The notes beneath the pieces are model-generated. The model made no database searches and had not been told where the DNA came from. It saw nothing but the letters and a program-made list of their open reading frames with translations. Both the position numbers and the translations under genes were made by a program. From positions 127,290 to 191,289 of the forward strand of contig JACPOS010000023.1 in the NCBI GenBank assembly GCA_016191395.1: DNA of 64,000 nucleotides, written 5' to 3'. Positions within the stretch are counted from its first letter, which is position 1; every line of letters begins with the position of its first letter. The stretch comes from Chloroflexota bacterium (lineage in GTDB: Bacteria; Chloroflexota; Limnocylindria; Limnocylindrales; CSP1-4). Below are positions 1 to 64,000 of this stretch, in pieces.

Positions 1-2464
1 CGCGCCTCAGGAGGGCAACGTCCTCCGCCTCGCCGATTTCCTCCAGCAGGTGCGCCGCTGGAAGTCGATTCGGACCCGACTCAGTCGCAACCCGCCGCAC
101 GGCCATGAGCCACCGCCAAGGTCGGCGTACTGCCTCCTGTCGGATCGCCAACAGGGCCTCGGTGGAGTACTGGGCCAGACAGGCCACCACAGCCTCCGCC
201 GCCATTGCGAGAACAACGGGGTTGCGCGCTGCAATGCCGGCGATCGTCGTCGAGTTGACGATCGCCGGAGCTGCGGTGGCTTGCAGAGTCGCAGCATAGT
301 CAGCCCACATGGGCGAGCCTTGCTTGGTCGCGAGAGCCGCAGCACTGTCGGTCGACTCGGCGGCGTCGGACCTCTGCGTCAGGACAGCAACCAATGAGTT
401 AGTCAGTTGCCGGCGAAGCTCGAAGACCGGAGTGGAGTGGGGGCGCGCCGCAGCGATGCGCCGAAGGTCGCTTGAGGCGCCGTCGGTCTCGCCTAGGTGT
501 GCGCGAGCGACAGCGCGAGCCAGGAGAGCGCGCTCACCATTGTCGCGATCCTTCCCCACGTGATCGGAAACCCGGTCCAGGTGTTCGAGCGCTCGATGTG
601 GTTCGCCGTAGAACTCCTCGACCTCTGCCGCCTCGGTCGCCACCTCAAGACGCTGCCCAGCCGGAGCTGTGCCTGTGGCGGTCCCAATCTCTACGCGCGC
701 CGCAGCGATGTCGCCGAGGTGGGCAAGTGCTGCGGCGCGCGCTAGGCGTGCCGAAACCAGCTCGACGCCTGCCGAAGAGGCCGCCAGTAGCGAGATTGCC
801 TCGTCAGCGCACGCAAGGGCCGTCTCGGCATCTCCTATTGCGAGTTGAATCTGAGCCCTGTTGCACAGGGCTACGCCGAGGAAGTGGGGTCGCCCGCGAT
901 TGCGCTGGGTCTCAACGATCCTGTCCAAGGAAGTCGCCGCGACCTCGAGTGAACCATCGATGGATGTCTGCAGAGCGTGGCGATAAGCACGTCCAAGGGC
1001 AGCCAGTTCGGGATGGGCCGCTTCCTCCAGAAGCCGAACGGCGTCTCCTGCCGCAGCCACATCGCCCGCGAGAGTGCGCGCGGAGACGAGGTTCAGAAGT
1101 ACCGCCGTCGAGGCGGGGTCCTCGGCGAAGGCTTGTTCGGCTAGGGCGAGCGCTTCGTCGGCGGAGGCGCGCTGCTGGGCGAGGCGGGAGCGGAGGATTA
1201 GGCCGGGGGCGCCGGCGAGGGCGCCGGATGTGAGCGATGAGGAGAGGTCGTCGGCGGCCGCGTAGGCTCCTGTGGCGAGGATGTTCTCGATCGCGGCTGC
1301 GAGGACGCGCCGCGCGTCGCCCTCGTGGTCCGCGGCGAGGTAGTGGCGGCCGGCGATCCGCCAGTCGAGCGGTTCGGCGGCTTGTGCGACGCGGAGGTTG
1401 ATGGCGCGAAGGCCATCGTCGCCGACGGATCGCGCAAGCCGGGCCTGGAGGAAGTCGCGGACGAGCGGATGGGCTCGCGCGACGTGCCGGGTGTTGGGGC
1501 CGCCCTTGCCGAAGAGACCGTGGCGCTCGCCATCCTCGATGAAGCCGCGGGCGTCCGCAACGCTCACCTCCGCGGCGATCGGGCCGAGGGCCAGATCGAC
1601 CGTGTCGAGGACGGACGTGCGCATGAGGAATGTCTGCAGCTCTACCGGCAGGTCGCCGACGACCTCCTCGGCGAGGTATTCGTAGAGGTGGCCTTCGGCG
1701 CCGCTCAGCGACGAGATGAACGCTCGAATCTGGGCCTGGTTTCGATCGTGGAGTGCGGCCCGGACCAGCTGGAGCGATGCCGCCCACCCTTCGGTACGCC
1801 GGCGCAGCTCGGCGAGGACCGCCGGCTCCAGGCGCATCTCGTAGGTGTCCCGGAAGAGCTGCTCGGTCTCGGCGGCATCGAACCGCAGGTCGTTCGTTCC
1901 CAGCTCCGCGACCTCGCCGAGCGCCCGAAGCCGCGCCAGTCGAAGCGGCGGCTCGCGCCGGCTGGCGAAGACGAGGCACATTCGCTCGGGCCCGCGCGTG
2001 ACGAGCTCGCGAACGATCGTACGGACATCCGGCGCGTCGTCGACCAGGTGGAAGTCGTCGAACACGAGTGCGGTCGGCTCGTTGGGCAGGCCGCCGAGCT
2101 CGCGCAGGAACGTATCGAGCACGGTGTCGAGCGGTGGCGCGGCCGTGGCGGTCTCGCGGAGCAGTGCACTTGTCGCGGCGCCGAAGTCCGGCACGTGGAT
2201 CCGGACCGCGGCCACGAGGTACGCCAGGAACCCGACCCAGTCGCGATCGCCGCGATCGAGGCGAAACCACAGCACCCTGAGGCGGGTTCGACGCGAGAAG
2301 TCGGCCAGCAACGTCGTCTTGCCGTAGCCGGCCTCGGCGATGAGCAGGACCGTTCGCCGATGGATCTTGACGGAGAGCCAATCCAGGAGCCGGTCGCGCG
2401 CGAGCGTCTCCTCGCGGAGCGGCGGGGCCTGCACCTTGCTGACCTGTACGGGGTACTCGGACAT
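1..2464 (-). CDS. MalT/LuxR-type STAND ATPase regulator, 3' end beyond window
   Basis: Large signal-transduction ATPase resembling MalT-family transcriptional activators. About 821 codons are visible and the frame is still open at base 1, so the C-terminal part (probably the DNA-binding output domain) is missing. The N-terminus has a P-loop (AGYGKTTLL, about residue 45) and a Walker B-like segment (ALVFDDFHLVDD). A winged-helix-like middle and a long Ala/Leu-rich helical repeat (TPR-like) region follow. In-frame ATGs exist at 2587, 2617 and 2626, but only the ATG at 2464 has a good Shine-Dalgarno (GGAGGG, 9 nt upstream). The last visible residues (EIGEAEDVALLRR) resemble the end of TPR blocks that precede a BTAD or HTH domain in related regulators; this is inference. 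Target genes are unknown. Confidence 0.75.
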   Translation of the reverse strand, partial: MSEYPVQVSKVQAPPLREETLARDRLLDWLSVKIHRRTVLLIAEAGYGKTTLLADFSRRTRLRVLWFRLDRGDRDWVGFLAYLVAAVRIHVPDFGAATSALLRETATAAPPLDTVLDTFLRELGGLPNEPTALVFDDFHLVDDAPDVRTIVRELVTRGPERMCLVFASRREPPLRLARLRALGEVAELGTNDLRFDAAETEQLFRDTYEMRLEPAVLAELRRRTEGWAASLQLVRAALHDRNQAQIRAFISSLSGAEGHLYEYLAEEVVGDLPVELQTFLMRTSVLDTVDLALGPIAAEVSVADARGFIEDGERHGLFGKGGPNTRHVARAHPLVRDFLQARLARSVGDDGLRAINLRVAQAAEPLDWRIAGRHYLAADHEGDARRVLAAAIENILATGAYAAADDLSSSLTSGALAGAPGLILRSRLAQQRASADEALALAEQAFAEDPASTAVLLNLVSARTLAGDVAAAGDAVRLLEEAAHPELAALGRAYRHALQTSIDGSLEVAATSLDRIVETQRNRGRPHFLGVALCNRAQIQLAIGDAETALACADEAISLLAASSAGVELVSARLARAAALAHLGDIAAARVEIGTATGTAPAGQRLEVATEAAEVEEFYGEPHRALEHLDRVSDHVGKDRDNGERALLARAVARAHLGETDGASSDLRRIAAARPHSTPVFELRRQLTNSLVAVLTQRSDAAESTDSAAALATKQGSPMWADYAATLQATAAPAIVNSTTIAGIAARNPVVLAMAAEAVVACLAQYSTEALLAIRQEAVRRPWRWLMAVRRVATESGPNRLPAAHLLEEIGEAEDVALLRR

Positions 2465-2686
2465 GCCGAGGTGCCCTCCGCTGGACGCGAGGCTGGCAAT
2501 GACGATGGATGGGCGCGCGCCGGCCGGCTGCTGGTGCTCGATCGGCCGGTCGAGCGGCGCGAACGATAGGGACGCGTCGCGGCGCATGTCAACGGCGGCC
2601 GACTGTCTGGTGGGCATGCCCGGCATCTTGGCGACGCCGGCTCACCGCCCGATTACGGCACCGTGGATTAGCTGTGGATAGTGGCC

Positions 2687-2890
2687 TCAGCCCTCGTATT
2701 CGAAGCCGATCTTGAGGTCCACGTGGTACTCGACGATCTCGCCGTCCTCGACCACCGCGGTCGACTTCACGACCTCCACGGTCTTGATGTTGCGAACGGT
2801 TCGCGAGGCAGTGGCGACGGCCTGGCGGGCCGCGTCGCTCCACGACTTCGGGCTCGTCCCGACCATCTCCCTGACGATGATCACGCCCAT
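2687..2890 (-). CDS. Dodecin family flavin-binding protein
   Basis: A 67-residue protein of the size and pattern of dodecins, small proteins that form hollow dodecamers storing or buffering flavins (riboflavin, FMN) or CoA in the cytoplasm. The SWSDAARQAVATASRTVRNI segment is the conserved dodecin helix, with the Trp that stacks on the isoalloxazine ring. The C-terminal strands follow the usual pattern and end in KIGFEYEG. A GGAG ribosome site lies just upstream of the ATG. It sits alone between the MalT-like regulator and a zinc-ribbon gene, on the same strand as both. Cargo cannot be told from sequence. Confidence 0.85.
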   Translation of the reverse strand: MGVIIVREMVGTSPKSWSDAARQAVATASRTVRNIKTVEVVKSTAVVEDGEIVEYHVDLKIGFEYEG

Positions 2891-2975
2891 CTCGATCTCC
2901 TTCGACTGGCCCCGCGGCCCGCCCGGCAGCGCGAGCTCGACCCGGCCAGTCTAAGGGCGGAGTTCGATCAGCCGA

Positions 2976-3287
2976 TCAGCTGAGAGCCGGCGCCGCCGCG
3001 GGGTCGATCTGGCCGGCCCTGACCTTGTCGAAGCAGCTGCTGCAGTACACCGGCCGGTCCGTTCGCGGCGCGAAGGGCACCATCGCCTGATTCCCGCACG
3101 AGTTGCAGATCGCGGCGTGGTACTCCTTGGGGCCGCCCATACGGACGCGCTTGGCGTTCGCTCGACAGGTTGGGCAGCGCTGGGGGACGTTCAGGAGGCC
3201 CTTCTCGGCGAAGAAGCGCTGCTCACCACCAGAGAAGATGAAACCGTCGCCGCAATCGCGGCAGGCGAGCGTCCGGTCTTCGTACAC
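2976..3287 (-). CDS. Small zinc-ribbon protein with CxxC-x17-CxxC motif
   Basis: A 103-residue cytoplasmic protein with three Cys-pair elements: CRDC near residue 9, CPTC near residue 38, then CNSC and CSSC near residues 61 and 82. The early pair resembles the probable zinc-binding (zf-trcl-like) domain. The later CxxC...CxxC pair resembles the CxxC-x17-CxxC domain found in many Chloroflexota and Patescibacteria. Function is unknown; nucleic-acid or protein binding is plausible. The start is GTG at 3287 with GGAGG about 9 nt upstream. No operon partner is evident; the next gene downstream on this strand is dodecin. Confidence 0.75.
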   Translation of the reverse strand: MYEDRTLACRDCGDGFIFSGGEQRFFAEKGLLNVPQRCPTCRANAKRVRMGGPKEYHAAICNSCGNQAMVPFAPRTDRPVYCSSCFDKVRAGQIDPAAAPALS

Positions 3288-3486
3288 CGTGGCCAGCCTC
3301 CGATGAGGGTTGGACGATCCGGTTCCGCACCCCCATCCGGAACTGTCGCGCCGAAGAATACGAGCACCGTCAAGCGAGTCCAGGCCGTTCCGCCACGCGC
3401 CCGTGCGGCACGGTGCACCGAGGCACCGACAACGAAATGCCCTTCAGCCGTTGGAACCAGCGCCGTCGCCCCGCCGTCCTCGGCGC

Positions 3487-4407
3487 ATGACAAGCGCCTT
3501 CGGCCCTCGTTCCGCACGCCTCGCGCGGCCTGCGCGACGCGGGTCGGCGGCCGCGATCTTGATGCTCCTCGCGCTCGTGGCCGCGTGCGCCCAGGCCGGC
3601 TCATCCGCAACTCCCGGGGCCTCGGCTGGCCCCAGCAGCGGCCCGACCCCGACATCGACTCCGGTCGCCGACGGCATCCAGCATCCAACCGGCACTACCG
3701 ACGTGCTGCTCCGGATGGAATCCGGCGGCGGCTTCGTGCCGATGGACTTCTTCGCCACGAACGCGCCGAGCTTCACGCTTTACGGTGACGGCACCGTGGT
3801 CTTCCGGGACCCGACGATCAGCCCGCCCGACCCAGGTGACGGACTCAACCGCCCGGTCCCGTTCCAGACGATCCGGCTCGACGAGGAGGGCATCCAGGCG
3901 CTGCTTGCCGACGCGATCGGCCGCGGGGGACTCGGCATCGCGGCGGGTCCCTACATGGGCCTGGGAGCGGACCTCCCGACCACGATCTTCACGATCACCG
4001 CTGATGGACGCACCAAGGTTGTCAGGGTCACGCCACTGTCGCCCGACATGCATCCGCAGAATGCCGCGATCGTGGCGGCGCTCGCGGCATTTGCCGAGCG
4101 GCTCGATGGGTTCGGTGGCTCCGTGGCCGGTGAGCAGGCCTACGTGCCCCCGGCCTTCCGGGGCGTGCTCTCGTCGATCGATCGGCCGCTCGGGCCTGTG
4201 ATCGCCTGGCCGTGGTCCGACATCAAGCCGACCGACTTCACGGCAGGCGAGAACAGCATCCTGCTGCTTCGGACGATGACGCCGGCAGACGTCGCCAAGC
4301 TCGACGTCAAGTCGATCGACGGTGGGCTCACCGGCATGACGCTCCAGCTGGATGCGAAGCTCTACTCGCTGGCTCTTCGCCCGCTGCTCCCAGACGAGAA
4401 GAAGTAG
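3487..4407 (+). CDS. Predicted lipoprotein, unknown function
   Basis: A 306-residue exported protein. The signal peptide has a basic start, a hydrophobic core and the lipobox LVAAC near residue 31. A Gly/Ser/Thr/Pro-rich spacer typical of surface lipoproteins follows. The mature part (from about residue 60) has no motif I recognise. The start at 3487 is chosen because it places the signal peptide at the N-terminus; the frame is open upstream to 3310. It faces dnaB tail to tail, with only 3 nt between the stop codons. Confidence 0.7.
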   Translation: MTSAFGPRSARLARPARRGSAAAILMLLALVAACAQAGSSATPGASAGPSSGPTPTSTPVADGIQHPTGTTDVLLRMESGGGFVPMDFFATNAPSFTLYGDGTVVFRDPTISPPDPGDGLNRPVPFQTIRLDEEGIQALLADAIGRGGLGIAAGPYMGLGADLPTTIFTITADGRTKVVRVTPLSPDMHPQNAAIVAALAAFAERLDGFGGSVAGEQAYVPPAFRGVLSSIDRPLGPVIAWPWSDIKPTDFTAGENSILLLRTMTPADVAKLDVKSIDGGLTGMTLQLDAKLYSLALRPLLPDEKK

Positions 4408-4410
4408 CGC

Positions 4411-5763
4411 TTACGCGCCGGTCTCCGCGTATCGTTGGCCCGCATAGGACTGGAACCGCGTCTGGCTCTTTCGGAACCAGAGTTGGATGTCGCCGGTAGG
4501 CCCGTTGCGGTGCTTGGCGAGCTTGACGTTGATGACCTCGCCGTCGAGATCCGCCTCCTCGCCGACCTTCTCCTTCTCGCGGTACAGGAAGACGACAAGG
4601 TCGGCGTCCTGCTCGATGGCGCCGGACTCGCGGAGGTCCGACAGGCGCGGCTCCTTGGACTCCCGCATCTCCGGCTGGCGCGAGAGCTGCGAGAGCGCGA
4701 TGACGGGCACCGAGAGCTCGCGCGCGAGCGCCTTCAGCCCGCGCGAGATCTCGCTGACCTCCTGGACGCGGTTGGCGTCGCGGTTCGAGGTGGTCGCCTG
4801 CATCAGCTGGAGGTAGTCGACGATCACCAGGTCCAGGCCGGATTCCGCCTGAAGCCGACGCGCCTTGGTGCGCAGCTCCATCGACGTGATGTTCGGCGTG
4901 TCGTCGATGTATAGCGACGCCTCCGACAGGTCATTCATCGCCGGCGCGATCCGGGCGAAGTCCAGCTCCTCGAGGAAGCCAGAGCGAAGGCGCTTCGAGT
5001 CGATGTTGGCGACGCTGGACAGAAGCCGAAGCACGAGCTGCTCCTTGCTCATCTCCAAGCTGAATACGCCGACGGTCTTGCGCTCCTTGACCGCGGCGTA
5101 CTCCGCGATGTTGAGCGCGAAGCTCGTCTTTCCGACCGAGGGGCGAGCCGCGACGATGATCAGGTCGCTCTTCTGGAAGCCGGTGGTCAACTGGTCCATG
5201 TCCGGGAAGCCGGACGAGATGCCGCTCAGCTCGCCGCGATGGGCGTGCAGGTAGTCAAGGCGGTCGTACGCAGAGTGGAGGAGCTCCTTGAGCTGGCTGA
5301 AGCCCGTCGTGATGCGCCGGTTGGAGACGGTGAAGAGCTCCGACTCCGCGCGGTCGATGGCTTCCTGGATCTCCGCCGGATCCTCGTAGCCGATGCCGGC
5401 GATCTTGCCGGCCGCGCCGATGAGGTTCCGCAGGACCGCCTTGCGCTCCACGATCCGCGCGTATTGGACAGCGTGGACGGCTGTGGGCGTCTGGTTCGAG
5501 AGCTGGGAGAGGTAGGCGCGTCCGCCGACCTGCTCGAGGTCACCACCGCGCTCCAACGCCTCCGCGACCGTGATCAGGTCCACCGGCTCGCGGCGCTCGA
5601 ACAGCTCCAGCATGGCGCGGTAGACGCTCGCGTGCGCCTGCCGGTAGAAGTCCTCCGGGCGCAGGAATTCCGCGATCTCGATGATCGTCTCCCGATCGAT
5701 CAGGATCGCGCCGAGGACCGATTGCTCGGCCTCCAGGCTGTGGGGCGGTAGTCGGTCGATCAC
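4411..5763 (-). CDS. dnaB: Replicative DNA helicase DnaB
   Basis: A 450-residue hexameric 5'-to-3' replication fork helicase. The N-terminal DnaB domain (residues 1-105, starting PPHSLEAEQSVLGAIL) packs against primase. The RecA-like motor domain begins near residue 175, with Walker A ARPSVGKTS at 207-214, a DLVIVDYLQLM Walker B segment and the ALSQLSRQPE motif. Length is typical, with no intein. The GTG start at 5763 has TGGAG five nt upstream. It is the next gene downstream of lexA on the same strand, separated by 146 nt, so read-through or a separate promoter is possible. Confidence 0.97.
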   Translation of the reverse strand: MIDRLPPHSLEAEQSVLGAILIDRETIIEIAEFLRPEDFYRQAHASVYRAMLELFERREPVDLITVAEALERGGDLEQVGGRAYLSQLSNQTPTAVHAVQYARIVERKAVLRNLIGAAGKIAGIGYEDPAEIQEAIDRAESELFTVSNRRITTGFSQLKELLHSAYDRLDYLHAHRGELSGISSGFPDMDQLTTGFQKSDLIIVAARPSVGKTSFALNIAEYAAVKERKTVGVFSLEMSKEQLVLRLLSSVANIDSKRLRSGFLEELDFARIAPAMNDLSEASLYIDDTPNITSMELRTKARRLQAESGLDLVIVDYLQLMQATTSNRDANRVQEVSEISRGLKALARELSVPVIALSQLSRQPEMRESKEPRLSDLRESGAIEQDADLVVFLYREKEKVGEEADLDGEVINVKLAKHRNGPTGDIQLWFRKSQTRFQSYAGQRYAETGA

Positions 5764-5909
5764 CGTGGCTCCAGAATGACGGCAGGTTGTGACAACGGAC
5801 TGTCACCGCCGACGGGGCATTCCGAAAGTGGCTTGTCCACGACTATCGGGGCGTGACGGCTCCCGCCCGTGGACCGTCGGTTACCGCGGTGTGGACGCCG
5901 TGTGGAACG

Positions 5910-6560
5910 TCAGTCCAACCTGCGAATCACGCCGATGAGCTTGCCCTGGATGCGCACGTCGTCGTAGAACTGCGGCGGGTAGGCCGCGTTGGCAGGCTGC
6001 AGGCGGACCTTGTCCCGCTCCTTGAAGAAGCGCTTGAGGGTGACGCCGTTGTCGTCAACCTGGGCGACCACGATGTCGCCGTTGCGGGCGGTCGTTTGGG
6101 GGCGGATCAGGACGAAGTCGCCGTCCGCGATGTGCTCCTCGATCATCGAGTCGCCGCGGACGCGCAGGACGTAGGCGTCACCACTCGGCGCAAGCAGATC
6201 CGGGACGGCCATCGTCTCCGATGCGTCCTGGTACGCCTCGATCGGGCCGCCGGCTGCGATCTCGCCAACCACGACGAGGACGTGCGCCTCCGCGGTCACG
6301 GATTGCGGGACGAGCTCCGTGGTGAGGCCCATCTCCATCGCCGCAGTGGGCGTGAGCCGGATCGCGCGTGATTGCGCGGCGCCACGCTCCAGGAAGCCCT
6401 CGCGCTCCAGCATCTGCAGGTGGTGGTGAACGGCGGACGTGGAGCTGAGGCCCACCGCCAGCGCGATCTCGCGAACCGAGGGCGGGTAGCCCCGCGATCG
6501 CAGCGTCGCCGCGATGTAGTGGAGGATCTTCAGCTTCCGGTCTGCGTCGTGTCTCGTCAC
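5910..6560 (-). CDS. lexA: LexA SOS repressor / S24 autopeptidase
   Basis: A 216-residue SOS repressor. The N-terminal winged HTH (residues 5-70, PPSVREIALAVGLSS) binds the SOS box. The C-terminal S24 peptidase has Ser138 (GDSM) and Lys177 (TLKRF), with the Ala103-Gly104 self-cleavage bond in EIAAGGP. RecA filament triggers cleavage. An in-frame ATG exists at 6596, but it lies inside the -10 element of the promoter at 6592-6619. The GTG at 6560, with GGGAG 6 nt upstream, is therefore the more likely start. The SOS box indicates autoregulation. Confidence 0.95.
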   Translation of the reverse strand: MTRHDADRKLKILHYIAATLRSRGYPPSVREIALAVGLSSTSAVHHHLQMLEREGFLERGAAQSRAIRLTPTAAMEMGLTTELVPQSVTAEAHVLVVVGEIAAGGPIEAYQDASETMAVPDLLAPSGDAYVLRVRGDSMIEEHIADGDFVLIRPQTTARNGDIVVAQVDDNGVTLKRFFKERDKVRLQPANAAYPPQFYDDVRIQGKLIGVIRRLD

Positions 6561-6591
6561 TCGTGGCTCCCATGGGGCGATGGCCATGGGC

Positions 6592-6619
6592 ATCATACCG
6601 AACGGGTGTTCGATGTCAA
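6592..6619 (-). promoter_or_regulatory. lexA promoter with SOS box between -35 and -10
   Basis: Read on the minus strand, a perfect -35 TTGACA (6614-6619) is followed after 16 nt by -10 TATGAT (6592-6597). The spacer holds CGAACNNNNGTTCG (6599-6612), the Gram-positive/actinobacterial-type LexA box. LexA bound there would block RNA polymerase directly, which is the classic autoregulatory arrangement. The box ends 39 nt from the lexA GTG start. Confidence 0.9.
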
Positions 6620-6638
6620 GGTCCTGTCAGGCCTCGAC

Positions 6639-7967
6639 CTACGGATCCCGGCTCGGCCCAAGGGCCCTCCGGCGCTCGAGCGCCTCGGCGTCCTCATTGC
6701 CTTCGAACACGATCCGCGAGGCTACGCGCTTCGCGCGCTTCATCCGCGAGTTGAGCAGGGTGTAGACCTCGTCCTTCGTCATGCGGGTCCCGGGCTCGAG
6801 CAGCACGACGCCGGCTGATGCGTTGACGGTCAAGCGAACGCCGTGGGACCGGAGCAACAGGGGCTGCCGAATGGTGGCCTGCAGCCGCGCGACGAGCCTC
6901 ACCGCGACCTCCATGTCTGGGACGTTCTCTAGGAGGACGTAGTACTCGTCCCCGGCCAGGTGCGATCGGGCAACCGAGTCGGTCCCCCGGACTGCGGCGA
7001 GCAGTCGCCGTGCGACCTCCCGAATGACCTCGTCTCCTCCGGCTTCCAGGTAGAGGTCATTGATCCTCTTGAACTTGTCCAGGTCCAGTTGGACGGCGGC
7101 CGCCGAATGCCTGCCGAGGCGTGCCGCGTCGAGCGCCGCGTTGATCCTGGGTGAGAAGCCGAGCTCGTTGAGCAGCCCTGTCTTCTGGTCTCGCCGGAGG
7201 GCCTCGCCGCCGTCGAAGGCCTGCCAGATGATCAGGACCAGGAAGACGCAGGCAATGGGCGCCCAGAAGCCGACGGCAACGTATGTGACGGCCATGAGCC
7301 ACGCGAGCACCGCTTCGCCGACCGATGTCGCCCGGAAGCTCGCGTCGTAGGAGTGCCGCGCGTCGCCCAGTCCGATGTTGTTCTTGAATGCGAGTGTCGG
7401 AACCACGAGCGCGACGTTCGCCGCCGCGAACGAGAAGGCGGTCACGAGCGCGACGATGAAGAACGCGATGGCCGGTTGGCTCTGCATCATCGGGACGCCG
7501 GCGAGCATCCGTGTCGCGGTCTCCCCGAGCACGCCGGCCGTGACGGCTGAGAGGATTGACACGGCGTGGTTTGCCAACGTCCCGTACCACGGCAGAGTCC
7601 GGATCTCGCGGATCTCGAACTCTGAGACCAGGCCAAGAAGCGCGCCGGCGAATGGCCCGCCGAGCACGGTGCCGGCCACGATGAAGGGCATGCTGAAGGT
7701 CATGACCGAGCCTCCGGCTCGCATCCGGGCGCGCACGCCGCCGATCAATCCGAACGCGAGCCAGAAGGCCACGCCGACTGGGACCGCCACGCCGCTGTCG
7801 AGCCCGGACCAGGGCAGGGCGATCGAGTCCAGGATCGGCATCGACCTGGCCGCGACGACGAGCACGAGGGCGGCCCCGGCAATCTGTAGGCCGAGCCACG
7901 GCCGGAGCAGCCGGGACGGCAGGAGCGAATCCGCGCTCGAGGGCGGAGGCACCGATGGCGCGGTCAT
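6639..7967 (-). CDS. Membrane GGDEF-domain protein
   Basis: A protein of about 442 residues. The N-terminal half has several hydrophobic membrane segments (for example GLQIAGAALVLVVAA and FFIVALVTAFSFAAANVALVV), and the C-terminal cytoplasmic half is a GGDEF domain (LDLDKFKRINDLYLEAGGDEV). The signature position reads AGDEY, and two extra residues (SH in VARSHLAGDEY) separate it from the RxxD element RGTD. Diguanylate cyclase activity (2 GTP to c-di-GMP) is therefore possible but not assured; a degenerate GTP or c-di-GMP sensor is the alternative. The start at 7967 drops a low-complexity 39-codon extension that has no membrane character. Confidence 0.8.
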   Translation of the reverse strand: MTAPSVPPPSSADSLLPSRLLRPWLGLQIAGAALVLVVAARSMPILDSIALPWSGLDSGVAVPVGVAFWLAFGLIGGVRARMRAGGSVMTFSMPFIVAGTVLGGPFAGALLGLVSEFEIREIRTLPWYGTLANHAVSILSAVTAGVLGETATRMLAGVPMMQSQPAIAFFIVALVTAFSFAAANVALVVPTLAFKNNIGLGDARHSYDASFRATSVGEAVLAWLMAVTYVAVGFWAPIACVFLVLIIWQAFDGGEALRRDQKTGLLNELGFSPRINAALDAARLGRHSAAAVQLDLDKFKRINDLYLEAGGDEVIREVARRLLAAVRGTDSVARSHLAGDEYYVLLENVPDMEVAVRLVARLQATIRQPLLLRSHGVRLTVNASAGVVLLEPGTRMTKDEVYTLLNSRMKRAKRVASRIVFEGNEDAEALERRRALGPSRDP

Positions 7968-8324
7968 CCGACGCCACGTGCCAGAACGGCATCCATCAGG
8001 GGGCACTCCCGAGGAAACCTGAGCAGCGCGACAGGCTGGCGAGTGCTCGCAACTCGCTGCGGCCGGGCAGTCCGGCTCGATCACCGGTGCTATCCCAACC
8101 GGACCCCACTCTTCGCCTCTGCCATTGCGAGCGCGCGGGCCCGGAAGTAAGGGGCGGGTAGTACTTCCGGATGGTCCGGAGCATTTCCGGGAGGGTCCGG
8201 TGCGGTGCCAGGGGTGCGAGCTACGCCTGTCACGGTGCGGGCAAGGGCCCCTGCTAGACTCGCCACGCTCACGAGCGGCGTCGCGGCGCCCGGTGGAGCC
8301 ATCCTGGGAGGCGAGATCGCCGGC
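7968..8324. other. Intergenic region with inverted and direct repeats
   Basis: Divergent spacer between the GGDEF gene and the DUF1232 gene; no convincing gene seen. It holds a perfect 9-bp inverted repeat, CCGGAAGTA at 8141-8149 and TACTTCCGG at 8162-8170. Just after it are two near-identical direct copies of TTCCGG-N2/3-GGTCCGG (about 8165-8179 and 8185-8200). A -10-like TAGACT at 8255-8260 could serve the rightward gene. The repeats look like operator sites, but the protein that would bind them is unknown. Confidence 0.4.
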
Positions 8325-8861
8325 ATGGCGTCAAAGTCCAGCGAGAAGTCGAAGCAGGCAGCAACAAAGCGCGGGAAGCGCGGCGGTGGTGCTGGCATGC
8401 GGCGCGTGATCGCGGCTGCCGCGTTCATGCCGATGGCGAGTCGCGCACCGCTGTACGCGCGCCTGCTGTGGTCGCTCGCGACGGACGCGCGGACGCCCAC
8501 GGCGCGCAAGGTGATGCTTGCGGGCGCGCTCGGGTACGTCGTGATCGGGCGCGACATCGTCCCGGACTTCGTGCCGGTCCTCGGCCAGCTCGACGACCTC
8601 GTCGTGGTGGCACTGGCGACAGAGTTCTTCCTCGACGGTCTGGACGACCTGCTCCTCGCCGAGAAGCTCGCCGAAGCCGGCATTCCCCGGGCCGCATACG
8701 ATGAGGACGTCGCCCGGGTGCGACGGCTGGTCCCGGGTCCGATCCGCCGCGCGGTTCGCCGCATCCCGGGCGCCGTCCGGTTCGTGGCCGACGCCGTCGG
8801 GCAAACCGGCGTGCAGCCGCGATTGCGTGGCTGGATCAACCGCGAAGGCGCACCCGCGTGA
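8325..8861 (+). CDS. DUF1232 (YkvA-like) membrane protein
   Basis: A protein of about 178 residues. After a Lys/Ser-rich head (MASKSSEKSKQAATKRGKR) comes a DUF1232 core, ARKVMLAGALGYVVIGRDIV then PDFVPVLGQLDDLVV, the hallmark of the YkvA family of small membrane-associated proteins of unknown role. The C-terminal third is basic and amphipathic. ATG 8325 has GGGAGG at 8306-8311, a longish 13-nt spacing; an internal ATG at 8397 is an alternative. The frame is open further upstream to 8205 but without family resemblance. rplI follows 43 nt downstream. Confidence 0.75.
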   Translation: MASKSSEKSKQAATKRGKRGGGAGMRRVIAAAAFMPMASRAPLYARLLWSLATDARTPTARKVMLAGALGYVVIGRDIVPDFVPVLGQLDDLVVVALATEFFLDGLDDLLLAEKLAEAGIPRAAYDEDVARVRRLVPGPIRRAVRRIPGAVRFVADAVGQTGVQPRLRGWINREGAPA

Positions 8862-8904
8862 CACACCCGGCAGCCCTGCCGGCCACTGGAGGAATTTCGA
8901 TCCT

Positions 8905-9351
8905 GTGAAGGTCATCCTGACGAAGGACGTGGACAAGATCGGCAAGTCGGGCGAGCTGAAGACCGTCGCCGACGGCTTCGCCACCAACTTCCTGATTCCG
9001 CGCAACCTGGCCGTGCCGGCCGCCGGCGGCGCCTATCGCGCCTGGCAGCACGACATCGCGTCGCGCGAGGACAAGCGCCAGCGCGAGCGCGCGGACGCCG
9101 AGATCGCCGCGACCCGCATCGCCTCGACCACGCTCACGATGGGCGTGAAGGTCGGCGACGGCGGCAAGCTCTACGGCTCGATCACGACCAAGGAGATCGC
9201 GGAGGCGCTCGCCCGCCGCGGGATCGTCGTCGACCGCCACAAGATCGAGCTCGACGAGCCGCTCAAGTCCCTTGGCACCTACAAGGTGGCCGTGAAGGTC
9301 CTGGCCGGCCTCAGCCCCGAAGTCACGGTCGTCGTCGAGCCCAAGGGGTAG
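8905..9351 (+). CDS. rplI: 50S ribosomal protein bL9
   Basis: A 148-residue large-subunit protein that binds 23S rRNA near L1. The N-terminal domain has the standard opening MKVILTKDVDKIGKSGELKT and the conserved GFATNFLIPRNLA. The central helix is Lys/Arg/Glu-rich (SREDKRQRERADAEIAA). The C-terminal domain contains KLYGSITTKEIAEAL. The GTG start at 8905 is preceded by GGAGG at 8888-8892. It is not in the usual rpsF-ssb-rpsR cluster here: its neighbours are a DUF1232 gene and dinB, although dnaB lies within 5 kb. Confidence 0.95.
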   Translation: MKVILTKDVDKIGKSGELKTVADGFATNFLIPRNLAVPAAGGAYRAWQHDIASREDKRQRERADAEIAATRIASTTLTMGVKVGDGGKLYGSITTKEIAEALARRGIVVDRHKIELDEPLKSLGTYKVAVKVLAGLSPEVTVVVEPKG

Positions 9352-9377
9352 ACGCCCGCGCGACTCAGCGACGACAC

Positions 9378-10742
9378 TTGACCTGGCACGAGGCGGTCGA
9401 CAATGGCCGGGCGACACCCGGCGCCACGGAGCGGGCCGGCCCGCGCACGATCCTCCACGTCGACCTGGACGCGTTCTTCGCGTCGGTGGAGCAGCGCGAC
9501 CACCCGGAGCTGCGCGGGAAGCCTGTCGCGGTGGGCCTCGGCGGTTCCAACGATCGCGGTGTCGTCAGCGCAGCGTCCTACGAGGCGCGCAAATTCGGAG
9601 TGCATTCGGCGATGCCGATCCGGACCGCGCGGCGGCTCTGCCCGGACTGCATCTTCGTGCCGGTGGACGGGGCCAGGTACCAGCGCGTGAGCCGCGAGGT
9701 CATCGCGATCCTGCGGCGGTTCACGCCGCTCGTGGAGCCGGTCTCGATCGACGAGGCATTCCTCGACGTCACCGCGTCGCGCGCGCTGTTCGGCGACGGC
9801 GAGACGATCGCGCGCCGGATCAAGGCGGCAGTTCGCGAGGAGGTGCAGCTGACGATCTCCGTCGGCGTGGCGGCCACGAAGCTCGTCGCCAAGATCGGCA
9901 GCGACCTGCGCAAGCCGGACGGCCTCGTCGTCGTGGAGCCCGGCACGGAGGCGGGATTCCTTGCTCCCCTGCCGATCTCGCGCCTGTGGGGCGTCGGGCC
10001 GTCGACGGCGGCGGCGCTGCGCGACTTCAAGGTCGTCACGATCGGCGACCTCGCCGCGCTCGATCGGTCGGCGCTCGTCCGGCGGTTCGGGAAGCACGGC
10101 GCCTCGCTCGTCGATCGGGCGCACGGCGTGGATCCCGACCCGGTCGATGACCCGGACGGGGCCAAGTCGGTGGGCCACGAGCACACGTTCGACGAGGACA
10201 CCGCCGACCCCGAGGTGCTCGAGCGAACGCTGTTGGCGATGGCCGAGGGCGTGTCAGGCCGGCTGCGTCACGCCGGATTGAAGGCAGGCACGGTCACGGT
10301 GAAGATCCGCGACACGGCCTTCAACACGATCACCCGCCAGCGCGGGCTGCCCGAGCCGTCGGATCTCACGGAGCCGATCTGGCGCACGGCGCTGGAGCTC
10401 GCCCGGCCGGAGATGAAGGGCAAGAAGATCCGGCTCCTCGGCGTGACGGCCTCGGGGTTCGGGGTCAAGAAGCAGTTGGGGCTGTTCGAGGTGGAGGACG
10501 ACCGGCAGCGGCGGGTGGTGCGCGCCGCTGACGAGGTGCGGGAGCGCTTCGGGACGCGGGCGATCACCCGGGCGCGGCTGCTCCGGACGGGGCTCCCGGC
10601 ACCGTTCGAGCGGGACCTTGGAACGGCGGTCGAGCGGCGCGGCGAGCACGCCGAGGATCTCGACAGCGGCGTTGCGCGGCGGCGAAAGCGTCGTGACACA
10701 CAACCTGACACGGCCCCATCGGAGGATGCGTTCGACGAGTAG
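9378..10742 (+). CDS. dinB: DNA polymerase IV (Y-family, DinB)
   Basis: A 454-residue translesion polymerase. Catalytic acidic residues are in HVDLDAFFASVE (Asp29, Asp31) and SIDEAFLDV (Asp125, Glu126). The little-finger domain ends in KKQLGLFEVE, a clear beta-clamp-binding QxxLF motif, followed by a basic, charged tail of about 80 residues that looks disordered. TTG at 9378 is the only in-frame start near the fold and leaves about 23 extra N-terminal residues. I see no LexA box in the 26 nt after rplI. The LexA boxes lie instead just after dinB, so dinB may be constitutive or driven from upstream. Confidence 0.95.
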   Translation: MTWHEAVDNGRATPGATERAGPRTILHVDLDAFFASVEQRDHPELRGKPVAVGLGGSNDRGVVSAASYEARKFGVHSAMPIRTARRLCPDCIFVPVDGARYQRVSREVIAILRRFTPLVEPVSIDEAFLDVTASRALFGDGETIARRIKAAVREEVQLTISVGVAATKLVAKIGSDLRKPDGLVVVEPGTEAGFLAPLPISRLWGVGPSTAAALRDFKVVTIGDLAALDRSALVRRFGKHGASLVDRAHGVDPDPVDDPDGAKSVGHEHTFDEDTADPEVLERTLLAMAEGVSGRLRHAGLKAGTVTVKIRDTAFNTITRQRGLPEPSDLTEPIWRTALELARPEMKGKKIRLLGVTASGFGVKKQLGLFEVEDDRQRRVVRAADEVRERFGTRAITRARLLRTGLPAPFERDLGTAVERRGEHAEDLDSGVARRRKRRDTQPDTAPSEDAFDE

Positions 10743-10749
10743 CCAGGGC

Positions 10750-10805
10750 TTGACATCGAACAGGTGTTCGGTCTAGTCTCTGGGTCGAAACCGAACAGGC
10801 GTTCA
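10750..10805 (+). promoter_or_regulatory. SOS promoter with two tandem LexA boxes
   Basis: -35 TTGACA (10750-10755) and -10 TAGTCT (10774-10779) are separated by 18 nt that contain a perfect LexA box, CGAACAGGTGTTCG (10757-10770). A second, one-mismatch box CGAACAGGCGTTCA (10792-10805) lies 35 bp downstream, over the expected transcript start. The layout matches the lexA promoter in this window. It points away from dinB, toward the small gene at 10863. Confidence 0.88.
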
Positions 10806-10862
10806 CGGCACCAGTGCCCGGTGACCGGAGCTCGCATAGCGCCCCCGAAAAGGAGCTGCGAA

Positions 10863-11141
10863 ATGGCGATGATCCGAGTCGAGCCGGTCGAGGTCCGGGT
10901 TCGAGCCGATTGGTTCGATGGCCGTCCGCGCGAGGTCACCCTCAACGGTCGGCGACTCCGCGTCCTTGACGTCATCGGCGTCCGGGACGAGAGCGCGGCG
11001 TTCCCGGTCGTGACCGGGCCCCGCACGCTCTTCGAGATCGAGACGGCGGACGCCCGCCTGCAGCTGGCGTTCCGCCATCGATCCCGCCGCTGGACGATCG
11101 AGGGCGTCGAGACGCACGAGGCGCAGCTCGCCGCGGCGTAG
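10863..11141 (+). CDS. Small SOS-regulated protein, DUF6504-like
   Basis: A 92-residue cytoplasmic protein, mostly beta strands by pattern: IRVEPVEVRVRADWFDGRPR, then a conserved-looking ITGPRTLFEIET-like strand and a Trp-containing C-terminal hairpin (RRWTIEGVE). It resembles the small DUF6504-type proteins often coded beside Y-family or ImuB/DnaE2 polymerases; that assignment is tentative. AAAAGGAG lies just upstream of the ATG at 10863. Two LexA boxes in its own promoter and its position directly after dinB suggest a DNA-damage role, perhaps as a polymerase accessory. Confidence 0.65.
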   Translation: MAMIRVEPVEVRVRADWFDGRPREVTLNGRRLRVLDVIGVRDESAAFPVVTGPRTLFEIETADARLQLAFRHRSRRWTIEGVETHEAQLAAA

Positions 11142-11160
11142 CGGCCGGCACACCACATAC

Positions 11161-11185
11161 CGCCGATCCGGTGCCAGGATCGGCG
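11161..11185 (+). terminator. Hairpin after the SOS gene, possible terminator
   Basis: A perfect 9-bp stem, CGCCGATCC (11161-11169) with GGATCGGCG (11177-11185), and a 7-nt loop, 20 nt past the stop of the small SOS gene. No T-run follows, so intrinsic termination is uncertain. Confidence 0.4.
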
Positions 11186-11228
11186 TCAGATCCGGCCGGT
11201 CCCTCCAACACGGCCAGGGTCGACCATC

Positions 11229-11267
11229 GGTGCGAAGGGGTGCGCCGGTACCGCGCTCCTTCGCACC
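11229..11267 (+). repeat. Long-loop inverted repeat upstream of fchA
   Basis: GGTGCGAAGG (11229-11238) pairs perfectly with CCTTCGCACC (11258-11267) around a 19-nt loop. It sits 36 nt before the fchA start. It could be an RNA stem-loop in the leader of the one-carbon operon or an operator. It does not match the THF riboswitch pattern I know. Confidence 0.35.
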
Positions 11268-11303
11268 AAACTCATATCCTGCCCGGTCGCCATAATCCGG
11301 CAC

Positions 11304-11978
11304 GTGCAAGCACCGTCGTTCCGCGACCTGACCCTGTCCGAGTTCGCCGGGCGGCTCGCCGGGTCTGACCCAGTCCCCGGCGGCGGAAGTGCGTCGGCCG
11401 TCTCGGCGGCCCTGGCGGCCTCGCTTGTCGCGATGGTCGCCTCGCTGTCGACCGGCCGGGCGAAGTACGCGCAGCACGAGGGCCTGTACGCCCTCGCCCG
11501 CCCGGAGGCTGCCCGACTGCTCGACGAGCTGTTCGTGCTTGCGGACGAGGACGCGGCCGCATACGCGGCCTGCGCATTTGCGCTGAAGCTGCCGCGCGAG
11601 GCGTTCGCGGACAAGGAATACCGGGATCGCCAGGTCCGCGAGACCGCACAGGTTGCCGCCGAGGTGCCGCTTCGTTCCGTGGAGCGATGCCACGACGTGC
11701 TCCTGCTCGCCGAGGCACTCGCCGGCCGCTCGAACGTGAATGCTTCCTCTGACCTCCGCGTTGCCGCGCTGCTCGCCGAGGCAGCGGGCCGGGGTGCGGC
11801 CGAGAACGTCCTCGTCAACCTGCCGCTCATCGGCACGAACGAATGGACCCGGGCCGCCGAGGCGCGGGTTGGCGTCCTGCTCGAGGATCTCGCGGTCATT
11901 GCGAGGCGGGTCCATGAGATCGTGGTGAGCGGCGAGCGACGCGAACCATTGACGACCCTGCCCGAGCTCTCCAGGTGA
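11304..11978 (+). CDS. fchA: Methenyl-THF cyclohydrolase / formimino-THF cyclodeaminase
   Basis: A 224-residue protein of the all-helical FTCD cyclodeaminase/FchA family. The signature DPVPGGGSASAVSAALAAS (residues 22-40) is the folate-binding loop. SNVNASSDLRVAALLAEAA (about 152-170) is the second conserved stretch. The family hydrolyses 5,10-methenyl-THF to 10-formyl-THF, and as the cyclodeaminase domain of FTCD removes ammonia from 5-formimino-THF. It starts at GTG 11304, and its stop overlaps folD by 4 nt, so the two are translationally coupled. Coupling with a FolD that lacks the cyclohydrolase lysine suggests it does that step here. The hut cluster 5 kb away also fits a cyclodeaminase role. 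Confidence 0.88.
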   Translation: MQAPSFRDLTLSEFAGRLAGSDPVPGGGSASAVSAALAASLVAMVASLSTGRAKYAQHEGLYALARPEAARLLDELFVLADEDAAAYAACAFALKLPREAFADKEYRDRQVRETAQVAAEVPLRSVERCHDVLLLAEALAGRSNVNASSDLRVAALLAEAAGRGAAENVLVNLPLIGTNEWTRAAEARVGVLLEDLAVIARRVHEIVVSGERREPLTTLPELSR

Positions 11979-12883
11979 GCGGCGCCGCCGCAGCACCGGC
12001 GACCAGCGCGCGGCGGCTCGAGGGGGCGCCGTTCGCGAGCGAGATTCGAGATCGAGTGGCGGCGGACGTCGCAGCGTACGTCGCCGGTCACGGGCATCCG
12101 CCGGGGCTCGCGGTGGTGGTCTGCGGACGAAGCGCCCCGTCGATGGTCTATCTGGAGCGGATCCTCAAGGCCTGCGCGCAGGTCGGGATCGAGGGCTCGC
12201 TCGTCGACGTCCCCGGCGATGACCCCGAGACCCAGGCTCGGGAGCTGACCGCGGCGATCCGCCGCCTGAACTCGGATCCGCGGGTCGCCGGGATCATCGT
12301 CCAGATGCCTCTGCCCACCGGAGTGGGCCTTCGGACCGTCGTCGACGCCATCGAACCGCTCAAGGACATCGACGGCATCCACCCGCTGAACGCGGGGCTC
12401 CTGCGGCTTGGGTACGAGGGCTTCATCCCCGCCACGGCACACGCGGCGCTCGAGATGATCCACCGCTCCGGCGTGGAGGTCAGCGGCGCGGACGCCGTCG
12501 TGATCGGGCGGTCGCCGGTCGTGGGCATGCCGCTCGCGTTCATGCTCACGAAGGAGGACGCGACGGTCACCGTCTGCCACTCCAGGACTCGCGACCTCGC
12601 CGCGAAGGTCCGTGCCGCGGACATCGTCGTCGTCGCGGCCGGGCGTCCGGGGCTCGTGACGGGCGCGATGCTCAAGCCCGGCGCCGTCGTGATCGACGTC
12701 GGGATCAACGTTGTGGATGGCCACATCGTCGGCGACGTGGATTTCGCGTCGGCGGAGCGCGTGGCTTCGGCGATCACGCCGGTTCCCGGGGGCGTGGGAC
12801 CGCTCACCAACGCGTTGCTGCTCAGTCACCTCATGCGCGCCGCGCAGCGCCAGGACCAGGCAAAGGAGCGATTCGACGCATGA
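11975..12883 (+). CDS. folD: Methylene-THF dehydrogenase FolD, cyclohydrolase lysine replaced
   Basis: A 302-residue NAD(P)-dependent 5,10-methylene-THF dehydrogenase; the family is normally also a cyclohydrolase. The catalytic domain has VVCGRSAPSMVYLER..., IIVQMPLP and KDIDGIHPLN. The Rossmann half has VIGRSPVVGMPLAFML and ends TPVPGGVGPLTNALLL. The active-site motif normally reads Y-x3-K-x-K. Here it is Tyr59-Leu-Glu-Arg-Ile63-Leu-Lys65, so the cyclohydrolase lysine is Ile63. The conserved Gln (QMPLP) and Asp (DGIHP) are kept. Dehydrogenase activity is expected; cyclohydrolase activity is probably lost and supplied by FchA. It overlaps both fchA and fhs by 4 nt. Confidence 0.93.
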   Translation: MSGAAAAPATSARRLEGAPFASEIRDRVAADVAAYVAGHGHPPGLAVVVCGRSAPSMVYLERILKACAQVGIEGSLVDVPGDDPETQARELTAAIRRLNSDPRVAGIIVQMPLPTGVGLRTVVDAIEPLKDIDGIHPLNAGLLRLGYEGFIPATAHAALEMIHRSGVEVSGADAVVIGRSPVVGMPLAFMLTKEDATVTVCHSRTRDLAAKVRAADIVVVAAGRPGLVTGAMLKPGAVVIDVGINVVDGHIVGDVDFASAERVASAITPVPGGVGPLTNALLLSHLMRAAQRQDQAKERFDA

Positions 12884-14598
12884 CCACCGGTTCCACGCCC
12901 ATGTCCGATCTCGATATCGCACGCTCGGTGACCCCGCGCCCGATCATCAACGTGGCCCACGAGCTGGGTCTGCACGACGACGAGATCGAGCTGTACGGCT
13001 CCACCAAGGCGAAGATCACCCTCGCCGGCATCGAGCGCCTGGAGGCCAAGCGGCCGCGCGGAAAGTACGTCCTGGTCACCGCGATCAGCCCCACGCCGCT
13101 CGGCGAGGGCAAGAGCACGACGACGGTCGGGCTGGCCGAGGGCCTGAACCGGATCGGGCACAAGGCGGCGGTGTGCATCCGGCAACCAAGCCTGGGGCCA
13201 GTGTTCGGGATCAAGGGCGGGGCGGCGGGTGGCGGGCACAGCCAGGTCATCCCGATGGAGGACTTCAACCTTCACCTGACAGGCGACGTCCACGCAATCG
13301 GCGCGGCCCACAACCTCGCCGCCGCCTTCCTCGACAACCACATCCACCACGGCAACGCGCTGGGCATCGACGAGCTGGGCATCGTGTGGCCGCGCGTCCT
13401 GGACATCAGCGACCGGGCGCTGCGCAAGGTCGTCATCGGCCTCGGCGGCCGGGAGAACGGCTACACGCGCGAGACGGAGTTCGTGATCACCGTCGCGTCC
13501 GAGGTGATGGCCGTCCTGGCGCTCGCCTCAGATCTCGCGGACCTCCGCGCGCGACTCGGCCGGATGGTGCTGGCGACGACGCGCGATGGGAAGGCGATCA
13601 CCGCCGAGGACCTCAAGGTTGCCGGGGCGATGGCCGTCCTGCTCAAGGATGCGATCAAGCCGAACCTGCTCCAGACCCTCGAGGGCGGTCCCGCCTTCGT
13701 GCACTGCGGCCCGTTCGCCAACATCGCGCACGGCAACAACTCGGTGCTCGCCGACCGCATCGCCCTCGCGACGAATGACATCGTCTGCACGGAAGCGGGA
13801 TTCGGCGCGGACATGGGCGCCGAGAAGTTCTTCGACATCAAGTGCCGGGCGTCGGGCCTCCGCCCCGATGCCGCCGTGGTCGTTGCCACCATCCGGGCCC
13901 TGAAGATGCACGGCGGCGTCGGGAAGATCGTGGCCGGGAAGCCACTGGACCCGGCGCTGCTCACCGAGAACGTGGAGGCCGTCACGCGTGGCGGCGCGAA
14001 CCTCGCCAAGCAGATCGAGAACGTGCTCCTGTTCAACGTGCCGGTCGTGGTCGCGATCAACTCCTTCCCGACCGACACGCCCGCAGAGGTGGAGGCGGTG
14101 CGCCAGGTCGCGATCGCCGCCGGGGCGCGCGAAGCCGTGGTGGCGAACCATTGGGCAAAGGGCGGCGAGGGTGCCGAGGATCTTGCGACGGCCGTCTGGG
14201 CCGCCGCGGAGGTCGGCGCGCCGGCCTTCAAGCTGCTCTACGAGGACGACGCGTCGCTCGTCTCCAAGATCGAGGCGATCGCCACGAAGGTCTACGGCGC
14301 CGACGGGGTCGATCTCAGCCCGGCGGCCGCCAAGCAGCTCGCGCAGTACGAGGCACTCGGCTTCGGGAACCTGCCGATCTGCATGGCGAAGACGCAGTAC
14401 TCGCTGAGCCACGACGCGTCGCTCAAGGGCCGCCCGACCGGCTTCCGCGTGCCGATCCGGGAGGTCCGGCTCTCCGCGGGCGCGGGGTTCATCACGCCGC
14501 TCGCGGGCGAGATGCGGACCATGCCGGGCCTGCCGTCGCGTCCGGGCGGCGAGAACATCGACCTTGACCCGGAAGGGGAGATCGTCGGGCTGTTCTAG
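12880..14598 (+). CDS. fhs: Formate-tetrahydrofolate ligase
   Basis: A 572-residue enzyme joining formate, THF and ATP to 10-formyl-THF; it is reversible and can make ATP in catabolic direction. The P-loop TPLGEGKST lies at residues 72-80. The family signatures RQPSLGPVFGIKGGAAGGG and VRALKMHGGV-like (ATIRALKMHGGVGK) are present, and the C-terminus ends PGGENIDLDPEGEIVGLF. Length is typical (about 555). It overlaps folD by ATGA, which makes it the third gene of fchA-folD-fhs. The gene order matches a pathway running methylene-, methenyl-, formyl-THF, formate. Confidence 0.96.
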   Translation: MTTGSTPMSDLDIARSVTPRPIINVAHELGLHDDEIELYGSTKAKITLAGIERLEAKRPRGKYVLVTAISPTPLGEGKSTTTVGLAEGLNRIGHKAAVCIRQPSLGPVFGIKGGAAGGGHSQVIPMEDFNLHLTGDVHAIGAAHNLAAAFLDNHIHHGNALGIDELGIVWPRVLDISDRALRKVVIGLGGRENGYTRETEFVITVASEVMAVLALASDLADLRARLGRMVLATTRDGKAITAEDLKVAGAMAVLLKDAIKPNLLQTLEGGPAFVHCGPFANIAHGNNSVLADRIALATNDIVCTEAGFGADMGAEKFFDIKCRASGLRPDAAVVVATIRALKMHGGVGKIVAGKPLDPALLTENVEAVTRGGANLAKQIENVLLFNVPVVVAINSFPTDTPAEVEAVRQVAIAAGAREAVVANHWAKGGEGAEDLATAVWAAAEVGAPAFKLLYEDDASLVSKIEAIATKVYGADGVDLSPAAAKQLAQYEALGFGNLPICMAKTQYSLSHDASLKGRPTGFRVPIREVRLSAGAGFITPLAGEMRTMPGLPSRPGGENIDLDPEGEIVGLF

Positions 14599-14619
14599 CC
14601 CGGGTGTGTCTGCCTTGGG

Positions 14620-14829
14620 CTAGGAAGCCGCCTGGATGAAGGCGAGCATCACGACGAGCCCCAGGAGGATGCCGACCAGGCCCGCGCCCCACGCGCGGAC
14701 GTCCAGCGGACCGAGCGCGTCCCCGCCGTGGGCGTGATCGTCGTGGCCGTGCGTGTCGCCGTGGTCGTCGGCCGCGCCGTGCGGCCCGACCATCGACTCG
14801 CCGCCATGCGGATCTGCCTTGTCGCTCAT
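14620..14829 (-). CDS. Small His-rich single-pass membrane protein
   Basis: About 69 residues. The N-terminal half is rich in His, Asp and Gly (HGAADDHGDTHGHDDHAHGG) and could bind metal. One C-terminal transmembrane helix (GAGLVGILLGLVVMLAFI) follows. The start at 14829 fits a leaderless -10 (TAGGAT, 14837-14842) ending 7 nt upstream; ATG 14838 would overlap that -10. It is convergent with fhs, 21 nt from its stop, and divergent from the MFS gene. A metal chaperone or accessory role is only a guess. Confidence 0.55.
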   Translation of the reverse strand: MSDKADPHGGESMVGPHGAADDHGDTHGHDDHAHGGDALGPLDVRAWGAGLVGILLGLVVMLAFIQAAS

Positions 14830-14836
14830 CGGGCCC

Positions 14837-14846
14837 ATCCTACACT
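14837..14846. promoter_or_regulatory. Overlapping divergent -10 elements
   Basis: Minus-strand TAGGAT (14837-14842) lies 7 nt from the ATG at 14829, and plus-strand TACACT (14841-14846) lies 6 nt from the GTG at 14853. The two hexamers share two base pairs. Neither gene has a ribosome binding site, so both transcripts are probably leaderless and RNA polymerase can occupy only one direction at a time. Confidence 0.6.
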
Positions 14847-14852
14847 CGGCCG

Positions 14853-16073
14853 GTGACCCGGGACGCGCGGCTGCTGTTCCTCGCGCGGGCCGTGCGGATG
14901 TTCGGCTACGGGGCGCTCGGAGTCATCCTGGTCCTGTACCTCGCCGAGGCCGGGCTCGACGCCGGTGCCATCGGCCTGCTGCTGACCCTCACGCTTGCGG
15001 GCGACACGGTCATCAGCCTGTGGCTGACCACCCATGCGGACCAGATCGGACGGCGGCGGACGCTGGTCATCGGTGCACTGCTCATGGCCGGCGCGGGCGT
15101 CGTCTTCGCAGGCAGCACGTCGTTCATCGTCCTGATCGTTGCCGCGACGCTCGGCGTCCTCAGCCCGTCGGGGAACGAGGTGGGGCCCTTCCTGCCGATC
15201 GAGCAGTCGTCGCTCACTGAGGTCACGCCCGGTGCCAGGCGGACGAGCATCTACGCCTGGTACAACCTCGTCGGGTCGATTGCGACCGCAAGCGGGGCGC
15301 TCGTCAGTGGCGCTGCGGTGGGCGCCCTGCATGCCGCCGGCTGGAGCGAGCTCGACGCGTATCGCGCGGTGCTCATCGGCTACGCGCTCGTCGGGCTGGC
15401 GATCGTGCCCGTCGTTCGGCTCGTGTCGCCCGCCGTCGAGGTGCCACCCGTCGACACGTCGATCGCCCGTCGCCTCGGCCTCCACCGGTCGAAGGGCATC
15501 GTGGCGCGGCTCGCCGCGCTCTTCGCGGTGGATGCCTTCGCCGGCGGCTTCGTCATCACCAGCCTCCTTGCCTTCTGGTTCCACCAGCGGTTCGGCGTGT
15601 CCGTCGAGGTGCTCGGCGCGATCTTCTTCGGAGCCCAGCTCCTCGCTGCCGTCTCCGCCCTGGCCGCGGCTCGGATCGCGGCGCGCATCGGGCTGATCAA
15701 CACGATGGTGTTCACGCACCTGCCGTCGAACGTGCTGCTGATGCTGGTGCCGCTGATGCCGACGGTGGAGCTGGCGGTGGCCGTCCTGCTGCTCCGCTAC
15801 AGCATCAGCCAGATGGACGTGCCGACGCGCCAGAGCTACACGATGGCGGTGGTGGATCCGGACGAGCGCTCCGCGGCGGCGGGCGTCACGGGCATCGCAA
15901 GGACCACGGGCGCTGCGCTGTCACCCCTGCTCGCGGCGCCGCTGTTCTCCGTGCCGGGTCTCGCCTCCGTGCCGTTCTTCCTCGCCGGCGGGCTGAAGAT
16001 CGCCTACGACCTGGCGCTCTGGCGGGCATTCCGGAGCCGCAGAGCGCCGGAGGATCCGGCCGGTCCGGCCTAG
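14853..16073 (+). CDS. Major facilitator superfamily transporter
   Basis: A 406-residue integral membrane protein with about 12 hydrophobic segments. The loop 2-3 motif is present in form (DQIGRRRTLVIGALLMAGAG, around residue 60), which marks the MFS. The C-terminal half has the conserved-looking PTRQSYTMAVVDPDERSAAAGVTGIARTTG, common in a bacterial MFS subgroup of unknown substrate. The GTG start at 14853 follows a -10 by 6 nt. It is tail to tail with the DedA gene, with 6 nt between the stops. Substrate cannot be inferred; drug or metabolite efflux is possible. Confidence 0.85.
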   Translation: MTRDARLLFLARAVRMFGYGALGVILVLYLAEAGLDAGAIGLLLTLTLAGDTVISLWLTTHADQIGRRRTLVIGALLMAGAGVVFAGSTSFIVLIVAATLGVLSPSGNEVGPFLPIEQSSLTEVTPGARRTSIYAWYNLVGSIATASGALVSGAAVGALHAAGWSELDAYRAVLIGYALVGLAIVPVVRLVSPAVEVPPVDTSIARRLGLHRSKGIVARLAALFAVDAFAGGFVITSLLAFWFHQRFGVSVEVLGAIFFGAQLLAAVSALAAARIAARIGLINTMVFTHLPSNVLLMLVPLMPTVELAVAVLLLRYSISQMDVPTRQSYTMAVVDPDERSAAAGVTGIARTTGAALSPLLAAPLFSVPGLASVPFFLAGGLKIAYDLALWRAFRSRRAPEDPAGPA

Positions 16074-16079
16074 GCGCCG

Positions 16080-16748
16080 CTACGCGCTGGGCTTCGTCCC
16101 GCGGCGCCAGCCGGGCATGCCCAGGCGCCACCACACGAAGAGGGCGAGGAGGAGGACGACCAGCACGGCGATCGCGAGGTCGTATGGCTGGAGCATGTGC
16201 CGGATCTCCACCCAGTTGCCGCCGAGCTGGACGCCCGCCCAGACCAGCAGGATGGACCACGGGATCGCCCCGAGCGTGGAGTACAGGATGAACTTGCCGA
16301 GGTGCATCCGGGCGACTCCCGCCGGGAACGAGATGAACGTCCGAACGATCGGCATCATCCGGCTGAAGAACGCGGTCGCGGGGCCGTACTTCTGGAAGAA
16401 CCGGTCCGCGAGCTCCAGCTCGTGCGGGCGGATGAGCAGGTACTTGCCCCACCGCTCGAGGAACGGCCGGCCACCCCACGCGCCGATCGCGTACCCGATG
16501 AGCGAGCCGACGGTGTTCCCGAGCGTCGCCACGACCACGACGATCCAGAAATCCCAGCGCACGCCGGTGATCGGCTCGACCTGGGATGGGTCGGAGACCA
16601 GAAAGCCGGCGTACGGCAGCACGAGCTCAGAGGGCAGCGGGATCATCGCGGACTCGATCGCCATGGCCACCGCCACGCCGACGTACCCCACGGCGCCGTA
16701 CAGCGTGTTGAGGAACGGGATGACGATCTGGTCGATGAAGGCGAGCAT
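16080..16748 (-). CDS. DedA-family membrane protein
   Basis: A 222-residue DedA/SNARE-associated family membrane protein; some members act as undecaprenyl-phosphate or lipid flippases. Family motifs are ESAMIPLPSELVLPYAGFL near residue 30, GxxxGxxxGYxxG-like (LGNTVGSLIGYAIGAWGG) near 85, and FFSRMMPIVRTFISFPAGVARM near 130, which carries the key F-x-R-x2-P-x3-T pattern. Four to five transmembrane segments are seen, with a basic C-terminus. ATG 16748 lies 6 nt from a -10 TATCTT and has no SD, which suggests a leaderless start. It is divergent from hutH, 30 bp away. Confidence 0.9.
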   Translation of the reverse strand: MLAFIDQIVIPFLNTLYGAVGYVGVAVAMAIESAMIPLPSELVLPYAGFLVSDPSQVEPITGVRWDFWIVVVVATLGNTVGSLIGYAIGAWGGRPFLERWGKYLLIRPHELELADRFFQKYGPATAFFSRMMPIVRTFISFPAGVARMHLGKFILYSTLGAIPWSILLVWAGVQLGGNWVEIRHMLQPYDLAIAVLVVLLLALFVWWRLGMPGWRRGTKPSA

Positions 16749-16754
16749 CGGGGG

Positions 16755-16772
16755 AAGATAGCCGACTATCCT
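16755..16772. promoter_or_regulatory. Symmetric divergent leaderless promoters, dedA-like / hutH
   Basis: Minus-strand TATCTT (16755-16760) is 6 nt from the DedA-family ATG, and plus-strand TATCCT (16767-16772) is 6 nt from the hutH GTG. Only 30 bp separate the two start codons, so each -35 region would lie inside the other coding sequence. Confidence 0.6.
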
Positions 16773-16778
16773 CCCGTC

Positions 16779-18365
16779 GTGACCGATCAGCGCGTTGTGC
16801 TCACCGGCGCCGATCTCACCGTCGCCGATGTGGAGGCCGTGGCGCGCGGTGGCGCGCATGCCGTCCTGGGCCCGGCGGCGATCGCGCGGATGGAGGCTTC
16901 CCGCGCCGTCGTCGACGCGCTGGTGGACGAGGGAGCGGTCGTCTACGGGCTCACGACGGGGTTCGGCGCGCTGGCCGATCGGTCGATCGATCGCGCGGAT
17001 GCCGCGAAGCTCCAGGAGAACCTGCTCGTCAGCCATGCCGCAGGCGTGGGCGAGCCACTGCCGCGCGAGGTCGTGCGCGCGATGCTGCTGCTCCGGGCGA
17101 ACACGCTCGCCCTCGGGTTCTCGGGCGCCCGGCCCGCCGTAGCGGAGCGATTGCTGGACCTCATCCGGCTCGGCATCCACCCGCTTGTCCCGGCGCAGGG
17201 GTCCGTGGGCGCGTCCGGTGACCTCGCGCCACTCGCGCACCTGGCGCTGCCGTTGATCGGGCGCGGGCAGGTAGAGATGGGCGGGCGCGTGGTTCCGGCA
17301 CGAGCCGCGTTGCGCGAGGCGAGCCTGGAGCCGCTCGTGCTCGGCGCCAAGGAGGGATTGGCCCTCCTCAACGGCACGCAGCTGATGTCCGCCCTGGGCG
17401 CGCTGGTCTCCGCGGACGCGGCGCGCCTCACCGCGACCGCGAGCGTTGCGGCCGCGATGTCCGTCGAGGCGCTCCTCGGCACGGATGTCGCCTTCTCCGC
17501 GGCGCTCCAGGCGACGCGCCCGCATCCGGGCCAGGTCGCGGTGGCCGGAGAGCTGCGCTGGCTCCTGCGCGACAGCACGCTCCAGCGGTCGCACCACGCG
17601 TCCGTGCACAAGGTCCAGGACCCGTACTCGCTGCGCTGCGTGCCGCAGGTCCATGGCGCGGTCCGGGACGCGCTCGACTATCTGGGCCGTGTCCTGGCAG
17701 TCGAGATGAACGCCGCGACGGACAATCCGCTGATCTTCGTGGACGGTGGTGTGGCGGACCCCTCTGCGCGCGCAACAGGTGGCGGCCGGGTGATCTCCGG
17801 CGGGAACTTCCACGGCGAGCCGATCGCGCTCGCACTGGACTTCGCCAAGATCGCCGTTGCCGAGCTGGGCTCCATCAGCGAGCGCCGGACTGCCCTGCTG
17901 CTGGATCCGCACCTGAACGGCGGCCTGCCGGCCTTCCTCAGCTCCGACTCGGGACTGGACAGCGGCTCGATGGTCCTGCAGTACACGGCCGCCGCCCTCG
18001 CGTCGGAGAACAAGGGCCTCGCCCATCCGGCGTCGGTGGACTCGATCCCGACGAGCGCCAACCAGGAGGACCACGTCTCCATGGGCCCGATTGCCGGGCG
18101 CCAGGCGCGGGTCATCGTCGAGCACGTCGAGCGGATCGTCGCGATCGAGCTCCTGTGCGCGGCCCGGGCGCTGGATCTCAGGCTGGCCATGCTGCCGGGA
18201 ACCGTGCCCGGCGCAGGCGTCGCCGCTGCCCACGCCGCCATTCGCGAGGTCGTCAGGCCGTGGGACGGCGACCGCGAGCCGGGCCCCGATCTCGAGGCGA
18301 TCGCCCGGCTCGTGCGCGAGGGCCGCCTGTCCCCGCTGGCGCGGCCCGACGGCAAGACGGCATGA
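16779..18365 (+). CDS. hutH: Histidine ammonia-lyase
   Basis: A 528-residue enzyme deaminating L-histidine to trans-urocanate, the first step of the Hut pathway. The MIO prosthetic group would form from Ala145-Ser146-Gly147 in GSVGASGDLAPLAH. YGLTTGFG (about 56-63) supplies the active-site Tyr, and SANQEDHVSMG near residue 429 is the family C-terminal signature. Length is typical (about 510). The GTG start at 16779 lies 6 nt after a -10 and has no SD. The stop overlaps the next gene by ATGA. It heads the cluster hutH-GNAT-lipoprotein-hutU-ftcD-hutI. Confidence 0.96.
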   Translation: MTDQRVVLTGADLTVADVEAVARGGAHAVLGPAAIARMEASRAVVDALVDEGAVVYGLTTGFGALADRSIDRADAAKLQENLLVSHAAGVGEPLPREVVRAMLLLRANTLALGFSGARPAVAERLLDLIRLGIHPLVPAQGSVGASGDLAPLAHLALPLIGRGQVEMGGRVVPARAALREASLEPLVLGAKEGLALLNGTQLMSALGALVSADAARLTATASVAAAMSVEALLGTDVAFSAALQATRPHPGQVAVAGELRWLLRDSTLQRSHHASVHKVQDPYSLRCVPQVHGAVRDALDYLGRVLAVEMNAATDNPLIFVDGGVADPSARATGGGRVISGGNFHGEPIALALDFAKIAVAELGSISERRTALLLDPHLNGGLPAFLSSDSGLDSGSMVLQYTAAALASENKGLAHPASVDSIPTSANQEDHVSMGPIAGRQARVIVEHVERIVAIELLCAARALDLRLAMLPGTVPGAGVAAAHAAIREVVRPWDGDREPGPDLEAIARLVREGRLSPLARPDGKTA

Positions 18366-19135
18366 CCAGCGTTCGCATCATCGACGTCAGCGACGAGGCC
18401 GGGTTCGGGCGGATCCCGCTCTGCGTGGATCCGGGGTTCGACCATCGAACGTGCGACTACTGGGAGGACGACCGTCGCGGCTCGAAGGCCGCGCGCCTGT
18501 CCTGGCTGGAGCCCACCCCGCCGGCGCCATCGGCGCCGACGCTCGCGGGAAACCCGTTTGCGCCGCCGGATCGCGGGCCGGCGTTCAACCCGTTCGACCC
18601 GAAGGCGGCTCGGCCGGCCGAGGCGAACCTGTTCGACCCCTTCGCGGCCGAGGACGACGAGCCGATGGACAATCCCTTCGCGCCGACACGGGAGCGCGGT
18701 CCGTCGCTTGCGTCGGACGCGCCCCGCAAGCTGCAGCTGCTCGCGCGCGGCAAGGCCGTGTTCGGGAGCTACGCCAAGGTCCTCGAGGCCGATGGCGAGC
18801 CCGCGGTCTGGTGCCAGTTCGGGCCGCTCTCCGCGTACCCGCGCGCCCAGCGCGTTCGCGACCTCTATCCGAAGCTCCCGAGCGCCCCGCTGCCCGCGGT
18901 GATCACGTGCATCGCGACCACCGCCGCGGCTCGAAGTCAAGGGTTGGCGAAGGCGCTCGTCGCCGCGGTCGTCGCTGACCTGGCGGCGCGCGGGTTCTCC
19001 GCGATCGAGGCGTATCCGGAGCCGGAGGCACGGCCCGACGCGACGAGCGTCGCGAATCCCGCCTTCTGGCGGGCCTGCGGCTTCGACCTTGCGATCGACG
19101 ATGACCGCTTCCCCGTCGTCCGGAGGGAGCTGTGA
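18362..19135 (+). CDS. GNAT-type acetyltransferase with NPF-repeat insert
   Basis: 257 residues. The N-terminus has a Cys-Tyr-Trp motif (DHRTCDYWED, residues 27-36) seen in an uncharacterised GNAT subgroup. Residues 52-115 are a Pro/Ala/Asp-rich linker with repeated NPF/DPF units (NPFAP at 64, NPFDP at 76, FDPF at 91, NPFAP at 104) and look disordered. The C-terminal half is GNAT-like, with the acetyl-CoA loop ARSQGLAKALVAAVV at 190-204 and NPAFWRACGF at 232-241. It is locked between hut genes by 4-nt overlaps on both sides. It may modify a Hut enzyme or an amino-acid product; no substrate can be named. Confidence 0.65.
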   Translation: MTSVRIIDVSDEAGFGRIPLCVDPGFDHRTCDYWEDDRRGSKAARLSWLEPTPPAPSAPTLAGNPFAPPDRGPAFNPFDPKAARPAEANLFDPFAAEDDEPMDNPFAPTRERGPSLASDAPRKLQLLARGKAVFGSYAKVLEADGEPAVWCQFGPLSAYPRAQRVRDLYPKLPSAPLPAVITCIATTAAARSQGLAKALVAAVVADLAARGFSAIEAYPEPEARPDATSVANPAFWRACGFDLAIDDDRFPVVRREL

Positions 19136-19782
19136 ATCTCGCCCACGTGCCCCGGGCGCGATGGCTCCTCGGGGTCGCGACATCCGCGTTGGTCATAGCC
19201 GCCTGCTCCGGCACTACCAGCCCGACGCCAGCCTCGCCGCGCGCCTCCGCCGCCGCGACCGCCACGATCTCGCCGCTGCAGACCTTCGGGGCTCCGCCGA
19301 GCCCCACGCAACCGGACGACAGCTCCGCGATCGTGCTCGATCCCGCGCTGCTCGCCTACCTCCCGAAGGCCGTCGAGGGAATCGAGGTCAAGGAGGACGT
19401 CGACGAGGCGGCCACGGCGCTCAACGATCCGGCGCTTCCGCGCATCGCCTCGGCCGTCGACGGTGCGGTCGCCGTGGACACCGGCACGGGCAACCTGGTG
19501 TACGCCTGGATCGTGCGCCTCCGGCCCGGCACGTTCACGGACGGCGACTACCGCCAGTGGCGCGATTCATACGACGAGGGCGCGTGTACGGCCGCCGGTG
19601 GCGTCGTCGGCCGCGCCGAGGCTACGATCGGCGGCCGGCAGTCCTACGTCACGAGCTGCGTCGCCGGCCTCCGCACCTATCACGTGTGGCTGAAGGACCA
19701 GGACATCCTGATCTCGGCATCGTCGATCGGTGACGGGAAGTTCGGCGAGAAGCTCCTGGAGGGCCTGCGAACCCCAACATGA
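19132..19782 (+). CDS. Predicted lipoprotein inside the hut operon
   Basis: A 216-residue exported protein. The signal peptide has the lipobox VIAAC (Cys25), then a Ser/Pro/Ala/Thr-rich tether to about residue 70. The mature domain is compact, with two cysteines (GACTAAGG and TSCVAG) that may form a disulphide and a Trp/Tyr-rich core; I do not recognise the family. It starts with GTG at 19132, overlaps the GNAT gene by 4 nt and has GGAGGGAG upstream. hutU begins 13 nt after its stop. Position suggests an envelope role tied to histidine use, but this is inference from context only. Confidence 0.6.
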
Positions 19783-19795
19783 ACGAGGTGCTGGC

Positions 19796-21462
<1,667 letters not shown>

Positions 21463-21466
<4 letters not shown>

Positions 21467-21963
21467 CTGTTCTTCCCTATCAGGTTGTTGACGGGCACGC
21501 GGCTCATCGGCGGCTGCCCGGCGAGTGACCAGTGTGGTCGGCGGAGATTGTAGAAGTCGAGAAGCCGGGGCAGGTCGGCGATCCGCTCGAGCGTGTCGGT
21601 GAAGGGCTTGGCAGAGGCCCATTCTCGGAGCACCGTTCGGACAGTTCGTGCCGTGGATCCGTCGCAGCTGGTCCAGCTTCGCAGGCCAACCGGCTGTGGT
21701 CGTCGATCGCGAGATGGACCCGGTTCCAGCCGATGCCGCGGTGCTTGTCCTTGACCGTCACACCGAGCGCCCGATGCCCGCCACCGGGTCCGATCCTGCC
21801 CAGCATCTTGGTGTCGAGGTGGACGAGCTCGCCCGGTCGCTCGCGCTCGTAACCGGCTGATGTCCGCGGCGACTGCTGCGGCTGTGATCGTCCAGCCGGC
21901 GTGGATCCGATCGACCAGGAGCTGCCGACCGTGCGGCGTCAGTCGGGCATTACGATGAGCCAT
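21463..21963 (-). pseudogene. IS481-type transposase, deleted and frameshifted
   Basis: The N-terminus MAHRNARLTPHGRQLLVDRI is the IS481 HTH opening, and the C-terminus LLDFYNLRRPHWSLAGQPPM with VNNLIGKNS is the IS481 tail. The DDE-core segment GELVHLDTKMLGRIGPGGG and HLAIDDHSRLA appears only in another reading frame (about 21690-21830). At least two frame breaks and a loss of roughly half the usual 320-residue length are evident. The element cannot be autonomously active. Confidence 0.85.
21473..21496. repeat. Left terminal inverted repeat of IS481 remnant
   Basis: A 24-bp end repeat matching 22023-22046 in inverse orientation with two mismatches; its inner part contains GTTGTTGACGGGC. Confidence 0.85.
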
Positions 21964-22022
21964 GAGGGTCCCTTCTTCGACTGTGGCTTCCAACACCAAC
22001 AGCCGAACGATAGGGGCCCTCA

Positions 22023-22046
22023 GCCCGTCAACAACGTGATTGGGAA
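22023..22046. repeat. Right terminal inverted repeat of IS481 remnant
   Basis: Inverse copy of 21473-21496, containing GCCCGTCAACAAC. It is followed 6 nt later by the outer CTAG direct repeat (22053-22056). Confidence 0.85.
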
Positions 22047-22052
22047 CTAGAG

Positions 22053-22289
22053 CTAGGCGACCGAGGCGCTTCCGGCAACGGGCTCCAGCCCGAGGTTGCG
22101 GACCGGCGGCGAGAGGAGCGAGCCGCCCGCGAGCAGCGCGAAGCCGCACCCGGCGACGATCATCGTCGCGTCAAGGCTGACCTGCATGGCGGCGTCGGCG
22201 ACGAACATGGAAACGGGCACAAATCCGACGGACCTCGTGATCAGCTGGCTCGTGACCCGGCCGCTGAGCTCCAACGCGGCCATGATCAC
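22053..22289 (-). pseudogene. Possible C-terminal remnant of an MFS transporter
   Basis: 78 residues with two hydrophobic segments (TRSVGFVPVSMFVADAAMQV and ATMIVAGCGFALLAGGSLL) and a short hydrophilic tail, like the last helices of a 12-TM transporter. A TGA lies two codons upstream of the possible GTG start, and no matching upstream part is visible in 22290-22390. Its TAG stop uses the right-hand CTAG copy of the IS duplication. It could instead be a short real membrane protein. Confidence 0.4.
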
Positions 22290-22389
22290 GCCGAATCAGC
22301 GACAGCGCGTCTCAGGAGGCTCCGCCCGCGCGTGGTCGATGCGCGCCGGACGCCCGCTCGCGCGCACCCGGCCGTGTCACGATGGCCGC

Positions 22390-23357
22390 ATGCTCGTCGA
22401 GTCGGTCCCGAACTACTCGGAGGGTCGGCGCCTGGAGGTCGTCGACCGCCTCGCGGGGGCCGTCCAGGCGACCGATGGGGCGTACCTGCTCGACCGAACG
22501 AGCGATGCCTCCCACAACCGGTCCGTCCTGACCCTCGCGGGAGAGGCGTCGGCCGTCGAGGCGGCGCTGGAGGCGACGATCGAGGTCTCCATCGACGCGA
22601 TCGACATGGAGCGGCACACGGGCGAGCACCCGAGGATCGGCGCCGTGGACGTCATTCCGTTCGTGCCCCTGGGCTCGACGACCATCGACGACTGCGCCGC
22701 GCTTGCACGAACATTCGGCGCCCGCGTCGCCGATCGCTTCGGGGTTCCGGTCTACCTGTATGCACGCGCGGCGTCGCGGCCGGATCGTGTGCGGCTCGCC
22801 GACGTCCGCCGTGGCGGCTATGAAGCCGTGCGCGACGAGATCGGCGATCCGGCGAAGGATCGGCGGCCGGACTTCGGACCTGCCCGAACGCACCCGCGCG
22901 CTGGGCCGTCGCCGTCGGCGCCCGGCCGTTCCTGATCGCCTGGAACATCAACCTCACCACGAACGATGTCGAGGTCGCCAAGCGGATCGCCCGAGCCGTC
23001 CGGGAATCCGGCGGCGGCCTTCCCGCGGTGCAGGGCAATGGCTTCATGATCGACGAGCTCGACGCGGCCCAGGTCTCGATGAACCTGCTCGATTTCGAGA
23101 CGACGCCGATGTGGCGGGTCTACGACGAGGTCGCCCGGCTCGCGGCAGCCGAAGGCGTCGGGATCCGTGAATCGGAGCTGATCGGGCTGGCGCCCCAGGC
23201 GGCGTTCGATGGCGTCGCGTCGCACGCGGGTACCCCGGCAGGAGCCGGCACGGAAGCGAGATTCTCCGCTGCCGCGGCCTACCTTCGCCTCCGCGATGCC
23301 CAGCCGCTGATGGTCCTGGAGCAGCGCCTCGCCGCGGCGCGGGCATCCGCGGGTTGA
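22390..23357 (+). pseudogene. ftcD: Glutamate formimidoyltransferase, single-base frameshift
   Basis: The product would be about 322 residues, transferring the formimino group of N-formimino-L-glutamate to THF. The first part (22390 to about 22903) carries VESVPNYSEGRRLEVVDRL and ERHTGEHPRIGAVDVIPF with the catalytic His. The second part, in another frame, continues ARPFLIAWNINLTTNDVEVA and VQGNGFMIDELDAAQVSMNL. The frames join at a G-run (22903-22905, GGG where GGGG restores the frame). This is either a real one-base deletion or a sequencing or assembly error. The single-domain form lacks the cyclodeaminase half, which FchA (11304-11978) could supply. The ATG lies 6 nt after a CACGAT -10-like site. 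The stop overlaps hutI. Confidence 0.85.
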
Positions 23358-24736
23358 GCGAGCCGCCGATGGGTCTCCGGCTCATCCAGGGAGGGCGCGC
23401 GTCGGATGGGCTGCCCGGCCTGATCATCGAGCATGCGTCCGAGGTCGCGACCATGGCCGGCGGGCTTCGCCTGGGCGTGCGCATGGACGACCCGGCGCTC
23501 CTGGTCGCGCCGGGCGGCGATCCGTCTCATGACGCGGCCCCGGCCGTCGCGTGCTGGGAGGGCCGGATCCTCGCGGCCGGGCCACGCAACGACCTGGTCC
23601 AGGCGCTGGAGGGCAGCGGCTATCCGCTGGCGCGGTTCGCCCGGATGGATGCGGCAGGCGGAACCATCACGCCCGGCCTCATCGATCCGCACACGCACCT
23701 CCTGTTCGGTGGGTCCCGCGAAGGTGAGCTGGTCATGCGGCAGCGGGGCGCCGACTACCTCGAGATCCTCCAGGCCGGCGGAGGAATCCTGTCGACGGTC
23801 GCGGCGACCCGCGCCGCCAGCGACGAGCAGCTCGCCGAGCACGGCCGGCGCTGGCTTGGCGAGATGCTGGCGCACGGGACCACCACGATCGAGGCCAAGT
23901 CCGGCTACGGGCTGGACCTCCCGACCGAGCTGCGTCTGCTCGAGATCGCCTACCAGCTCGGCAGGGAGGGCCCCGTGGACGTCCTCCCGACGTGGCTCGG
24001 CGCGCACGCCGTCGCACCGGAGTTCCGGGCACGGCCCGATGGCACTGAGGCCTACGTGCGCCACCTCGTCGAGGAGCAGCTCCCGGGCGTCGCGGCCCAG
24101 GGTCGCGCGCGATTCGCCGACGTGTTCTGCGAGCGCGGGGTGTTCAGCCCGGAGCAGTCCCGGCGCGTGCTCCTTGAGGCCGCGCGACTCGGGTTGGGGT
24201 CGCGGCTCCACGCGGACGAGCTGGCACCCAGCGGCGGCGCGGAGCTCGCGGCCGAGATCGGGGCGCTGTCCGCCGACCACCTGGCGGTGCCATCGCAGGC
24301 GGGGATCGACGCGCTGGCGGCCGTGGCCGCCGCGGGTCAGCCGGTGGTCGCGGTGGTCCTGCCGGCCACGACCTGGTTCCTGATGCACGAGGACCGAGCG
24401 CCCGCGCGCACGTTCATCGAGCGGGGGATTCCCGTCGCGCTCGCCACGGACTTCAACCCGGGAACCTCGCCGACGCCCAGCCTGCCGTTCGTCATGACGG
24501 TCGCCTGCCTGGAGCTGAAGATGACGCCATCGGAGGCGCTTGCCGCGACCACGATCAACGCCGCCGCCGCGCTGGGCCTCGCCGACGAGGTCGGATCCAT
24601 CGAGACGGGCCGCTACGCGGACCTCGTCCTGTGGCGCGTCCCCACCCATCGGCAGATTCCGTACTGGCCAGCGGCTGACCTGGTACGGGCCGTGGTCAAG
24701 CGCGGCCGGGTGGTTTTGGAGCGAGCCACGCCCTGA
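23354..24736 (+). CDS. hutI: Imidazolonepropionase
   Basis: A 460-residue amidohydrolase opening 4-imidazolone-5-propionate to N-formiminoglutamate. Metal ligands are in GLIDPHTHLLFGG (HxH), a later His in RLHADELAPSGGAEL, and Asp in ALATDFNPGTSPTPSLP. IEAKSGYGLD is a substrate-site signature. The N-terminus is about 40 residues longer than usual. TTG at 23354 overlaps the ftcD stop; ATG at 23369 is an alternative. It is the last gene of the hut cluster, on the same strand as hutH and hutU. Confidence 0.95.
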   Translation: MSEPPMGLRLIQGGRASDGLPGLIIEHASEVATMAGGLRLGVRMDDPALLVAPGGDPSHDAAPAVACWEGRILAAGPRNDLVQALEGSGYPLARFARMDAAGGTITPGLIDPHTHLLFGGSREGELVMRQRGADYLEILQAGGGILSTVAATRAASDEQLAEHGRRWLGEMLAHGTTTIEAKSGYGLDLPTELRLLEIAYQLGREGPVDVLPTWLGAHAVAPEFRARPDGTEAYVRHLVEEQLPGVAAQGRARFADVFCERGVFSPEQSRRVLLEAARLGLGSRLHADELAPSGGAELAAEIGALSADHLAVPSQAGIDALAAVAAAGQPVVAVVLPATTWFLMHEDRAPARTFIERGIPVALATDFNPGTSPTPSLPFVMTVACLELKMTPSEALAATTINAAAALGLADEVGSIETGRYADLVLWRVPTHRQIPYWPAADLVRAVVKRGRVVLERATP

Positions 24737-24790
24737 GACTGCGGGCCGAGGCTGGTCTCCGAAGGCCTCAGGCCCAACCGTCCACCGGGT

Positions 24791-25462
24791 TCAGGCCTTG
24801 CCGCGAGACTCGAGCAGGACGGTCGTGGTCTCCTGGGGCAGCGTCGAGAACGACACCGCAAGCTTCGCCTGGGCGGTTGGATCGCCGCCCATCTCGTGGA
24901 AGAACTTGGCGATGGCCTCGGCGCAGTCAGCGTCGTCCGGGCAGACCGGCATGGCCACGACGATCCTGGGGTCAAGCTGGGCGATCAGCTCGGCGGTCTT
25001 CGTAGCGTTGAGCGAGCCGCCGACGGGGACGCAGGCGATGTCCACGGAGCCGATGTCGCCGAGCTCCTCCTGGGTCAGCAGGTGCCCGACGTCACCCAAG
25101 TGGATGGTGTGCAACCCGTCGAGCTCGACCACGAACGCGGTCCCCCGACCCCGCCTCTCGCCCTTCGCGTCATCGCGGTACGTGCGAACGCCGGTGACGA
25201 GGACGTGGCGGGCCTCGTACTCGCCCGGTCCATCGACGGTGAAGGTCGACTCCAGGCTGGTCGGGAGGACCGTCTTGCCATCGCGTGAGCGCCGACCCTT
25301 GGCCTTCGCCAGCGGCGCGTCATCGGGATGGCTGAAGGTCGTGATGTCCGCGGTGATCCCACGCCCGGTCGGCCCCACGACCGACTGATACGCATCCGCG
25401 ACGACGACCGCGTCGCGCCCCTTCAGGCGAACACAGGTCTGCCCATACCAAGTGATCTCCAT
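24791..25462 (-). CDS. MBL-fold metal-dependent hydrolase (UlaG-like)
   Basis: A 223-residue member of the metallo-beta-lactamase fold. It starts with the UlaG/YtkL-type MEITWYGQTCVRLKG, has TIHLGDVGHLLTQEEL (HxGD metal motif) near residue 117, and the PVGG and later His/Asp elements. The first HxHxDH motif is weak: FSHPDDAPL at about residue 44 carries only part of it. The family includes lactonases and many of unknown role. The start is ATG 25462, which removes a long non-conserved extension; the -10-like CAGAAT is 7 nt upstream. It is convergent with hutI. Confidence 0.75.
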   Translation of the reverse strand: MEITWYGQTCVRLKGRDAVVVADAYQSVVGPTGRGITADITTFSHPDDAPLAKAKGRRSRDGKTVLPTSLESTFTVDGPGEYEARHVLVTGVRTYRDDAKGERRGRGTAFVVELDGLHTIHLGDVGHLLTQEELGDIGSVDIACVPVGGSLNATKTAELIAQLDPRIVVAMPVCPDDADCAEAIAKFFHEMGGDPTAQAKLAVSFSTLPQETTTVLLESRGKA

Positions 25463-25853
25463 CCACCCGATTCTGTCACACGTAGCCCACCTGCCGATTG
25501 TTGGCGGGTCCTGTCGCTCCCCGACGGCCGGCTCGCTTGCGACCCACGCCCGCTTCGCGTGCGACCGTCGGCGCGCGCGGCCGTCGGCACGCGCCACCCG
25601 CCGCCAATCGACAGGGTTTCCAGGCGTGCCGATCGAGCGCACTGAACAAAGGTGGGTGAAAAGGAAAGACCGGGGACGCCTGCCCAATCGGCGCCCCCGG
25701 TCGGAGGGAGGGAGGATGGAACCACGAGGGTTCGGTCCGAGGTGGAGACTATTGCCCGGGGGTTCAGGCCGGTCGCCCCAAGCGGTTAAGAAACGCCAAC
25801 GCGGGGGAATCGCCTAACGACGATCTGGCCCGGGATCGGTAGGATCGCCGCTC
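25463..25853. other. Intergenic spacer, divergent promoters and hairpin
   Basis: No gene seen in these 391 nt between the MBL gene and the lipoprotein. A stem formed by GACCGGGG (25668-25675) and CCCCGGTC (25695-25702) is the most obvious structure, next to a purine-rich tract (25703-25720). TAGGAT at 25840-25845, 8 nt before the ATG at 25854, looks like a -10 for a leaderless transcript of the rightward gene. Confidence 0.4.
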
Positions 25854-27119
25854 ATGCCACGCCGTCATGTCGTCCTCGCCGTCGCATTTCTGCTGTCTGC
25901 GTGCAGCACCGCCATGCCGAGCGCCACCCCCACCCCGACGTCCGCTCCGCCGGCACCAACACCGAGCGCGCCTGCCGCCACGGCCGGCGATCTCCCGCCC
26001 AACGCCGCGAAGGTGTATGCCGCAATCCGATCGCAGGTGGAGGTGATCCGGGGCCTCAAGCCGACCGCCGCGGTCGATCCAGTGACCATCGACGAGGCGC
26101 AGCTGCGCGCCAACCTCGGAGCGGAGTTCGACGCGACCTTCACGCCGGCGCAGCTCAAGGACACCGAAGACCTGCTGGTCGTGCTCGGCCTCCTGCCGCA
26201 GGGTTCCTCGCTTCGCTCGCTGACGCTGGACTTCCAGTCCGGTCAGGTCGCGGGCTACTACTCACCGGACATGAACGAGCTGTTCGTCGTGAGCCGCTCG
26301 GGCACGCTCGGGCCGGTCGATGAGACGACATACGCCCACGAGTTCACCCATCAGCTCCAGGACCAGCACGTAGACCTGGACAAGCTGGGCATCGACGTCC
26401 AGGACCAGAGCGACCGCTCGCTCGCACGTCTCGCGCTCGTCGAGGGCGATGCGAGCTCCGTCCAGAGCACCTGGATGTTCGCGAACCTGGACTCGAAGGA
26501 GCTCGGGGAGGTCCTTGCCGCGGGCCTCGATCCGGCGGCGCTCGCGGCACTTCAACGGGCTCCCAGATACCTCCGCGATACGGCCCTCTTCCCGTACCAG
26601 GACGGCTTGTCCTTCGCCACGCGCCTGCTGACGAACGGGGGCTACGCGGCGGTCGACGCGGCGTTCGCGGACCCGCCCGATTCCACCGAGCAGATCCTCC
26701 ACCCCACCAAGTACCTCCAGCGCGAGAAGCCGATCGCGGTGACGCTCCCGAAGGTCCTGGTGGACCGGGCGGGGCCGGGCTGGACGGCGGCCGGCCAGGA
26801 CACCCTTGGCGAGCTCATCCTGCGCATCTGGCTGAACGAGGGCGGCGTGAGCACGGCGGACGCGAGCACGGCGACGGTCGGTTGGGGCGGGGATCGGCTG
26901 GTTCTCCTCCGCGGGCCGGGCGACGCGGTCAGCGTCGCGCTCCACACCGAGTGGGACACGCCGGCCGATGCCGACGAGTTCGCGGCCGCGGCAACGATCG
27001 CCCTGGCGAAGATCGCGTCGGGCGGCCGAGTCGTGCATCCATCGGGCTCGACGACGGTGTGGATCGCGATTGGCGACGCTGCCGCGGCCGTCGCGACCGT
27101 CGCCGTCGCGGGCGCCTGA
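25854..27119 (+). CDS. Lipoprotein with HEFTH zinc-metallopeptidase motif
   Basis: A 421-residue exported lipoprotein (lipobox LLSAC, Cys17) with a Pro/Thr/Ala tether to about residue 48. YAHEFTHQLQDQH at 160-172 is a HExxH zinc-peptidase helix (His162, Glu163, His166). Glu198 in LVEGDAS, 32 residues on, is well placed as third ligand of a gluzincin-type site. GYYSPDMNELFVVSR precedes it, as in families where a strand leads into the HExxH helix. It acts outside the membrane if active; substrate unknown. Its stop is 4 nt from the convergent argS stop. Confidence 0.72.
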   Translation: MPRRHVVLAVAFLLSACSTAMPSATPTPTSAPPAPTPSAPAATAGDLPPNAAKVYAAIRSQVEVIRGLKPTAAVDPVTIDEAQLRANLGAEFDATFTPAQLKDTEDLLVVLGLLPQGSSLRSLTLDFQSGQVAGYYSPDMNELFVVSRSGTLGPVDETTYAHEFTHQLQDQHVDLDKLGIDVQDQSDRSLARLALVEGDASSVQSTWMFANLDSKELGEVLAAGLDPAALAALQRAPRYLRDTALFPYQDGLSFATRLLTNGGYAAVDAAFADPPDSTEQILHPTKYLQREKPIAVTLPKVLVDRAGPGWTAAGQDTLGELILRIWLNEGGVSTADASTATVGWGGDRLVLLRGPGDAVSVALHTEWDTPADADEFAAAATIALAKIASGGRVVHPSGSTTVWIAIGDAAAAVATVAVAGA

Positions 27120-27123
27120 CCGG

Positions 27124-28803
27124 CTACATCTGCTCCGGCGCGGAGATCCCCAGCAGCGCGAGCGCGTTCGCCAGCGAGATTCGCGTGGCATCCACCAGCG
27201 CCAGCCGCTTCGCCGAGCGCTCCGGCTCGTCCGGGTCCACGACCCGGGCGTCGCGATAGAAGGCGTGGAACGCCGTCGCGAGCTCCGTGGCATACGTGGT
27301 GACGCCCTGGGTCTCCTGCGCCGATGCCGCGTCCTCCACGACCTCGGGCAGGCGCGCGACGACCCTCGCGAGCGTGCCCTCGGGCCCTTCGCCGAGCGAC
27401 CCCGCCACGGATGGCGCCGCCGCAAGGCCCGTGTCGGCCGCCTTGCGCAGGATCGAGGCGATCCTCGCGTGCGCGTACTGCACGTAGTAGACGGGGTTCT
27501 CGCTGGACTGCTTCTTCGCCAGCTCGATGTCCACGTCCATGTTCACGTTCGCGCCGCGGCTCGCGAAGTACCAGCGGGCGGCGTCCGCGCCGAGCTCCGC
27601 GAGCAGGTCGTCGAGCGCGATGAACGTCCCGGCGCGCTTGGACATGGACAGCTCCTGGCCGTCCTGCAGGAAGTGCACCCAGCCGGTGAGGATCACCTCG
27701 ACCGCGGCCTTATCGAAGCCCATCGCCTCCGCCGCGTTGCGCAGGCGCGCGACCGTTCCGTGGTGATCCGCGCCCCAGATGTAGATGAGGTGGTCGAAGC
27801 CGCGGCTCAGCTTCTCGGTGACGTAGCCGATGTCGTACGCGAAGTAGGTGAGGCTCCCGTTGGAGCGGATGACGACGCGATCCTTGTCGTCGCCGAAGGC
27901 CGTCGAGCGGAACCACGTGGCGCCATCGGCCTCGTACAGGTGGCCGCCCTCGCGGAGGCGGGCGATGGCCCGATCTACCCAGCCGTGCTCGAGCAGGCTG
28001 CCCTCGGTGGTCCATACGTCGAACCGGACACCGAGCGACGCCAGCGACGCCTCGATGCCCTTGCGGATCCTGTCCGATGCCCAGCGGCCGGCCGCCCACG
28101 CACGCTGTTCCTCGGCGTCGTCGCCGGTTCGGGCTGCGACGACCGTGTCGGGGACCTCCGCGGCGAGATCCACCACGTACTCGCCGTGGTAGCCGTCCTC
28201 GGGGACGTCGCGGCCCTCGCGGATCGCGAGCACGGACGCGCCCAGGTTGCGCACCTGCGCCCCCGAATCGTTGAAGTAGTACTCGCGTGTCACCCGCTGG
28301 CCACCGGCCTCGAGCACCCTGGCCAGCAGGTCGCCGACGAACGCGCCGCGCGCGTTGCCGACGGTCAGCGGTCCGGTCGGGTTGGCCGAGACGAACTCCA
28401 CGTTGACGTGTCGCCCGGACGAGGCGCCGGTGCCGCGGCCCCAACCCGCGGGCTCGCGTCGCGCGTGATCGACGATCGCCTCGACGGCAGCGTCCGTGAA
28501 CCGAAGGTTCAGGAAGCCCGGATTGACTGCCTCGGCCGTCCCGATCGCACTGCCCGGGTCCGCGGCGCGAACCTCGACCATCGCCTCGGCCAGGGCGGTC
28601 GCGATGGCGATGGGTGCCATCCGGAGCGGCTTCGCGAGTCGGAGGGCCAGGTTGGCGGCCAGGTCACCGTGCTCCGGCTTCGCCGGCCGGCTCACCTCGA
28701 TCTCCGCAGCCCGCGCCTCTGGAACGTCCGGCAACCGGCCGGAGGCGATCGCCCGCTCGAACGCGGCGCCAACGGCGTTCCTCGCCGCCGCTCGCAGCGT
28801 CAT
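27124..28803 (-). CDS. argS: Arginyl-tRNA synthetase
   Basis: 559 residues from ATG 28803 (GTG 28833 is an alternative start). This class I synthetase charges tRNA-Arg. The N-terminal Add-1 domain (residues 1-110) is followed by EFVSANPTGPLTVGNARGAF, where the HIGH motif reads Thr147-Val-Gly-Asn150, lacking both histidines. The catalytic domain continues with REYYFNDSGAQV, IYIWGADHHGTVARL and ELSMSKRAGTF (KMSKS-equivalent). The C-terminal anticodon-binding helical domain starts with YVQYAHARIASIL. Length is normal, and no second argS is visible in the window. Confidence 0.95.
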   Translation of the reverse strand: MTLRAAARNAVGAAFERAIASGRLPDVPEARAAEIEVSRPAKPEHGDLAANLALRLAKPLRMAPIAIATALAEAMVEVRAADPGSAIGTAEAVNPGFLNLRFTDAAVEAIVDHARREPAGWGRGTGASSGRHVNVEFVSANPTGPLTVGNARGAFVGDLLARVLEAGGQRVTREYYFNDSGAQVRNLGASVLAIREGRDVPEDGYHGEYVVDLAAEVPDTVVAARTGDDAEEQRAWAAGRWASDRIRKGIEASLASLGVRFDVWTTEGSLLEHGWVDRAIARLREGGHLYEADGATWFRSTAFGDDKDRVVIRSNGSLTYFAYDIGYVTEKLSRGFDHLIYIWGADHHGTVARLRNAAEAMGFDKAAVEVILTGWVHFLQDGQELSMSKRAGTFIALDDLLAELGADAARWYFASRGANVNMDVDIELAKKQSSENPVYYVQYAHARIASILRKAADTGLAAAPSVAGSLGEGPEGTLARVVARLPEVVEDAASAQETQGVTTYATELATAFHAFYRDARVVDPDEPERSAKRLALVDATRISLANALALLGISAPEQM

Positions 28804-29125
28804 CACTGGGTTTGATCCGCCGTGTGCGTCCACCCGAGCATGGTACTGACGGACCAGAAGTCACGGCCCAGCCCGTCCGAATCGTTGCAATGTTCGACGA
28901 AATGCACCGAATTCGTGGGCGGTCTGCGTGTTTGCAGTCGCATTAGGGACACTCTGGGAGTGTGAGGAAGTACTAGACGACCAAAGGACCTTCGTGCACA
29001 CTACGGGCCCGATCGGGCCCCCGTAGGGTCCTCGGGGACTTTGGCAAAGTACTCAGGTACCTATGCCGGGGCGGCAGAATCAATGGTCCGGTCCAGGTTG
29101 GGATAGCGGAGGGACAAGGCACAAC
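28804..29125. other. Structured upstream region of the secreted-protein gene
   Basis: A 322-nt spacer between divergent argS and the gene at 29126; no gene seen. It contains ACACTC/GAGTGT (about 28949-28963), a very stable hairpin CTAC-GGGCCCGATCGGGCCC-CC-GTAG (29001-29026, with a 16-bp palindromic core), and further short complementary segments to 29090 such as the AGTACT and GGTACC region. Taken together it looks like a long structured 5' leader. I could not match it to c-di-GMP or other riboswitch consensus sequences from memory. Confidence 0.4.
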
Positions 29126-29794
29126 ATGACCAGTCTGAAGAAGCTCGCAGCGCTGTTCGGCGCTGGTGCACTCGTGTTCGCGATGGCCGGGACGGTGCTA
29201 GCCGCCACGCCCGCCAGCGACCAGGGTGTCGTGCCGACGACCGTCGATCCGGGGAACATCACCCTCGACGGCAAGGGCAACAACGACTCGGCCAATTGCG
29301 CCGTTGCTGACGGCCTCGAGACCGGCGACTCCGCCGGCAGCGACGATACCGACAACGGTGTCCACGTTGCCTGGACCTACGACGGAACCTCGAAGGCCTT
29401 CGGCTTCACGGCCACAGGCGGCCTCGTGACGATCGCCTACGTCAAGGGCGGCAACGGCTACAACAAGTACGACTACACCGGCAAGTCCGGTGGTGGCGTT
29501 GCCTCCGATGGCAACATGTTCGCTCCTGACACGAACGGTGATGGCAAGCCCCAGGGTCTCAGCCACGCGGTGTTCTGCACCTCGCCGTCTGAGTCCGAGC
29601 CCACGCCGACCCCGACGTTCGGGTCGAGCCAGGCAGGTGAGACTGATCAGGCGACCGAGCCCAACACCGCTGCCATCGGCGGGAACGGTACCTCGGGCCC
29701 GGCTGACAGCGCGTGGCTGCTCGTGGTCGCGCTCGGCGTGCTCCTCGCGAGCGTCGTCGTGCTGACCCCGGCGCGGGCCAAGAGCCGGCGCTAG
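29126..29794 (+). CDS. Secreted protein with C-terminal membrane anchor
   Basis: 222 residues. The signal peptide (KKLAALFGAGALVFAMAGTV, cleavage after LA near residue 27) precedes an Asp/Gly/Asn-rich domain with aromatic residues (GGNGYNKYDYTGKSGGG, APDTNGDGKPQG). Two cysteines (NCAVADG, VFCTSP) may pair. A Ser/Thr/Pro/Glu spacer leads to a C-terminal helix (AWLLVVALGVLLASVVVL) and a basic end (PARAKSRR). This is sortase-substrate-like topology, though no LPxTG is present; the nearest is EPNTAA. GGAGGG precedes the ATG. The function is probably cell-surface, but no family is recognised. Confidence 0.65.
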   Translation: MTSLKKLAALFGAGALVFAMAGTVLAATPASDQGVVPTTVDPGNITLDGKGNNDSANCAVADGLETGDSAGSDDTDNGVHVAWTYDGTSKAFGFTATGGLVTIAYVKGGNGYNKYDYTGKSGGGVASDGNMFAPDTNGDGKPQGLSHAVFCTSPSESEPTPTPTFGSSQAGETDQATEPNTAAIGGNGTSGPADSAWLLVVALGVLLASVVVLTPARAKSRR

Positions 29795-29826
29795 GTAGCA
29801 GTCCCGACCAGGGACCAGACCAACGA

Positions 29827-29863
29827 AACGAGGGCCCGGGAAACCCGGGCCCTCGTTCTTTTC
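29827..29863 (+). terminator. Strong intrinsic terminator
   Basis: A perfect 14-bp stem (29827-29840 with 29844-29857, core GAGGGCCCGGG / CCCGGGCCCTC) and an AAA loop are followed by TTCTTTTC. It sits 33 nt after the stop of the secreted-protein gene. It is close to symmetric (A-run on the left, T-run on the right), so it could also stop leftward transcripts. Confidence 0.92.
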
Positions 29864-30018
29864 TGCCTCGCAGCGCGGACCGCGGTCGAGCGTCGGTCGC
29901 GGTCTTGTGATTCATGACGGGCGCCGGGCGACGGTGCGGTCATGGGCGAGATCGGCTCCGGGCTGGAGCACGCAAGGCGGGCGGCGGGGAAATCCCGCCG
30001 GCGCTTGCCGGTTACCCG

Positions 30019-30744
30019 CTAGCGAGTCGGTGCGTTCTCCGGGGCGCCGGGAGGCGTGGATGGCCGGCCGCCATGCGCGCCCTTGTCCTTGAGCTTCGCG
30101 GTCGCCTTCTGGCTCGCATCGATCGCGTGCTCGATGGCCGCCTGCTCGGGTAGCGTTGCAGTCAGGGCCTCGAGCACAGCCGTGTGCTTGGAGAGCTCGG
30201 CTTCGAGGCGCGCGAGGCGGTCGACGTCGTCTCCGACGTCGGTGACGGTCGCTTCCACCTCGGCCTGATAGGCAGCAAGGGCGGCGGCGAGTGCCGAGAG
30301 ATCTCCGCGCCGCGCGGCGGCCTCAGCCTCGGCCAGGCGTTCAGTCAGGAGTCTCTCGTGCGAGGCGAGGCGGGCGTCCACCTGGCTCGGCAGGAATGCG
30401 GTCTCGATCGCGACGCGGGCGTTGTAGAACGGGCTGCCCGGCGGCGCCGCGAGCACCGCCGCGCTCGTCCCGAGCGTGAGGGTGGCGGCGAGGCCCAGCG
30501 CAAACGCCCGCTGCGGCACACGGAAGCCCGGCAGGCCCCAGCGTGAGCGGCGAGCGACATCGGTTTCCGCCGCACGTTGTGCCGTCGCCGCAATGGCACT
30601 GCGGAGGGCGGCCTCCCTCAGCACCTGGGCGCGCATGCGGGCGAGCACGAGACCGGCAGGGCTCAGGCGGGCGTCGGCGTACGCCTCCAGCAGGTTCTCG
30701 ATCTCGTCGAGGGCCGCGAGGTCGCGGTCGAAGTACTCGGTCAT
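30019..30744 (-). CDS. DUF5667-type membrane protein, probable anti-sigma partner
   Basis: 241 residues. The cytoplasmic head (residues 1-75) is followed by one transmembrane segment (FALGLAATLTLGTSAAVLAA). Then comes PGSPFYNARVAIETAF, the DUF5667 signature, and a long Ala/Glu/Leu/Arg helical, likely coiled-coil, extracytoplasmic part. The tail is Pro/Gly-rich. It overlaps the ECF sigma gene upstream by ATGA, the usual layout of a sigma factor with its membrane-bound regulator. It may hold the sigma factor or sense envelope stress. No ZAS zinc motif is seen. Confidence 0.75.
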   Translation of the reverse strand: MTEYFDRDLAALDEIENLLEAYADARLSPAGLVLARMRAQVLREAALRSAIAATAQRAAETDVARRSRWGLPGFRVPQRAFALGLAATLTLGTSAAVLAAPPGSPFYNARVAIETAFLPSQVDARLASHERLLTERLAEAEAAARRGDLSALAAALAAYQAEVEATVTDVGDDVDRLARLEAELSKHTAVLEALTATLPEQAAIEHAIDASQKATAKLKDKGAHGGRPSTPPGAPENAPTR

Positions 30745-31349
30745 CGGAGCACGTTCATCGTCGCCGCGACCACCGAGGCGGCGGACGGCCCGGACTTCGC
30801 GGGCGCGCCGACCTCGATCCCGAGCGAGCGTCGCAGGGACGCGATCGCGCGGAACTGGAGTCCGCGGACGGTCCCCTCCTGGCGACCCATCGCCACCGCG
30901 GTCTCGAGAACCGAGAGGCCGGCAAAGAAGCGCAGCTCGATCACCTCACGTTGATCGTCGGTCAGCTCCGTCAGCGCACTGGCGACCTTGTCGAGGTCGT
31001 CCTGCAGGGCCGCCTGCGCCTCCGGCCCGGCGTCGTCGGTCTCCCGAGTCACCGCGGCCACGAGCGACAGGTGGTCCCGTCGTGTCCGGATCTGGTCGAT
31101 GATCGCGTTCCTGGCCAGCCGGAAGAGCCAGCCCCCGAACGGGATGCCCCGCGCCTCATAGCGCGGGAGCGCTTCCAGGGCCTTGACGAAGACCAGCTGC
31201 GTCAGGTCCTCCGCGTCACTCGGGCCGTTGACGCGGCTGGCGATGAAGCGATGAATCGGCCCCGCGTACGCATCGAAGATGCGACCGAAGGCCTCGCGGT
31301 CACCCCGCTTGGCCTCCGCGACGAGCCGATCCAGCGTTTCGTCGTCCAT
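30741..31349 (-). CDS. ECF-type RNA polymerase sigma factor
   Basis: 202 residues. Region 2 includes AFGRIFDAYAGPIHRFI and DAEDLTQLVFVKALEALPRY; region 4 includes LTDDQREVIELRFFAGLSVL and the HTH ETAVAMGRQEGTVRGLQFRA. There is no region 1 or 3, so it belongs to the ECF group. It is coupled by a 4-nt overlap to the DUF5667 membrane protein. It starts 27 nt after the PHP gene stop on the same strand, so it may be cotranscribed with tdh-kbl-PHP. Its target promoter cannot be told from here. Confidence 0.92.
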   Translation of the reverse strand: MDDETLDRLVAEAKRGDREAFGRIFDAYAGPIHRFIASRVNGPSDAEDLTQLVFVKALEALPRYEARGIPFGGWLFRLARNAIIDQIRTRRDHLSLVAAVTRETDDAGPEAQAALQDDLDKVASALTELTDDQREVIELRFFAGLSVLETAVAMGRQEGTVRGLQFRAIASLRRSLGIEVGAPAKSGPSAASVVAATMNVLR

Positions 31350-31376
31350 TGGGTAACGAAGGATCCCTGCCCGGCG

Positions 31377-32273
31377 TTAGGTGCGCAAGCCGTCGACGGT
31401 ACTGTTGGAGGTGTCGCGTGGCACCTGGATGCGCACGCGCTCGGCCCCCCGCCGGAAGCTCAGCGCCTCGAATCCGGCCGCGGCGAGGTGCCGGTACGAC
31501 TCGTCCAGTCGTGCCGCGAACGACCCACGGGAGTGGGCATCAGATCCGACAACCACGCGCTCGCCCCCCAGCTCGCGAAACCGCGCCACGACGGCCGCCG
31601 AAGGATACGTCTCGGCCCCCGGATACCTCAAGCCGCTGCTGTTGACTTCGAGCGCCACCCCTGACTCGATGATCGCCCGAAGCGCCGGCTCCTGGAGGTC
31701 CGGCCGCTCGGCAAGGTCCGCGGCGGTGATGAGCGGGTGCAGGTAGCGCTTGACGACGTCGAGATGGCCGATGGTGTCGAAGAGCCCGGAGCGTGCCGCC
31801 GCGATGATCTCCGCGTAGTAGGGGGCCACGACCTCGTCCAGCGAGCGTCCTTTGATCCAGTCGCGCACGCGCGACGGCCAGTACGGCGATTCCGGCCAGT
31901 CGTGGACCGAGCCGATCACGTAGTCGTAGTGGTGGTGCTTCAGATGGTCGCGGACGTCCGCCTCCCAGCGCCGGTTGAAGGTGAGCTCCGCCCCGAACCG
32001 GATGACGACGCCCTGCTTCGCCCATCGCTCCGCGGCACCGCGGACGACGCGCTCGCGGTCGTCGAAGCGTGAGTAGGCGTACGCGGGGTCGCGCGGGTCG
32101 AAGTCGACGTGATCGGTGATCGCGATCTCCGGGATGCCACGCTCCACCGCGAGGGCGGCGTACACGTCGATGGGGACTGCGCTGTCTGGCGACTGCTCGG
32201 TGTGGAGATGGGCGTCGAGGGGCAACCCGTGCACGGGCTGAGGCTCAGTGCCGGAAGGGAAGTCCCGGGTCAC
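31377..32273 (-). CDS. PHP-domain phosphoesterase, histidinol-phosphatase-like
   Basis: 298 residues from GTG 32273, overlapping the kbl stop by GTGA. The fold begins DAHLHTEQSPDSAV (first metal pair HxH), then AITDHVDFDP, FGAELTF, VIGSVHDW and VVGSDAHSRGSF, giving the ordered metal ligands of PHP phosphoesterases. HisK-type histidinol-phosphate phosphatases look like this, but no his biosynthesis genes are present and the operon is threonine catabolism. Another phosphomonoester or a generic hydrolase role is equally likely. Confidence 0.8.
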   Translation of the reverse strand: MTRDFPSGTEPQPVHGLPLDAHLHTEQSPDSAVPIDVYAALAVERGIPEIAITDHVDFDPRDPAYAYSRFDDRERVVRGAAERWAKQGVVIRFGAELTFNRRWEADVRDHLKHHHYDYVIGSVHDWPESPYWPSRVRDWIKGRSLDEVVAPYYAEIIAAARSGLFDTIGHLDVVKRYLHPLITAADLAERPDLQEPALRAIIESGVALEVNSSGLRYPGAETYPSAAVVARFRELGGERVVVGSDAHSRGSFAARLDESYRHLAAAGFEALSFRRGAERVRIQVPRDTSNSTVDGLRT

Positions 32274-33490
32274 GCCGCGATGATGCCGAGCTCGTTGCCC
32301 ACTCTCGCGAACGCGTCGAGCGCGCGGTCCAGGTGCTCGTCGGTGAGCGCCGCGGTGACGATCGTCCGGAGCCGGGCCTGGTCGAGCGCGACGGTGGGGA
32401 ACACGACCGAGGTCGCGAACACGCCCTCCTCGAACAGCCGGCCGGAGAAGCGGATCGCGGCTTCCGAGTCGCCTACGATGATCGGCGTGATCGGCGTCTC
32501 GGACCTGCCGGTGTCGAAGCCCAGGCGGGTCAGCTCTGCCTTGAAGCGCTTGGTGCTCGCCCACAGGCGCTCGATGCGCGAGGGTTCGTCTTCCATGACC
32601 CGGATGGCCTCGCGACAGGCGGCCGCGTCAGCCGGCGGGTGGGAGGTGGAGAACAGGAACGGCCGGGCGCGCTGGACGAGGATGTCGCGCAGGGCCTGCG
32701 AGCCGGCCACGTAGCCGCCGAGGACACCCATCGCCTTCGACATCGTGCCGACCTGGACGTCCACGCGCCCGTGCAGCCCGAAGTGGTCCACCGAGCCGCG
32801 ACCGTTGCGCCCCAGGACGCCCGAGGCGTGCGCGTCGTCGACGTACACCGCGGCCCCGACCTCCTCTGCCGCCTCGACGATGCCCGGCAGCGGCGCGATG
32901 TCGCCGTCCATCGAGAAGACCCCGTCGGTGACGACCAGGATCAGCCGGTAGGGACCGGACCCGTCCGGGCGACCTTGTTCCGCCGCCTCACGGAGGATCT
33001 CGCGCAGCGCCACGACGTCCTTGTGCGGGAAGACCTTCCGGGGCGCCTTTGAGAGGCGCATGCCGTCGATGATCGAGGCGTGGTTGAGCGCGTCGGACAC
33101 GATCAGGTCCGCCTCGCCGGTGATCGTGGGGATGACCCCGGTGTTCGCCGTGAAGCCGGACTGGAACGTGAGGACGGCCTCGGCGCTCTTGAAGACCGCC
33201 AGCTCCGCCTCGAGCAGCTCGTGCTCCGCCATGGTGCCCGCGATCGTCCTGACCGCTCCGGAGCCCACACCGAACTCGGCCACGGCGGCGAGCGCCGCGT
33301 CGCGCAGCCGCGGGTGGTGGGTGAGCCCCAGGTAGTCGTTCGACGAGAGGCTGATGACCTCGTGACCGTCGACGACGGTCACCGGGCCCTGCGCCGCGCT
33401 CATCACGCGCAGGGGCCGGTACAGATGCTTCGACTTCAGGTCAGCGAGCTCGGCGTCGATGAACGCCAGTGGATTTCGTTGCCTCGTCAT
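32270..33490 (-). CDS. kbl: Glycine C-acetyltransferase (2-amino-3-ketobutyrate CoA ligase)
   Basis: A 406-residue PLP enzyme cleaving 2-amino-3-ketobutyrate with CoA to glycine and acetyl-CoA. The cofactor lysine is Lys252 in [26 protein letters not shown] binds the pyridine ring and SSNDYLGL is the substrate-loop motif of alpha-oxoamine synthases. ATG 33490 overlaps the tdh stop (ATGA), so this start is preferred over one four codons upstream. Neighbouring tdh makes the substrate, giving a complete threonine-to-glycine route. 8-amino-7-oxononanoate synthase is a relative, but tdh coupling argues against it. Confidence 0.93.
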
Positions 33491-34518
33491 GACGCGCCCC
33501 AATCCATGATCACCTTGCCGGAATCGCCGGAGCGGGCGGCCGCGAACGCGGCCTCGAAATCACGGAAGCCGAAGCGATGCGTGATCGCCGGCCGGATGTC
33601 GAGCCCGGACTGGATGAGGACGCGCATCTTGTACCAGGTCTCGTACATCTCTCGGCCGTAGATCCCGCGCAGCGTCAGCTGGTTGAAGACGATCGTGTTG
33701 ACGTCCAGCGAGATCTCCGCGGTCGGGATGCCGAGGATCGCGATCCGGCCGCCGTGGGCCATGTTGTCGATGGCCGAGCGGAGGGCCGTGGCGTTGCCCG
33801 ACATCTCGAACGCGACGTCGAAGCCCTCGACCATGCCCAGCTCGCGCTGGACGTCGCGGAGGTCGCGCTCGCGCGGGTCGATCGCGATGGTCGCGCCCAT
33901 CCGCATCGCGAGGTCGCGGCGGAACGCATTCGGCTCGCTGATCACGATGTTCCGGGCGCCCGCGTGACGGGCGACGGCGCTGGCCATCAGCCCGATGGGG
34001 CCGGCACCGGTGACGAGGACGTCCTCGCCGAGGACCTCGAACGCGAGCGCCGTGTGCACGGCGTTGCCGAATGGGTCGAAGATCGCGGCGACCTCCTCGT
34101 CGATGCCCGGCGCGTGGTGCCAGACATTGGTCATCGGCAGCGCGACGTACTCCGCGAAGGCCCCGTCGCGATTGACGCCCAGGCCGACCGTGTTCACGCA
34201 CAGGTGCCGCTGGCCCGCCAGGCAGTGCCGGCAGCGGCCGCACGTGACGTGCCCCTCGCCGCTCACGAGCTCGCCGGGGTGGAAGTCGGTGACGTTCGCG
34301 CCGACGTCCGCAACCTCGCCCACGAACTCATGGCCGATCACCTGCGGCGGGTGGATGGTCTTCGCCGCCCACGGGTCCCACGACTCGATGTGCAGGTCCG
34401 TGCCGCAGATGCCCGTCTTGTGGACCCGGATCAGGACGTCGTTGATGCCGATATCCGGCCGCGGCACCTCCTGGAGGCGCAGCCCGGGCCCCGCGTCGAC
34501 CTTGACCAGGGCAAGCAT
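33487..34518 (-). CDS. tdh: L-threonine 3-dehydrogenase
   Basis: A 343-residue zinc medium-chain dehydrogenase oxidising threonine to 2-amino-3-ketobutyrate with NAD. Catalytic zinc: Cys38 ([10 protein letters not shown]), then [10 protein letters not shown]. Structural zinc: [15 protein letters not shown]. The Rossmann loop [15 protein letters not shown] and the C-terminal [20 protein letters not shown] are TDH-specific. ATG 34518 gives the standard length. It overlaps kbl by 4 nt and lies 16 nt after the DUF3105 gene. Confidence 0.95.
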
Positions 34519-34534
34519 CAGGTGATGGTGCCGA

Positions 34535-35419
34535 TCAGCTCGGCGACGGGCCGGTGCTGGCCGGCGCGGTCGGAACCGTCGTCGGTGCAATTGTCGGTGC
34601 GGTGGTCGGCACCTGGGTCGCGGTCGCGGCCGGGGTAGGAGTCGCTGGTCCCGGGGTCGGCGTGGGCAATGGACACGCGAGCTCCTGGACGTTGAAGCGC
34701 TCGGCTCGCTCCGCGAAGAACCTGAGGAGCGACGCCTCGTCCAGCGTCTGCATCGGCAGCACGTTGTCCCAGACCAGGGCCGCGTACGGCCACGCCATGT
34801 CGTCGAAGCGGGTGATGACCGGCGAGGTCTGGTTCGGCGGGAAATCGCAGACAGGGCTGTTCGGCCACTTGGCGAGCAGGGCTTTCAGGGCAGCCTGCCC
34901 GGCGTCGTCGCAGGCGGGCCCCGGGCACTTGTAGAGGAGCACAAGGGCGCTGTGCTCGAGGTTATGGATCCAGCCCTGTGGGATGGTGACGTCCGAGGGC
35001 CCGTACACCTTGTTGCCCGGGATTGGACCAAGGGGCGGTTCGTTGTAGTGCTTGCCGCTCGCGGGCGGGCAGAACGTGTAGGTCACTCGAGTGCCGGCGT
35101 CGACGTGGTTGTGGCCCATGTCCGCCTGCACGAAGCCGATGGGCGGCTCCGTCGCGGGTGGGTTGGTGGTGCCCGGCTCCGCAGTGGGCAGGACCACGCG
35201 CGGCGGGGCAGTTGGGTCGAACGTGTTCGAGCACGCATATGCGGGCTGCGTGGAGTTGAGGAAGGCCATCCCAGCGAGGATCAGCACGGCCACGGCGCCG
35301 CCGGCCACCAGGAGCCGGTTGCGGTTCCGCTCGAGGAAGGTGGAGCTGCGGGGTGCGGGGCGGCGGGAACGTCGCGTGGCCCGGCCGGCCGGGGTGGGGC
35401 GACGGGAAGGCGTGCTCAA
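34535..35419 (-). CDS. DUF3105 membrane-anchored protein
   Basis: A 294-residue protein. The basic N-terminus and one transmembrane anchor ([19 protein letters not shown], about 35-53) place the rest outside. The DUF3105 core has [41 protein letters not shown] and [12 protein letters not shown], with several His and Cys able to bind metal. The C-terminus is a long Pro/Thr/Ala repeat tail. Function is unknown. It starts at TTG 35419 and precedes tdh on the same strand. Confidence 0.85.
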
Positions 35420-35503
35420 GTGGTCGGCCTCACTGGTCGTGGTGGGCGATCGGCGTGCCAGTCTGCCAGATCGCGCGCGCGAGCGCGAAGAGCGGTCACG
35501 GGG

Positions 35504-35872
35504 TCACTCCTGGTCCAGCCACGCGACGGCCGCGGGCGTGCGCAGCCCGCGGAAGAGGACCATCGCCACGACGACGACCAGGACCGCTGCAACCAGCTGG
35601 TTGATGAGGACGGCCAGCGGGACGGCCGGGATCGCGAGGCTGAGCAGGCCGAGCGCCAGGTTCCGGGCTGCCGCCTTGCGCTGGAGCACGAGGGTGGTGG
35701 TGAAGATGGTGTATGCCAGCAGGGCCATCAACACGACGCCGGTGAACGTGATGGGCACCTGAATCGCCTGCTCCACGACCGGGCCCAGCGCCAGCCCGAC
35801 CCCTGCCAGAATCAGGAACGCATACACGAGGAACAGGGCGATGCCCCAGGGCATTCCGCGGACCGAGATCAT
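35504..35872 (-). CDS. Small four-helix membrane protein
   Basis: 122 residues, almost entirely hydrophobic, with four predicted helices (GIALFLVYAFLILAGVGLAL; TFTGVVLMALLAYTIFTTTL; ALGLLSLAIPAVPLAVLINQ; LVAAVLVVVVAMVLF). No family is recognised. ATG at 35872 is chosen; the frame is open to 35956, but that would cover the promoter of the divergent LacI gene. A second ATG six codons later is possible. Confidence 0.6.
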   Translation of the reverse strand: MISVRGMPWGIALFLVYAFLILAGVGLALGPVVEQAIQVPITFTGVVLMALLAYTIFTTTLVLQRKAAARNLALGLLSLAIPAVPLAVLINQLVAAVLVVVVAMVLFRGLRTPAAVAWLDQE

Positions 35873-35911
35873 GGCTCCATTGTGGGCGACAACGCCAGGG
35901 GCATCCGACTC

Positions 35912-35966
35912 TTGACGGCCGGGGACTGGATCGCTACTGTCACTAAACCGGTTCACTAAACCGGTT
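35912..35966 (+). promoter_or_regulatory. LacI-gene promoter with tandem AACCGGTT operators
   Basis: -35 TTGACG (35912-35917), a 17-nt spacer and -10 TACTGT (35935-35940) are followed immediately by two copies of a 13-bp unit CACTAAACCGGTT. Each copy has the palindrome AACCGGTT (35946-35953 and 35959-35966), with the central CG typical of LacI-family operators. The first copy covers the expected transcription start, so the repressor should shut off its own gene. Confidence 0.8.
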
Positions 35967-36038
35967 CACCTGCGATCCGCCGGGAGGCTGGCCTGGGTCG
36001 TGGGCGCGACGGTGCTCACCCCGTCGCCGGAGGAGGAC

Positions 36039-37106
36039 ATGGAGCGGCGCAGAACTCGCCCGCGCATCGCAGACGTCGCCCGTGAGGCGGGTGTGTCGAA
36101 GACCGCCGTGTCGTTCGCGTTCAACAGCCCGGAGCGGCTGTCCGCAGAGACCGCCATTCGCATTCGCGAAGTGGCCGGAGCGCTGGGCTACCGCCCCAAC
36201 CCGGTCGCGCGAATGCTCACGCAGCGGCAGACCATGACGCTCGGCGTGCTCACGCCGCAGGCGCTCGCGGTGATCTTCTCCAACCCGTTCTTCGCGTTGT
36301 TCAGCGAGGGCGTCGCCCACGCCGCCGAAGACCTTGGCTACGAGCTCCACTTCATCTCGCCGCTGCACGGCTCGCTCGCACTCGCGGTCGGTCGCTCCAC
36401 GGTCGACGGGGTGGTTGCGATCGGACTGTCCGCAGATCATCCCGAGGTCGGGCAGATCCGCGGCGCGGGGCTGCCGATGGTCCTGGTTGACTCGGACGAC
36501 CTGCCGGGGCACAGCTCCGTGGTCGTGGACGACGAGGCGGGCGCCCGGGCTGCCGCCGAGCACCTGGTGGAGCTCGGCCACCGCGACCTCCTCGTCATCG
36601 CCATCGAGGGTCCCGCGACGCCGTCCGGCGAGCCGGGTCGGACCGGCGTCACCGAGCGCCGCCTCCGTGGCTACCGTGCCGTCCTCGAAGGGGCCGGCAT
36701 CGAGCTCTCGGCCGAGCGCGTCGTCGCCGGCCGGTCCTCCATCGACGGCGGTTCCTCCGCCTTCCAGCGTGCGTGGGCCATGGGCATCCGGCCCACGGCC
36801 GTCCTGGCCATGAGCGACGCCATCGCGATCGGCGCGATGCGCGCCGCCCGCGAGCTGGGCCTGCGCATCCCCGACGACCTGAGTGTCGTCGGCTTCGATG
36901 ACATCGACCTCGCCGGCCACGTCGACCCACCCCTGACGACGGTGCACCAGCCGATCCGTCAGAAGGGTGCCGACGCTGTTCGCCTCCTCCTCGCCGAGGT
37001 GGAGCAGCGAGAGGCGAATCGTCCAGAGCACATCCGGCTCGAGACGCGGCTCATCGTCCGCGCGTCGACCGGGCCCGCGCCGCAGTTGCGGCAGGAGGTG
37101 CCCTGA
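36039..37106 (+). CDS. LacI-family transcriptional repressor
   Basis: 355 residues. The N-terminal HTH ([22 protein letters not shown]) with hinge [14 protein letters not shown] precedes a periplasmic-binding-protein-like effector domain ([40 protein letters not shown]). The start is ATG 36039, with GGAGGAGG directly upstream; a GTG at 36000 also reads in frame. Tandem operators sit in its own promoter. The sugar ABC importer follows 151 nt downstream and GH13 enzymes a little further, so it probably senses a malto-oligosaccharide or similar sugar. Confidence 0.93.
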
Positions 37107-37107
37107 C

Positions 37108-37113
37108 TAGACT
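37108..37113 (+). promoter_or_regulatory. -10 element upstream of the sugar-importer operon
   Basis: TAGACT with a weak -35 TTGCGG (37086-37091, 16-nt spacer inside the lacI-type 3' end). It would start a leader of about 138 nt before the binding-protein gene. GACCGGTC at 37172-37179 is a palindrome related to, but not matching, the AACCGGTT operator. Confidence 0.45.
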
Positions 37114-37120
37114 TGGGTCG

Positions 37121-37201
37121 ATGGTGCGAGCTGTCGGCGGGGTGCGCCCCGGCGCGGTGGTCGCTCAACGGGACCGGTCGACGCCGGCTCCCACGGCCTG
37201 A
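37121..37201 (+). CDS. Possible 26-codon leader ORF
   Basis: An ATG that begins 7 nt after a TAGACT -10 opens a 26-codon frame (MVRAVGGVRPGAVVAQRDRS, then TPAPTA and stop), ending 56 nt before the binding-protein ATG. Its position at the expected transcript start fits the leaderless pattern seen elsewhere here. There is no homology evidence; it may be chance. Confidence 0.25.
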   Translation: MVRAVGGVRPGAVVAQRDRSTPAPTA

Positions 37202-37257
37202 ACCCAGGAGGCCCCCGCCTTGGGGACTCCAGTGCGACAGAGGAGATGACAGACCCC

Positions 37258-38523
37258 ATGAAGAAACCGATCAAGCTCGTCGGCCTGCTCGGCGCCCTGG
37301 CCATCGTGGCCACCGCCTGCGGTCCAGCAGCCAGCACGACGGCGCCGACCTCGGCGCCGGGCGGCACGACGGCGCCGGGGACGGCGACACCGACCGAGGC
37401 CAACAGCGGCCCGGCCGCCCTCAAGGGCTCGCTGACCTTGTGGCATTCCTACGGCTCCGGTGGCGGTGAGACCGGCGCCCTCGACCAGGTCCTCGGCGCG
37501 ATCCGCGCCCAGAACCCGGAGCTCACGATCAACGTCGTCGAGCAGCCGTTCAGCGACATCTTCACCAAGTGGCAGACCGACGTGCTGGCAGGCGAGAAGA
37601 CCCCTGACCTGTACATCGCGCCGAACGACAACCTGTTCTCGCAGTCGGACGCCGGCGCCCTCGCCGACATCACGACCCAGCTCTCGGGCAAGCTTGACGG
37701 CTTCTCCGCGACTGCGGTCGCCGGCTCGCAGGTTGGCGGCAAGTTCTTCATGGTTCCCGAGTCCCTGAAGGCCGTTGCCCTCTGGTACGACGGGACCGCC
37801 ATCGCCACCGCCCCGGCCACGACCGATGCCCTGCTGGCTGGCGTCAAGGACGGGTCGATCAAGCTCGGCCTCCATCAGGATCCGTATTTCCAGTTCGGCT
37901 GGAGCGGGTCGTTCGGTGGCAAGCTCATGGACGACTCCGGCAAGTGCGTCGCCGATCAGGGCGGCTTTGCCGATGCATACAAGTTCGCCGCGGACCTGAA
38001 GGCCGCCGGCGCGAAGTTCTACACCGATGGCAACGCCATGAAGCAGGACTTCCAGACCGGCAAGACGAACGCAATCGTCGACGGCCCGTGGCTCACGGCC
38101 GACCTCACGGCTGCGTACACCAAGCTCGGCCGCACGCTCGCCGTCGCGCCGATCCCGTCCGGCCCGAAGGGCAAGGCCAACCCGCTCACCGGAACGGACG
38201 GCTGGTACATCAACCCCAACAGCCCCAACAAGGACCTGGCGGTCCAGTTCGCGCTCCAGATGGTCAGCACCACTTGGGAGCAGATCTTCGTCAACTTCGC
38301 CGGCCACGTGCCGGCGGCGCCTGGCGTGACCGTCAAGGACCCCATCGTCAAGGGCTTCGCGGATGCGGCGGCCACCGGCCTGCCTCGACCGCAGAACAAG
38401 GAGCTCAACAACTACTGGGGCAACTTCGGTAACGCCCTGAACGCGGTGCTCGACAAGGGCACCGATCCGACCGCCGCCATCGCGACGGCCTGCACGACCA
38501 TGAACACGGCGAACGGCAAGTAG
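37258..38523 (+). CDS. ABC importer sugar-binding lipoprotein (maltodextrin type)
   Basis: A 421-residue extracytoplasmic solute receptor. The lipobox IVATAC (Cys21) is followed by a Thr/Ala/Pro/Gly tether to about residue 58. The family-1 (MalE-like) fold starts with GSLTLWHSYGSGGGETGALD and contains DLYIAPND, VPESLKAVALWYDG, NAIVDGPWLTADL and GTDGWYINPNSPNKDLAVQF. ATG 37258 is preferred, with GGAG 12 nt upstream; ATG 37246 has no room for an SD. It delivers sugar to the two permeases downstream. No ATPase gene is linked, so a shared MsmK/UgpC-type ATPase is probably used. Confidence 0.92.
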   Translation: MKKPIKLVGLLGALAIVATACGPAASTTAPTSAPGGTTAPGTATPTEANSGPAALKGSLTLWHSYGSGGGETGALDQVLGAIRAQNPELTINVVEQPFSDIFTKWQTDVLAGEKTPDLYIAPNDNLFSQSDAGALADITTQLSGKLDGFSATAVAGSQVGGKFFMVPESLKAVALWYDGTAIATAPATTDALLAGVKDGSIKLGLHQDPYFQFGWSGSFGGKLMDDSGKCVADQGGFADAYKFAADLKAAGAKFYTDGNAMKQDFQTGKTNAIVDGPWLTADLTAAYTKLGRTLAVAPIPSGPKGKANPLTGTDGWYINPNSPNKDLAVQFALQMVSTTWEQIFVNFAGHVPAAPGVTVKDPIVKGFADAAATGLPRPQNKELNNYWGNFGNALNAVLDKGTDPTAAIATACTTMNTANGK

Positions 38524-38535
38524 CCTTCGCTCGAT

Positions 38536-38569
38536 CGGCCCGGGGCGCCCACGCGGGCGCCCCGGGCCG
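38536..38569 (+). other. Intercistronic hairpin after binding-protein gene
   Basis: A perfect 15-bp stem (38536-38550 with 38555-38569, CGGCCCGGGGCGCCC and complement) with an ACGC loop, 13 nt after the stop and with no T-run. This placement is typical of stems that protect the abundant binding-protein mRNA and reduce read-through into the permease genes. Confidence 0.75.
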
Positions 38570-38669
38570 AAATCGCTGAACCGGCGCGCAATCTTCCCCT
38601 TGCTCTGGGCCCACCGGACCCGGATACTCCAAAGGACTCCCATCCCTCACCGCGAGGCGAGCCAGCAGC

Positions 38670-39686
38670 ATGGCGACGACGGCGATGGCCCCTGCGATCC
38701 AGCGCCCGAAGGGCACGCGGATCCGGCGTGCGACCCAGCCGTACCTGTACCTGCTTCCCGCGTTCATCGTGATGGGCGTCATCACCTTCTACCCGCTGAT
38801 CTTCCAGGTCTGGATGTCGTTCACGGACTTCGGGCCGAAGAACTTCCGGGTCAACGACCCGATCGCACCGACCTTCGTCGGGCTGGATAACTACTTCCGG
38901 ATCGCGACCTCGCAGCTCCAGATCCCGAACTTCGAATTCCTCCGCCTGGTCTTCTTCAACCTCTGGTGGGCGTTCAGCAACGTCGTCCTGCACGTGATCA
39001 TCGGAGTCCTGGTGGCGGTCCTGCTGAACACCAAAGGCCTCATGTTCCGCGGCTTCTACCGCGCGCTGTTCATCCTCCCGGTCGTGATCCCCTCGCTGAT
39101 CGTCGCGACCGTCTGGCGGAACATGTTCGATACGGACGCGGGAGCCGTGAACTTCCTCATCCAGGGCGTTGGTGGCCTGTTCGGCCTCCCGGCAGACACG
39201 GCGGCGTTCCACCTGAACTGGCTGCGCCAGACGAACGACCCCATCCCGTTCATCCCGTTGCCGCTCGCGTACTTCGCGATGCTCATCGCGAACACATGGC
39301 TCGGATGGCCGCTGAATGCGGTCGTCGCGACCGGTGCGCTCCAGAGCATCCCGGGCGAGCTCTACGAGGCGGCAGAGATGGACGGCGCGTCGGGCCGGCA
39401 GAAGTTCCGGCACATCACGATCACCTACCTCCGGCCCGCGATGGTCCCGTACGCGATCTACGGATTCGTGATCACGTTCAACCTGTTCTTCCTGCCGTAC
39501 TTCATGACAGCCGGCGAGCCGTTCGGAAGGACGGAGATCCTGGTGACGCAGGCGTACCGCCTGGCCGTCGATCGCCAGCTCCTGGGCGTCGCGGCAGCAT
39601 TCGCCGTGTACCTGTTCTTCCTGCTCCTCGCGGTGACGCTCGTCACGAACCGCCTCGCGAAGGCGACAAAGAGCTACGCCGAATGA
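38670..39686 (+). CDS. ABC sugar permease, MalF type
   Basis: A 338-residue inner-membrane permease with about six to eight helices. It opens RRATQPYLYLLPAFIVMGVI. The EAA loop that docks the ATPase is ELYEAAEMDGASGRQKFRHITITYLRP (about residues 232-258). The sequence ends with a basic tail. MalF-type length without the large MalF P2 domain of E. coli is usual in Gram-positives. malG follows 28 nt downstream and pairs with it to form the channel. Confidence 0.92.
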   Translation: MATTAMAPAIQRPKGTRIRRATQPYLYLLPAFIVMGVITFYPLIFQVWMSFTDFGPKNFRVNDPIAPTFVGLDNYFRIATSQLQIPNFEFLRLVFFNLWWAFSNVVLHVIIGVLVAVLLNTKGLMFRGFYRALFILPVVIPSLIVATVWRNMFDTDAGAVNFLIQGVGGLFGLPADTAAFHLNWLRQTNDPIPFIPLPLAYFAMLIANTWLGWPLNAVVATGALQSIPGELYEAAEMDGASGRQKFRHITITYLRPAMVPYAIYGFVITFNLFFLPYFMTAGEPFGRTEILVTQAYRLAVDRQLLGVAAAFAVYLFFLLLAVTLVTNRLAKATKSYAE

Positions 39687-39714
39687 CCCGTACCCAGCGC
39701 TGACGAGGACACCG

Positions 39715-40677
39715 ATGGCCGCGATCACCGACTCCCGACGCTTCGCCTTCCTCCGCCGCCCCGGCGCGAAGACGAAGGTCGCGGGCAATGAAGAGCCCAG
39801 GCTGCCGCTCGGGCGGCAGCTCCTGCTGCAGATCCTGTGCATCTTCATCGGGATCACCGTCCTGTTCCCGATCGTGTGGATCTTCAGCATGTCCATCGAC
39901 CCGCGGAACTTCGCACGGCCGGATGCGCTGAACCTGATCCCGCCCGGCGCCACGCTGGACGCCTACATGAAGGTGCTCAACCGACCGACGTCGAATGCGA
40001 TCAGCTTCCTGGGCCTGGCCAAGAACAGCCTGTTCATCGCGATCTCGAGCTCGGCGATTGCCGTGGGCATCGGCGTGACGGCCGCCTACGCGTTTGCGCG
40101 CCTGCGCTTCCCCGGCCGCGGGGCGCTCATGATCGCGGTCCTGGGCGTGCTGATGCTGCCGTCGGTGGCGACGCTGGTGCCGCTGTTCGTCTTCCTCAAC
40201 CAGTTCAAGATCGAGTTCGGCGACCTGTCGTTCAACCTTCGCGCCTCGCTCATCGGCGTCTCGCTAGCGGTGATCTCGAGTCAGCTGCCGTTCGCGATCT
40301 GGAACCTCAAGGGATACCTGGACACGATCCCGAAGGATCTCGAAGAGGCGGCCGTGGTGGACGGTGCCTCGAGGAACCAGGTGTTCCTCAAGATCATCCT
40401 GCCGCTGGCGATCCCTGCCGTCGCGGTCACGGGCTTCCTGGGCTTCCTGGGCGGCTGGACCGAGTACCTCACGACGTACTACTTCATTGGCGCGAACCCA
40501 CAGAACTGGACGCTGTCGATCGCGCTCAACAGCATGGTCGGTGACTTCGCCCGGACGACCACGTGGTCCGAGTTCGCCGCGTTCGCAATCCTGTTCGCCC
40601 TGCCCGTCTCCCTGGTGTTCTTCTTCTTCCAGCGGTACCTCGTCGGCGGCCTGGCCGTCGGCGGCGTGAAGGGCTAA
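39715..40677 (+). CDS. ABC sugar permease, MalG type
   Basis: A 320-residue permease with six helices. It opens with LLLQILCIFIGITVLFPIVW. The EAA loop is DLEEAAVVDGASRNQVFLKIILPLAIPA near residue 208, and WTEYLTTYYF follows. The C-terminus ends QRYLVGGLAVGGVKG, the standard MalG tail that inserts toward the ATPase. GACGAGGACACC precedes the ATG. Its stop overlaps the stop of the convergent small membrane gene by 3 nt. Confidence 0.93.
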   Translation: MAAITDSRRFAFLRRPGAKTKVAGNEEPRLPLGRQLLLQILCIFIGITVLFPIVWIFSMSIDPRNFARPDALNLIPPGATLDAYMKVLNRPTSNAISFLGLAKNSLFIAISSSAIAVGIGVTAAYAFARLRFPGRGALMIAVLGVLMLPSVATLVPLFVFLNQFKIEFGDLSFNLRASLIGVSLAVISSQLPFAIWNLKGYLDTIPKDLEEAAVVDGASRNQVFLKIILPLAIPAVAVTGFLGFLGGWTEYLTTYYFIGANPQNWTLSIALNSMVGDFARTTTWSEFAAFAILFALPVSLVFFFFQRYLVGGLAVGGVKG

Positions 40678-41108
40678 GCCGCCTCAGCTCGCTGGCGGGC
40701 AGACCACTCGAACCAAGGCCGCTCGCGCATCAGGGCGAGCACCACGAAGACGTCCAGTCCGCCGAATACATAGCCGATCGACGTCTGCGAGAGCAGCTCC
40801 AGGAACCCGATCACGGCCATGACGTTGACCGTGACCAGCCATGCCCGACCGAACCGGACGGCAAGGCCGAGGGCGAGTGTCACCGTGGCGACGGCGATCG
40901 TGATCAGCGTCGGCACGCCGATGTCGCCGCCCGACTGCGCCATGCCCATCAGCCCGTCGACCGAGATGAGCAGGTTGGTCGCGGCACCGACGACGAGGAT
41001 CGCGGAGGCGAGCTCCACCAGGACGGGCCGCGGGTGGAAGGTCCGGGGCGCGGCAGGTGCCTGCTCCGCCACCGGCGGCTCACCCCGTGGGTCTCGCCGA
41101 CCGGTCAC
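40674..41108 (-). CDS. Small membrane protein coupled to the amylase gene
   Basis: 144 residues with four hydrophobic segments (VELASAILVVGAATNLLIS; TLITIAVATVTLALGLAV; WLVTVNVMAVIGFLELLS; IGYVFGGLDVFVVLALM) and a Pro-rich N-terminus. The GTG start at 41108 overlaps the amylase stop by GTGA, so it is translated with it. No family is recognised. It is convergent with malG. Confidence 0.65.
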   Translation of the reverse strand: MTGRRDPRGEPPVAEQAPAAPRTFHPRPVLVELASAILVVGAATNLLISVDGLMGMAQSGGDIGVPTLITIAVATVTLALGLAVRFGRAWLVTVNVMAVIGFLELLSQTSIGYVFGGLDVFVVLALMRERPWFEWSARQRAEAA

Positions 41109-42811
41109 GAAGCGGAGAGGCTGATTACGTAGCCGCTGTCCGGCTGGAGCGTTCCGATGGGCTTGTACTTGTCGAAGCCGCCTGTCGCATTGGCGGTCGG
41201 GGCCGTGACGGCCGGGGTCGATGCGTCGCCGACCGCTCCCAGGTACTTCGCCGTCGTGACGCCGCACAGCGGCCCGCCCTTGAGCGACAGGTCGTAGTCC
41301 GTGACGGCCTTCGCGCCCACGTTCATGACGACAAGGAGCGTCTCGCCGGCCGTGACACGCAGCCAGCCGATGACGCTCGCGCCATCGCCGGCAACGAGCA
41401 GCGTTCCTCCCTGCGACAGCGCGGGATGGGCCGCCCGGAACGCGATCGAGAGCCGGTATGTGGCAAGGAGGCTGAGCGGGTCTGCAGCTTCCGTGGCGAC
41501 GTTGGTCCTCTCCCAGCCGTCCGCGAGCGGCTCCCACGGCGTTCCCGTCGTGAACCCGGCGGCCGGGCCATCGGCGGTCCACGGCATCGGCGTGCGAATC
41601 TGCTCGTCGGGCTTGCGGCCCTCGAGGCCGATCTCCTCGCCGTAGTAGATGAACGGAACGCCCGGAGCAGTCAGGAGCATGAATGCCGCGAGGCGCGCCG
41701 ACGGGACGTCGCCGAAGACCTGGCTCATGACCCGGTTCTGGTCGTGGTTCGTCAGGAACGATGCCTCGCGGTTTGCGGGCCAGTACTTGATGGTCTCGGC
41801 GAGGGCGGTCGTGATGGGCGCCGTCCGGCGTCCCGCGACGGCCGAGATCATCGCCGACGCCAGGCCGAAGTCGAACGTCATGTCCAGGCTCTTGGGGACG
41901 TACGCGCCGGCGGCCCGGGACACGTCGTACGCCTCGCCGAGGAGGAGCGCGTCCGGGTGGCTGGCGTGGACCTTCGACGAGAAGTCCGCGAGCCACGCGT
42001 AGGTCTCCGGGGTGTTGACCTGGTGCGCCCCGTCGTCCTCGATCAGGTGGCGGGCCGCGTCGATCCGGAAACCGTCCACCTCGAAGTCGTCGAGCCAGAC
42101 GCTCGCGATCCGGTCGATCTCGGCGGTCACGGCAGGGTTGCGCAGGTTCAGGTCCGGCATCGCCTCGGAGAAGGCTCCGTAGTAGTAGTCGCCGGCCTTG
42201 GTCTGGTGCCACGGGCTCGGGCCGGCGACCGGTGGCCAGCCTGGATTCGTGTCCGACCAGATGTACCAGTCGCGGTGGGGGCCGCCCTTGAGCGCATCCT
42301 GGAACCAGGGATGATCGATCGAGGTGTGGTTGATCACGAAGTCCACGATCACCCGGATGCCGCGCCCGTGCGCTGCGGCGACGAATGCCTTGAGCGCAGC
42401 CTCGTCGCCGTAGTCGTGCTCCACCTTGGTGTAGTCGGTGACGTCGTAGCCGTGGTAGCTCGCGGCCTCCGCGACCGGCATCAGCCAGATCCCACCGATG
42501 CCGAGATCCTTGAGGTAGTCCAGCCTGGAGGTGGCGCCGGCGAGGTCGCCGATCCCGTCGCCGTTGGAGTCCGAGAAGCTCCTGACGAACAGCTCGTACC
42601 ACGTGCGCCCGGCCCAGACGGGCGGTGTTGGTGCCGGGGCCTCGGCACCGGGAACGGCCACCGGCACGCAGGCGGCGACCGTGGGGGCAGCGCTCGCCAT
42701 GGCGCCAGCGCTCGCAGGCGGGGTCGCGGACGGCGCCGGGCTGCAGCCCACGAGAAGCGCGACGAGCAGGGTCGCCCCGAGCCGCTCCCTCATTCGTGCG
42801 ACCATCGCCAT
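41105..42811 (-). CDS. Extracellular GH13 alpha-amylase lipoprotein
   Basis: 568 residues with lipobox LLVGC (Cys23), so anchored outside the cell. GH13 conserved regions: VDFVINHTS (about 156-164), GFRIDAARH with nucleophile Asp251, GEAYD with acid/base Glu293, and FLTNHDQNR with Asp357. A C-terminal beta domain follows. It cleaves alpha-1,4-glucans to oligosaccharides for the adjacent importer (inference from context). ATG 42811 lies 7 nt after a CATACT -10-like site; ATG 42793 is an alternative. It is divergent from another GH13 gene with 29 bp between starts. Confidence 0.92.
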   Translation of the reverse strand: MAMVARMRERLGATLLVALLVGCSPAPSATPPASAGAMASAAPTVAACVPVAVPGAEAPAPTPPVWAGRTWYELFVRSFSDSNGDGIGDLAGATSRLDYLKDLGIGGIWLMPVAEAASYHGYDVTDYTKVEHDYGDEAALKAFVAAAHGRGIRVIVDFVINHTSIDHPWFQDALKGGPHRDWYIWSDTNPGWPPVAGPSPWHQTKAGDYYYGAFSEAMPDLNLRNPAVTAEIDRIASVWLDDFEVDGFRIDAARHLIEDDGAHQVNTPETYAWLADFSSKVHASHPDALLLGEAYDVSRAAGAYVPKSLDMTFDFGLASAMISAVAGRRTAPITTALAETIKYWPANREASFLTNHDQNRVMSQVFGDVPSARLAAFMLLTAPGVPFIYYGEEIGLEGRKPDEQIRTPMPWTADGPAAGFTTGTPWEPLADGWERTNVATEAADPLSLLATYRLSIAFRAAHPALSQGGTLLVAGDGASVIGWLRVTAGETLLVVMNVGAKAVTDYDLSLKGGPLCGVTTAKYLGAVGDASTPAVTAPTANATGGFDKYKPIGTLQPDSGYVISLSAS

Positions 42812-42840
42812 CCCCGCCAGTATGGAGGAGCCCGCGCCGC

Positions 42841-44385
42841 ATGCCCGAGACGCCAGCCTGGGTCCGAGACGCCGTGTTCTACCAGGTCTTCCCGGACCGC
42901 TTCGCCTCGAGCGACCGCGTCCCGAAGCCCGGACCGCTGGAGCCCTGGGACAGCCCGCCCACGAACTACGGCTTCAAGGGCGGCGACCTCCTGGGCGTCG
43001 TGGAGCACCTGGATCACATCGCGGCGCTGGGCGCGAACGCGCTGTACCTGACGCCGATCTTCCAGTCGGCGTCCAACCACCGCTACCACACCTACGACTA
43101 CCTGACGGTCGATCCGCTGCTCGGCGGCGACGCCGCCCTCCGCGAGCTCCTCGACCGGGCGCACGAGCGCGGCATCCGCATCGTCCTCGACGGCGTGTTC
43201 AACCACACGGGCCGCGGCTTCTGGCCGTTCCACCACGTGCTGGAGACGGGGATCGGGTCGCCGTACCGCAACTGGTTCCATTACGACGAGGCGGCGCTGC
43301 GCGAGGGACGGCCGCTGAACGCCTACCCGGCCGGCCGGATGCGCTCGGGGCAGCCGGACGACCAGCACCATCCGGGCGAGATCGATCCCGGGGCGGACGC
43401 GGCGTCGGCGCGCGCGCGCCTGGGCTACGAGGCCTGGTGGGGCATGCCAGCCCTTCCCAAGCTCAACGTGTCGGAGCCGGGCGTCCGCGAGTACCTGTGG
43501 AACGTCGCGGAGCACTGGCTCCGCTTCGGGATCGATGGCTGGCGCCTGGACGTGCCAGCGGAGATCGACGACCCCGCGTTCTGGGCGGAGTTCCGGCGCC
43601 GGTGCCGGGCGGTCAATCCGGAGGCGTACCTCGTGGGCGAGATCTGGCACGTGGCGCCCGAGTGGGTTGCCGGCGACAGATTCGACGCGCTCATGAACTA
43701 TCCGCTCGCCGAGGCGATCATCGGCTTCGTGGGCGGCCGGTCGCTCAACGAGGCGCTGCTCCGGTCGCACCACGAGTACGGCATGGTCACCCGCCTCGAC
43801 GGGCATGGCTTCGGAGCGCGACTCACGGAGCTGCTCGCCGCGTACGCGCCGGAGACCAACGCCGTCCAGCTGAACCTGCTCGACAGCCACGACTCGCCGC
43901 GAGCCCTCTCGATACTCGGTAACGATCGGGAGGCGATGCAGCTCGCGGTCCTCCTCCAGGCGACGCTGCCCGGCGCCCCGTGCGTGTACTACGGCGACGA
44001 GGTCGGGGTCACCGGCGGGATCGATCCGGATTCAAGGCGCGCGTTCCCATGGGACGAGGGGCGCTGGGACCACGAGCTCCTCGACTCCATGCGGGCTGCG
44101 TTCGCGGTCCGGCATGCGGAGCCATGGCTTCGGTCGGATGCCGTGACGATCACGTCGGCCGTTGGGCCGGCACTCGCGTTCCGGCGCGGCGACGCGGCTG
44201 AGCTGAGCGTCGGCATCAACCCCGGCGACGAGCCCATCCGGCTGGCTCTCGGCGGGGGCGCCGGTGGATCGGTGATCCTGCCCATGGGTCGCGCACGAGC
44301 CAGCGCGCCAGCCGTGACCGGCGCGGACGGTGGCGTCACGATCGAGCTGCCCCCTCGATCCGGGGCGGTCGTCCGGCTGGCCTGA
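42841..44385 (+). CDS. Cytoplasmic GH13 enzyme, neopullulanase/cyclomaltodextrinase-like
   Basis: 514 residues with no signal peptide. It opens PAWVRDAVFYQVFPDRFASSD, typical of the neopullulanase/cyclomaltodextrinase subfamily, and has the calcium-loop-like GFKGGDLLGVVEHLDHIAAL. Catalytic set: WRLDVPAEID with Asp237, GEIWH with Glu267, and LLDSHDSPR with Asp351. A usual N-terminal dimer domain is missing, so it is shorter than classic CDases (about 585). It probably degrades imported maltodextrins. GGAGGAG precedes ATG 42841. Confidence 0.9.
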   Translation: MPETPAWVRDAVFYQVFPDRFASSDRVPKPGPLEPWDSPPTNYGFKGGDLLGVVEHLDHIAALGANALYLTPIFQSASNHRYHTYDYLTVDPLLGGDAALRELLDRAHERGIRIVLDGVFNHTGRGFWPFHHVLETGIGSPYRNWFHYDEAALREGRPLNAYPAGRMRSGQPDDQHHPGEIDPGADAASARARLGYEAWWGMPALPKLNVSEPGVREYLWNVAEHWLRFGIDGWRLDVPAEIDDPAFWAEFRRRCRAVNPEAYLVGEIWHVAPEWVAGDRFDALMNYPLAEAIIGFVGGRSLNEALLRSHHEYGMVTRLDGHGFGARLTELLAAYAPETNAVQLNLLDSHDSPRALSILGNDREAMQLAVLLQATLPGAPCVYYGDEVGVTGGIDPDSRRAFPWDEGRWDHELLDSMRAAFAVRHAEPWLRSDAVTITSAVGPALAFRRGDAAELSVGINPGDEPIRLALGGGAGGSVILPMGRARASAPAVTGADGGVTIELPPRSGAVVRLA

Positions 44386-44399
44386 GCGATACTCGCGCG

Positions 44400-45002
44400 G
44401 TGTCCGACCTCCCGATCTCGCTTTCGCCCGCGCTGGAGGCCGCATTCCTCGAGGCGCTCGACCCGCCCGGCAAGCTGGTCGCCGCCATCGATGCCCTCGG
44501 GACGGTGGTGGACCGCGACGTGCTCGTGGTCGATGCGGCCGGTGGCCCGGTGGTTCGCGGGCTGCTCGCGGCGGGCGCCCGCGTGACACACGCCGACCTC
44601 ACGCGCCCGTTGCAGCTCGATGCGGCCGATGGCTCCGAGGACGTGGTCCTCGGCCTGTGGTCATCCTTCCGGGGTGTCGTGCCGCGCGACGTGGCCGAGG
44701 TCGATCGCGTCCTGCGGCCCGGCGGCCGCCACCTCGTGGTCCACGACTACGGTCGGGACGACGTCTCGCGCCTGTACGGCGCGCGGCCGGAGTACGGCGC
44801 CTGGAGCCAACGCACCGGGCCGTTCCTGACCGGCGGGTTCCGGGTCAGGGTCGTGCACTGCTTCTGGGAGTTCGGCTCGCAGGAGGCGACGAGCGCCTTC
44901 CTCGCGGCCGCATTCGGCGACGCCGGGGCGCAGGTCGCCGCCACCCTGAAGCGGCCGCGGCTTTCCTGGAACGTGGCGGTCTACCATCGGACGCGACCGT
45001 GA
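44400..45002 (+). CDS. SAM-methyltransferase-like protein
   Basis: 200 residues with a Rossmann methyltransferase outline: DVLVVDAAGGPVVRGLLAAG in place of motif I, DVVLGLWSSFRGV, then EVDRVLRPGGRHLVVHDYGRDDV, the typical post-II LRPGG turn. Motif I is degenerate (AAGGP rather than GxGxG), so SAM binding is uncertain. The GTG start at 44400 lies 6 nt after GATACT and has no SD. It overlaps the next membrane gene by 4 nt. Confidence 0.65.
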   Translation: MSDLPISLSPALEAAFLEALDPPGKLVAAIDALGTVVDRDVLVVDAAGGPVVRGLLAAGARVTHADLTRPLQLDAADGSEDVVLGLWSSFRGVVPRDVAEVDRVLRPGGRHLVVHDYGRDDVSRLYGARPEYGAWSQRTGPFLTGGFRVRVVHCFWEFGSQEATSAFLAAAFGDAGAQVAATLKRPRLSWNVAVYHRTRP

Positions 45003-45364
45003 ACGACCGCCCGATTCCCGCCCGCGCGCCGGCGCAGCGCCCAGGCCGCTACCTCGGCCCGATCCGGCTCACGGTCCCGCTCGTGGTCGTGGTGGTGGTC
45101 CTGATCGGCTCGGTCATCTTCGACGCGTGGGTCGTGCTGACCATCACCGACGGCCAGATCCCACTGCTCGCCGTCGGACTCGTGGTCACCGGCGGATCGC
45201 TCGGCGCGATCGCGATCGGGGCATTGGTGGGCATGTGGCGCGCCGCATCCCGTGCGGCCGGCGGTCGATCGTTCGCGCTGGCGCTGGTCGGCGGCCTTGC
45301 CGGCCTGGCCGCGATCGGCTGCTTCGCGATCACCGCCCTGCTCGTGCTCGTGTGGAACACCTGA
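44999..45364 (+). CDS. Small three-helix membrane protein
   Basis: 121 residues. Three hydrophobic helices (LTVPLVVVVVVLIGSVIFDAW; IPLLAVGLVVTGGSLGAIAI; GLAGLAAIGCFAITALLVLV) follow a basic, Pro-rich N-terminus. Starts with GTG overlapping the methyltransferase-like gene stop. No family is recognised. tRNA-Glu lies 25 nt downstream on the other strand. Confidence 0.6.
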   Translation: MNDRPIPARAPAQRPGRYLGPIRLTVPLVVVVVVLIGSVIFDAWVVLTITDGQIPLLAVGLVVTGGSLGAIAIGALVGMWRAASRAAGGRSFALALVGGLAGLAAIGCFAITALLVLVWNT

Positions 45365-45389
45365 GCGACGCCGCGCACACGCTGCGACT

Positions 45390-45466
45390 TGGTACCCCCA
45401 GCCGGATTCGAACCGGCGATCTCCACCTTGAAAGGGTGGCGTCCTAGGCCTCTAGACGATGGGGGC
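45390..45466 (-). tRNA. tRNA-Glu (anticodon UUC)
   Basis: A 77-nt cloverleaf on the minus strand. The acceptor GCCCCCA pairs with TGGGGGT (one G-U pair at the end). The D arm contains TCTAGAGGCCTAGGA, the anticodon stem CCACC/GGTGG encloses loop CTTTCAA with anticodon TTC, and the T arm is CCGGTTCGAATCCGG. The 3' CCA is encoded. No tandem tRNA is seen. Confidence 0.95.
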
Positions 45467-45540
45467 GCGACGCACATGCAACCACATCGCGGCGTTGTCG
45501 GCTGCGCTCGCTCGCTCTGCAGCGCGATACCATCGCGACG

Positions 45541-45912
45541 ATGAGCCCACTCGACTACCTCGGCGTGCACATCGCGACGATCGTCAACGACAACGTTTCG
45601 ATCCGGTGCGACGGCTGCCTCGAGGTCATCGACGGGACGCCGTGGCGGATGAACATTTTGGACGTGGTGGCCGCGGAGACGCCCGTCTCGTGGGCCGGAC
45701 AGCCGGTGATCAACCCGGGACCGTTCGAGTTCCACGGCGATCCGGCGCACGTCCGGATGTGGATGCGCGACAAGGGCTACCTCTTCTGCAGGAAGGGCGA
45801 GGTCCGCGAGATCATGCGGCCGCTCCCGCTTCCCGGCGGCGATGGCGAGTCCATCCGCTACGGCCTGTGCGACGGCCTCCACCGGGATGATCACGAGCTG
45901 ATTCCCGCCTGA
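45541..45912 (+). CDS. Hypothetical protein, 123 residues
   Basis: A small soluble protein with no recognised family. It has three cysteines in CDGCLEVIDGTPWRMNILD and FCRKGEV, a His/Trp/Met-containing middle (HGDPAHVRMWMRDKGYLFC) and an acidic His-rich end. CxxC followed by a distant Cys could bind metal. ATG 45541 follows a TACCAT -10-like site by 7 nt and has no SD, which agrees with leaderless starts elsewhere here. Confidence 0.55.
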   Translation: MSPLDYLGVHIATIVNDNVSIRCDGCLEVIDGTPWRMNILDVVAAETPVSWAGQPVINPGPFEFHGDPAHVRMWMRDKGYLFCRKGEVREIMRPLPLPGGDGESIRYGLCDGLHRDDHELIPA

Positions 45913-45923
45913 TCCGGCGCCCG

Positions 45924-45953
45924 TTGACAGGGCTCCCGCCAGGCTCCTATCCT
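45924..45953 (+). promoter_or_regulatory. Sigma70-type promoter for the MerR/BldC-like gene
   Basis: TTGACA (45924-45929), an 18-nt spacer and TATCCT (45948-45953). The leader of about 95 nt that follows holds the inverted repeat CCTAG/CTAGG flanking an A/T-richer 17-nt segment (about 45979-46006), a candidate operator for self-regulation. GGAAGGA lies before the GTG start. Confidence 0.65.
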
Positions 45954-46055
45954 CCCGCCGTCGACGCGGCACGGTGAATACCTAGCTTTACTCAGATTCG
46001 TTCTAGGCGGGGAACCCGACGGCGCGGCACGACGCAGGACCACGGAAGGATCCAC

Positions 46056-46727
46056 GTGCCCGGAATCGAAGCGAGCCTCGCAGCCCCGTCCGCCGACTGG
46101 CTGTCGCTTGGGCCGGCGAGCCGCCAGCTGGGCGTGGACCCGGACACGCTGCGCCGCTGGTCCGACGTGGGCCGCATCCGCTCGTTCACGACCCCCGGTG
46201 GCCATCGACGATTCGCGCGGGCCGACGTGGCCCGGCTCCAGGAGGCGCGTCGGAACGCCAAGCGACCGCTCGCGACCCTCGGCGCGACGCCGGAACGCAT
46301 GGCCCGCGCGTACGCCCGCTCGTACCGAGCCGGCAGGTCGCTGCCGGCGACGCAGGCGCTCGATGGACCGGAACGCGACGCCTTCCGGGCGGAAGGCCGC
46401 CGGCTGATCGAGACGCTGGTCGCTTACCTCGACGCATCGAACGCGGCCGGCCGGGAGGTGGCCGAGGCCGAGGCAATGACCGCCGTGGCGACGACCGCCC
46501 ACCGCCTCGGGGACTCGCATCTGGACATGGCGACGGCAATCGGCGCGTTCGTGGCGGCCCGTGGGCCGTTCCTCGGCGAGCTCGAGTCGATCGGCCGCCG
46601 ACGTGCCCTGGAGGCACCCGCCGTCATGGGCCTGTATGCCGAGGCGGCTGCGCTGCTGGACCGCCTGCTCCTGCACTTCGTCGCGATCTTTCAAGCGCCC
46701 CGTCCATCGTCACCCCGGAAAGCCTGA
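46056..46727 (+). CDS. MerR/BldC-like DNA-binding regulator
   Basis: 223 residues. The N-terminal winged helix SLGPASRQLGVDPDTLRRWSDVGRIRSFTTPGGHRRFARADVARL (residues 16-60) has the MerR/excisionase-type HTH and the PGGHRRF wing. The remainder (about 85-210) is an all-alpha domain with YRAGRSLPATQ-like and AHRLGDSHLDMATAIGAFVA segments, which may sense a ligand or dimerise. GTG start at 46056. The membrane protein gene begins 9 nt after its stop, so it may be co-regulated. Confidence 0.8.
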   Translation: MPGIEASLAAPSADWLSLGPASRQLGVDPDTLRRWSDVGRIRSFTTPGGHRRFARADVARLQEARRNAKRPLATLGATPERMARAYARSYRAGRSLPATQALDGPERDAFRAEGRRLIETLVAYLDASNAAGREVAEAEAMTAVATTAHRLGDSHLDMATAIGAFVAARGPFLGELESIGRRRALEAPAVMGLYAEAAALLDRLLLHFVAIFQAPRPSSPRKA

Positions 46728-46736
46728 GGACCCCGA

Positions 46737-47783
46737 ATGCTCGCCTCGACCCTGGCCGCCGTCACCGCCGCTCTCGCGTTCCTGATGGCGATCGCGCTCC
46801 TCGACCAGTGGCGGGAGCGCCGTGGGCCATACCAGCTCGCCTGGGCGATCGGGTCGCTGCTCTTCGGGGTCGCGTCCGCGGCCGAGGCGATCGGGGCGGC
46901 AGCCGGCTGGAGCCCCGAGCTGTTCAAGGTCTGGTACCTCGCCGGCGCCGTGCTCAACGCGGCCTGGCTGGGGCTGGGGACCGCGTTCCTGCTCGGCAAG
47001 ACTCGGTTCGGCTATGCCTATGCCGCGCTCGCCGGGCTCGGCGGCGTGTTCACGATGCTCAGCCAGGCGAAGAACAACTACCCGGACGTGGGGACCCTGC
47101 CGATCCTGTACCTGATCTTCGCGCTCGTGCTGGCCCTCGCCATCGGTGTCGAGACGTACTTCCAGAACACCCGATGGCCCCGGATCGCGGCCATCGGGGT
47201 GATCGCGATCACCGTGCTCGGGACCGCGCTCGTGGTCGTGGCGCCGCTGCCGGTGGGCACGCTCCAGCTGGACGTCCACGGCGTCCCGGTCCTGACGCCG
47301 CTGCCGGGGAGCCTCCGGCTGCTCACCCCGCTGATGAACGTCACGGGCGGGCTGGCGCTCATCCTGGGCGCGCTGTTCTCCGCCTACGTGTTCATGCCGA
47401 AGCGCCGGGTCCTGGGCTACTCGCTTGACCCGGGACAGCCCGGCGACCACATCCTGTTCAATCTCCTGATCGCCCCCATCGCGATCGTCGTGAACTTCGT
47501 TGCCTCGCTGCCGGCCGCCTTCTCGGCACTGGTACGAGGCAAGCTCCACAGTCGCGTCCCGGCGACCATCCTCATCGCCGTGGGCGCGCTGCTCGTCACG
47601 GGCACGGACTTCGGGGTCAAGGGCGGCGAGACGACGATCTTCGCGCTCAGCAAGCTCGTCTCCATCGGCCTGATCTTCGCCGGCTTCCTGATCTCCATCG
47701 AGGCGTTCCGCGAGATCCGGATCCCGTTCACGAGCATCCGGATCGCCACCGGACGACGGGAGGCCGGGCCCGAGCCAACCTGA
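46737..47783 (+). CDS. Polytopic membrane protein, unknown function
   Basis: 348 residues with about nine hydrophobic segments spread along its length. Between segments 6 and 7 lies a short loop (VFMPKRRVLGYSLDPGQPGD) that is basic and probably cytoplasmic. The C-terminus (EIRIPFTSIRIATGRREAG) is cytoplasmic and basic. I do not recognise a transporter motif. It is likely cotranscribed with the MerR/BldC-like gene just upstream. Confidence 0.6.
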   Translation: MLASTLAAVTAALAFLMAIALLDQWRERRGPYQLAWAIGSLLFGVASAAEAIGAAAGWSPELFKVWYLAGAVLNAAWLGLGTAFLLGKTRFGYAYAALAGLGGVFTMLSQAKNNYPDVGTLPILYLIFALVLALAIGVETYFQNTRWPRIAAIGVIAITVLGTALVVVAPLPVGTLQLDVHGVPVLTPLPGSLRLLTPLMNVTGGLALILGALFSAYVFMPKRRVLGYSLDPGQPGDHILFNLLIAPIAIVVNFVASLPAAFSALVRGKLHSRVPATILIAVGALLVTGTDFGVKGGETTIFALSKLVSIGLIFAGFLISIEAFREIRIPFTSIRIATGRREAGPEPT

Positions 47784-47845
47784 GATCCGTCGCGGCCGCA
47801 GGTGGCGGACGCGTCCCGCCGGTCCGCGGCTAGCATTCACGTCCC

Positions 47846-48808
47846 ATGCCACTTCCGCGCGCCGGTTGGCTCGGCGCCCTCATCGTCCTGATCGGCGCTG
47901 CCCTGTTCGGGTCGCTCGGGGTCGCCTCGCGGTTCGCGTACGACGCCGGCGTCCAGCCGTTCGCCTTCGTCGCCTGGCGCGCCGGCGTCGGCGCCCTGGG
48001 GATCCTCGTCGTCCTGTCGCTGTCGATCGGGTTGCGCGCGGCGTGGGCCAACGTCGCTGAAGCCGGGCGACGCGCCCAGGGGATCCTCGCGCTCGGGATC
48101 CTGCTCGGCGCGTCCCTGAACCTGGCGATGTTCCTGGCATTCGATCGGACCACCGTGGCCCTCGCGCTGCTGGGCTTCTACACGTACCCCGCGATGGTCG
48201 CGGCCGCCAGCGGATTCCTCGGACACGAACCGCTCGACCTCGCCCGGATCGTCGCGCTCGTGCTGGCGCTCGGGGGCATGATCGCCGTCGTCCTGGGCGG
48301 GCTCGGCACCACGGAGGCAGTCCGCATCGACGCGCTCGGGATCGCCCTCGGCCTCGCGGCGGCAGGGTTCCAGGCGACGTTCGTCCTCACGAGCCGTGGG
48401 TTCGCCGCGGTCCGCGCGGACGTGGCGATGGGCACGATCCTGGCCGGCTCGGCGCTGGTCGCGGCGGTGGTCAGCATCGCGACGTCCGGGTCAGGCGCAC
48501 TCCTCCAGCCGCTCGGACAGCCGCCGGTCGTGGTCCTCCTGGTCATGGTGGGCCTGTTCGCGGCGGCTCTCCCATCCGTCCTGTTCCTCACCGGGATCCG
48601 CTGGATCGGCGGCGTCCGGACCGGGATCCTGATGCTGTTCGAGCCGGTGGTGGGTGTGGGGCTCGCCGCCGCCCTGCTTCAGGAGGGTCTCCAGCCGCTC
48701 CAGATCGGCGGTGGCGCGACGATCCTGCTCGCGGCACTCATCGTCCAGCGTGGTTCGCGCGCCCCGGGTGAGGCGGGCGTCGTGGCCCCGGTACCGGGCG
48801 GGCCATGA
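47846..48808 (+). CDS. EamA/DMT-family transporter
   Basis: 320 residues, ten hydrophobic helices in two EamA repeats (residues 5-140 and 160-300). The first repeat starts LGALIVLIGAALFGSLGVASRFAYDAG and includes WRAGVGALGIL; the second includes LGIALGLAAAGFQATFVLTSRG. The fold is of the drug/metabolite transporter superfamily, mostly exporters of metabolites or amino acids; substrate unknown. The stop overlaps the hydrolase gene by ATGA. Confidence 0.88.
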   Translation: MPLPRAGWLGALIVLIGAALFGSLGVASRFAYDAGVQPFAFVAWRAGVGALGILVVLSLSIGLRAAWANVAEAGRRAQGILALGILLGASLNLAMFLAFDRTTVALALLGFYTYPAMVAAASGFLGHEPLDLARIVALVLALGGMIAVVLGGLGTTEAVRIDALGIALGLAAAGFQATFVLTSRGFAAVRADVAMGTILAGSALVAAVVSIATSGSGALLQPLGQPPVVVLLVMVGLFAAALPSVLFLTGIRWIGGVRTGILMLFEPVVGVGLAAALLQEGLQPLQIGGGATILLAALIVQRGSRAPGEAGVVAPVPGGP

Positions 48809-49578
48809 ACGAGTCGCATGCCGAGGCAACGCCGGGGCGCAGCTGGGTCGCCGCCGGCCCCGCCGACGCCCCGCCGATCGTGTTCGTCCACGGGGCGATG
48901 ATGGGTCGCTCCGTGTGGCAGCCCCAGGTCGCCGCGCTCTCCGACCGGTACCGCTGCATCAGCGTCGACCAGCCCGGCCACGGCACGCTCCGCCGCCAGC
49001 CGTTCACCCTCGACATGGCGGTCGAGAACGTCCTCGCGGCCATCGATCGAGAGGCGGGCGGCCGCGCGGTGCTGGTGGGCCTGTCCCTCGGCGGGTACGT
49101 GTCGATGGTCGTCGCGGGGAGGTACCCGGACCGTGTCCGCGGCCTGGTGATCGCCGGCTGCACGCGCGAGCCCGTGGGCCTCAGCAGGGCCGGCTTCCAC
49201 CTGTACGGCTGGAGCCTGCGCCTCCTGCCGGAACGCATCGTGGGCGGCGTCGCGAAGGGCTGGTTCCGCATCCGCTACGGCGCGGACGTCGCGGCCGCGA
49301 TCACGGCCGGGGGTCATTTCTCGCGCGGCGGGGGCCAGGCCGTGCGACGCCTGGTCGGCGGCAGCTATCGCGAGCGACTCCGTGCCTACGGCGGTCCGGT
49401 CCTGGCCATCAACGGCGTCAGCGATCTCGTCTTCGTCGTGGGCGCGAAGCGGTTCCTCGCGGGCGTGGAGCGCCTGACCTACCGGGTGATCCGGGGCGCC
49501 GGCCACCTGTCCAACGTGGACAGGCCGGCTGCCTTCACGGCACTCGTGGAGGAGTTCATCGGTACCCTGGAGCGGTAG
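48805..49578 (+). CDS. Alpha/beta-fold hydrolase
   Basis: 257 residues. Oxyanion-hole motif IVFVHGAMMGRSVW (26-39), nucleophile elbow GLSLGG with Ser94, and a catalytic His in GAGHLSNVDRPAAF near residue 233. The acid is probably the Asp in GVSDLVF. This is an esterase, lipase or C-C hydrolase-type enzyme; substrate unknown. ATG overlaps the DMT gene stop, so the two are coupled. galU follows after 70 nt. Confidence 0.88.
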   Translation: MNESHAEATPGRSWVAAGPADAPPIVFVHGAMMGRSVWQPQVAALSDRYRCISVDQPGHGTLRRQPFTLDMAVENVLAAIDREAGGRAVLVGLSLGGYVSMVVAGRYPDRVRGLVIAGCTREPVGLSRAGFHLYGWSLRLLPERIVGGVAKGWFRIRYGADVAAAITAGGHFSRGGGQAVRRLVGGSYRERLRAYGGPVLAINGVSDLVFVVGAKRFLAGVERLTYRVIRGAGHLSNVDRPAAFTALVEEFIGTLER

Positions 49579-49648
49579 GCCGCAAGGGGGCCGGTGGTAT
49601 CCTCGCCCACGGTTCGACCCGTCGGGTCCGTCCCCACCGTGAGGTTCG

Positions 49649-50527
49649 ATGCGCGTCCGCAAGGCTGTGTTCCCGGCGGCGGGATGGGGCACCCGGTTCC
49701 TGCCGGCGACCAAGGCACAGCCCAAGGAGATGCTGCCGCTCGTCGACAAGCCGATCATCCAGTACGCGGTCGAAGAGGCCGTGGCGGCCGGCATCGAGCA
49801 GGTCATCATCGTCACCTCCAGCCAGAAGCGGGCGATCGAGGACCACTTCGACCTGTCCTACGAGCTGGAGCACCTGCTCGAGGACCGGGGCGAGATCGAG
49901 AAGCTCCGGCAGGTCCGCAAGATCAGTGACCTCGCCCAGATCGCGTACGTCCGCCAGAAGGAGCAGCTCGGCCTGGGCCACGCCATCCTGATGGCCAAGG
50001 ACCTGATCGGCCACGAGCCGTTCGCGGTCCTCCTGCCCGATGACGTCGTGATCGCCGATCGGCCGTGCATCGGCCAGCTGATCCATGCCTACGAGGGCAC
50101 CCACTCGTCCGTCGTCGCGGTCACCGAGGTACCGGCCGAGGAGGTGTCGCGGTATGGCATCGTTGCGGCCGAGGTCGACGAGAGCCACCTCGACGGCGGC
50201 CGGCTGCGCCGCATGACCCGGATCGTCGAGAAGCCGTCTCCGGCGGACGCGCCGTCAACCCTCGCCGTCATCGGGCGCTACGTGCTGACGCCCAAGATCT
50301 TCGACAAGCTGGAGCAGACCCAGCGAGGCGCAGGAGGCGAGATCCAGCTCACCGACGCTATTGAGGCGCTGATGGCCGAGCAGTCGGTCTACACGTACGA
50401 GTTCGAGGGCATTCGCTATGACGCCGGGACCACCATGGGCTGGCTCCAGGCGACCGTGGACCTCGCGCTCCAGCGCCCTGACCTCGGCGCGGAGTTCCGC
50501 GCCCACCTGAAGGGGCTGGACCTGTGA
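49649..50527 (+). CDS. galU: UTP-glucose-1-phosphate uridylyltransferase
   Basis: A 292-residue enzyme making UDP-glucose from UTP and glucose-1-phosphate for cell-wall and exopolysaccharide synthesis. The nucleotide motif AVFPAAGWGTRFLPATKAQP and KEMLPLVDKPIIQYAVEEA are textbook GalU. LLPDDV (metal), GRYVLTP and YDAGTTMGWLQA follow. Length is typical. The stop overlaps the pknB start by 4 nt. Confidence 0.95.
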   Translation: MRVRKAVFPAAGWGTRFLPATKAQPKEMLPLVDKPIIQYAVEEAVAAGIEQVIIVTSSQKRAIEDHFDLSYELEHLLEDRGEIEKLRQVRKISDLAQIAYVRQKEQLGLGHAILMAKDLIGHEPFAVLLPDDVVIADRPCIGQLIHAYEGTHSSVVAVTEVPAEEVSRYGIVAAEVDESHLDGGRLRRMTRIVEKPSPADAPSTLAVIGRYVLTPKIFDKLEQTQRGAGGEIQLTDAIEALMAEQSVYTYEFEGIRYDAGTTMGWLQATVDLALQRPDLGAEFRAHLKGLDL

Positions 50528-52455
50528 CCGACATCGGGACGGTCCTCGGCGGCCGCTATCGGCTCGTGGAGCTGCTGGGGCAGGGCGGCATGGCCACGAT
50601 CTACCGCGCCCGCGATGCCCAGCTGGAACGCGACGTCGCGGTCAAGGTGCTGCGGCCCGAGTACGGCGCAGATCCGGACTTCCTGGACCGGTTCCGGCAC
50701 GAGGCGCAGTCGGCCGCGTCGCTGAACCACCCGTCCGTCGTCGCGGTCTACGACTACGGCACCGACCCGGTGGGGCCGTTCATCGTCATGGAGCTCGTGG
50801 AGGGCGAGGATCTCGCGACGATCGTCCGGCGGAGCGGTGCGCTGCCGCCGCGCGCCGCCGCGCGCCTGGTGGCGCAGGCCGCGCGGGCGATCGCCGCCGC
50901 GCACGACCGCGGCTTCGTCCATCGCGACATCAAGCCCGGCAACATCCTCGTGACCCGCGAAGGCCGCGTGAAGGTCGCGGACTTCGGGATCGCGCGGGCG
51001 CTGTCCGAATCCGCGCTGACGCTGCCCGGGACGACGCTCGGCTCCGTGCACTACTTCAGCCCGGAGCAGGCGCGCGGCGAGCTGGCGACCCCGGCGTCGG
51101 ACATCTACAGCTTGGGCATCGTGCTGTTCGAGCTCCTCACCGGGCGTCGGCCCTGGACGGGCGACACGGCCGCGGCCATTGCCACGGCCCGCCTGACCGG
51201 TGCCGTGCCGAGCCCGTCGGCGCTGCACGGCGGCATCCCGTCGACGCTCGAGGCGATCGACCGGAAAGCGCTTGCCACGAACCCCGAGGGTCGCTTCGCC
51301 AGCGCGGCGGACATGGCCGAGGCGCTGGAGCTGTTCCTCGGCGAGGAGCGGGTCGCTGACGGCCTTCGCAGCCACAAGGCCGGAGCTGGCGCGGCTGGGG
51401 TCGCCGGTGGTGCCGCGGCCGGCGCGGTCGCAGGCAGTGCCGCCGCAGCCGGCGCGGGGGCCACCGGCGCAGCACCGACCATTGCCGCCGGCGTCGCGAG
51501 GCCCAACCCGGAGGCGAGAATCGCCTATCCCGCCGATGCCTACGCCGCCGCGCCGGCCGGGACGCCACCCAGGCGACCGGCGGCGTCCATCGTTACCGGC
51601 GATGACGATCCCGACGACGACGCACGCCGCGGCTCGTCGCCCTGGCTCTGGGTGAGCGCCATCCTCGCGATCATCATCCTCGCCCTCGCGGCCTTCGCGG
51701 TGGTCAAGCTCACCTCCGGACCCGGGGCGTCACCCGCGGCCCAGGTCGTCGTGCCGTCTCTCCTCGGCAAGACGTTCGAGGAGGCCCTCCAGGTGGCGAA
51801 GGCAGTCGGGCTCAAGGTGCAGCAGGTCGCGTTCGAGGACAGCACCCAGGCGGCGGGCACCATCACGAAGCAGGACCCGGCCGCAGGTGCGACCGCCGAC
51901 AGCGGCTCGACGATCAACCTCACGATGGCGAAGGGCCCGACGGGTGTCGCGGTCCCGGACCTTCGCGGCCGAGTGGAAGCCGACGCGGTCAACCTCATCG
52001 TCGCGGCCGGCCTCAAGATCGGTACACGGTCGGAGGCGTTCGACCCATTCTTCCCGGCCGGCTCGGTTGTCGATCACAACCCGGGCCCGAACAACGTGGT
52101 GGTGCCGGGGACGCCCGTGGACTACGTCGTCTCCAAGGGCCCGGAGCCAACGCCGACAGCCGCGCCGACACCCGCGCCGACTCCCACGCCCAAGCCCACA
52201 CCGGCCCCGACCCCTGTCCCGACCCCGGTGCCCACGCCCCAGATGCTCACCGTCCACGACTACCGGTGTACGCTCCTCGCCCTCGCGCAGTCGCAGATCC
52301 AGAACGACGGCTTCACCCTCGGCACCCTGAGCGGACCGAACGACCCGGCGTCGATCGTGGTTGCGCAGGATCCGGCGCCGGATACGGTCAAGGTGGCCGG
52401 TACCGCCATCAACCTCACGGTCGTCGCCGCACCGGCGGCGACCTGCCCGGCCTGA
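50524..52455 (+). CDS. pknB: PknB-type Ser/Thr kinase with PASTA domains
   Basis: 643 residues. Kinase domain 10-270: [13 protein letters not shown]-loop, Lys41, HRDIKPGN with catalytic Asp135, and DFG at 153-155. An Ala/Gly-rich juxtamembrane linker and an acidic stretch ([10 protein letters not shown]) lead to a transmembrane helix (373-396). Outside are two PASTA domains (408-471 and 475-539), a Thr-Pro repeat linker (541-572) and a third, shorter PASTA-like domain with two Cys (575-643). PASTA binds muropeptides or lipid II, so the kinase links wall state to signalling. Coupling to galU (ATGA overlap by position) suits control of wall or polysaccharide precursors. Confidence 0.94.
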
Positions 52456-52467
52456 CCTGCCCGGCCT
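52440..52467. repeat. 14-bp tandem duplication at the pknB stop
   Basis: GACCTGCCCGGCCT occurs twice back to back (52440-52453 and 52454-52467), and a third partial GACCT follows. The pknB TGA lies across the junction of the copies. The repeat ends 3 nt before the convergent zinc-ribbon stop. Confidence 0.8.
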
Positions 52468-52470
52468 GAC

Positions 52471-52890
52471 CTAGCGGTCGGACTCGCCGAACAGGCTGGT
52501 TCGCGTCTCCCACGGCTCACCCGGCTCACCGAGCAGCAGGATCGGCGCCGGAACCGCCGAGTCCCGCGGCGGGAGCGAGGCGATCTCGTCAACTGGGACG
52601 AACCCGCGCACCGACCTCGTCTGCCGGGGCGCCCCGAGCGGGTCGTTCTGCTGGGCCGTCGCGGTCGCCTGGGGCTCGGCGGCGGCCGGTCGCTCCGCCC
52701 AGCAGCCACGAAGCTCGCGTCCCGTCAGCGGGCGCCGCTTCCGATCGAGCGCGCAGAAGCCGACATCGGCCGCCAGCGAGGCGCGAAAGTGCCGGCAGGT
52801 AGAACAGGTGGTCGATGAACGACGGCAGACCCAGCAGCGCGCCGTCTCTGCCTGTGGGGCGCCGCAGTGCGGGCAGTGCCACATGGCCAC
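52471..52890 (-). CDS. Zinc-ribbon protein with second Cys cluster
   Basis: 139 residues. The N-terminal zinc ribbon WHCPHCGAPQAETARCWVCR (two CxxC) is followed by TCSTCRHFRAS...GFCALDRKRRPLTGRELRGCW, a second four-Cys cluster. The C-terminal half is Pro/Glu-rich and probably disordered. No family is known to me; protein or nucleic-acid binding is likely. The start is GTG 52890, 6 nt after TACCAT (52897-52902), again with no SD. It is convergent with pknB and follows the Ig-domain gene on the other side. Confidence 0.65.
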   Translation of the reverse strand: MAMWHCPHCGAPQAETARCWVCRRSSTTCSTCRHFRASLAADVGFCALDRKRRPLTGRELRGCWAERPAAAEPQATATAQQNDPLGAPRQTRSVRGFVPVDEIASLPPRDSAVPAPILLLGEPGEPWETRTSLFGESDR

Positions 52891-52935
52891 CGTCCGATGG
52901 TAGCTGCGCGCGCCCCGGGCGTCACGCCCTCGGCG

Positions 52936-54126
52936 CTACTTCACGAAGGTCAGGGTCACCCGGGAGGTCGAGGTCCCGTAGACGTCGGACGTCACCAGCA
53001 CGGTGCCCAGACCTCCACCAGTGGTGAGCGAGCCGACCAGCGGCGTCGTGAAGACGGCGCGGCCATCCGATCCGGTCACGAGGCTGTTGGAGATGGGCGC
53101 AAGGCCCGGGATCTGGAGCGTGAAGAACGCACTCGCGCCGGCGAGCGGCGCGCCGGACGGGTCGGTGACCAGCGCGACCAGCTGGATCGACGCGGGACGC
53201 TTCGCGACGGAGATGCGGTACGACGACGCCGACAGGCGGACGGTCATCTTCGCCGATCCCTGAATGAGCTTGAGCTTCGCCGTGCCGACGTTGCCGGCCG
53301 GGTCGGTGCCGGTGATGGTGATGTCGTTGGTGCCCGGGCCCAGCGACAGTCCGAACTCGAACGTTCCGTCCTTCGCCGCGATCACCGAGATCGAGGTCCC
53401 GTTTCCTGCGTTCAGGACCACGAGGCTCGTGTTCGCCTGGGTGGTGCCCTTCACGCTGACGTCCGGCGCGTCGACGGCCGCCCCGTTCTTTGGCGAGGTG
53501 ATGGTGATCTTGGGCGGGTCCTGGTCGAGGATGTACGTCACGATTGGGGACTGGTCGGATTCCTCGCCGCCCCGGAAGAGCGTCGCCGAGATGTCGTTGC
53601 GGCCGGCCGTGAGCTCGAACGGGATGCTCATCCGGCTCGTCGTTCCCACCGGCACGTCCACCACCGGTGCCGCCTGCAGTCCCGCCAGCGTGAGGTAGAG
53701 CCGGACCTTTGCGGTGGGGTCGCCCACCACCTCGGCAGGGATGGACACGCTGAGATCGATCGTCTTGATGTTCGTGTACGGCTGCGCGGGCGAGGCGATG
53801 CTGGGCGAGTCCGTCGCGATGACCTCGGTCGCGCTCGGCTGCGGGGTTGCCGTCAGGCGCCCGAACGCCGACCCGATGGTGGACCCGAGGCTTGACAGGA
53901 CGGGCCCGACCCCACCGCTCGCAGCGACGAACGCGACCGCGGCCAGGATCACGATCGAGAGCGCCAGGAGCGTCCGTGTCGCCAGGGGCGGTCGCCTGCG
54001 CCGTGCGTCGATGCCGCGGTGCTCGCGGACGCGCCGGCGATCCGGCGCTGCAACCTTGACGGGTTGTCTGCGACCGCTCGACGGCGGACGGGGGCGGACG
54101 TGCGAGCTGCCGCGACGGGTCGTCAT
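52936..54126 (-). CDS. Membrane-anchored protein with Ig-like domains
   Basis: 396 residues. The very basic cytoplasmic N-terminus (about 50 residues, many Arg) leads to one transmembrane helix (LLALSIVILAAVAFVAASGG). A Thr/Ser/Pro spacer and then three beta-sandwich modules follow: one with VPVGTTSRMSIPFELTAGRN, one Ig/BACON-like (DPPKITITSPKNGAAVDAPD, then GPGTNDITITGTDPAGNVGT), and one Big_1-like (QLVALVTDPSGAPLAGASAF). It is probably a cell-surface adhesion or structural protein. It lies next to pknB but on the opposite strand. Confidence 0.75.
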   Translation of the reverse strand: MTTRRGSSHVRPRPPSSGRRQPVKVAAPDRRRVREHRGIDARRRRPPLATRTLLALSIVILAAVAFVAASGGVGPVLSSLGSTIGSAFGRLTATPQPSATEVIATDSPSIASPAQPYTNIKTIDLSVSIPAEVVGDPTAKVRLYLTLAGLQAAPVVDVPVGTTSRMSIPFELTAGRNDISATLFRGGEESDQSPIVTYILDQDPPKITITSPKNGAAVDAPDVSVKGTTQANTSLVVLNAGNGTSISVIAAKDGTFEFGLSLGPGTNDITITGTDPAGNVGTAKLKLIQGSAKMTVRLSASSYRISVAKRPASIQLVALVTDPSGAPLAGASAFFTLQIPGLAPISNSLVTGSDGRAVFTTPLVGSLTTGGGLGTVLVTSDVYGTSTSRVTLTFVK

Positions 54127-54207
54127 CTCACCCTATCGTCGCACGCCACGGCCCGAGCACGCTGCGGTGTACGCTGACGAGGCGCGGCGACCGGAGCCGC
54201 CGCCGGA

Positions 54208-54678
54208 GTGGGGGATCTCGTGCAGCCTGGCGGTCCCAAGACGGGTCGCGGGGTCCGCGTCAGCGGGCGCCCACCCTTCGGTCTCGGCCCGATCTCGCGC
54301 GTGGCGACCGTGCCTGCGCCCGGCGGGCAGCCGGTGCCGGATCGGATCGTCGCGTCCGGTGCGGGTCGTCCGGGCGACCGCAGGTTCGGGATCACGATCG
54401 GCGGAGGGCCGGCCTCGGACCCCGCGCGAACCCGCGCCTTCGGCCTCCCCAACCTGCGCCGGAACGTGTGCCCGCACTTCTACGTGAGCGGGGCGCGCGG
54501 CGCCCTGCCGATCCACGCACCGCACCTGCTGAAGGGCATCGTCCGCCAGGACAGCGTCGTGTCGCGCTGCCAGCTCCGCGGTGGCGTCCACCTGGAGCAG
54601 AGCTACGTCAACGACGTGTGCCTCTCGCCGCGGTTCAACCAGTGCGTGTTCTACGAGGAGGAGCTGAGCGGGCGTTGA
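54208..54678 (+). CDS. Four-Cys protein of unknown function upstream of folC
   Basis: 156 residues. The first 85 are Gly/Pro/Arg-rich and low complexity. The last 70 form a compact-looking domain with four Cys: NVCPHFY, SRCQLRGG, NDVCLSPRF and NQCVFYEEE. Spacing could hold a metal or iron-sulphur centre. I recognise no family. GTG 54208 is taken as start; GTG 54220, with a GGGGGA stretch upstream, is possible. Its stop overlaps the folC TTG start, so it is cotranslated with folate synthesis genes. Confidence 0.5.
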   Translation: MGDLVQPGGPKTGRGVRVSGRPPFGLGPISRVATVPAPGGQPVPDRIVASGAGRPGDRRFGITIGGGPASDPARTRAFGLPNLRRNVCPHFYVSGARGALPIHAPHLLKGIVRQDSVVSRCQLRGGVHLEQSYVNDVCLSPRFNQCVFYEEELSGR

Positions 54679-56048
54679 GCCTGCCAGCAGGGTCGGCCGA
54701 GGCGGCCGGGTACCACGCCGCGGTCCGGGCGCTCGCCGACCGTGGGCGGTTCGGGGTTCGACTGGGCCTGGCTCGGACGCGCGCGCTCCTCAAGGTCCTC
54801 GGCGACCCGCAGGTGGAGCTGCGCGGCGCCCTCGTCGGCGGCACCAACGGCAAGGGCAGCGTGCTCGCCCTCGCCTCGAGTGCGTTGCGGGCCGCCGGGA
54901 TCCGCACCGGCGCGACGCCCAAGCCGCACCTGGTCAGCTACCGGGAGCGGCTGGAGATCGACGGCCTGCCCATCGACCCCGTGACGTTCACGCGCCTCGC
55001 CGGTGAGGTCCTCCAGGCGGCCGATGGTGTCGCCAGGCGCCACGGCCCGCCCACCGAGTTCGAGCTGATCACCGCGATGCTGTTCCGCTGGTTCGCCGAG
55101 GAGGGCGTGAAGGTGGCCCTCATCGAGGTTGGGCTGGGCGGCCGGCTCGACGCGACGCATGCCTGGGATGGCGGCGTCGCCGCGATCACGAACGTCGCCC
55201 TGGATCACACGGCCTGGCTCGGTGACACGGTCGCGGCGATCGCCCGGGAGAAGGCGGCGATCATCGAGCGTGGCGACATCGCCGTGACCGGCGCCAGCGG
55301 TGATGCCCTGGAGGTCATCAGGCGCAGGGCACGCCGGGTCGCGGCCCCGTTGACGGAGGTGGCGCCCGCGCCGCTGCTGGGCTGGGACCGCGACGGCCTC
55401 GAGGTGCGGCTGCGCACGCTCGGGCCCACGCGAATCTCGCTTCGTGGCCGGCACCAGGCGGAGAACGCGGCCGTCGCCGACGCGGTGCTCGACGCGCTCG
55501 CGACGGCGGGGATCGCCGAGGTGGACGCGGCGTCACGGCGCAGCGGTTACGCGACCGCGACGTGGCCTGGCCGCCTGGAGCTGCTCCAGGTCGGCGAGCA
55601 CGGGGTGCTGCTCGACGGCGCCCATAACCCGGCCGGGGCGGCGGCGCTGGCGCAGGCGCTCGACGACCTGCGGCCCTTTCTCGCGGGAGGACGCGAGCCG
55701 GACCCGCCACCACTCACGCTCGTGCATGGCTCGATGGCGGACAAGGATGTCCCCGGCATCATCCGAGCGCTTGATGGGGCCGTTGCATTGCGCGGCGCCC
55801 GGATCGTCGCGACGCGGGTTCCGGGCGAGCGAGCCCTGCCTGCCGCCGAGCTGGCCCGCCAGTGGCGCGCGATCCGGCCGGGTGCGACGATCATCGCCGT
55901 GAGCGACGTACGCGAGGCGCTCGATCGGGCGCTGGACGGCGCGGCCGGACCGGTCGTGGTCGCCGGCTCGCTGTATCTCGTGGGCGAAGCCCGGCGCCGG
56001 TGGCTGGACGATCCCCGACTGCGCGACCCGGAGGAGCCCGGGTCATGA
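54675..56048 (+). CDS. folC: Folylpolyglutamate / dihydrofolate synthase
   Basis: A 457-residue Mur-ligase-family enzyme adding glutamate to dihydropteroate and folates, ATP-dependent. GGTNGKGSV P-loop at residues 55-63, PKPHLVSYRERLEIDG, FELITAMLFRWFAEE, EVGLGGRLDAT, and HNPAGAAALAQAL in the C-terminal domain. TTG start overlaps the upstream stop; the stop overlaps folP by ATGA, giving folC-folP-folB. Confidence 0.94.
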   Translation: MSLPAGSAEAAGYHAAVRALADRGRFGVRLGLARTRALLKVLGDPQVELRGALVGGTNGKGSVLALASSALRAAGIRTGATPKPHLVSYRERLEIDGLPIDPVTFTRLAGEVLQAADGVARRHGPPTEFELITAMLFRWFAEEGVKVALIEVGLGGRLDATHAWDGGVAAITNVALDHTAWLGDTVAAIAREKAAIIERGDIAVTGASGDALEVIRRRARRVAAPLTEVAPAPLLGWDRDGLEVRLRTLGPTRISLRGRHQAENAAVADAVLDALATAGIAEVDAASRRSGYATATWPGRLELLQVGEHGVLLDGAHNPAGAAALAQALDDLRPFLAGGREPDPPPLTLVHGSMADKDVPGIIRALDGAVALRGARIVATRVPGERALPAAELARQWRAIRPGATIIAVSDVREALDRALDGAAGPVVVAGSLYLVGEARRRWLDDPRLRDPEEPGS

Positions 56049-56902
56049 CGGACCTGGGCGAGTCCCGCATCGGGCGGCGGACGTTCCGCTGGGGTGAGCG
56101 CACGTACGTCATGGGCATCGTCAACGTGACGCCCGATTCGTTCTCCGGCGACGGGCTGCTCGGTGGGGACGGCCCGGTGGCGGCCGCCGTCGAGCAGGCC
56201 CGGCAGATGGCCGGCGAGGGCGCGGACCTCCTCGACATCGGGGGCGAATCGACCCGGCCGGGCCACGCCACCGTGGACGAGGCGGAGGAGCTTGGAAGGG
56301 CAATCCCGGTCGTCAGGGCGATTCGTGCGGCGCTGCCGGCGATGCCGCTCACGATCGACACGACGAAGGCAGCCGTAGCCGAGGCCGCCCTCGCCGCCGG
56401 CGCCGACGCGATCAACGACATCTGGGGCGTTGGCGAGGATGGCTCGCTGGCGAGGCTCGCCGCGGCCCGGGAGGTGCCGATCATCGTGATGCACAACCGG
56501 GCCGAACCGCGCTACGTGGACCTCGTCGCGGAGGTCGTCGATGACCTTCGTCGCGCCGTGGACCGAGCGGTCGCCGCCGGCGTCCCGAGGACGAGCGTGA
56601 TCGTGGATCCGGGCATCGGGTTCGGCAAGACGGCGGGGCAGAACCTGGAGCTGCTGCGGGACCTCGGTGCCCTCCGGGCGCTTGGCCGGCCGATCCTGCT
56701 GGGCACCTCCCGCAAGTCCACGCTGGGCAAGGTCCTGGACCTGCCGGTGGACCAGCGCCTCGAGGCCACGCTCGCCACCACTGCGCTCGGGATCGCCGCG
56801 GGCGCGGACGTCGTCCGCGTCCACGACGTCCAGGCGAACGTCCGTGCAGCGCGGATCGCGGACGCGATCGTGCGCGGCACATGGCACGATGGCCCCGCAT
56901 GA
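56045..56902 (+). CDS. folP: Dihydropteroate synthase
   Basis: 285 residues condensing p-aminobenzoate with hydroxymethyl-dihydropterin pyrophosphate; the sulfonamide target. TIM barrel with GIVNVTPDSFSGDG (pABA/PP loop 1), LLDIGGESTRPGHATV (loop 2), TIDTTKAAVAEAALAAGADAINDIWG, IVDPGIGFGKTAGQNLELL and GTSRKSTLGKV. Overlaps folC and folB by 4 nt each. Confidence 0.96.
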   Translation: MTDLGESRIGRRTFRWGERTYVMGIVNVTPDSFSGDGLLGGDGPVAAAVEQARQMAGEGADLLDIGGESTRPGHATVDEAEELGRAIPVVRAIRAALPAMPLTIDTTKAAVAEAALAAGADAINDIWGVGEDGSLARLAAAREVPIIVMHNRAEPRYVDLVAEVVDDLRRAVDRAVAAGVPRTSVIVDPGIGFGKTAGQNLELLRDLGALRALGRPILLGTSRKSTLGKVLDLPVDQRLEATLATTALGIAAGADVVRVHDVQANVRAARIADAIVRGTWHDGPA

Positions 56903-57267
56903 GCGATCGCATCGTCCTGTCCGGCATGGTCTTCCAGGCGCGCCACGGGGTCCACGACTGGGAGAAGGTGCAGGCGCAACGGTTCGAGGTGGACGTGGAG
57001 CTCGCGCTGGACGTCCAGCCCGCCGGCCTCGACGACGACCTCACGCGGACCATCGACTACGGCGCGATCTACCAGGTCACGTGCCAGGTGGTCGAGTCGA
57101 CGACGTTCAACCTCATCGAGGCCCTTGCGGAGGCGATCGCGCACGAGGTGTTGAACGAGCACGCACAGGTGGACGAGGTGGTGGTGCGGGTACGGAAGCC
57201 GGAGGTCCGGCTCGGTGGGCCGCTCGCCTACGCGGGGGTGGAGATCCGGCGCGTCAGGAACCGCTGA
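56899..57267 (+). CDS. folB: Dihydroneopterin aldolase
   Basis: 122 residues converting dihydroneopterin to hydroxymethyl-dihydropterin. GMVFQARHGVHDWEKVQAQ has the catalytic-site Glu, TIDYGAIYQV the Tyr, and VRVRKPEVRL the Lys. Length is typical of octameric FolB. It is the last gene of the folC-folP-folB unit; folK and folE are not in the window, and FolK is not fused. Confidence 0.94.
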   Translation: MSDRIVLSGMVFQARHGVHDWEKVQAQRFEVDVELALDVQPAGLDDDLTRTIDYGAIYQVTCQVVESTTFNLIEALAEAIAHEVLNEHAQVDEVVVRVRKPEVRLGGPLAYAGVEIRRVRNR

Positions 57268-57312
57268 CGGCTCCGCGGGCGCCGGACAGCGCTGAGCGCG
57301 CCGAGCGTCGGG

Positions 57313-58686
57313 CTACAGCCCGTCCGGGCGCGTCCCGAGGGTCACGCTGATCGTCACCTCGGTCGTGCCGCGCAGGACCGTGAGCTTCACGACCTGGCCG
57401 GGGCGGTAGCTGGTCAGGATCGCGTCGAGCGGGTGCTCCGAATCCACGGCCTGGTCCTGGATCCTCACGATGATGTCGCCGTCCTTGAGCCCCGCGGCCT
57501 CGGCAGGGCTGCCAGGCGTGATCGCGGGCTGGGTCGCCCCGGCAGCGTCGGTCGCCGGCCCGATCAGGGCCCCCGCGTCCACGGTGAGCGACTTGGCCTT
57601 CTTGACCTTGGCATCGATCTGCGTGTAGCGGATGCCGAGGTATGGCCGGGCGAGCGGCTCGCCGGCGAGCGCCTGCGCCATGATCGGGCGGGCGATGTCG
57701 ATGGGGATCGCGAAGCCGATGCCGGTGGAGTCCCGCTCCACCGCCGTGTTGATGCCGATGACCGCACCCGCGGCGTCGAGCAGCGGGCCGCCGCTGTTGC
57801 CAGGGTTGATCGCGGCGTCGGTCTGGATCAGGTTGTGCAGGCTGATCGTCGCGTCGATCTGGACCGTCCGGCCGGTCGCAGAGATGATCCCGGTCGTCAC
57901 CGTGCTGGTGTAGGTGCCCAGCGGCGAGCCGATGGCGATCGCCAGCTGGCCAACCTTGATGTCTGCCGACTTGCCCATCGGCGCCGCGGGCAGGCCGGTG
58001 GCGTCCACCTTCACGATCGCGAGGTCGGTGAGCGTGTCGATGCCATAGACCGTGCCGGTGAACTCGCGGCCGTCCTTGAGCTCCACCGTGAGCGACGAGG
58101 CAATCGCCTTGTCCCCGGTCAGGACGACGTGCCGATTGGTGAGGATCCAGCCATCGGCGTCATAGATGATCCCCGAACCGATGCCCGTCTCCGGAAGCGT
58201 GCCGCCGAAGGCGTCCTGGCTGACGCCGGTTGCCGTGATCCGAACGACGGCCGGGCTGACGTTGGCCGCAGCCGCGACGATGGCCGATGAGTCGTCCACG
58301 GTCACCGTGCGCTGGGTGGACGCCGCGACCGGGCTGCTCTGGCCAGGCCCGGCCGCCCGGTTCAGCGCGCCGGTCGACTCCAGCAGCAGCACCGTGCCAC
58401 CGGAGGCGAGGACGGCGGACAGGAGGGCGGCGCCCAGGATCATCCCGATGCCGATGCCGCCCCGTCGAGGTGCGCCGGCGGCTGGCGCGTCGGGTGCGCT
58501 GGGCACGACCAGCGCGGTTGCAGCCGGCTCTGCCGCCGCGCTGTCGGCGGGCACGGCGGGGTCCAGCCAGGCCGACCGCGCCCACTCGGGACGGCGTTCC
58601 GGCGTCGGGGTGTAGACGACGGTCTCCGTCTCGGTGAGGGGGGCGGAGATCGGTTCGTTGGGCGTTGGGAGCGGCTCGTCGGTCAT
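57313..58686 (-). CDS. HtrA/DegP-like serine protease with PDZ domain
   Basis: 457 residues. The N-terminal cytoplasmic Pro/Thr/Ala-rich region (1-78) is followed by a transmembrane anchor (79-101). The trypsin-like domain has His186 (LTNRHV), Asp221 (LTDLAIVKV) and Ser298 (PGNSGGPLLD). A C-terminal PDZ domain (about 345-455) contains PYLGIRYTQI and AAGLKDGDIIVRIQDQAVDS. It degrades or refolds damaged envelope proteins outside the membrane. It lies directly after the two-component system genes on the same strand (7-nt gap), so it may be their target or at least cotranscribed. Confidence 0.94.
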   Translation of the reverse strand: MTDEPLPTPNEPISAPLTETETVVYTPTPERRPEWARSAWLDPAVPADSAAAEPAATALVVPSAPDAPAAGAPRRGGIGIGMILGAALLSAVLASGGTVLLLESTGALNRAAGPGQSSPVAASTQRTVTVDDSSAIVAAAANVSPAVVRITATGVSQDAFGGTLPETGIGSGIIYDADGWILTNRHVVLTGDKAIASSLTVELKDGREFTGTVYGIDTLTDLAIVKVDATGLPAAPMGKSADIKVGQLAIAIGSPLGTYTSTVTTGIISATGRTVQIDATISLHNLIQTDAAINPGNSGGPLLDAAGAVIGINTAVERDSTGIGFAIPIDIARPIMAQALAGEPLARPYLGIRYTQIDAKVKKAKSLTVDAGALIGPATDAAGATQPAITPGSPAEAAGLKDGDIIVRIQDQAVDSEHPLDAILTSYRPGQVVKLTVLRGTTEVTISVTLGTRPDGL

Positions 58687-58693
58687 GCGCTGC

Positions 58694-60265
58694 CTAGGGT
58701 GCGGGCTGCGGGTTCAGGTTGTGAGCGGGTGACGATGAAGTTTCCACCACGCGCGGCCCATCGAGGTCCGGGTGCGGCCGCGGCTGGGCGGGCAGCATGA
58801 CACGGAACGTCGTCCCGGCACCCAACCTGCTCTCCACCGCGACCGTGCCGCCGTGCATCTCGACGATGCTCCGGACGATCGCGAGCCCCAGGCCGCTCCC
58901 GCTTCCCCGGGCCTCGCTCGCCTGCGAGCCGCGGAAGAAGCGATCGAAGATCCTCGGCAGCTCCCCGGGGTCGATGCCAATGCCCGTGTCGGAGACCGTG
59001 ATCGAGGCCGCTCCATCGGCCTCCGGCCGGACCTGCACGTCGACGCGGCCGCCGCGCCCGGTGAACTTGATCGCGTTGCCCACGAGGTTGGTCACGACCT
59101 GGCCGATCCGGACCGGGTCGTGGCGGATCTGGATCGCATCTGCGGGCCGGTCCATCGTGAGCTCCACCCCCCGACGCTTCGCGGTCGCGGCCGCCTGGTC
59201 CACGGCCTGCTCCACCGACGAGCGCAGGTCCTCGCGCCGAAGGTCCAGCAGGACGAGACCGGAGTCCAGCTTCGAGAGCTCCAGCAGGTTCTGCGCGAGC
59301 CAGTCCAGGCGCTCGATCTGGGCGCGGCTGGTCTCGAGGAACTCGCCGCGCGCCGTGGGGTCGTCCACCGCGCCTTCCACGAGCAGCTCATTGAAGGTCC
59401 GCAGGGCGGCAATCGGCGTCCGCAGCTCGTGCGAGACGTCGGCGAGGAACTCGCGGCTCCGGTCGCGGTCGCGGCGGATGATCTCCACGCTCTCCTGGAG
59501 CCGTTCCGCCATGGCGTTGAACTGGAGGCCCAGGTCGGACAGCTCCATCGGCCCGTCCTCGATCGCGTCCGCGGGGACGCGGCGGGCGAAGTCGCCCTCA
59601 GCCAGGTCGTGGCTGGCCTCGGTGAGGCGGCGCAACGGCGTGATGATGCGCCTGGTCAGCATCGCCGCGACCACCACGGCCACGGACAGTGCGATGAGCC
59701 CGATGACTGCGAGCAGGCCGGTCACGTTGGAGATCGCGACCGCGCGGTAGGTGTACGGGTTCACGAGCGTGACCTGCACGCCGTACGGGATCGCTGCCGA
59801 CGAGACCTCGACCACCACCGGGTCGCTGGTGAGGCGCTCACGGGTCTGCCTCGGATGTGGCTCCTCCTGTGCAGCCGCCTCGAAGTCCCCGTTCGCGGCC
59901 GGCCTGAACGTGCCGCCCGCGAGGCCCAACTGGACCCGGATGTCCGCCTGGGCGAGACGGTCCGCCATGAACCGCAGCGGTGTCTCTCGTGACAGCTCGG
60001 CCACGACAGCGGGGTCCGCGATCCCGTCGGTGGACACGACCGGCCGCCCGGCGCGCACGGTGCTGGTGCTCTCGGCGATGAGGATCACGTACTGCGCGAC
60101 GCCGCGGGCCCGCGCGGCAAGGTCGTCGTCCTGCTGCTGGTCGAAGTACGCACCGAGGCGGTTGACCACGAGCAGCCCCACGAGCCCGAGCGTGACCGCC
60201 ACGACGGCCACGAAGGCCAGGGTGAGCCGACCCTGGAACGTCTTCGGCGCGAGGCCGTCCTTCAC
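58694..60265 (-). CDS. Sensor histidine kinase
   Basis: 523 residues. TM1 at 12-34, an extracytoplasmic sensor domain (35-180), TM2 at 181-203, HAMP (204-258), a DHp with phospho-His279 (DVSHELRTPIAAL), then a HATPase domain with N box (VTNLVGNAIKFTGRGG), G1 (VSDTGIGIDP), F box and G2 (GSGSGLGLAIV). Starts 4 nt after the response regulator. HtrA follows, suggesting an envelope-stress system like MprAB-PepD or CseBC-type layouts; that parallel is inference. Confidence 0.95.
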   Translation of the reverse strand: MKDGLAPKTFQGRLTLAFVAVVAVTLGLVGLLVVNRLGAYFDQQQDDDLAARARGVAQYVILIAESTSTVRAGRPVVSTDGIADPAVVAELSRETPLRFMADRLAQADIRVQLGLAGGTFRPAANGDFEAAAQEEPHPRQTRERLTSDPVVVEVSSAAIPYGVQVTLVNPYTYRAVAISNVTGLLAVIGLIALSVAVVVAAMLTRRIITPLRRLTEASHDLAEGDFARRVPADAIEDGPMELSDLGLQFNAMAERLQESVEIIRRDRDRSREFLADVSHELRTPIAALRTFNELLVEGAVDDPTARGEFLETSRAQIERLDWLAQNLLELSKLDSGLVLLDLRREDLRSSVEQAVDQAAATAKRRGVELTMDRPADAIQIRHDPVRIGQVVTNLVGNAIKFTGRGGRVDVQVRPEADGAASITVSDTGIGIDPGELPRIFDRFFRGSQASEARGSGSGLGLAIVRSIVEMHGGTVAVESRLGAGTTFRVMLPAQPRPHPDLDGPRVVETSSSPAHNLNPQPAP

Positions 60266-60269
60266 GTCG

Positions 60270-60968
60270 TCAGCGCTCGGCGAACGCGTACCCGACGCCG
60301 CGAATCGTCTGCACGAACGCGGGATTGGTCGGGTCGTCCTCCAGCTTGTCGCGCAGGTGGCTCACGTGGACGTTGATCGTCTTCTCGTCCTGGTCCAGGG
60401 CCTCGTAGTCGCGGAGGAGGTCCAGCAGCTCGGCGCGGGTGTACACCCGGCCCGGCTTGCTGGCGAGGTGGCGGAGGATCTCGAACTCGGTGGGGGTGAG
60501 GCTGATCCGCCGGTCGCCGCGTTGGACCCGCCGGCGATCCAGGTCGATGAGCAGGTCGCGATGCCTGATCACTCGGCCGCCCACCGCGTCCGCGAGGTCG
60601 CCGTATGCGCGCCGCAGGAGTGCCTTGATCCGGCTCTGCAGCTCCCGCAGCCCGAACGGCTTGGTCAGGTAGTCGTCCGCCCCCAGCTCCAGGCCGATGA
60701 CCTTGTCCACCTCCTCGTCGCGGGCGGTGAGCATCAGCACCGGCGACTTGGTGCCGGCCGCGCGAAGGCGGCGCAGCACCTCGAAGCCGTCCATGCCGGG
60801 GAGCCGGACGTCGAGGAGGATCAGGTCCGGCGCCGCGCGGGTCGCCACCTCCAGGCCCTCCTCGCCCGACCGGGCGAGCGTGACCTCGTAGCCTTCCTGC
60901 TCGAGGGCGTACTGGAGCCCACGCGCGACGGCGTGCTCGTCTTCGACGACCAGGATCGTGGCTGCCAT
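60270..60968 (-). CDS. OmpR/PhoB-family response regulator
   Basis: 232 residues. The receiver has phospho-acceptor Asp53 (LILLDVRLPGMDG), switch Thr81 and Lys103 (YLTKPFG). The C-terminal winged helix (about 133-230) contains ISLTPTEFEILRHLASKPGRV and INVHVSHLRDKLE. ATG 60968 lies 7 nt after the -10 TAGGAT (60976-60981) and has no SD, pointing to a leaderless transcript. It heads the RR-HK-HtrA gene set. Confidence 0.95.
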   Translation of the reverse strand: MAATILVVEDEHAVARGLQYALEQEGYEVTLARSGEEGLEVATRAAPDLILLDVRLPGMDGFEVLRRLRAAGTKSPVLMLTARDEEVDKVIGLELGADDYLTKPFGLRELQSRIKALLRRAYGDLADAVGGRVIRHRDLLIDLDRRRVQRGDRRISLTPTEFEILRHLASKPGRVYTRAELLDLLRDYEALDQDEKTINVHVSHLRDKLEDDPTNPAFVQTIRGVGYAFAER

Positions 60969-61177
60969 GTGCTCGATCCTACACCCGGGGCCGTCGCCCG
61001 CCGTCGCAGGCAGGCGTTGTGGCTGCGCGCGTCGGCTCACGCACCTTCAGGTGCGCTCGCATTCCGTGCTCGCTCCGCCTTCGCCTGCGACGGTGCGCTC
61101 GGCCGAATATTTGGCAATTGCGACTGGCGTGGTAGCCTACCGGCCCGATCGATCGTTCCCGGAGGCTCAACTTCCGC

Positions 61178-61849
61178 ATGTCCACAGCCCGCCCCAAGCT
61201 CGCCGCCGCGAGCCGCTCCGTGACCGGCAAGAAGGTCGCCCATATGCGCCGCGACGGCCGCCTGCCCGCGGTCGTGTTCGGCCGCGGCCTCGCCTCGGAC
61301 AACGTCTCCGTCGACGCCCACGAGTTCGAGCAACTCCGACGCCACGCCGGTCCCAACACCCTGATCGACCTGTCGGTCGATGGCGGCACCGCGGCGCCGG
61401 TGCTCGTGTCCAACGTCCAGATCGGCGTCGTGACCCGCCGGCCGCTGCACGTGGACCTGTTCGTCGTCCGCATGACCGAGGAGCTCACCGTGGACGTGCC
61501 GCTCGTGTCCGAGGGCACCTCCGACGCGATCGAGAACGGCGGCGGCACGCTGATGCACGTCATCGAGCACGTTCGCGTACGGGCGCTGCCGGATCACCTC
61601 CCGCAGTCCATCCACTACTCCATCGACTCGCTCGCGACGTTCGATGACCAGATCCACGTCAGCGATCTCGTCATCCCGGCCGACGCGACGCTCCTCAACG
61701 ACCCGACCGAGGTCGTCGCCAAGGTCCTGCCGCCGCGCGTCGAGGAGGTCGTCGAGGCCCCCGAGGCCGCCGAGGGTGCCGAGGTTGCTGCCGAGGGCGC
61801 CGTAGGCGCCGCGGCCGGGTCCGGCGCCACGGAGAGCGACGCCGGCTGA
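61178..61849 (+). CDS. rplY: 50S ribosomal protein bL25/Ctc
   Basis: 223 residues. The N-terminal 5S rRNA-binding domain (1-90: SVTGKKVAHMRRDGRLPAVV, FEQLRRHAGPNTLIDLSV, RRPLHVDLFVVRM) is followed by the Ctc-type C-terminal domain (TVDVPLVSEGTSDAIENGGG, VRALPDHLPQSIHYSI). A long Glu/Ala tail ends the protein. CGGAGG lies 12-15 nt before the ATG, so unlike several neighbours it has a leader; a TAGCCT -10-like site is at about 61133. pth, its frequent partner, is not adjacent. Confidence 0.94.
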   Translation: MSTARPKLAAASRSVTGKKVAHMRRDGRLPAVVFGRGLASDNVSVDAHEFEQLRRHAGPNTLIDLSVDGGTAAPVLVSNVQIGVVTRRPLHVDLFVVRMTEELTVDVPLVSEGTSDAIENGGGTLMHVIEHVRVRALPDHLPQSIHYSIDSLATFDDQIHVSDLVIPADATLLNDPTEVVAKVLPPRVEEVVEAPEAAEGAEVAAEGAVGAAAGSGATESDAG

Positions 61850-61880
61850 TCCCGGCCAGGCGACCCGACCGGCCGTCGGG

Positions 61881-62702
61881 TCAGCCCGGGACGCGCCCGA
61901 TCGCGTGCACCACGGGCAGGCGCAGCGTTCGCTGCTCCCGCGTGAGCCGGGTGAGGCGGCGCCTGATCTCGCGTTCGATGTCGCGCCGCTCGGTGCGATC
62001 CAGCTCCGCGAACAACGTCGCCTCGTCGAACCGGGTCAGGAACGCGACGTAGCCCGCCGGGTCCCACTCGTGCACGACCTCGTCCACGTGCGCGCGGACG
62101 TCGCGGAACCCCGCCCGGCGCATCGACAGCGCCGCCGCCTGCGCCGACGCGATGTCGCCCTTGCGGGCGCCCTCCTCGGGCGGGTCGAAGCCGGCCTCGT
62201 CGAGGACCTCGTTCGCCACGCGGTCCGGCTCAAATGGCCGGTCGGCGCGCTGCCAGGCGACCCAGGCGAGGGTGCCGCCGAGCCTGAGGACGCGGCGGAT
62301 CTCGCGCAACGCCGCCGTCCGGCTCGGCACCAGCTGGAGCACGAACGAGGAGACGGCGAGGTCGAAGGCGCCGTCATCGAACGGCAGCTCATCCGCCCAG
62401 CCGACCTCCGTCCGGTAGCGCCCGTGGTGGTCCGGGAGCCGTTCTTCCGCGGCGACTCTCGCGAGGTCCAGCATGCCTGTCGATGGATCCACCCCGGTGA
62501 TCTGGAGCGCCGGCCAGCGCTCCAGCGCGGCGATGGCGAGCGTGCCCGTCCCGGTCCCGACGTCGAGGAGCGCGGGTTCGCCCCCCGCGACGATCGCCGC
62601 CTCGATCGCCGGAGCGACCAGGTCCAGCACGCGCTCGGCGCCAGGACGGATCACCGGCCCCCAGTGCCGCTCGTACCCCTCGGCGATCTCGTCGTAGCTC
62701 AC
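61881..62702 (-). CDS. SAM-dependent class I methyltransferase
   Basis: 273 residues. Motif I LLDVGTGTGTLAIAAL near residue 45, motif II ITGVDPSTGMLDLAR, LPFDDGAFDLAVSSFVLQLV and VLRLGGTLAWVAW follow in order. This Ubie/COQ5-like group methylates small molecules or quinones; substrate not inferable. GTG 62702 lies 6 nt after a minus-strand TACGAT and has no SD. It is divergent from the DNA ligase. Confidence 0.85.
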   Translation of the reverse strand: MSYDEIAEGYERHWGPVIRPGAERVLDLVAPAIEAAIVAGGEPALLDVGTGTGTLAIAALERWPALQITGVDPSTGMLDLARVAAEERLPDHHGRYRTEVGWADELPFDDGAFDLAVSSFVLQLVPSRTAALREIRRVLRLGGTLAWVAWQRADRPFEPDRVANEVLDEAGFDPPEEGARKGDIASAQAAALSMRRAGFRDVRAHVDEVVHEWDPAGYVAFLTRFDEATLFAELDRTERRDIEREIRRRLTRLTREQRTLRLPVVHAIGRVPG

Positions 62703-62708
62703 GCGGGG

Positions 62709-62746
62709 ATCGTAGTCGGCCGCCGGGCTGCCGGGTCGGGTACCGT
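62709..62746. promoter_or_regulatory. Divergent leaderless promoters, methyltransferase / ligase
   Basis: Minus-strand TACGAT (62709-62714) is 6 nt from the GTG at 62702, and plus-strand TACCGT (62741-62746) is 6 nt from the GTG at 62753. The 50-bp region between the starts is otherwise GC-rich with no SD. Confidence 0.55.
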
Positions 62747-62752
62747 GGCGGC

Positions 62753-63850
62753 GTGAAGCTCCCCTTCCAGCCGCCGATCGAGCCGATGCTCGCCAAGCCT
62801 GCCGACGGCCTGCCCGAGGGAGATGGATGGCTGTTCGAGCCCAAGTGGGACGGGTTCCGCGCGCTCGTCTTCCGTGATGGTGACGAAACCCTGATCCAGT
62901 CGCGCGACCTGAAGCCGCTGGACCGCTACTTCCCCGAGCTCGCGGTGCCACTGCGCGCCTCGCTCCCGGAGCGCTGCGTCGTCGATGGCGAGGTGGTCAT
63001 CGCCGGCGACGGCGGCCTCCAGTTCGAGGCGCTGCTCCTGCGCATCCACCCCGCCGAGTCGCGGGTGCGCATGCTCGCGGAGCAGTCGCCCGCGTCGTAT
63101 ATCGCCTGGGACCTGCTCGCGATCGGCGACGAAGACCTTCGTTCCGCGCCGCAGGCGGAGCGCCGCGCACGCCTCGAGGCCGCGCTCGCGGGCATCGTGA
63201 AGCCGCCCGTCCACCTGACACCCGCGACGACGGACCGGGCGCTCGCGGTGGACTGGTTCAACCGGTTCGAGGGTGCAGGCCTGGACGGCGTGATCGCGAA
63301 GCGCCTCGACGGCACGTACCAGCCCGGCAAGCGGGCGATGATCAAGGTCAAGCACCAGCGCACGGCAGATTGCGCGGTCGCCGGCTTCCGCTGGCACAAG
63401 AACGGGCCGGGCACGCACATCGGCTCCCTGCTCCTGGGCCTGTTCGACGACACCGGGACGCTTCACAGCGTGGGCGTGACCTCGTCGTTCACGTGGGACA
63501 GGCGGGCGTCGCTCGTGGGGGAGCTGGCGCCCCTCCGCGAGAACGCCCTCGAGGGGCATCCGTGGGCGGAATGGGCCGAATGGGCGGAGGCCGCCGAGGC
63601 GTCCGGCCATCGGCTGCCCGGTGCGACCTCACGCTGGAACCGGGGGAAGGACCTGTCGTGGGAACCGCTTCGGCTCGAGCGGGTTGCCGAGGTCGCGTAC
63701 GATCACCTCCAGGGCGATCGATTTCGGCATGGGACCACGTTCCTCCGCTGGCGACCCGACAAACGGCCGGCGGACTGCCGCTACGATCAGCTCGAGGAAA
63801 CGGCCGCGTACGAACTGGACCTGATCTTCAGAGGAGGGGGAGCACCGTGA
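62753..63850 (+). CDS. ATP-dependent DNA ligase (LigC-like)
   Basis: 365 residues. Adenylation domain with nucleotidyl-lysine Lys31 in FEPKWDGFRA, IQSRDLKPLDRYFPEL, VVDGEVVI, GAGLDGVIAKRLDG and KRAMIKVKHQR. The OB-fold domain covers about 200-350 (DCAVAGFRWHKNG, HIGSLLLGLFDD). This is the LigC-type stand-alone repair ligase without Ku or polymerase domains. The C-terminal half has an odd Trp-rich repeat (WAEWAEWAEAAEA). GTG start with no SD, 6 nt after a -10. The stop overlaps the last gene. Confidence 0.93.
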   Translation: MKLPFQPPIEPMLAKPADGLPEGDGWLFEPKWDGFRALVFRDGDETLIQSRDLKPLDRYFPELAVPLRASLPERCVVDGEVVIAGDGGLQFEALLLRIHPAESRVRMLAEQSPASYIAWDLLAIGDEDLRSAPQAERRARLEAALAGIVKPPVHLTPATTDRALAVDWFNRFEGAGLDGVIAKRLDGTYQPGKRAMIKVKHQRTADCAVAGFRWHKNGPGTHIGSLLLGLFDDTGTLHSVGVTSSFTWDRRASLVGELAPLRENALEGHPWAEWAEWAEAAEASGHRLPGATSRWNRGKDLSWEPLRLERVAEVAYDHLQGDRFRHGTTFLRWRPDKRPADCRYDQLEETAAYELDLIFRGGGAP

Positions 63851-64000
63851 CCGACGAACAGACGCCCGCGCCGATGCCCAGCTCGGAGCCACCGCCCCTG
63901 GCGCCGCTCGTGCAGCAGGCCAGCGCCCCAGCGCCCACACCGCCGCCCGTGGCCTGGGCCCCGGCGCCGGCCGCCGCAGCAGTACAGGGCGGCCGTACCG
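63847..64000 (+). CDS. Pro/Ala-rich protein, cut by window end
   Basis: The first 51 codons of a gene that overlaps the ligase stop by GTGA. The visible part is very rich in Pro and Ala (PMPSSEPPPLAPLVQQASAP, then [17 protein letters not shown]), typical of a disordered head of a membrane or signalling protein. Nothing more can be said without the rest. Confidence 0.6.
   Translation, partial: MTDEQTPAPMPSSEPPPLAPLVQQASAPAPTPPPVAWAPAPAAAAVQGGRT

Follow-up and report, generated by a model that had tools for sequence, protein, structure and literature searches.

A small ImuB-C-like gene with a conserved twin LexA-box promoter beside dinB in a class of Chloroflexota

ImuB-C is a superfamily of beta-rich proteins of approximately 80 residues with a conserved C-terminal tryptophan and conserved positive residues, and dinB is the commonest neighbor of its standalone copies, with lexA another frequent one (PMC3765255). 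In Geobacter, lexA, imuB-C, and polY form a co-transcribed, damage-induced operon, and genomes with such standalone variant systems were reported to have no imuA (PMC6511836). Structurally, ImuB-C has been modelled as a novel barrel with no relative in the PDB, reported to be unlike the SH3 barrel of UmuD' and YolD (PMC12926913). Few parts of the mutasome are as poorly understood as standalone ImuB-C.

We analyzed a 64,000-nt stretch of Chloroflexota DNA (the window), part of a 200-kb contig in a 2.42-Mb MAG, in which a small gene follows dinB. Among named genomes, the closest to this MAG are from Chloroflexi, CSP1-4 included, and together with a sister family of 1.1-Mb genomes they suggest a placement in the class Limnocylindria. 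Like the standalone ImuB-C proteins of the GSU0042 type, encoded in lexA-imuB-C-polY/dinB operons, its product is within or near 80–90 residues, beta-rich, and carries a C-terminal tryptophan (PMC3765255, PMC6511836); it likewise lies beside dinB and lexA, is probably under SOS control, and has as its neighbor a PolY with a RecA-NT-like tail. Three features set it apart from that type: the small gene has its own twin-box promoter rather than being part of a LexA-boxed polymerase operon, the protein has diverged too far for Pfam, and the genome also keeps imuA, imuB, and dnaE2 together with a second ImuB-C-like protein. Because standalone ImuB-C beside DinB and LexA has already been published, the kind of system is known; what is new here is a diverged subfamily that has a twin-box promoter to itself and shares the genome with a second ImuB-C-like paralogue, encoded in an imuA-imuB-dnaE2 cassette.

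Twin LexA boxes before the small gene

The small gene (10863..11141, + strand) is preceded by two LexA boxes, each supported by sequence, pattern search, and conservation: box 1 (GAACAGGTGTTC, 10758-10769, +) lies inside the promoter spacer and box 2 (GAACAGGCGTTC, 10793-10804, +) over the expected start site. An earlier note on this DNA had described a perfect box between -35 and -10 and a second over the start, and both are indeed exact GAAC-N4-GTTC. It had also called the promoter textbook, a description that suits the perfect -35 hexamer (TTGACA, 10750-10755, +) but not the probable -10 (TAGTCT, 10774-10779, +), a weak TAnnnT form 18 bp from the -35 that agrees at just 3/6 positions, which is why a strict sigma-70 scan reported no promoter at the small gene. 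The sequence further contains a ribosome-binding site, AAGGAG (10850-10855, +). The box is the same as that of the Gram-positive-type LexA regulon of Bacillus and Mycobacterium (PMC3323433), whereas here there are two, spaced at 30–37 bp (extremes 23 and 42).

Exact GAAC-N4-GTTC occurs three times in the window versus 0.56 expected, a count that none of 100 shuffles reached, and at approximately 27 places in the 2.42-Mb genome, among which the two boxes of the small gene are, by coordinates, the only pair less than 100 bp apart. As in a LexA-regulon gene, the box fits the consensus and overlaps the promoter, and LexA itself is encoded in the window by a boxed gene: lexA (5910..6596, − strand; TIGR00498 above cut-off, with PF01726/PF00717) lies 4 kb from the small gene and is preceded by the third perfect site of the window (6600..6611, no strand assigned).

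Orthologues of the small gene were gathered by protein search of whole genomes and named contigs. Their upstream regions include 78 distinct ones, which represent three families of Limnocylindria, and two perfect boxes were present in 74 of these. The regions come from related genomes and are not 78 independent events, and the weight of the conservation lies in its span of three families and in divergence to approximately 34% protein identity. The other four regions carried one perfect box and one with a single change (e.g., GTAC or GCAC for GAAC), and none of the 78 had fewer than two boxes with one mismatch allowed in one box. The scan of relatives that the earlier note had proposed therefore found the boxes conserved in every relative examined (78/78, with one mismatch allowed in four). 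Box starts are 33–35 bp apart in 57 of the 74 promoters, and TTGAC stands immediately 5' of box 1 in 73/74. The pair is kept in family f2, in which the small gene and rplI-dinB run divergently, and also in those f4 and f1 genomes whose dinB is not adjacent, indicating that the boxes belong to the small gene. Judged from its sequence, the damage-response switch at the small gene is unusually tight and deeply conserved.

The neighboring dinB (9378..10742, +; Y-family polymerase identified by profile searches and relatives, exact start uncertain) carries no such site. The earlier note had seen no box there, and a wider search bears this out: no LexA box (≤1 core mismatch) was found in the 330 bp upstream of the aligned start in approximately 40 dinB genes from five families, nor any perfect box in the stretch upstream of the window's own dinB.

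Despite this separate control, dinB and the small gene stay together. In all of the 30 first loci dinB is within 1.5 kb of the small gene, which places the gene in the neighborhood known for ImuB-C (dinB/lexA or dnaE2), and an f4 locus has lexA, dinB, and the small gene in a single row, the same three genes as in the damage-induced Geobacter lexA-imuB-C-polY operon (PMC6511836). Across 81 genomes, 65 have both dinB and the small gene, 6 neither, 8 dinB alone (7 of them in families f3/f5), and 2 the small gene alone, in one case at a contig edge; the joint absences are weak evidence because neighbors on MAG contigs get lost together. In a few genomes, dinB is divergent from or not directly adjacent to the small gene. 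Small, tightly repressed SOS genes are often effectors of the division- or replication-inhibitor type, and the independent promoter and the few genomes with a distant dinB would suit such a polymerase-unrelated effector that lies beside dinB by chance, but the persistent dinB linkage and the family link to ImuB-C described below make this very improbable. As a separate observation, one genome has two inverted copies of the small gene less than 800 bp apart (G085:C29:3164-3427(+) and 3662-3925(-)), flanked on both sides by a stretch of dinB, which may be an assembly artefact.

A diverged ImuB-C/DUF6504 protein and its ImuB-linked paralogue

The 92-aa gene model is backed by relatives, nearly all of which begin (M/V)A(M/I/L) in agreement with the ATG at 10863, and by codon-position bias, with 3/1/16 differences at positions 1/2/3 relative to a 92%-identical relative. 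Pfam and NCBIfam searches with the single protein returned no match, including to Peptidase S24 or YolD-like profiles. DUF6504 (PF20114) was matched weakly by 6/20 relatives in Pfam (best E 0.021), no member tested reached the gathering score of PF20114, and no genome of the class passed the cut-off; a HigB_toxin match (E 0.14), below cut-off and in one member only, was dismissed. At the profile level, hhalign of two overlapping samples of the small-protein (dinB-side) family against a set of ImuB-linked DUF6504 proteins gave probabilities of 84% and 94% and scores of 33.7 and 41.3, as compared with maxima of 24.8 and 19.6 over 150 column shuffles. "DUF6504-like," as the earlier note had it, thus describes the family profile but not the single protein.

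The model of the small protein (pLDDT 87.5) has six strands, matching in size and mostly beta content the approximately 80 residues of ImuB-C. In a second confident model, that of the 81-aa ImuB-linked protein discussed below (pLDDT 91.5), the strand order corresponds one-to-one (92-aa/81-aa: 22-27/19-25, 30-43/28-42, 54-61/49-58, 64-71/62-68, 76-84/73-80). No PDB relative of the small protein was found by sequence, and neither model had a significant PDB match by fold, as with ImuB-C (PMC12926913). PF20114 shares the strand order, and its G-P...W/V...R...W columns align with the small protein, in which VRDExAAYP replaces the W...WW signature of DUF6504. W77, R41, and R54 are invariant across the family. 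We assign the small protein to the ImuB-C/DUF6504 superfamily as a standalone and strongly diverged member, linked to it by the profile match, strand order, C-terminal tryptophan, and dinB/lexA neighborhood; its homology rests on profile comparison. That DUF6504 corresponds to ImuB-C we infer from context, the comparison set being ImuB-linked proteins and not the fused ImuB C-terminus. Our literature search returned no paper naming DUF6504, and no fused ImuB or DUF6504 was found in the plasmid collection. In other Chloroflexota, some DUF6504 genes adjoin a Y-family gene and/or dnaE2. Separately, one strongly DUF6504-positive group there has no dinB, imuB, or dnaE2 match within 1.5 kb.

The positively charged R41, R54, R75, and R76 are conserved and, together with the SOS promoter, would be compatible with the role that Aravind and co-workers suggested for ImuB-C, which is to sense damage by binding DNA and to direct repair enzymes generally; ImuB-C is also found with Ku/ligase or SplB (PMC3765255). 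The linkage here, however, is to dinB across three families, and later ImuB-C models show protein-protein contacts (PMC12926913); we consider a general sensor unlikely. UmuD' and YolD/YqjX likewise combine a LexA-controlled small subunit with a Y-family polymerase, which would be a functional parallel, but we found no sequence relation, and the small protein has no autoprotease domain.

The same genome (G000) encodes imuA-imuB-[81-aa ImuB-C-like]-dnaE2 on contig C16, in which imuA and dnaE2 are each preceded by a LexA box. Here imuA is RecA-like (PF00154), imuB encodes a 416-aa Y-family protein, and the 81-aa gene starts in an ATGA overlap with imuB. ImuB is thus split at this locus (L147:2441-3933) into the 416-aa protein and a separate ImuB-C-like gene, with the RecA-like ImuA upstream. 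The 81-aa gene directly follows imuB in 30/30 relative loci, and its product matches DUF6504 proteins beside dnaE2 in other Chloroflexota; a single-protein search with it recovered one dinB-side orthologue (E 6e-4). From these comparisons, we conclude that the dinB-side and ImuB-linked proteins form two paralogous branches within a single superfamily. The two move separately, since five f1 genomes without dinB and the small gene retain the ImuB-linked paralogue.

The presence of a LexA-boxed DnaE2 cassette in the same genome, and the modelling of fused ImuB-C on the PHP domain of DnaE2 (PMC12926913), raise the question of whether the small protein belongs to the ImuA-ImuB-DnaE2 mutasome, the place that ImuB-C has in Mycobacterium models, its adjacency to dinB being historical. 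However, in all 30 loci an ImuB-C-like protein is already encoded within the cassette, directly after imuB, and the reduced f2 genomes retain the small gene in 17/19 cases and the ImuB-linked paralogue in only 2, whereas in f3/f5 the paralogue is present in most genomes and the small gene in none. This distribution makes a role in the DnaE2 mutasome improbable.

A second palindrome and further SOS sites

Upstream of the -35, inside the dinB 3' end, lies a second palindromic element (GTGACACACAACCTGACAC, 10693..10711, +) with the consensus CGTGACA-N7-TGnCACG. It recurs upstream of the -35 (≤1 mismatch) in 51/75 promoters, as compared with approximately 0.3 expected by shuffling in a nearly identical scan, at distances that cluster at 46–51, 55–59, and 65–70 bp. 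Their 10-bp phase concentration is 0.62, with identical copies removed and relatedness uncorrected, a value reached in 0/3000 uniform draws. A palindrome followed by a LexA box was found in 13/61 genomes and never in the reversed control, and by blast all 13 sites are at dinB/the small gene or at an MrfA-like helicase. The copy at the helicase promoter (G000:C3:123527-123545) sits approximately 42 bp before the expected start, which has no -35; this placement is that of a class II activator. We also considered that the palindrome might act as a terminator or reflect constraint on the dinB coding sequence and rejected both, as there is no T run, the arms of the copy here are mismatched, and the relative position of the dinB stop codon varies among relatives. 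The phased spacing suggests a site for an additional activator, and the palindrome is a candidate target for a second regulator of the damage response. Its 7-N7-7 layout and placement resemble those of the Caulobacter WYL activator DriD, which recognizes ATACGAC-N7-GTCGTAT over a poor -35, although the half-sites differ (PMC12340889).

Elsewhere in the genome, the MrfA/HRQ1-like helicase (MZB domain; L154:2110-4449, G000:C3) has a LexA box just 5' of its start, which probably brings mitomycin-type repair into the SOS regulon of this genome. A perfect box lies between uvrB and a divergent gene (G000:C21:5418). For recA (G000:C17:47425), no LexA box, even a near match, was found in the 1.5 kb searched upstream.

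A proposed inducible partner for DinB

DinB of the window has a putative beta-clamp motif, QLGLF (10473..10487, +), and a RecA-NT-like motif, RRVVRAADEVRERFGTRAITRARLL (10509..10583, +), recognized by eye against the genome's own RecA (RAVDAAILTIEKQFGTGSIMKL) and DinB relatives. DinB of f1, f2, and f4 ends with RecA-NT-like ...FGxxAITRARL or a near form, and the tail in f3/f5 is without the ITRARL part (FGDDALDRAS, FGDxALDRAS, or similar), a correlation with the small gene that is confounded with phylogeny. The tail pattern would fit a PolY-RecA-[ImuB-C] complex as proposed previously (PMC6511836, PMC12926913).

Of the two roles that the earlier note had offered, SOS effector or polymerase partner, we favor the latter as the best reading, because the boxes are conserved, dinB is box-less, and the superfamily is tied to translesion polymerases (PMC3765255, PMC6511836). 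The note's word "uncharacterised" applies to this subfamily but not to the superfamily, whose name dates from 2013. We think it reasonably probable that the small gene encodes a LexA-silenced ImuB-C-family accessory subunit, induced to join DinB and RecA as a mutasome. LexA on box 1 would block RNA polymerase at the promoter spacer and LexA on box 2 at the start site, a geometry from which low basal expression and steep induction would be expected. RecA on ssDNA would trigger LexA self-cleavage, allowing the strong -35 promoter to fire and the approximately 90-residue beta-barrel protein to accumulate. DinB, being box-less, is presumably produced without LexA control. Once induced, the small protein would associate with DinB and with RecA bound at the RecA-NT-like tail of DinB, giving a PolY-RecA-[ImuB-C] mutasome, and would bear on DinB activity or access. 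With a tight switch on an ImuB-C relative beside DinB, the damage response here probably governs DinB's helper rather than the polymerase.

In a more elaborate version, which we offer tentatively, DinB is present at all times and is turned into a mutasome by the LexA-repressed ImuB-C-like protein, itself also switched by a second, damage-responsive activator at the phased palindrome that the MrfA-like helicase promoter shares; the two paralogues would serve separate mutasomes, on DinB-RecA and on ImuA-ImuB-DnaE2, respectively. If this is true, SOS acts on an adaptor and not on a polymerase.

We found no SOS study of this Chloroflexota class in the literature searched, and the present analysis provides an outline of its LexA regulon, with indications that damage genes may have a second regulator. 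In this lineage, an ImuB-C-like gene has been uncoupled from the polymerase at the promoter, kept even in 1.1-Mb genomes, and duplicated, and together these features make its role on DinB or DnaE2 directly testable.
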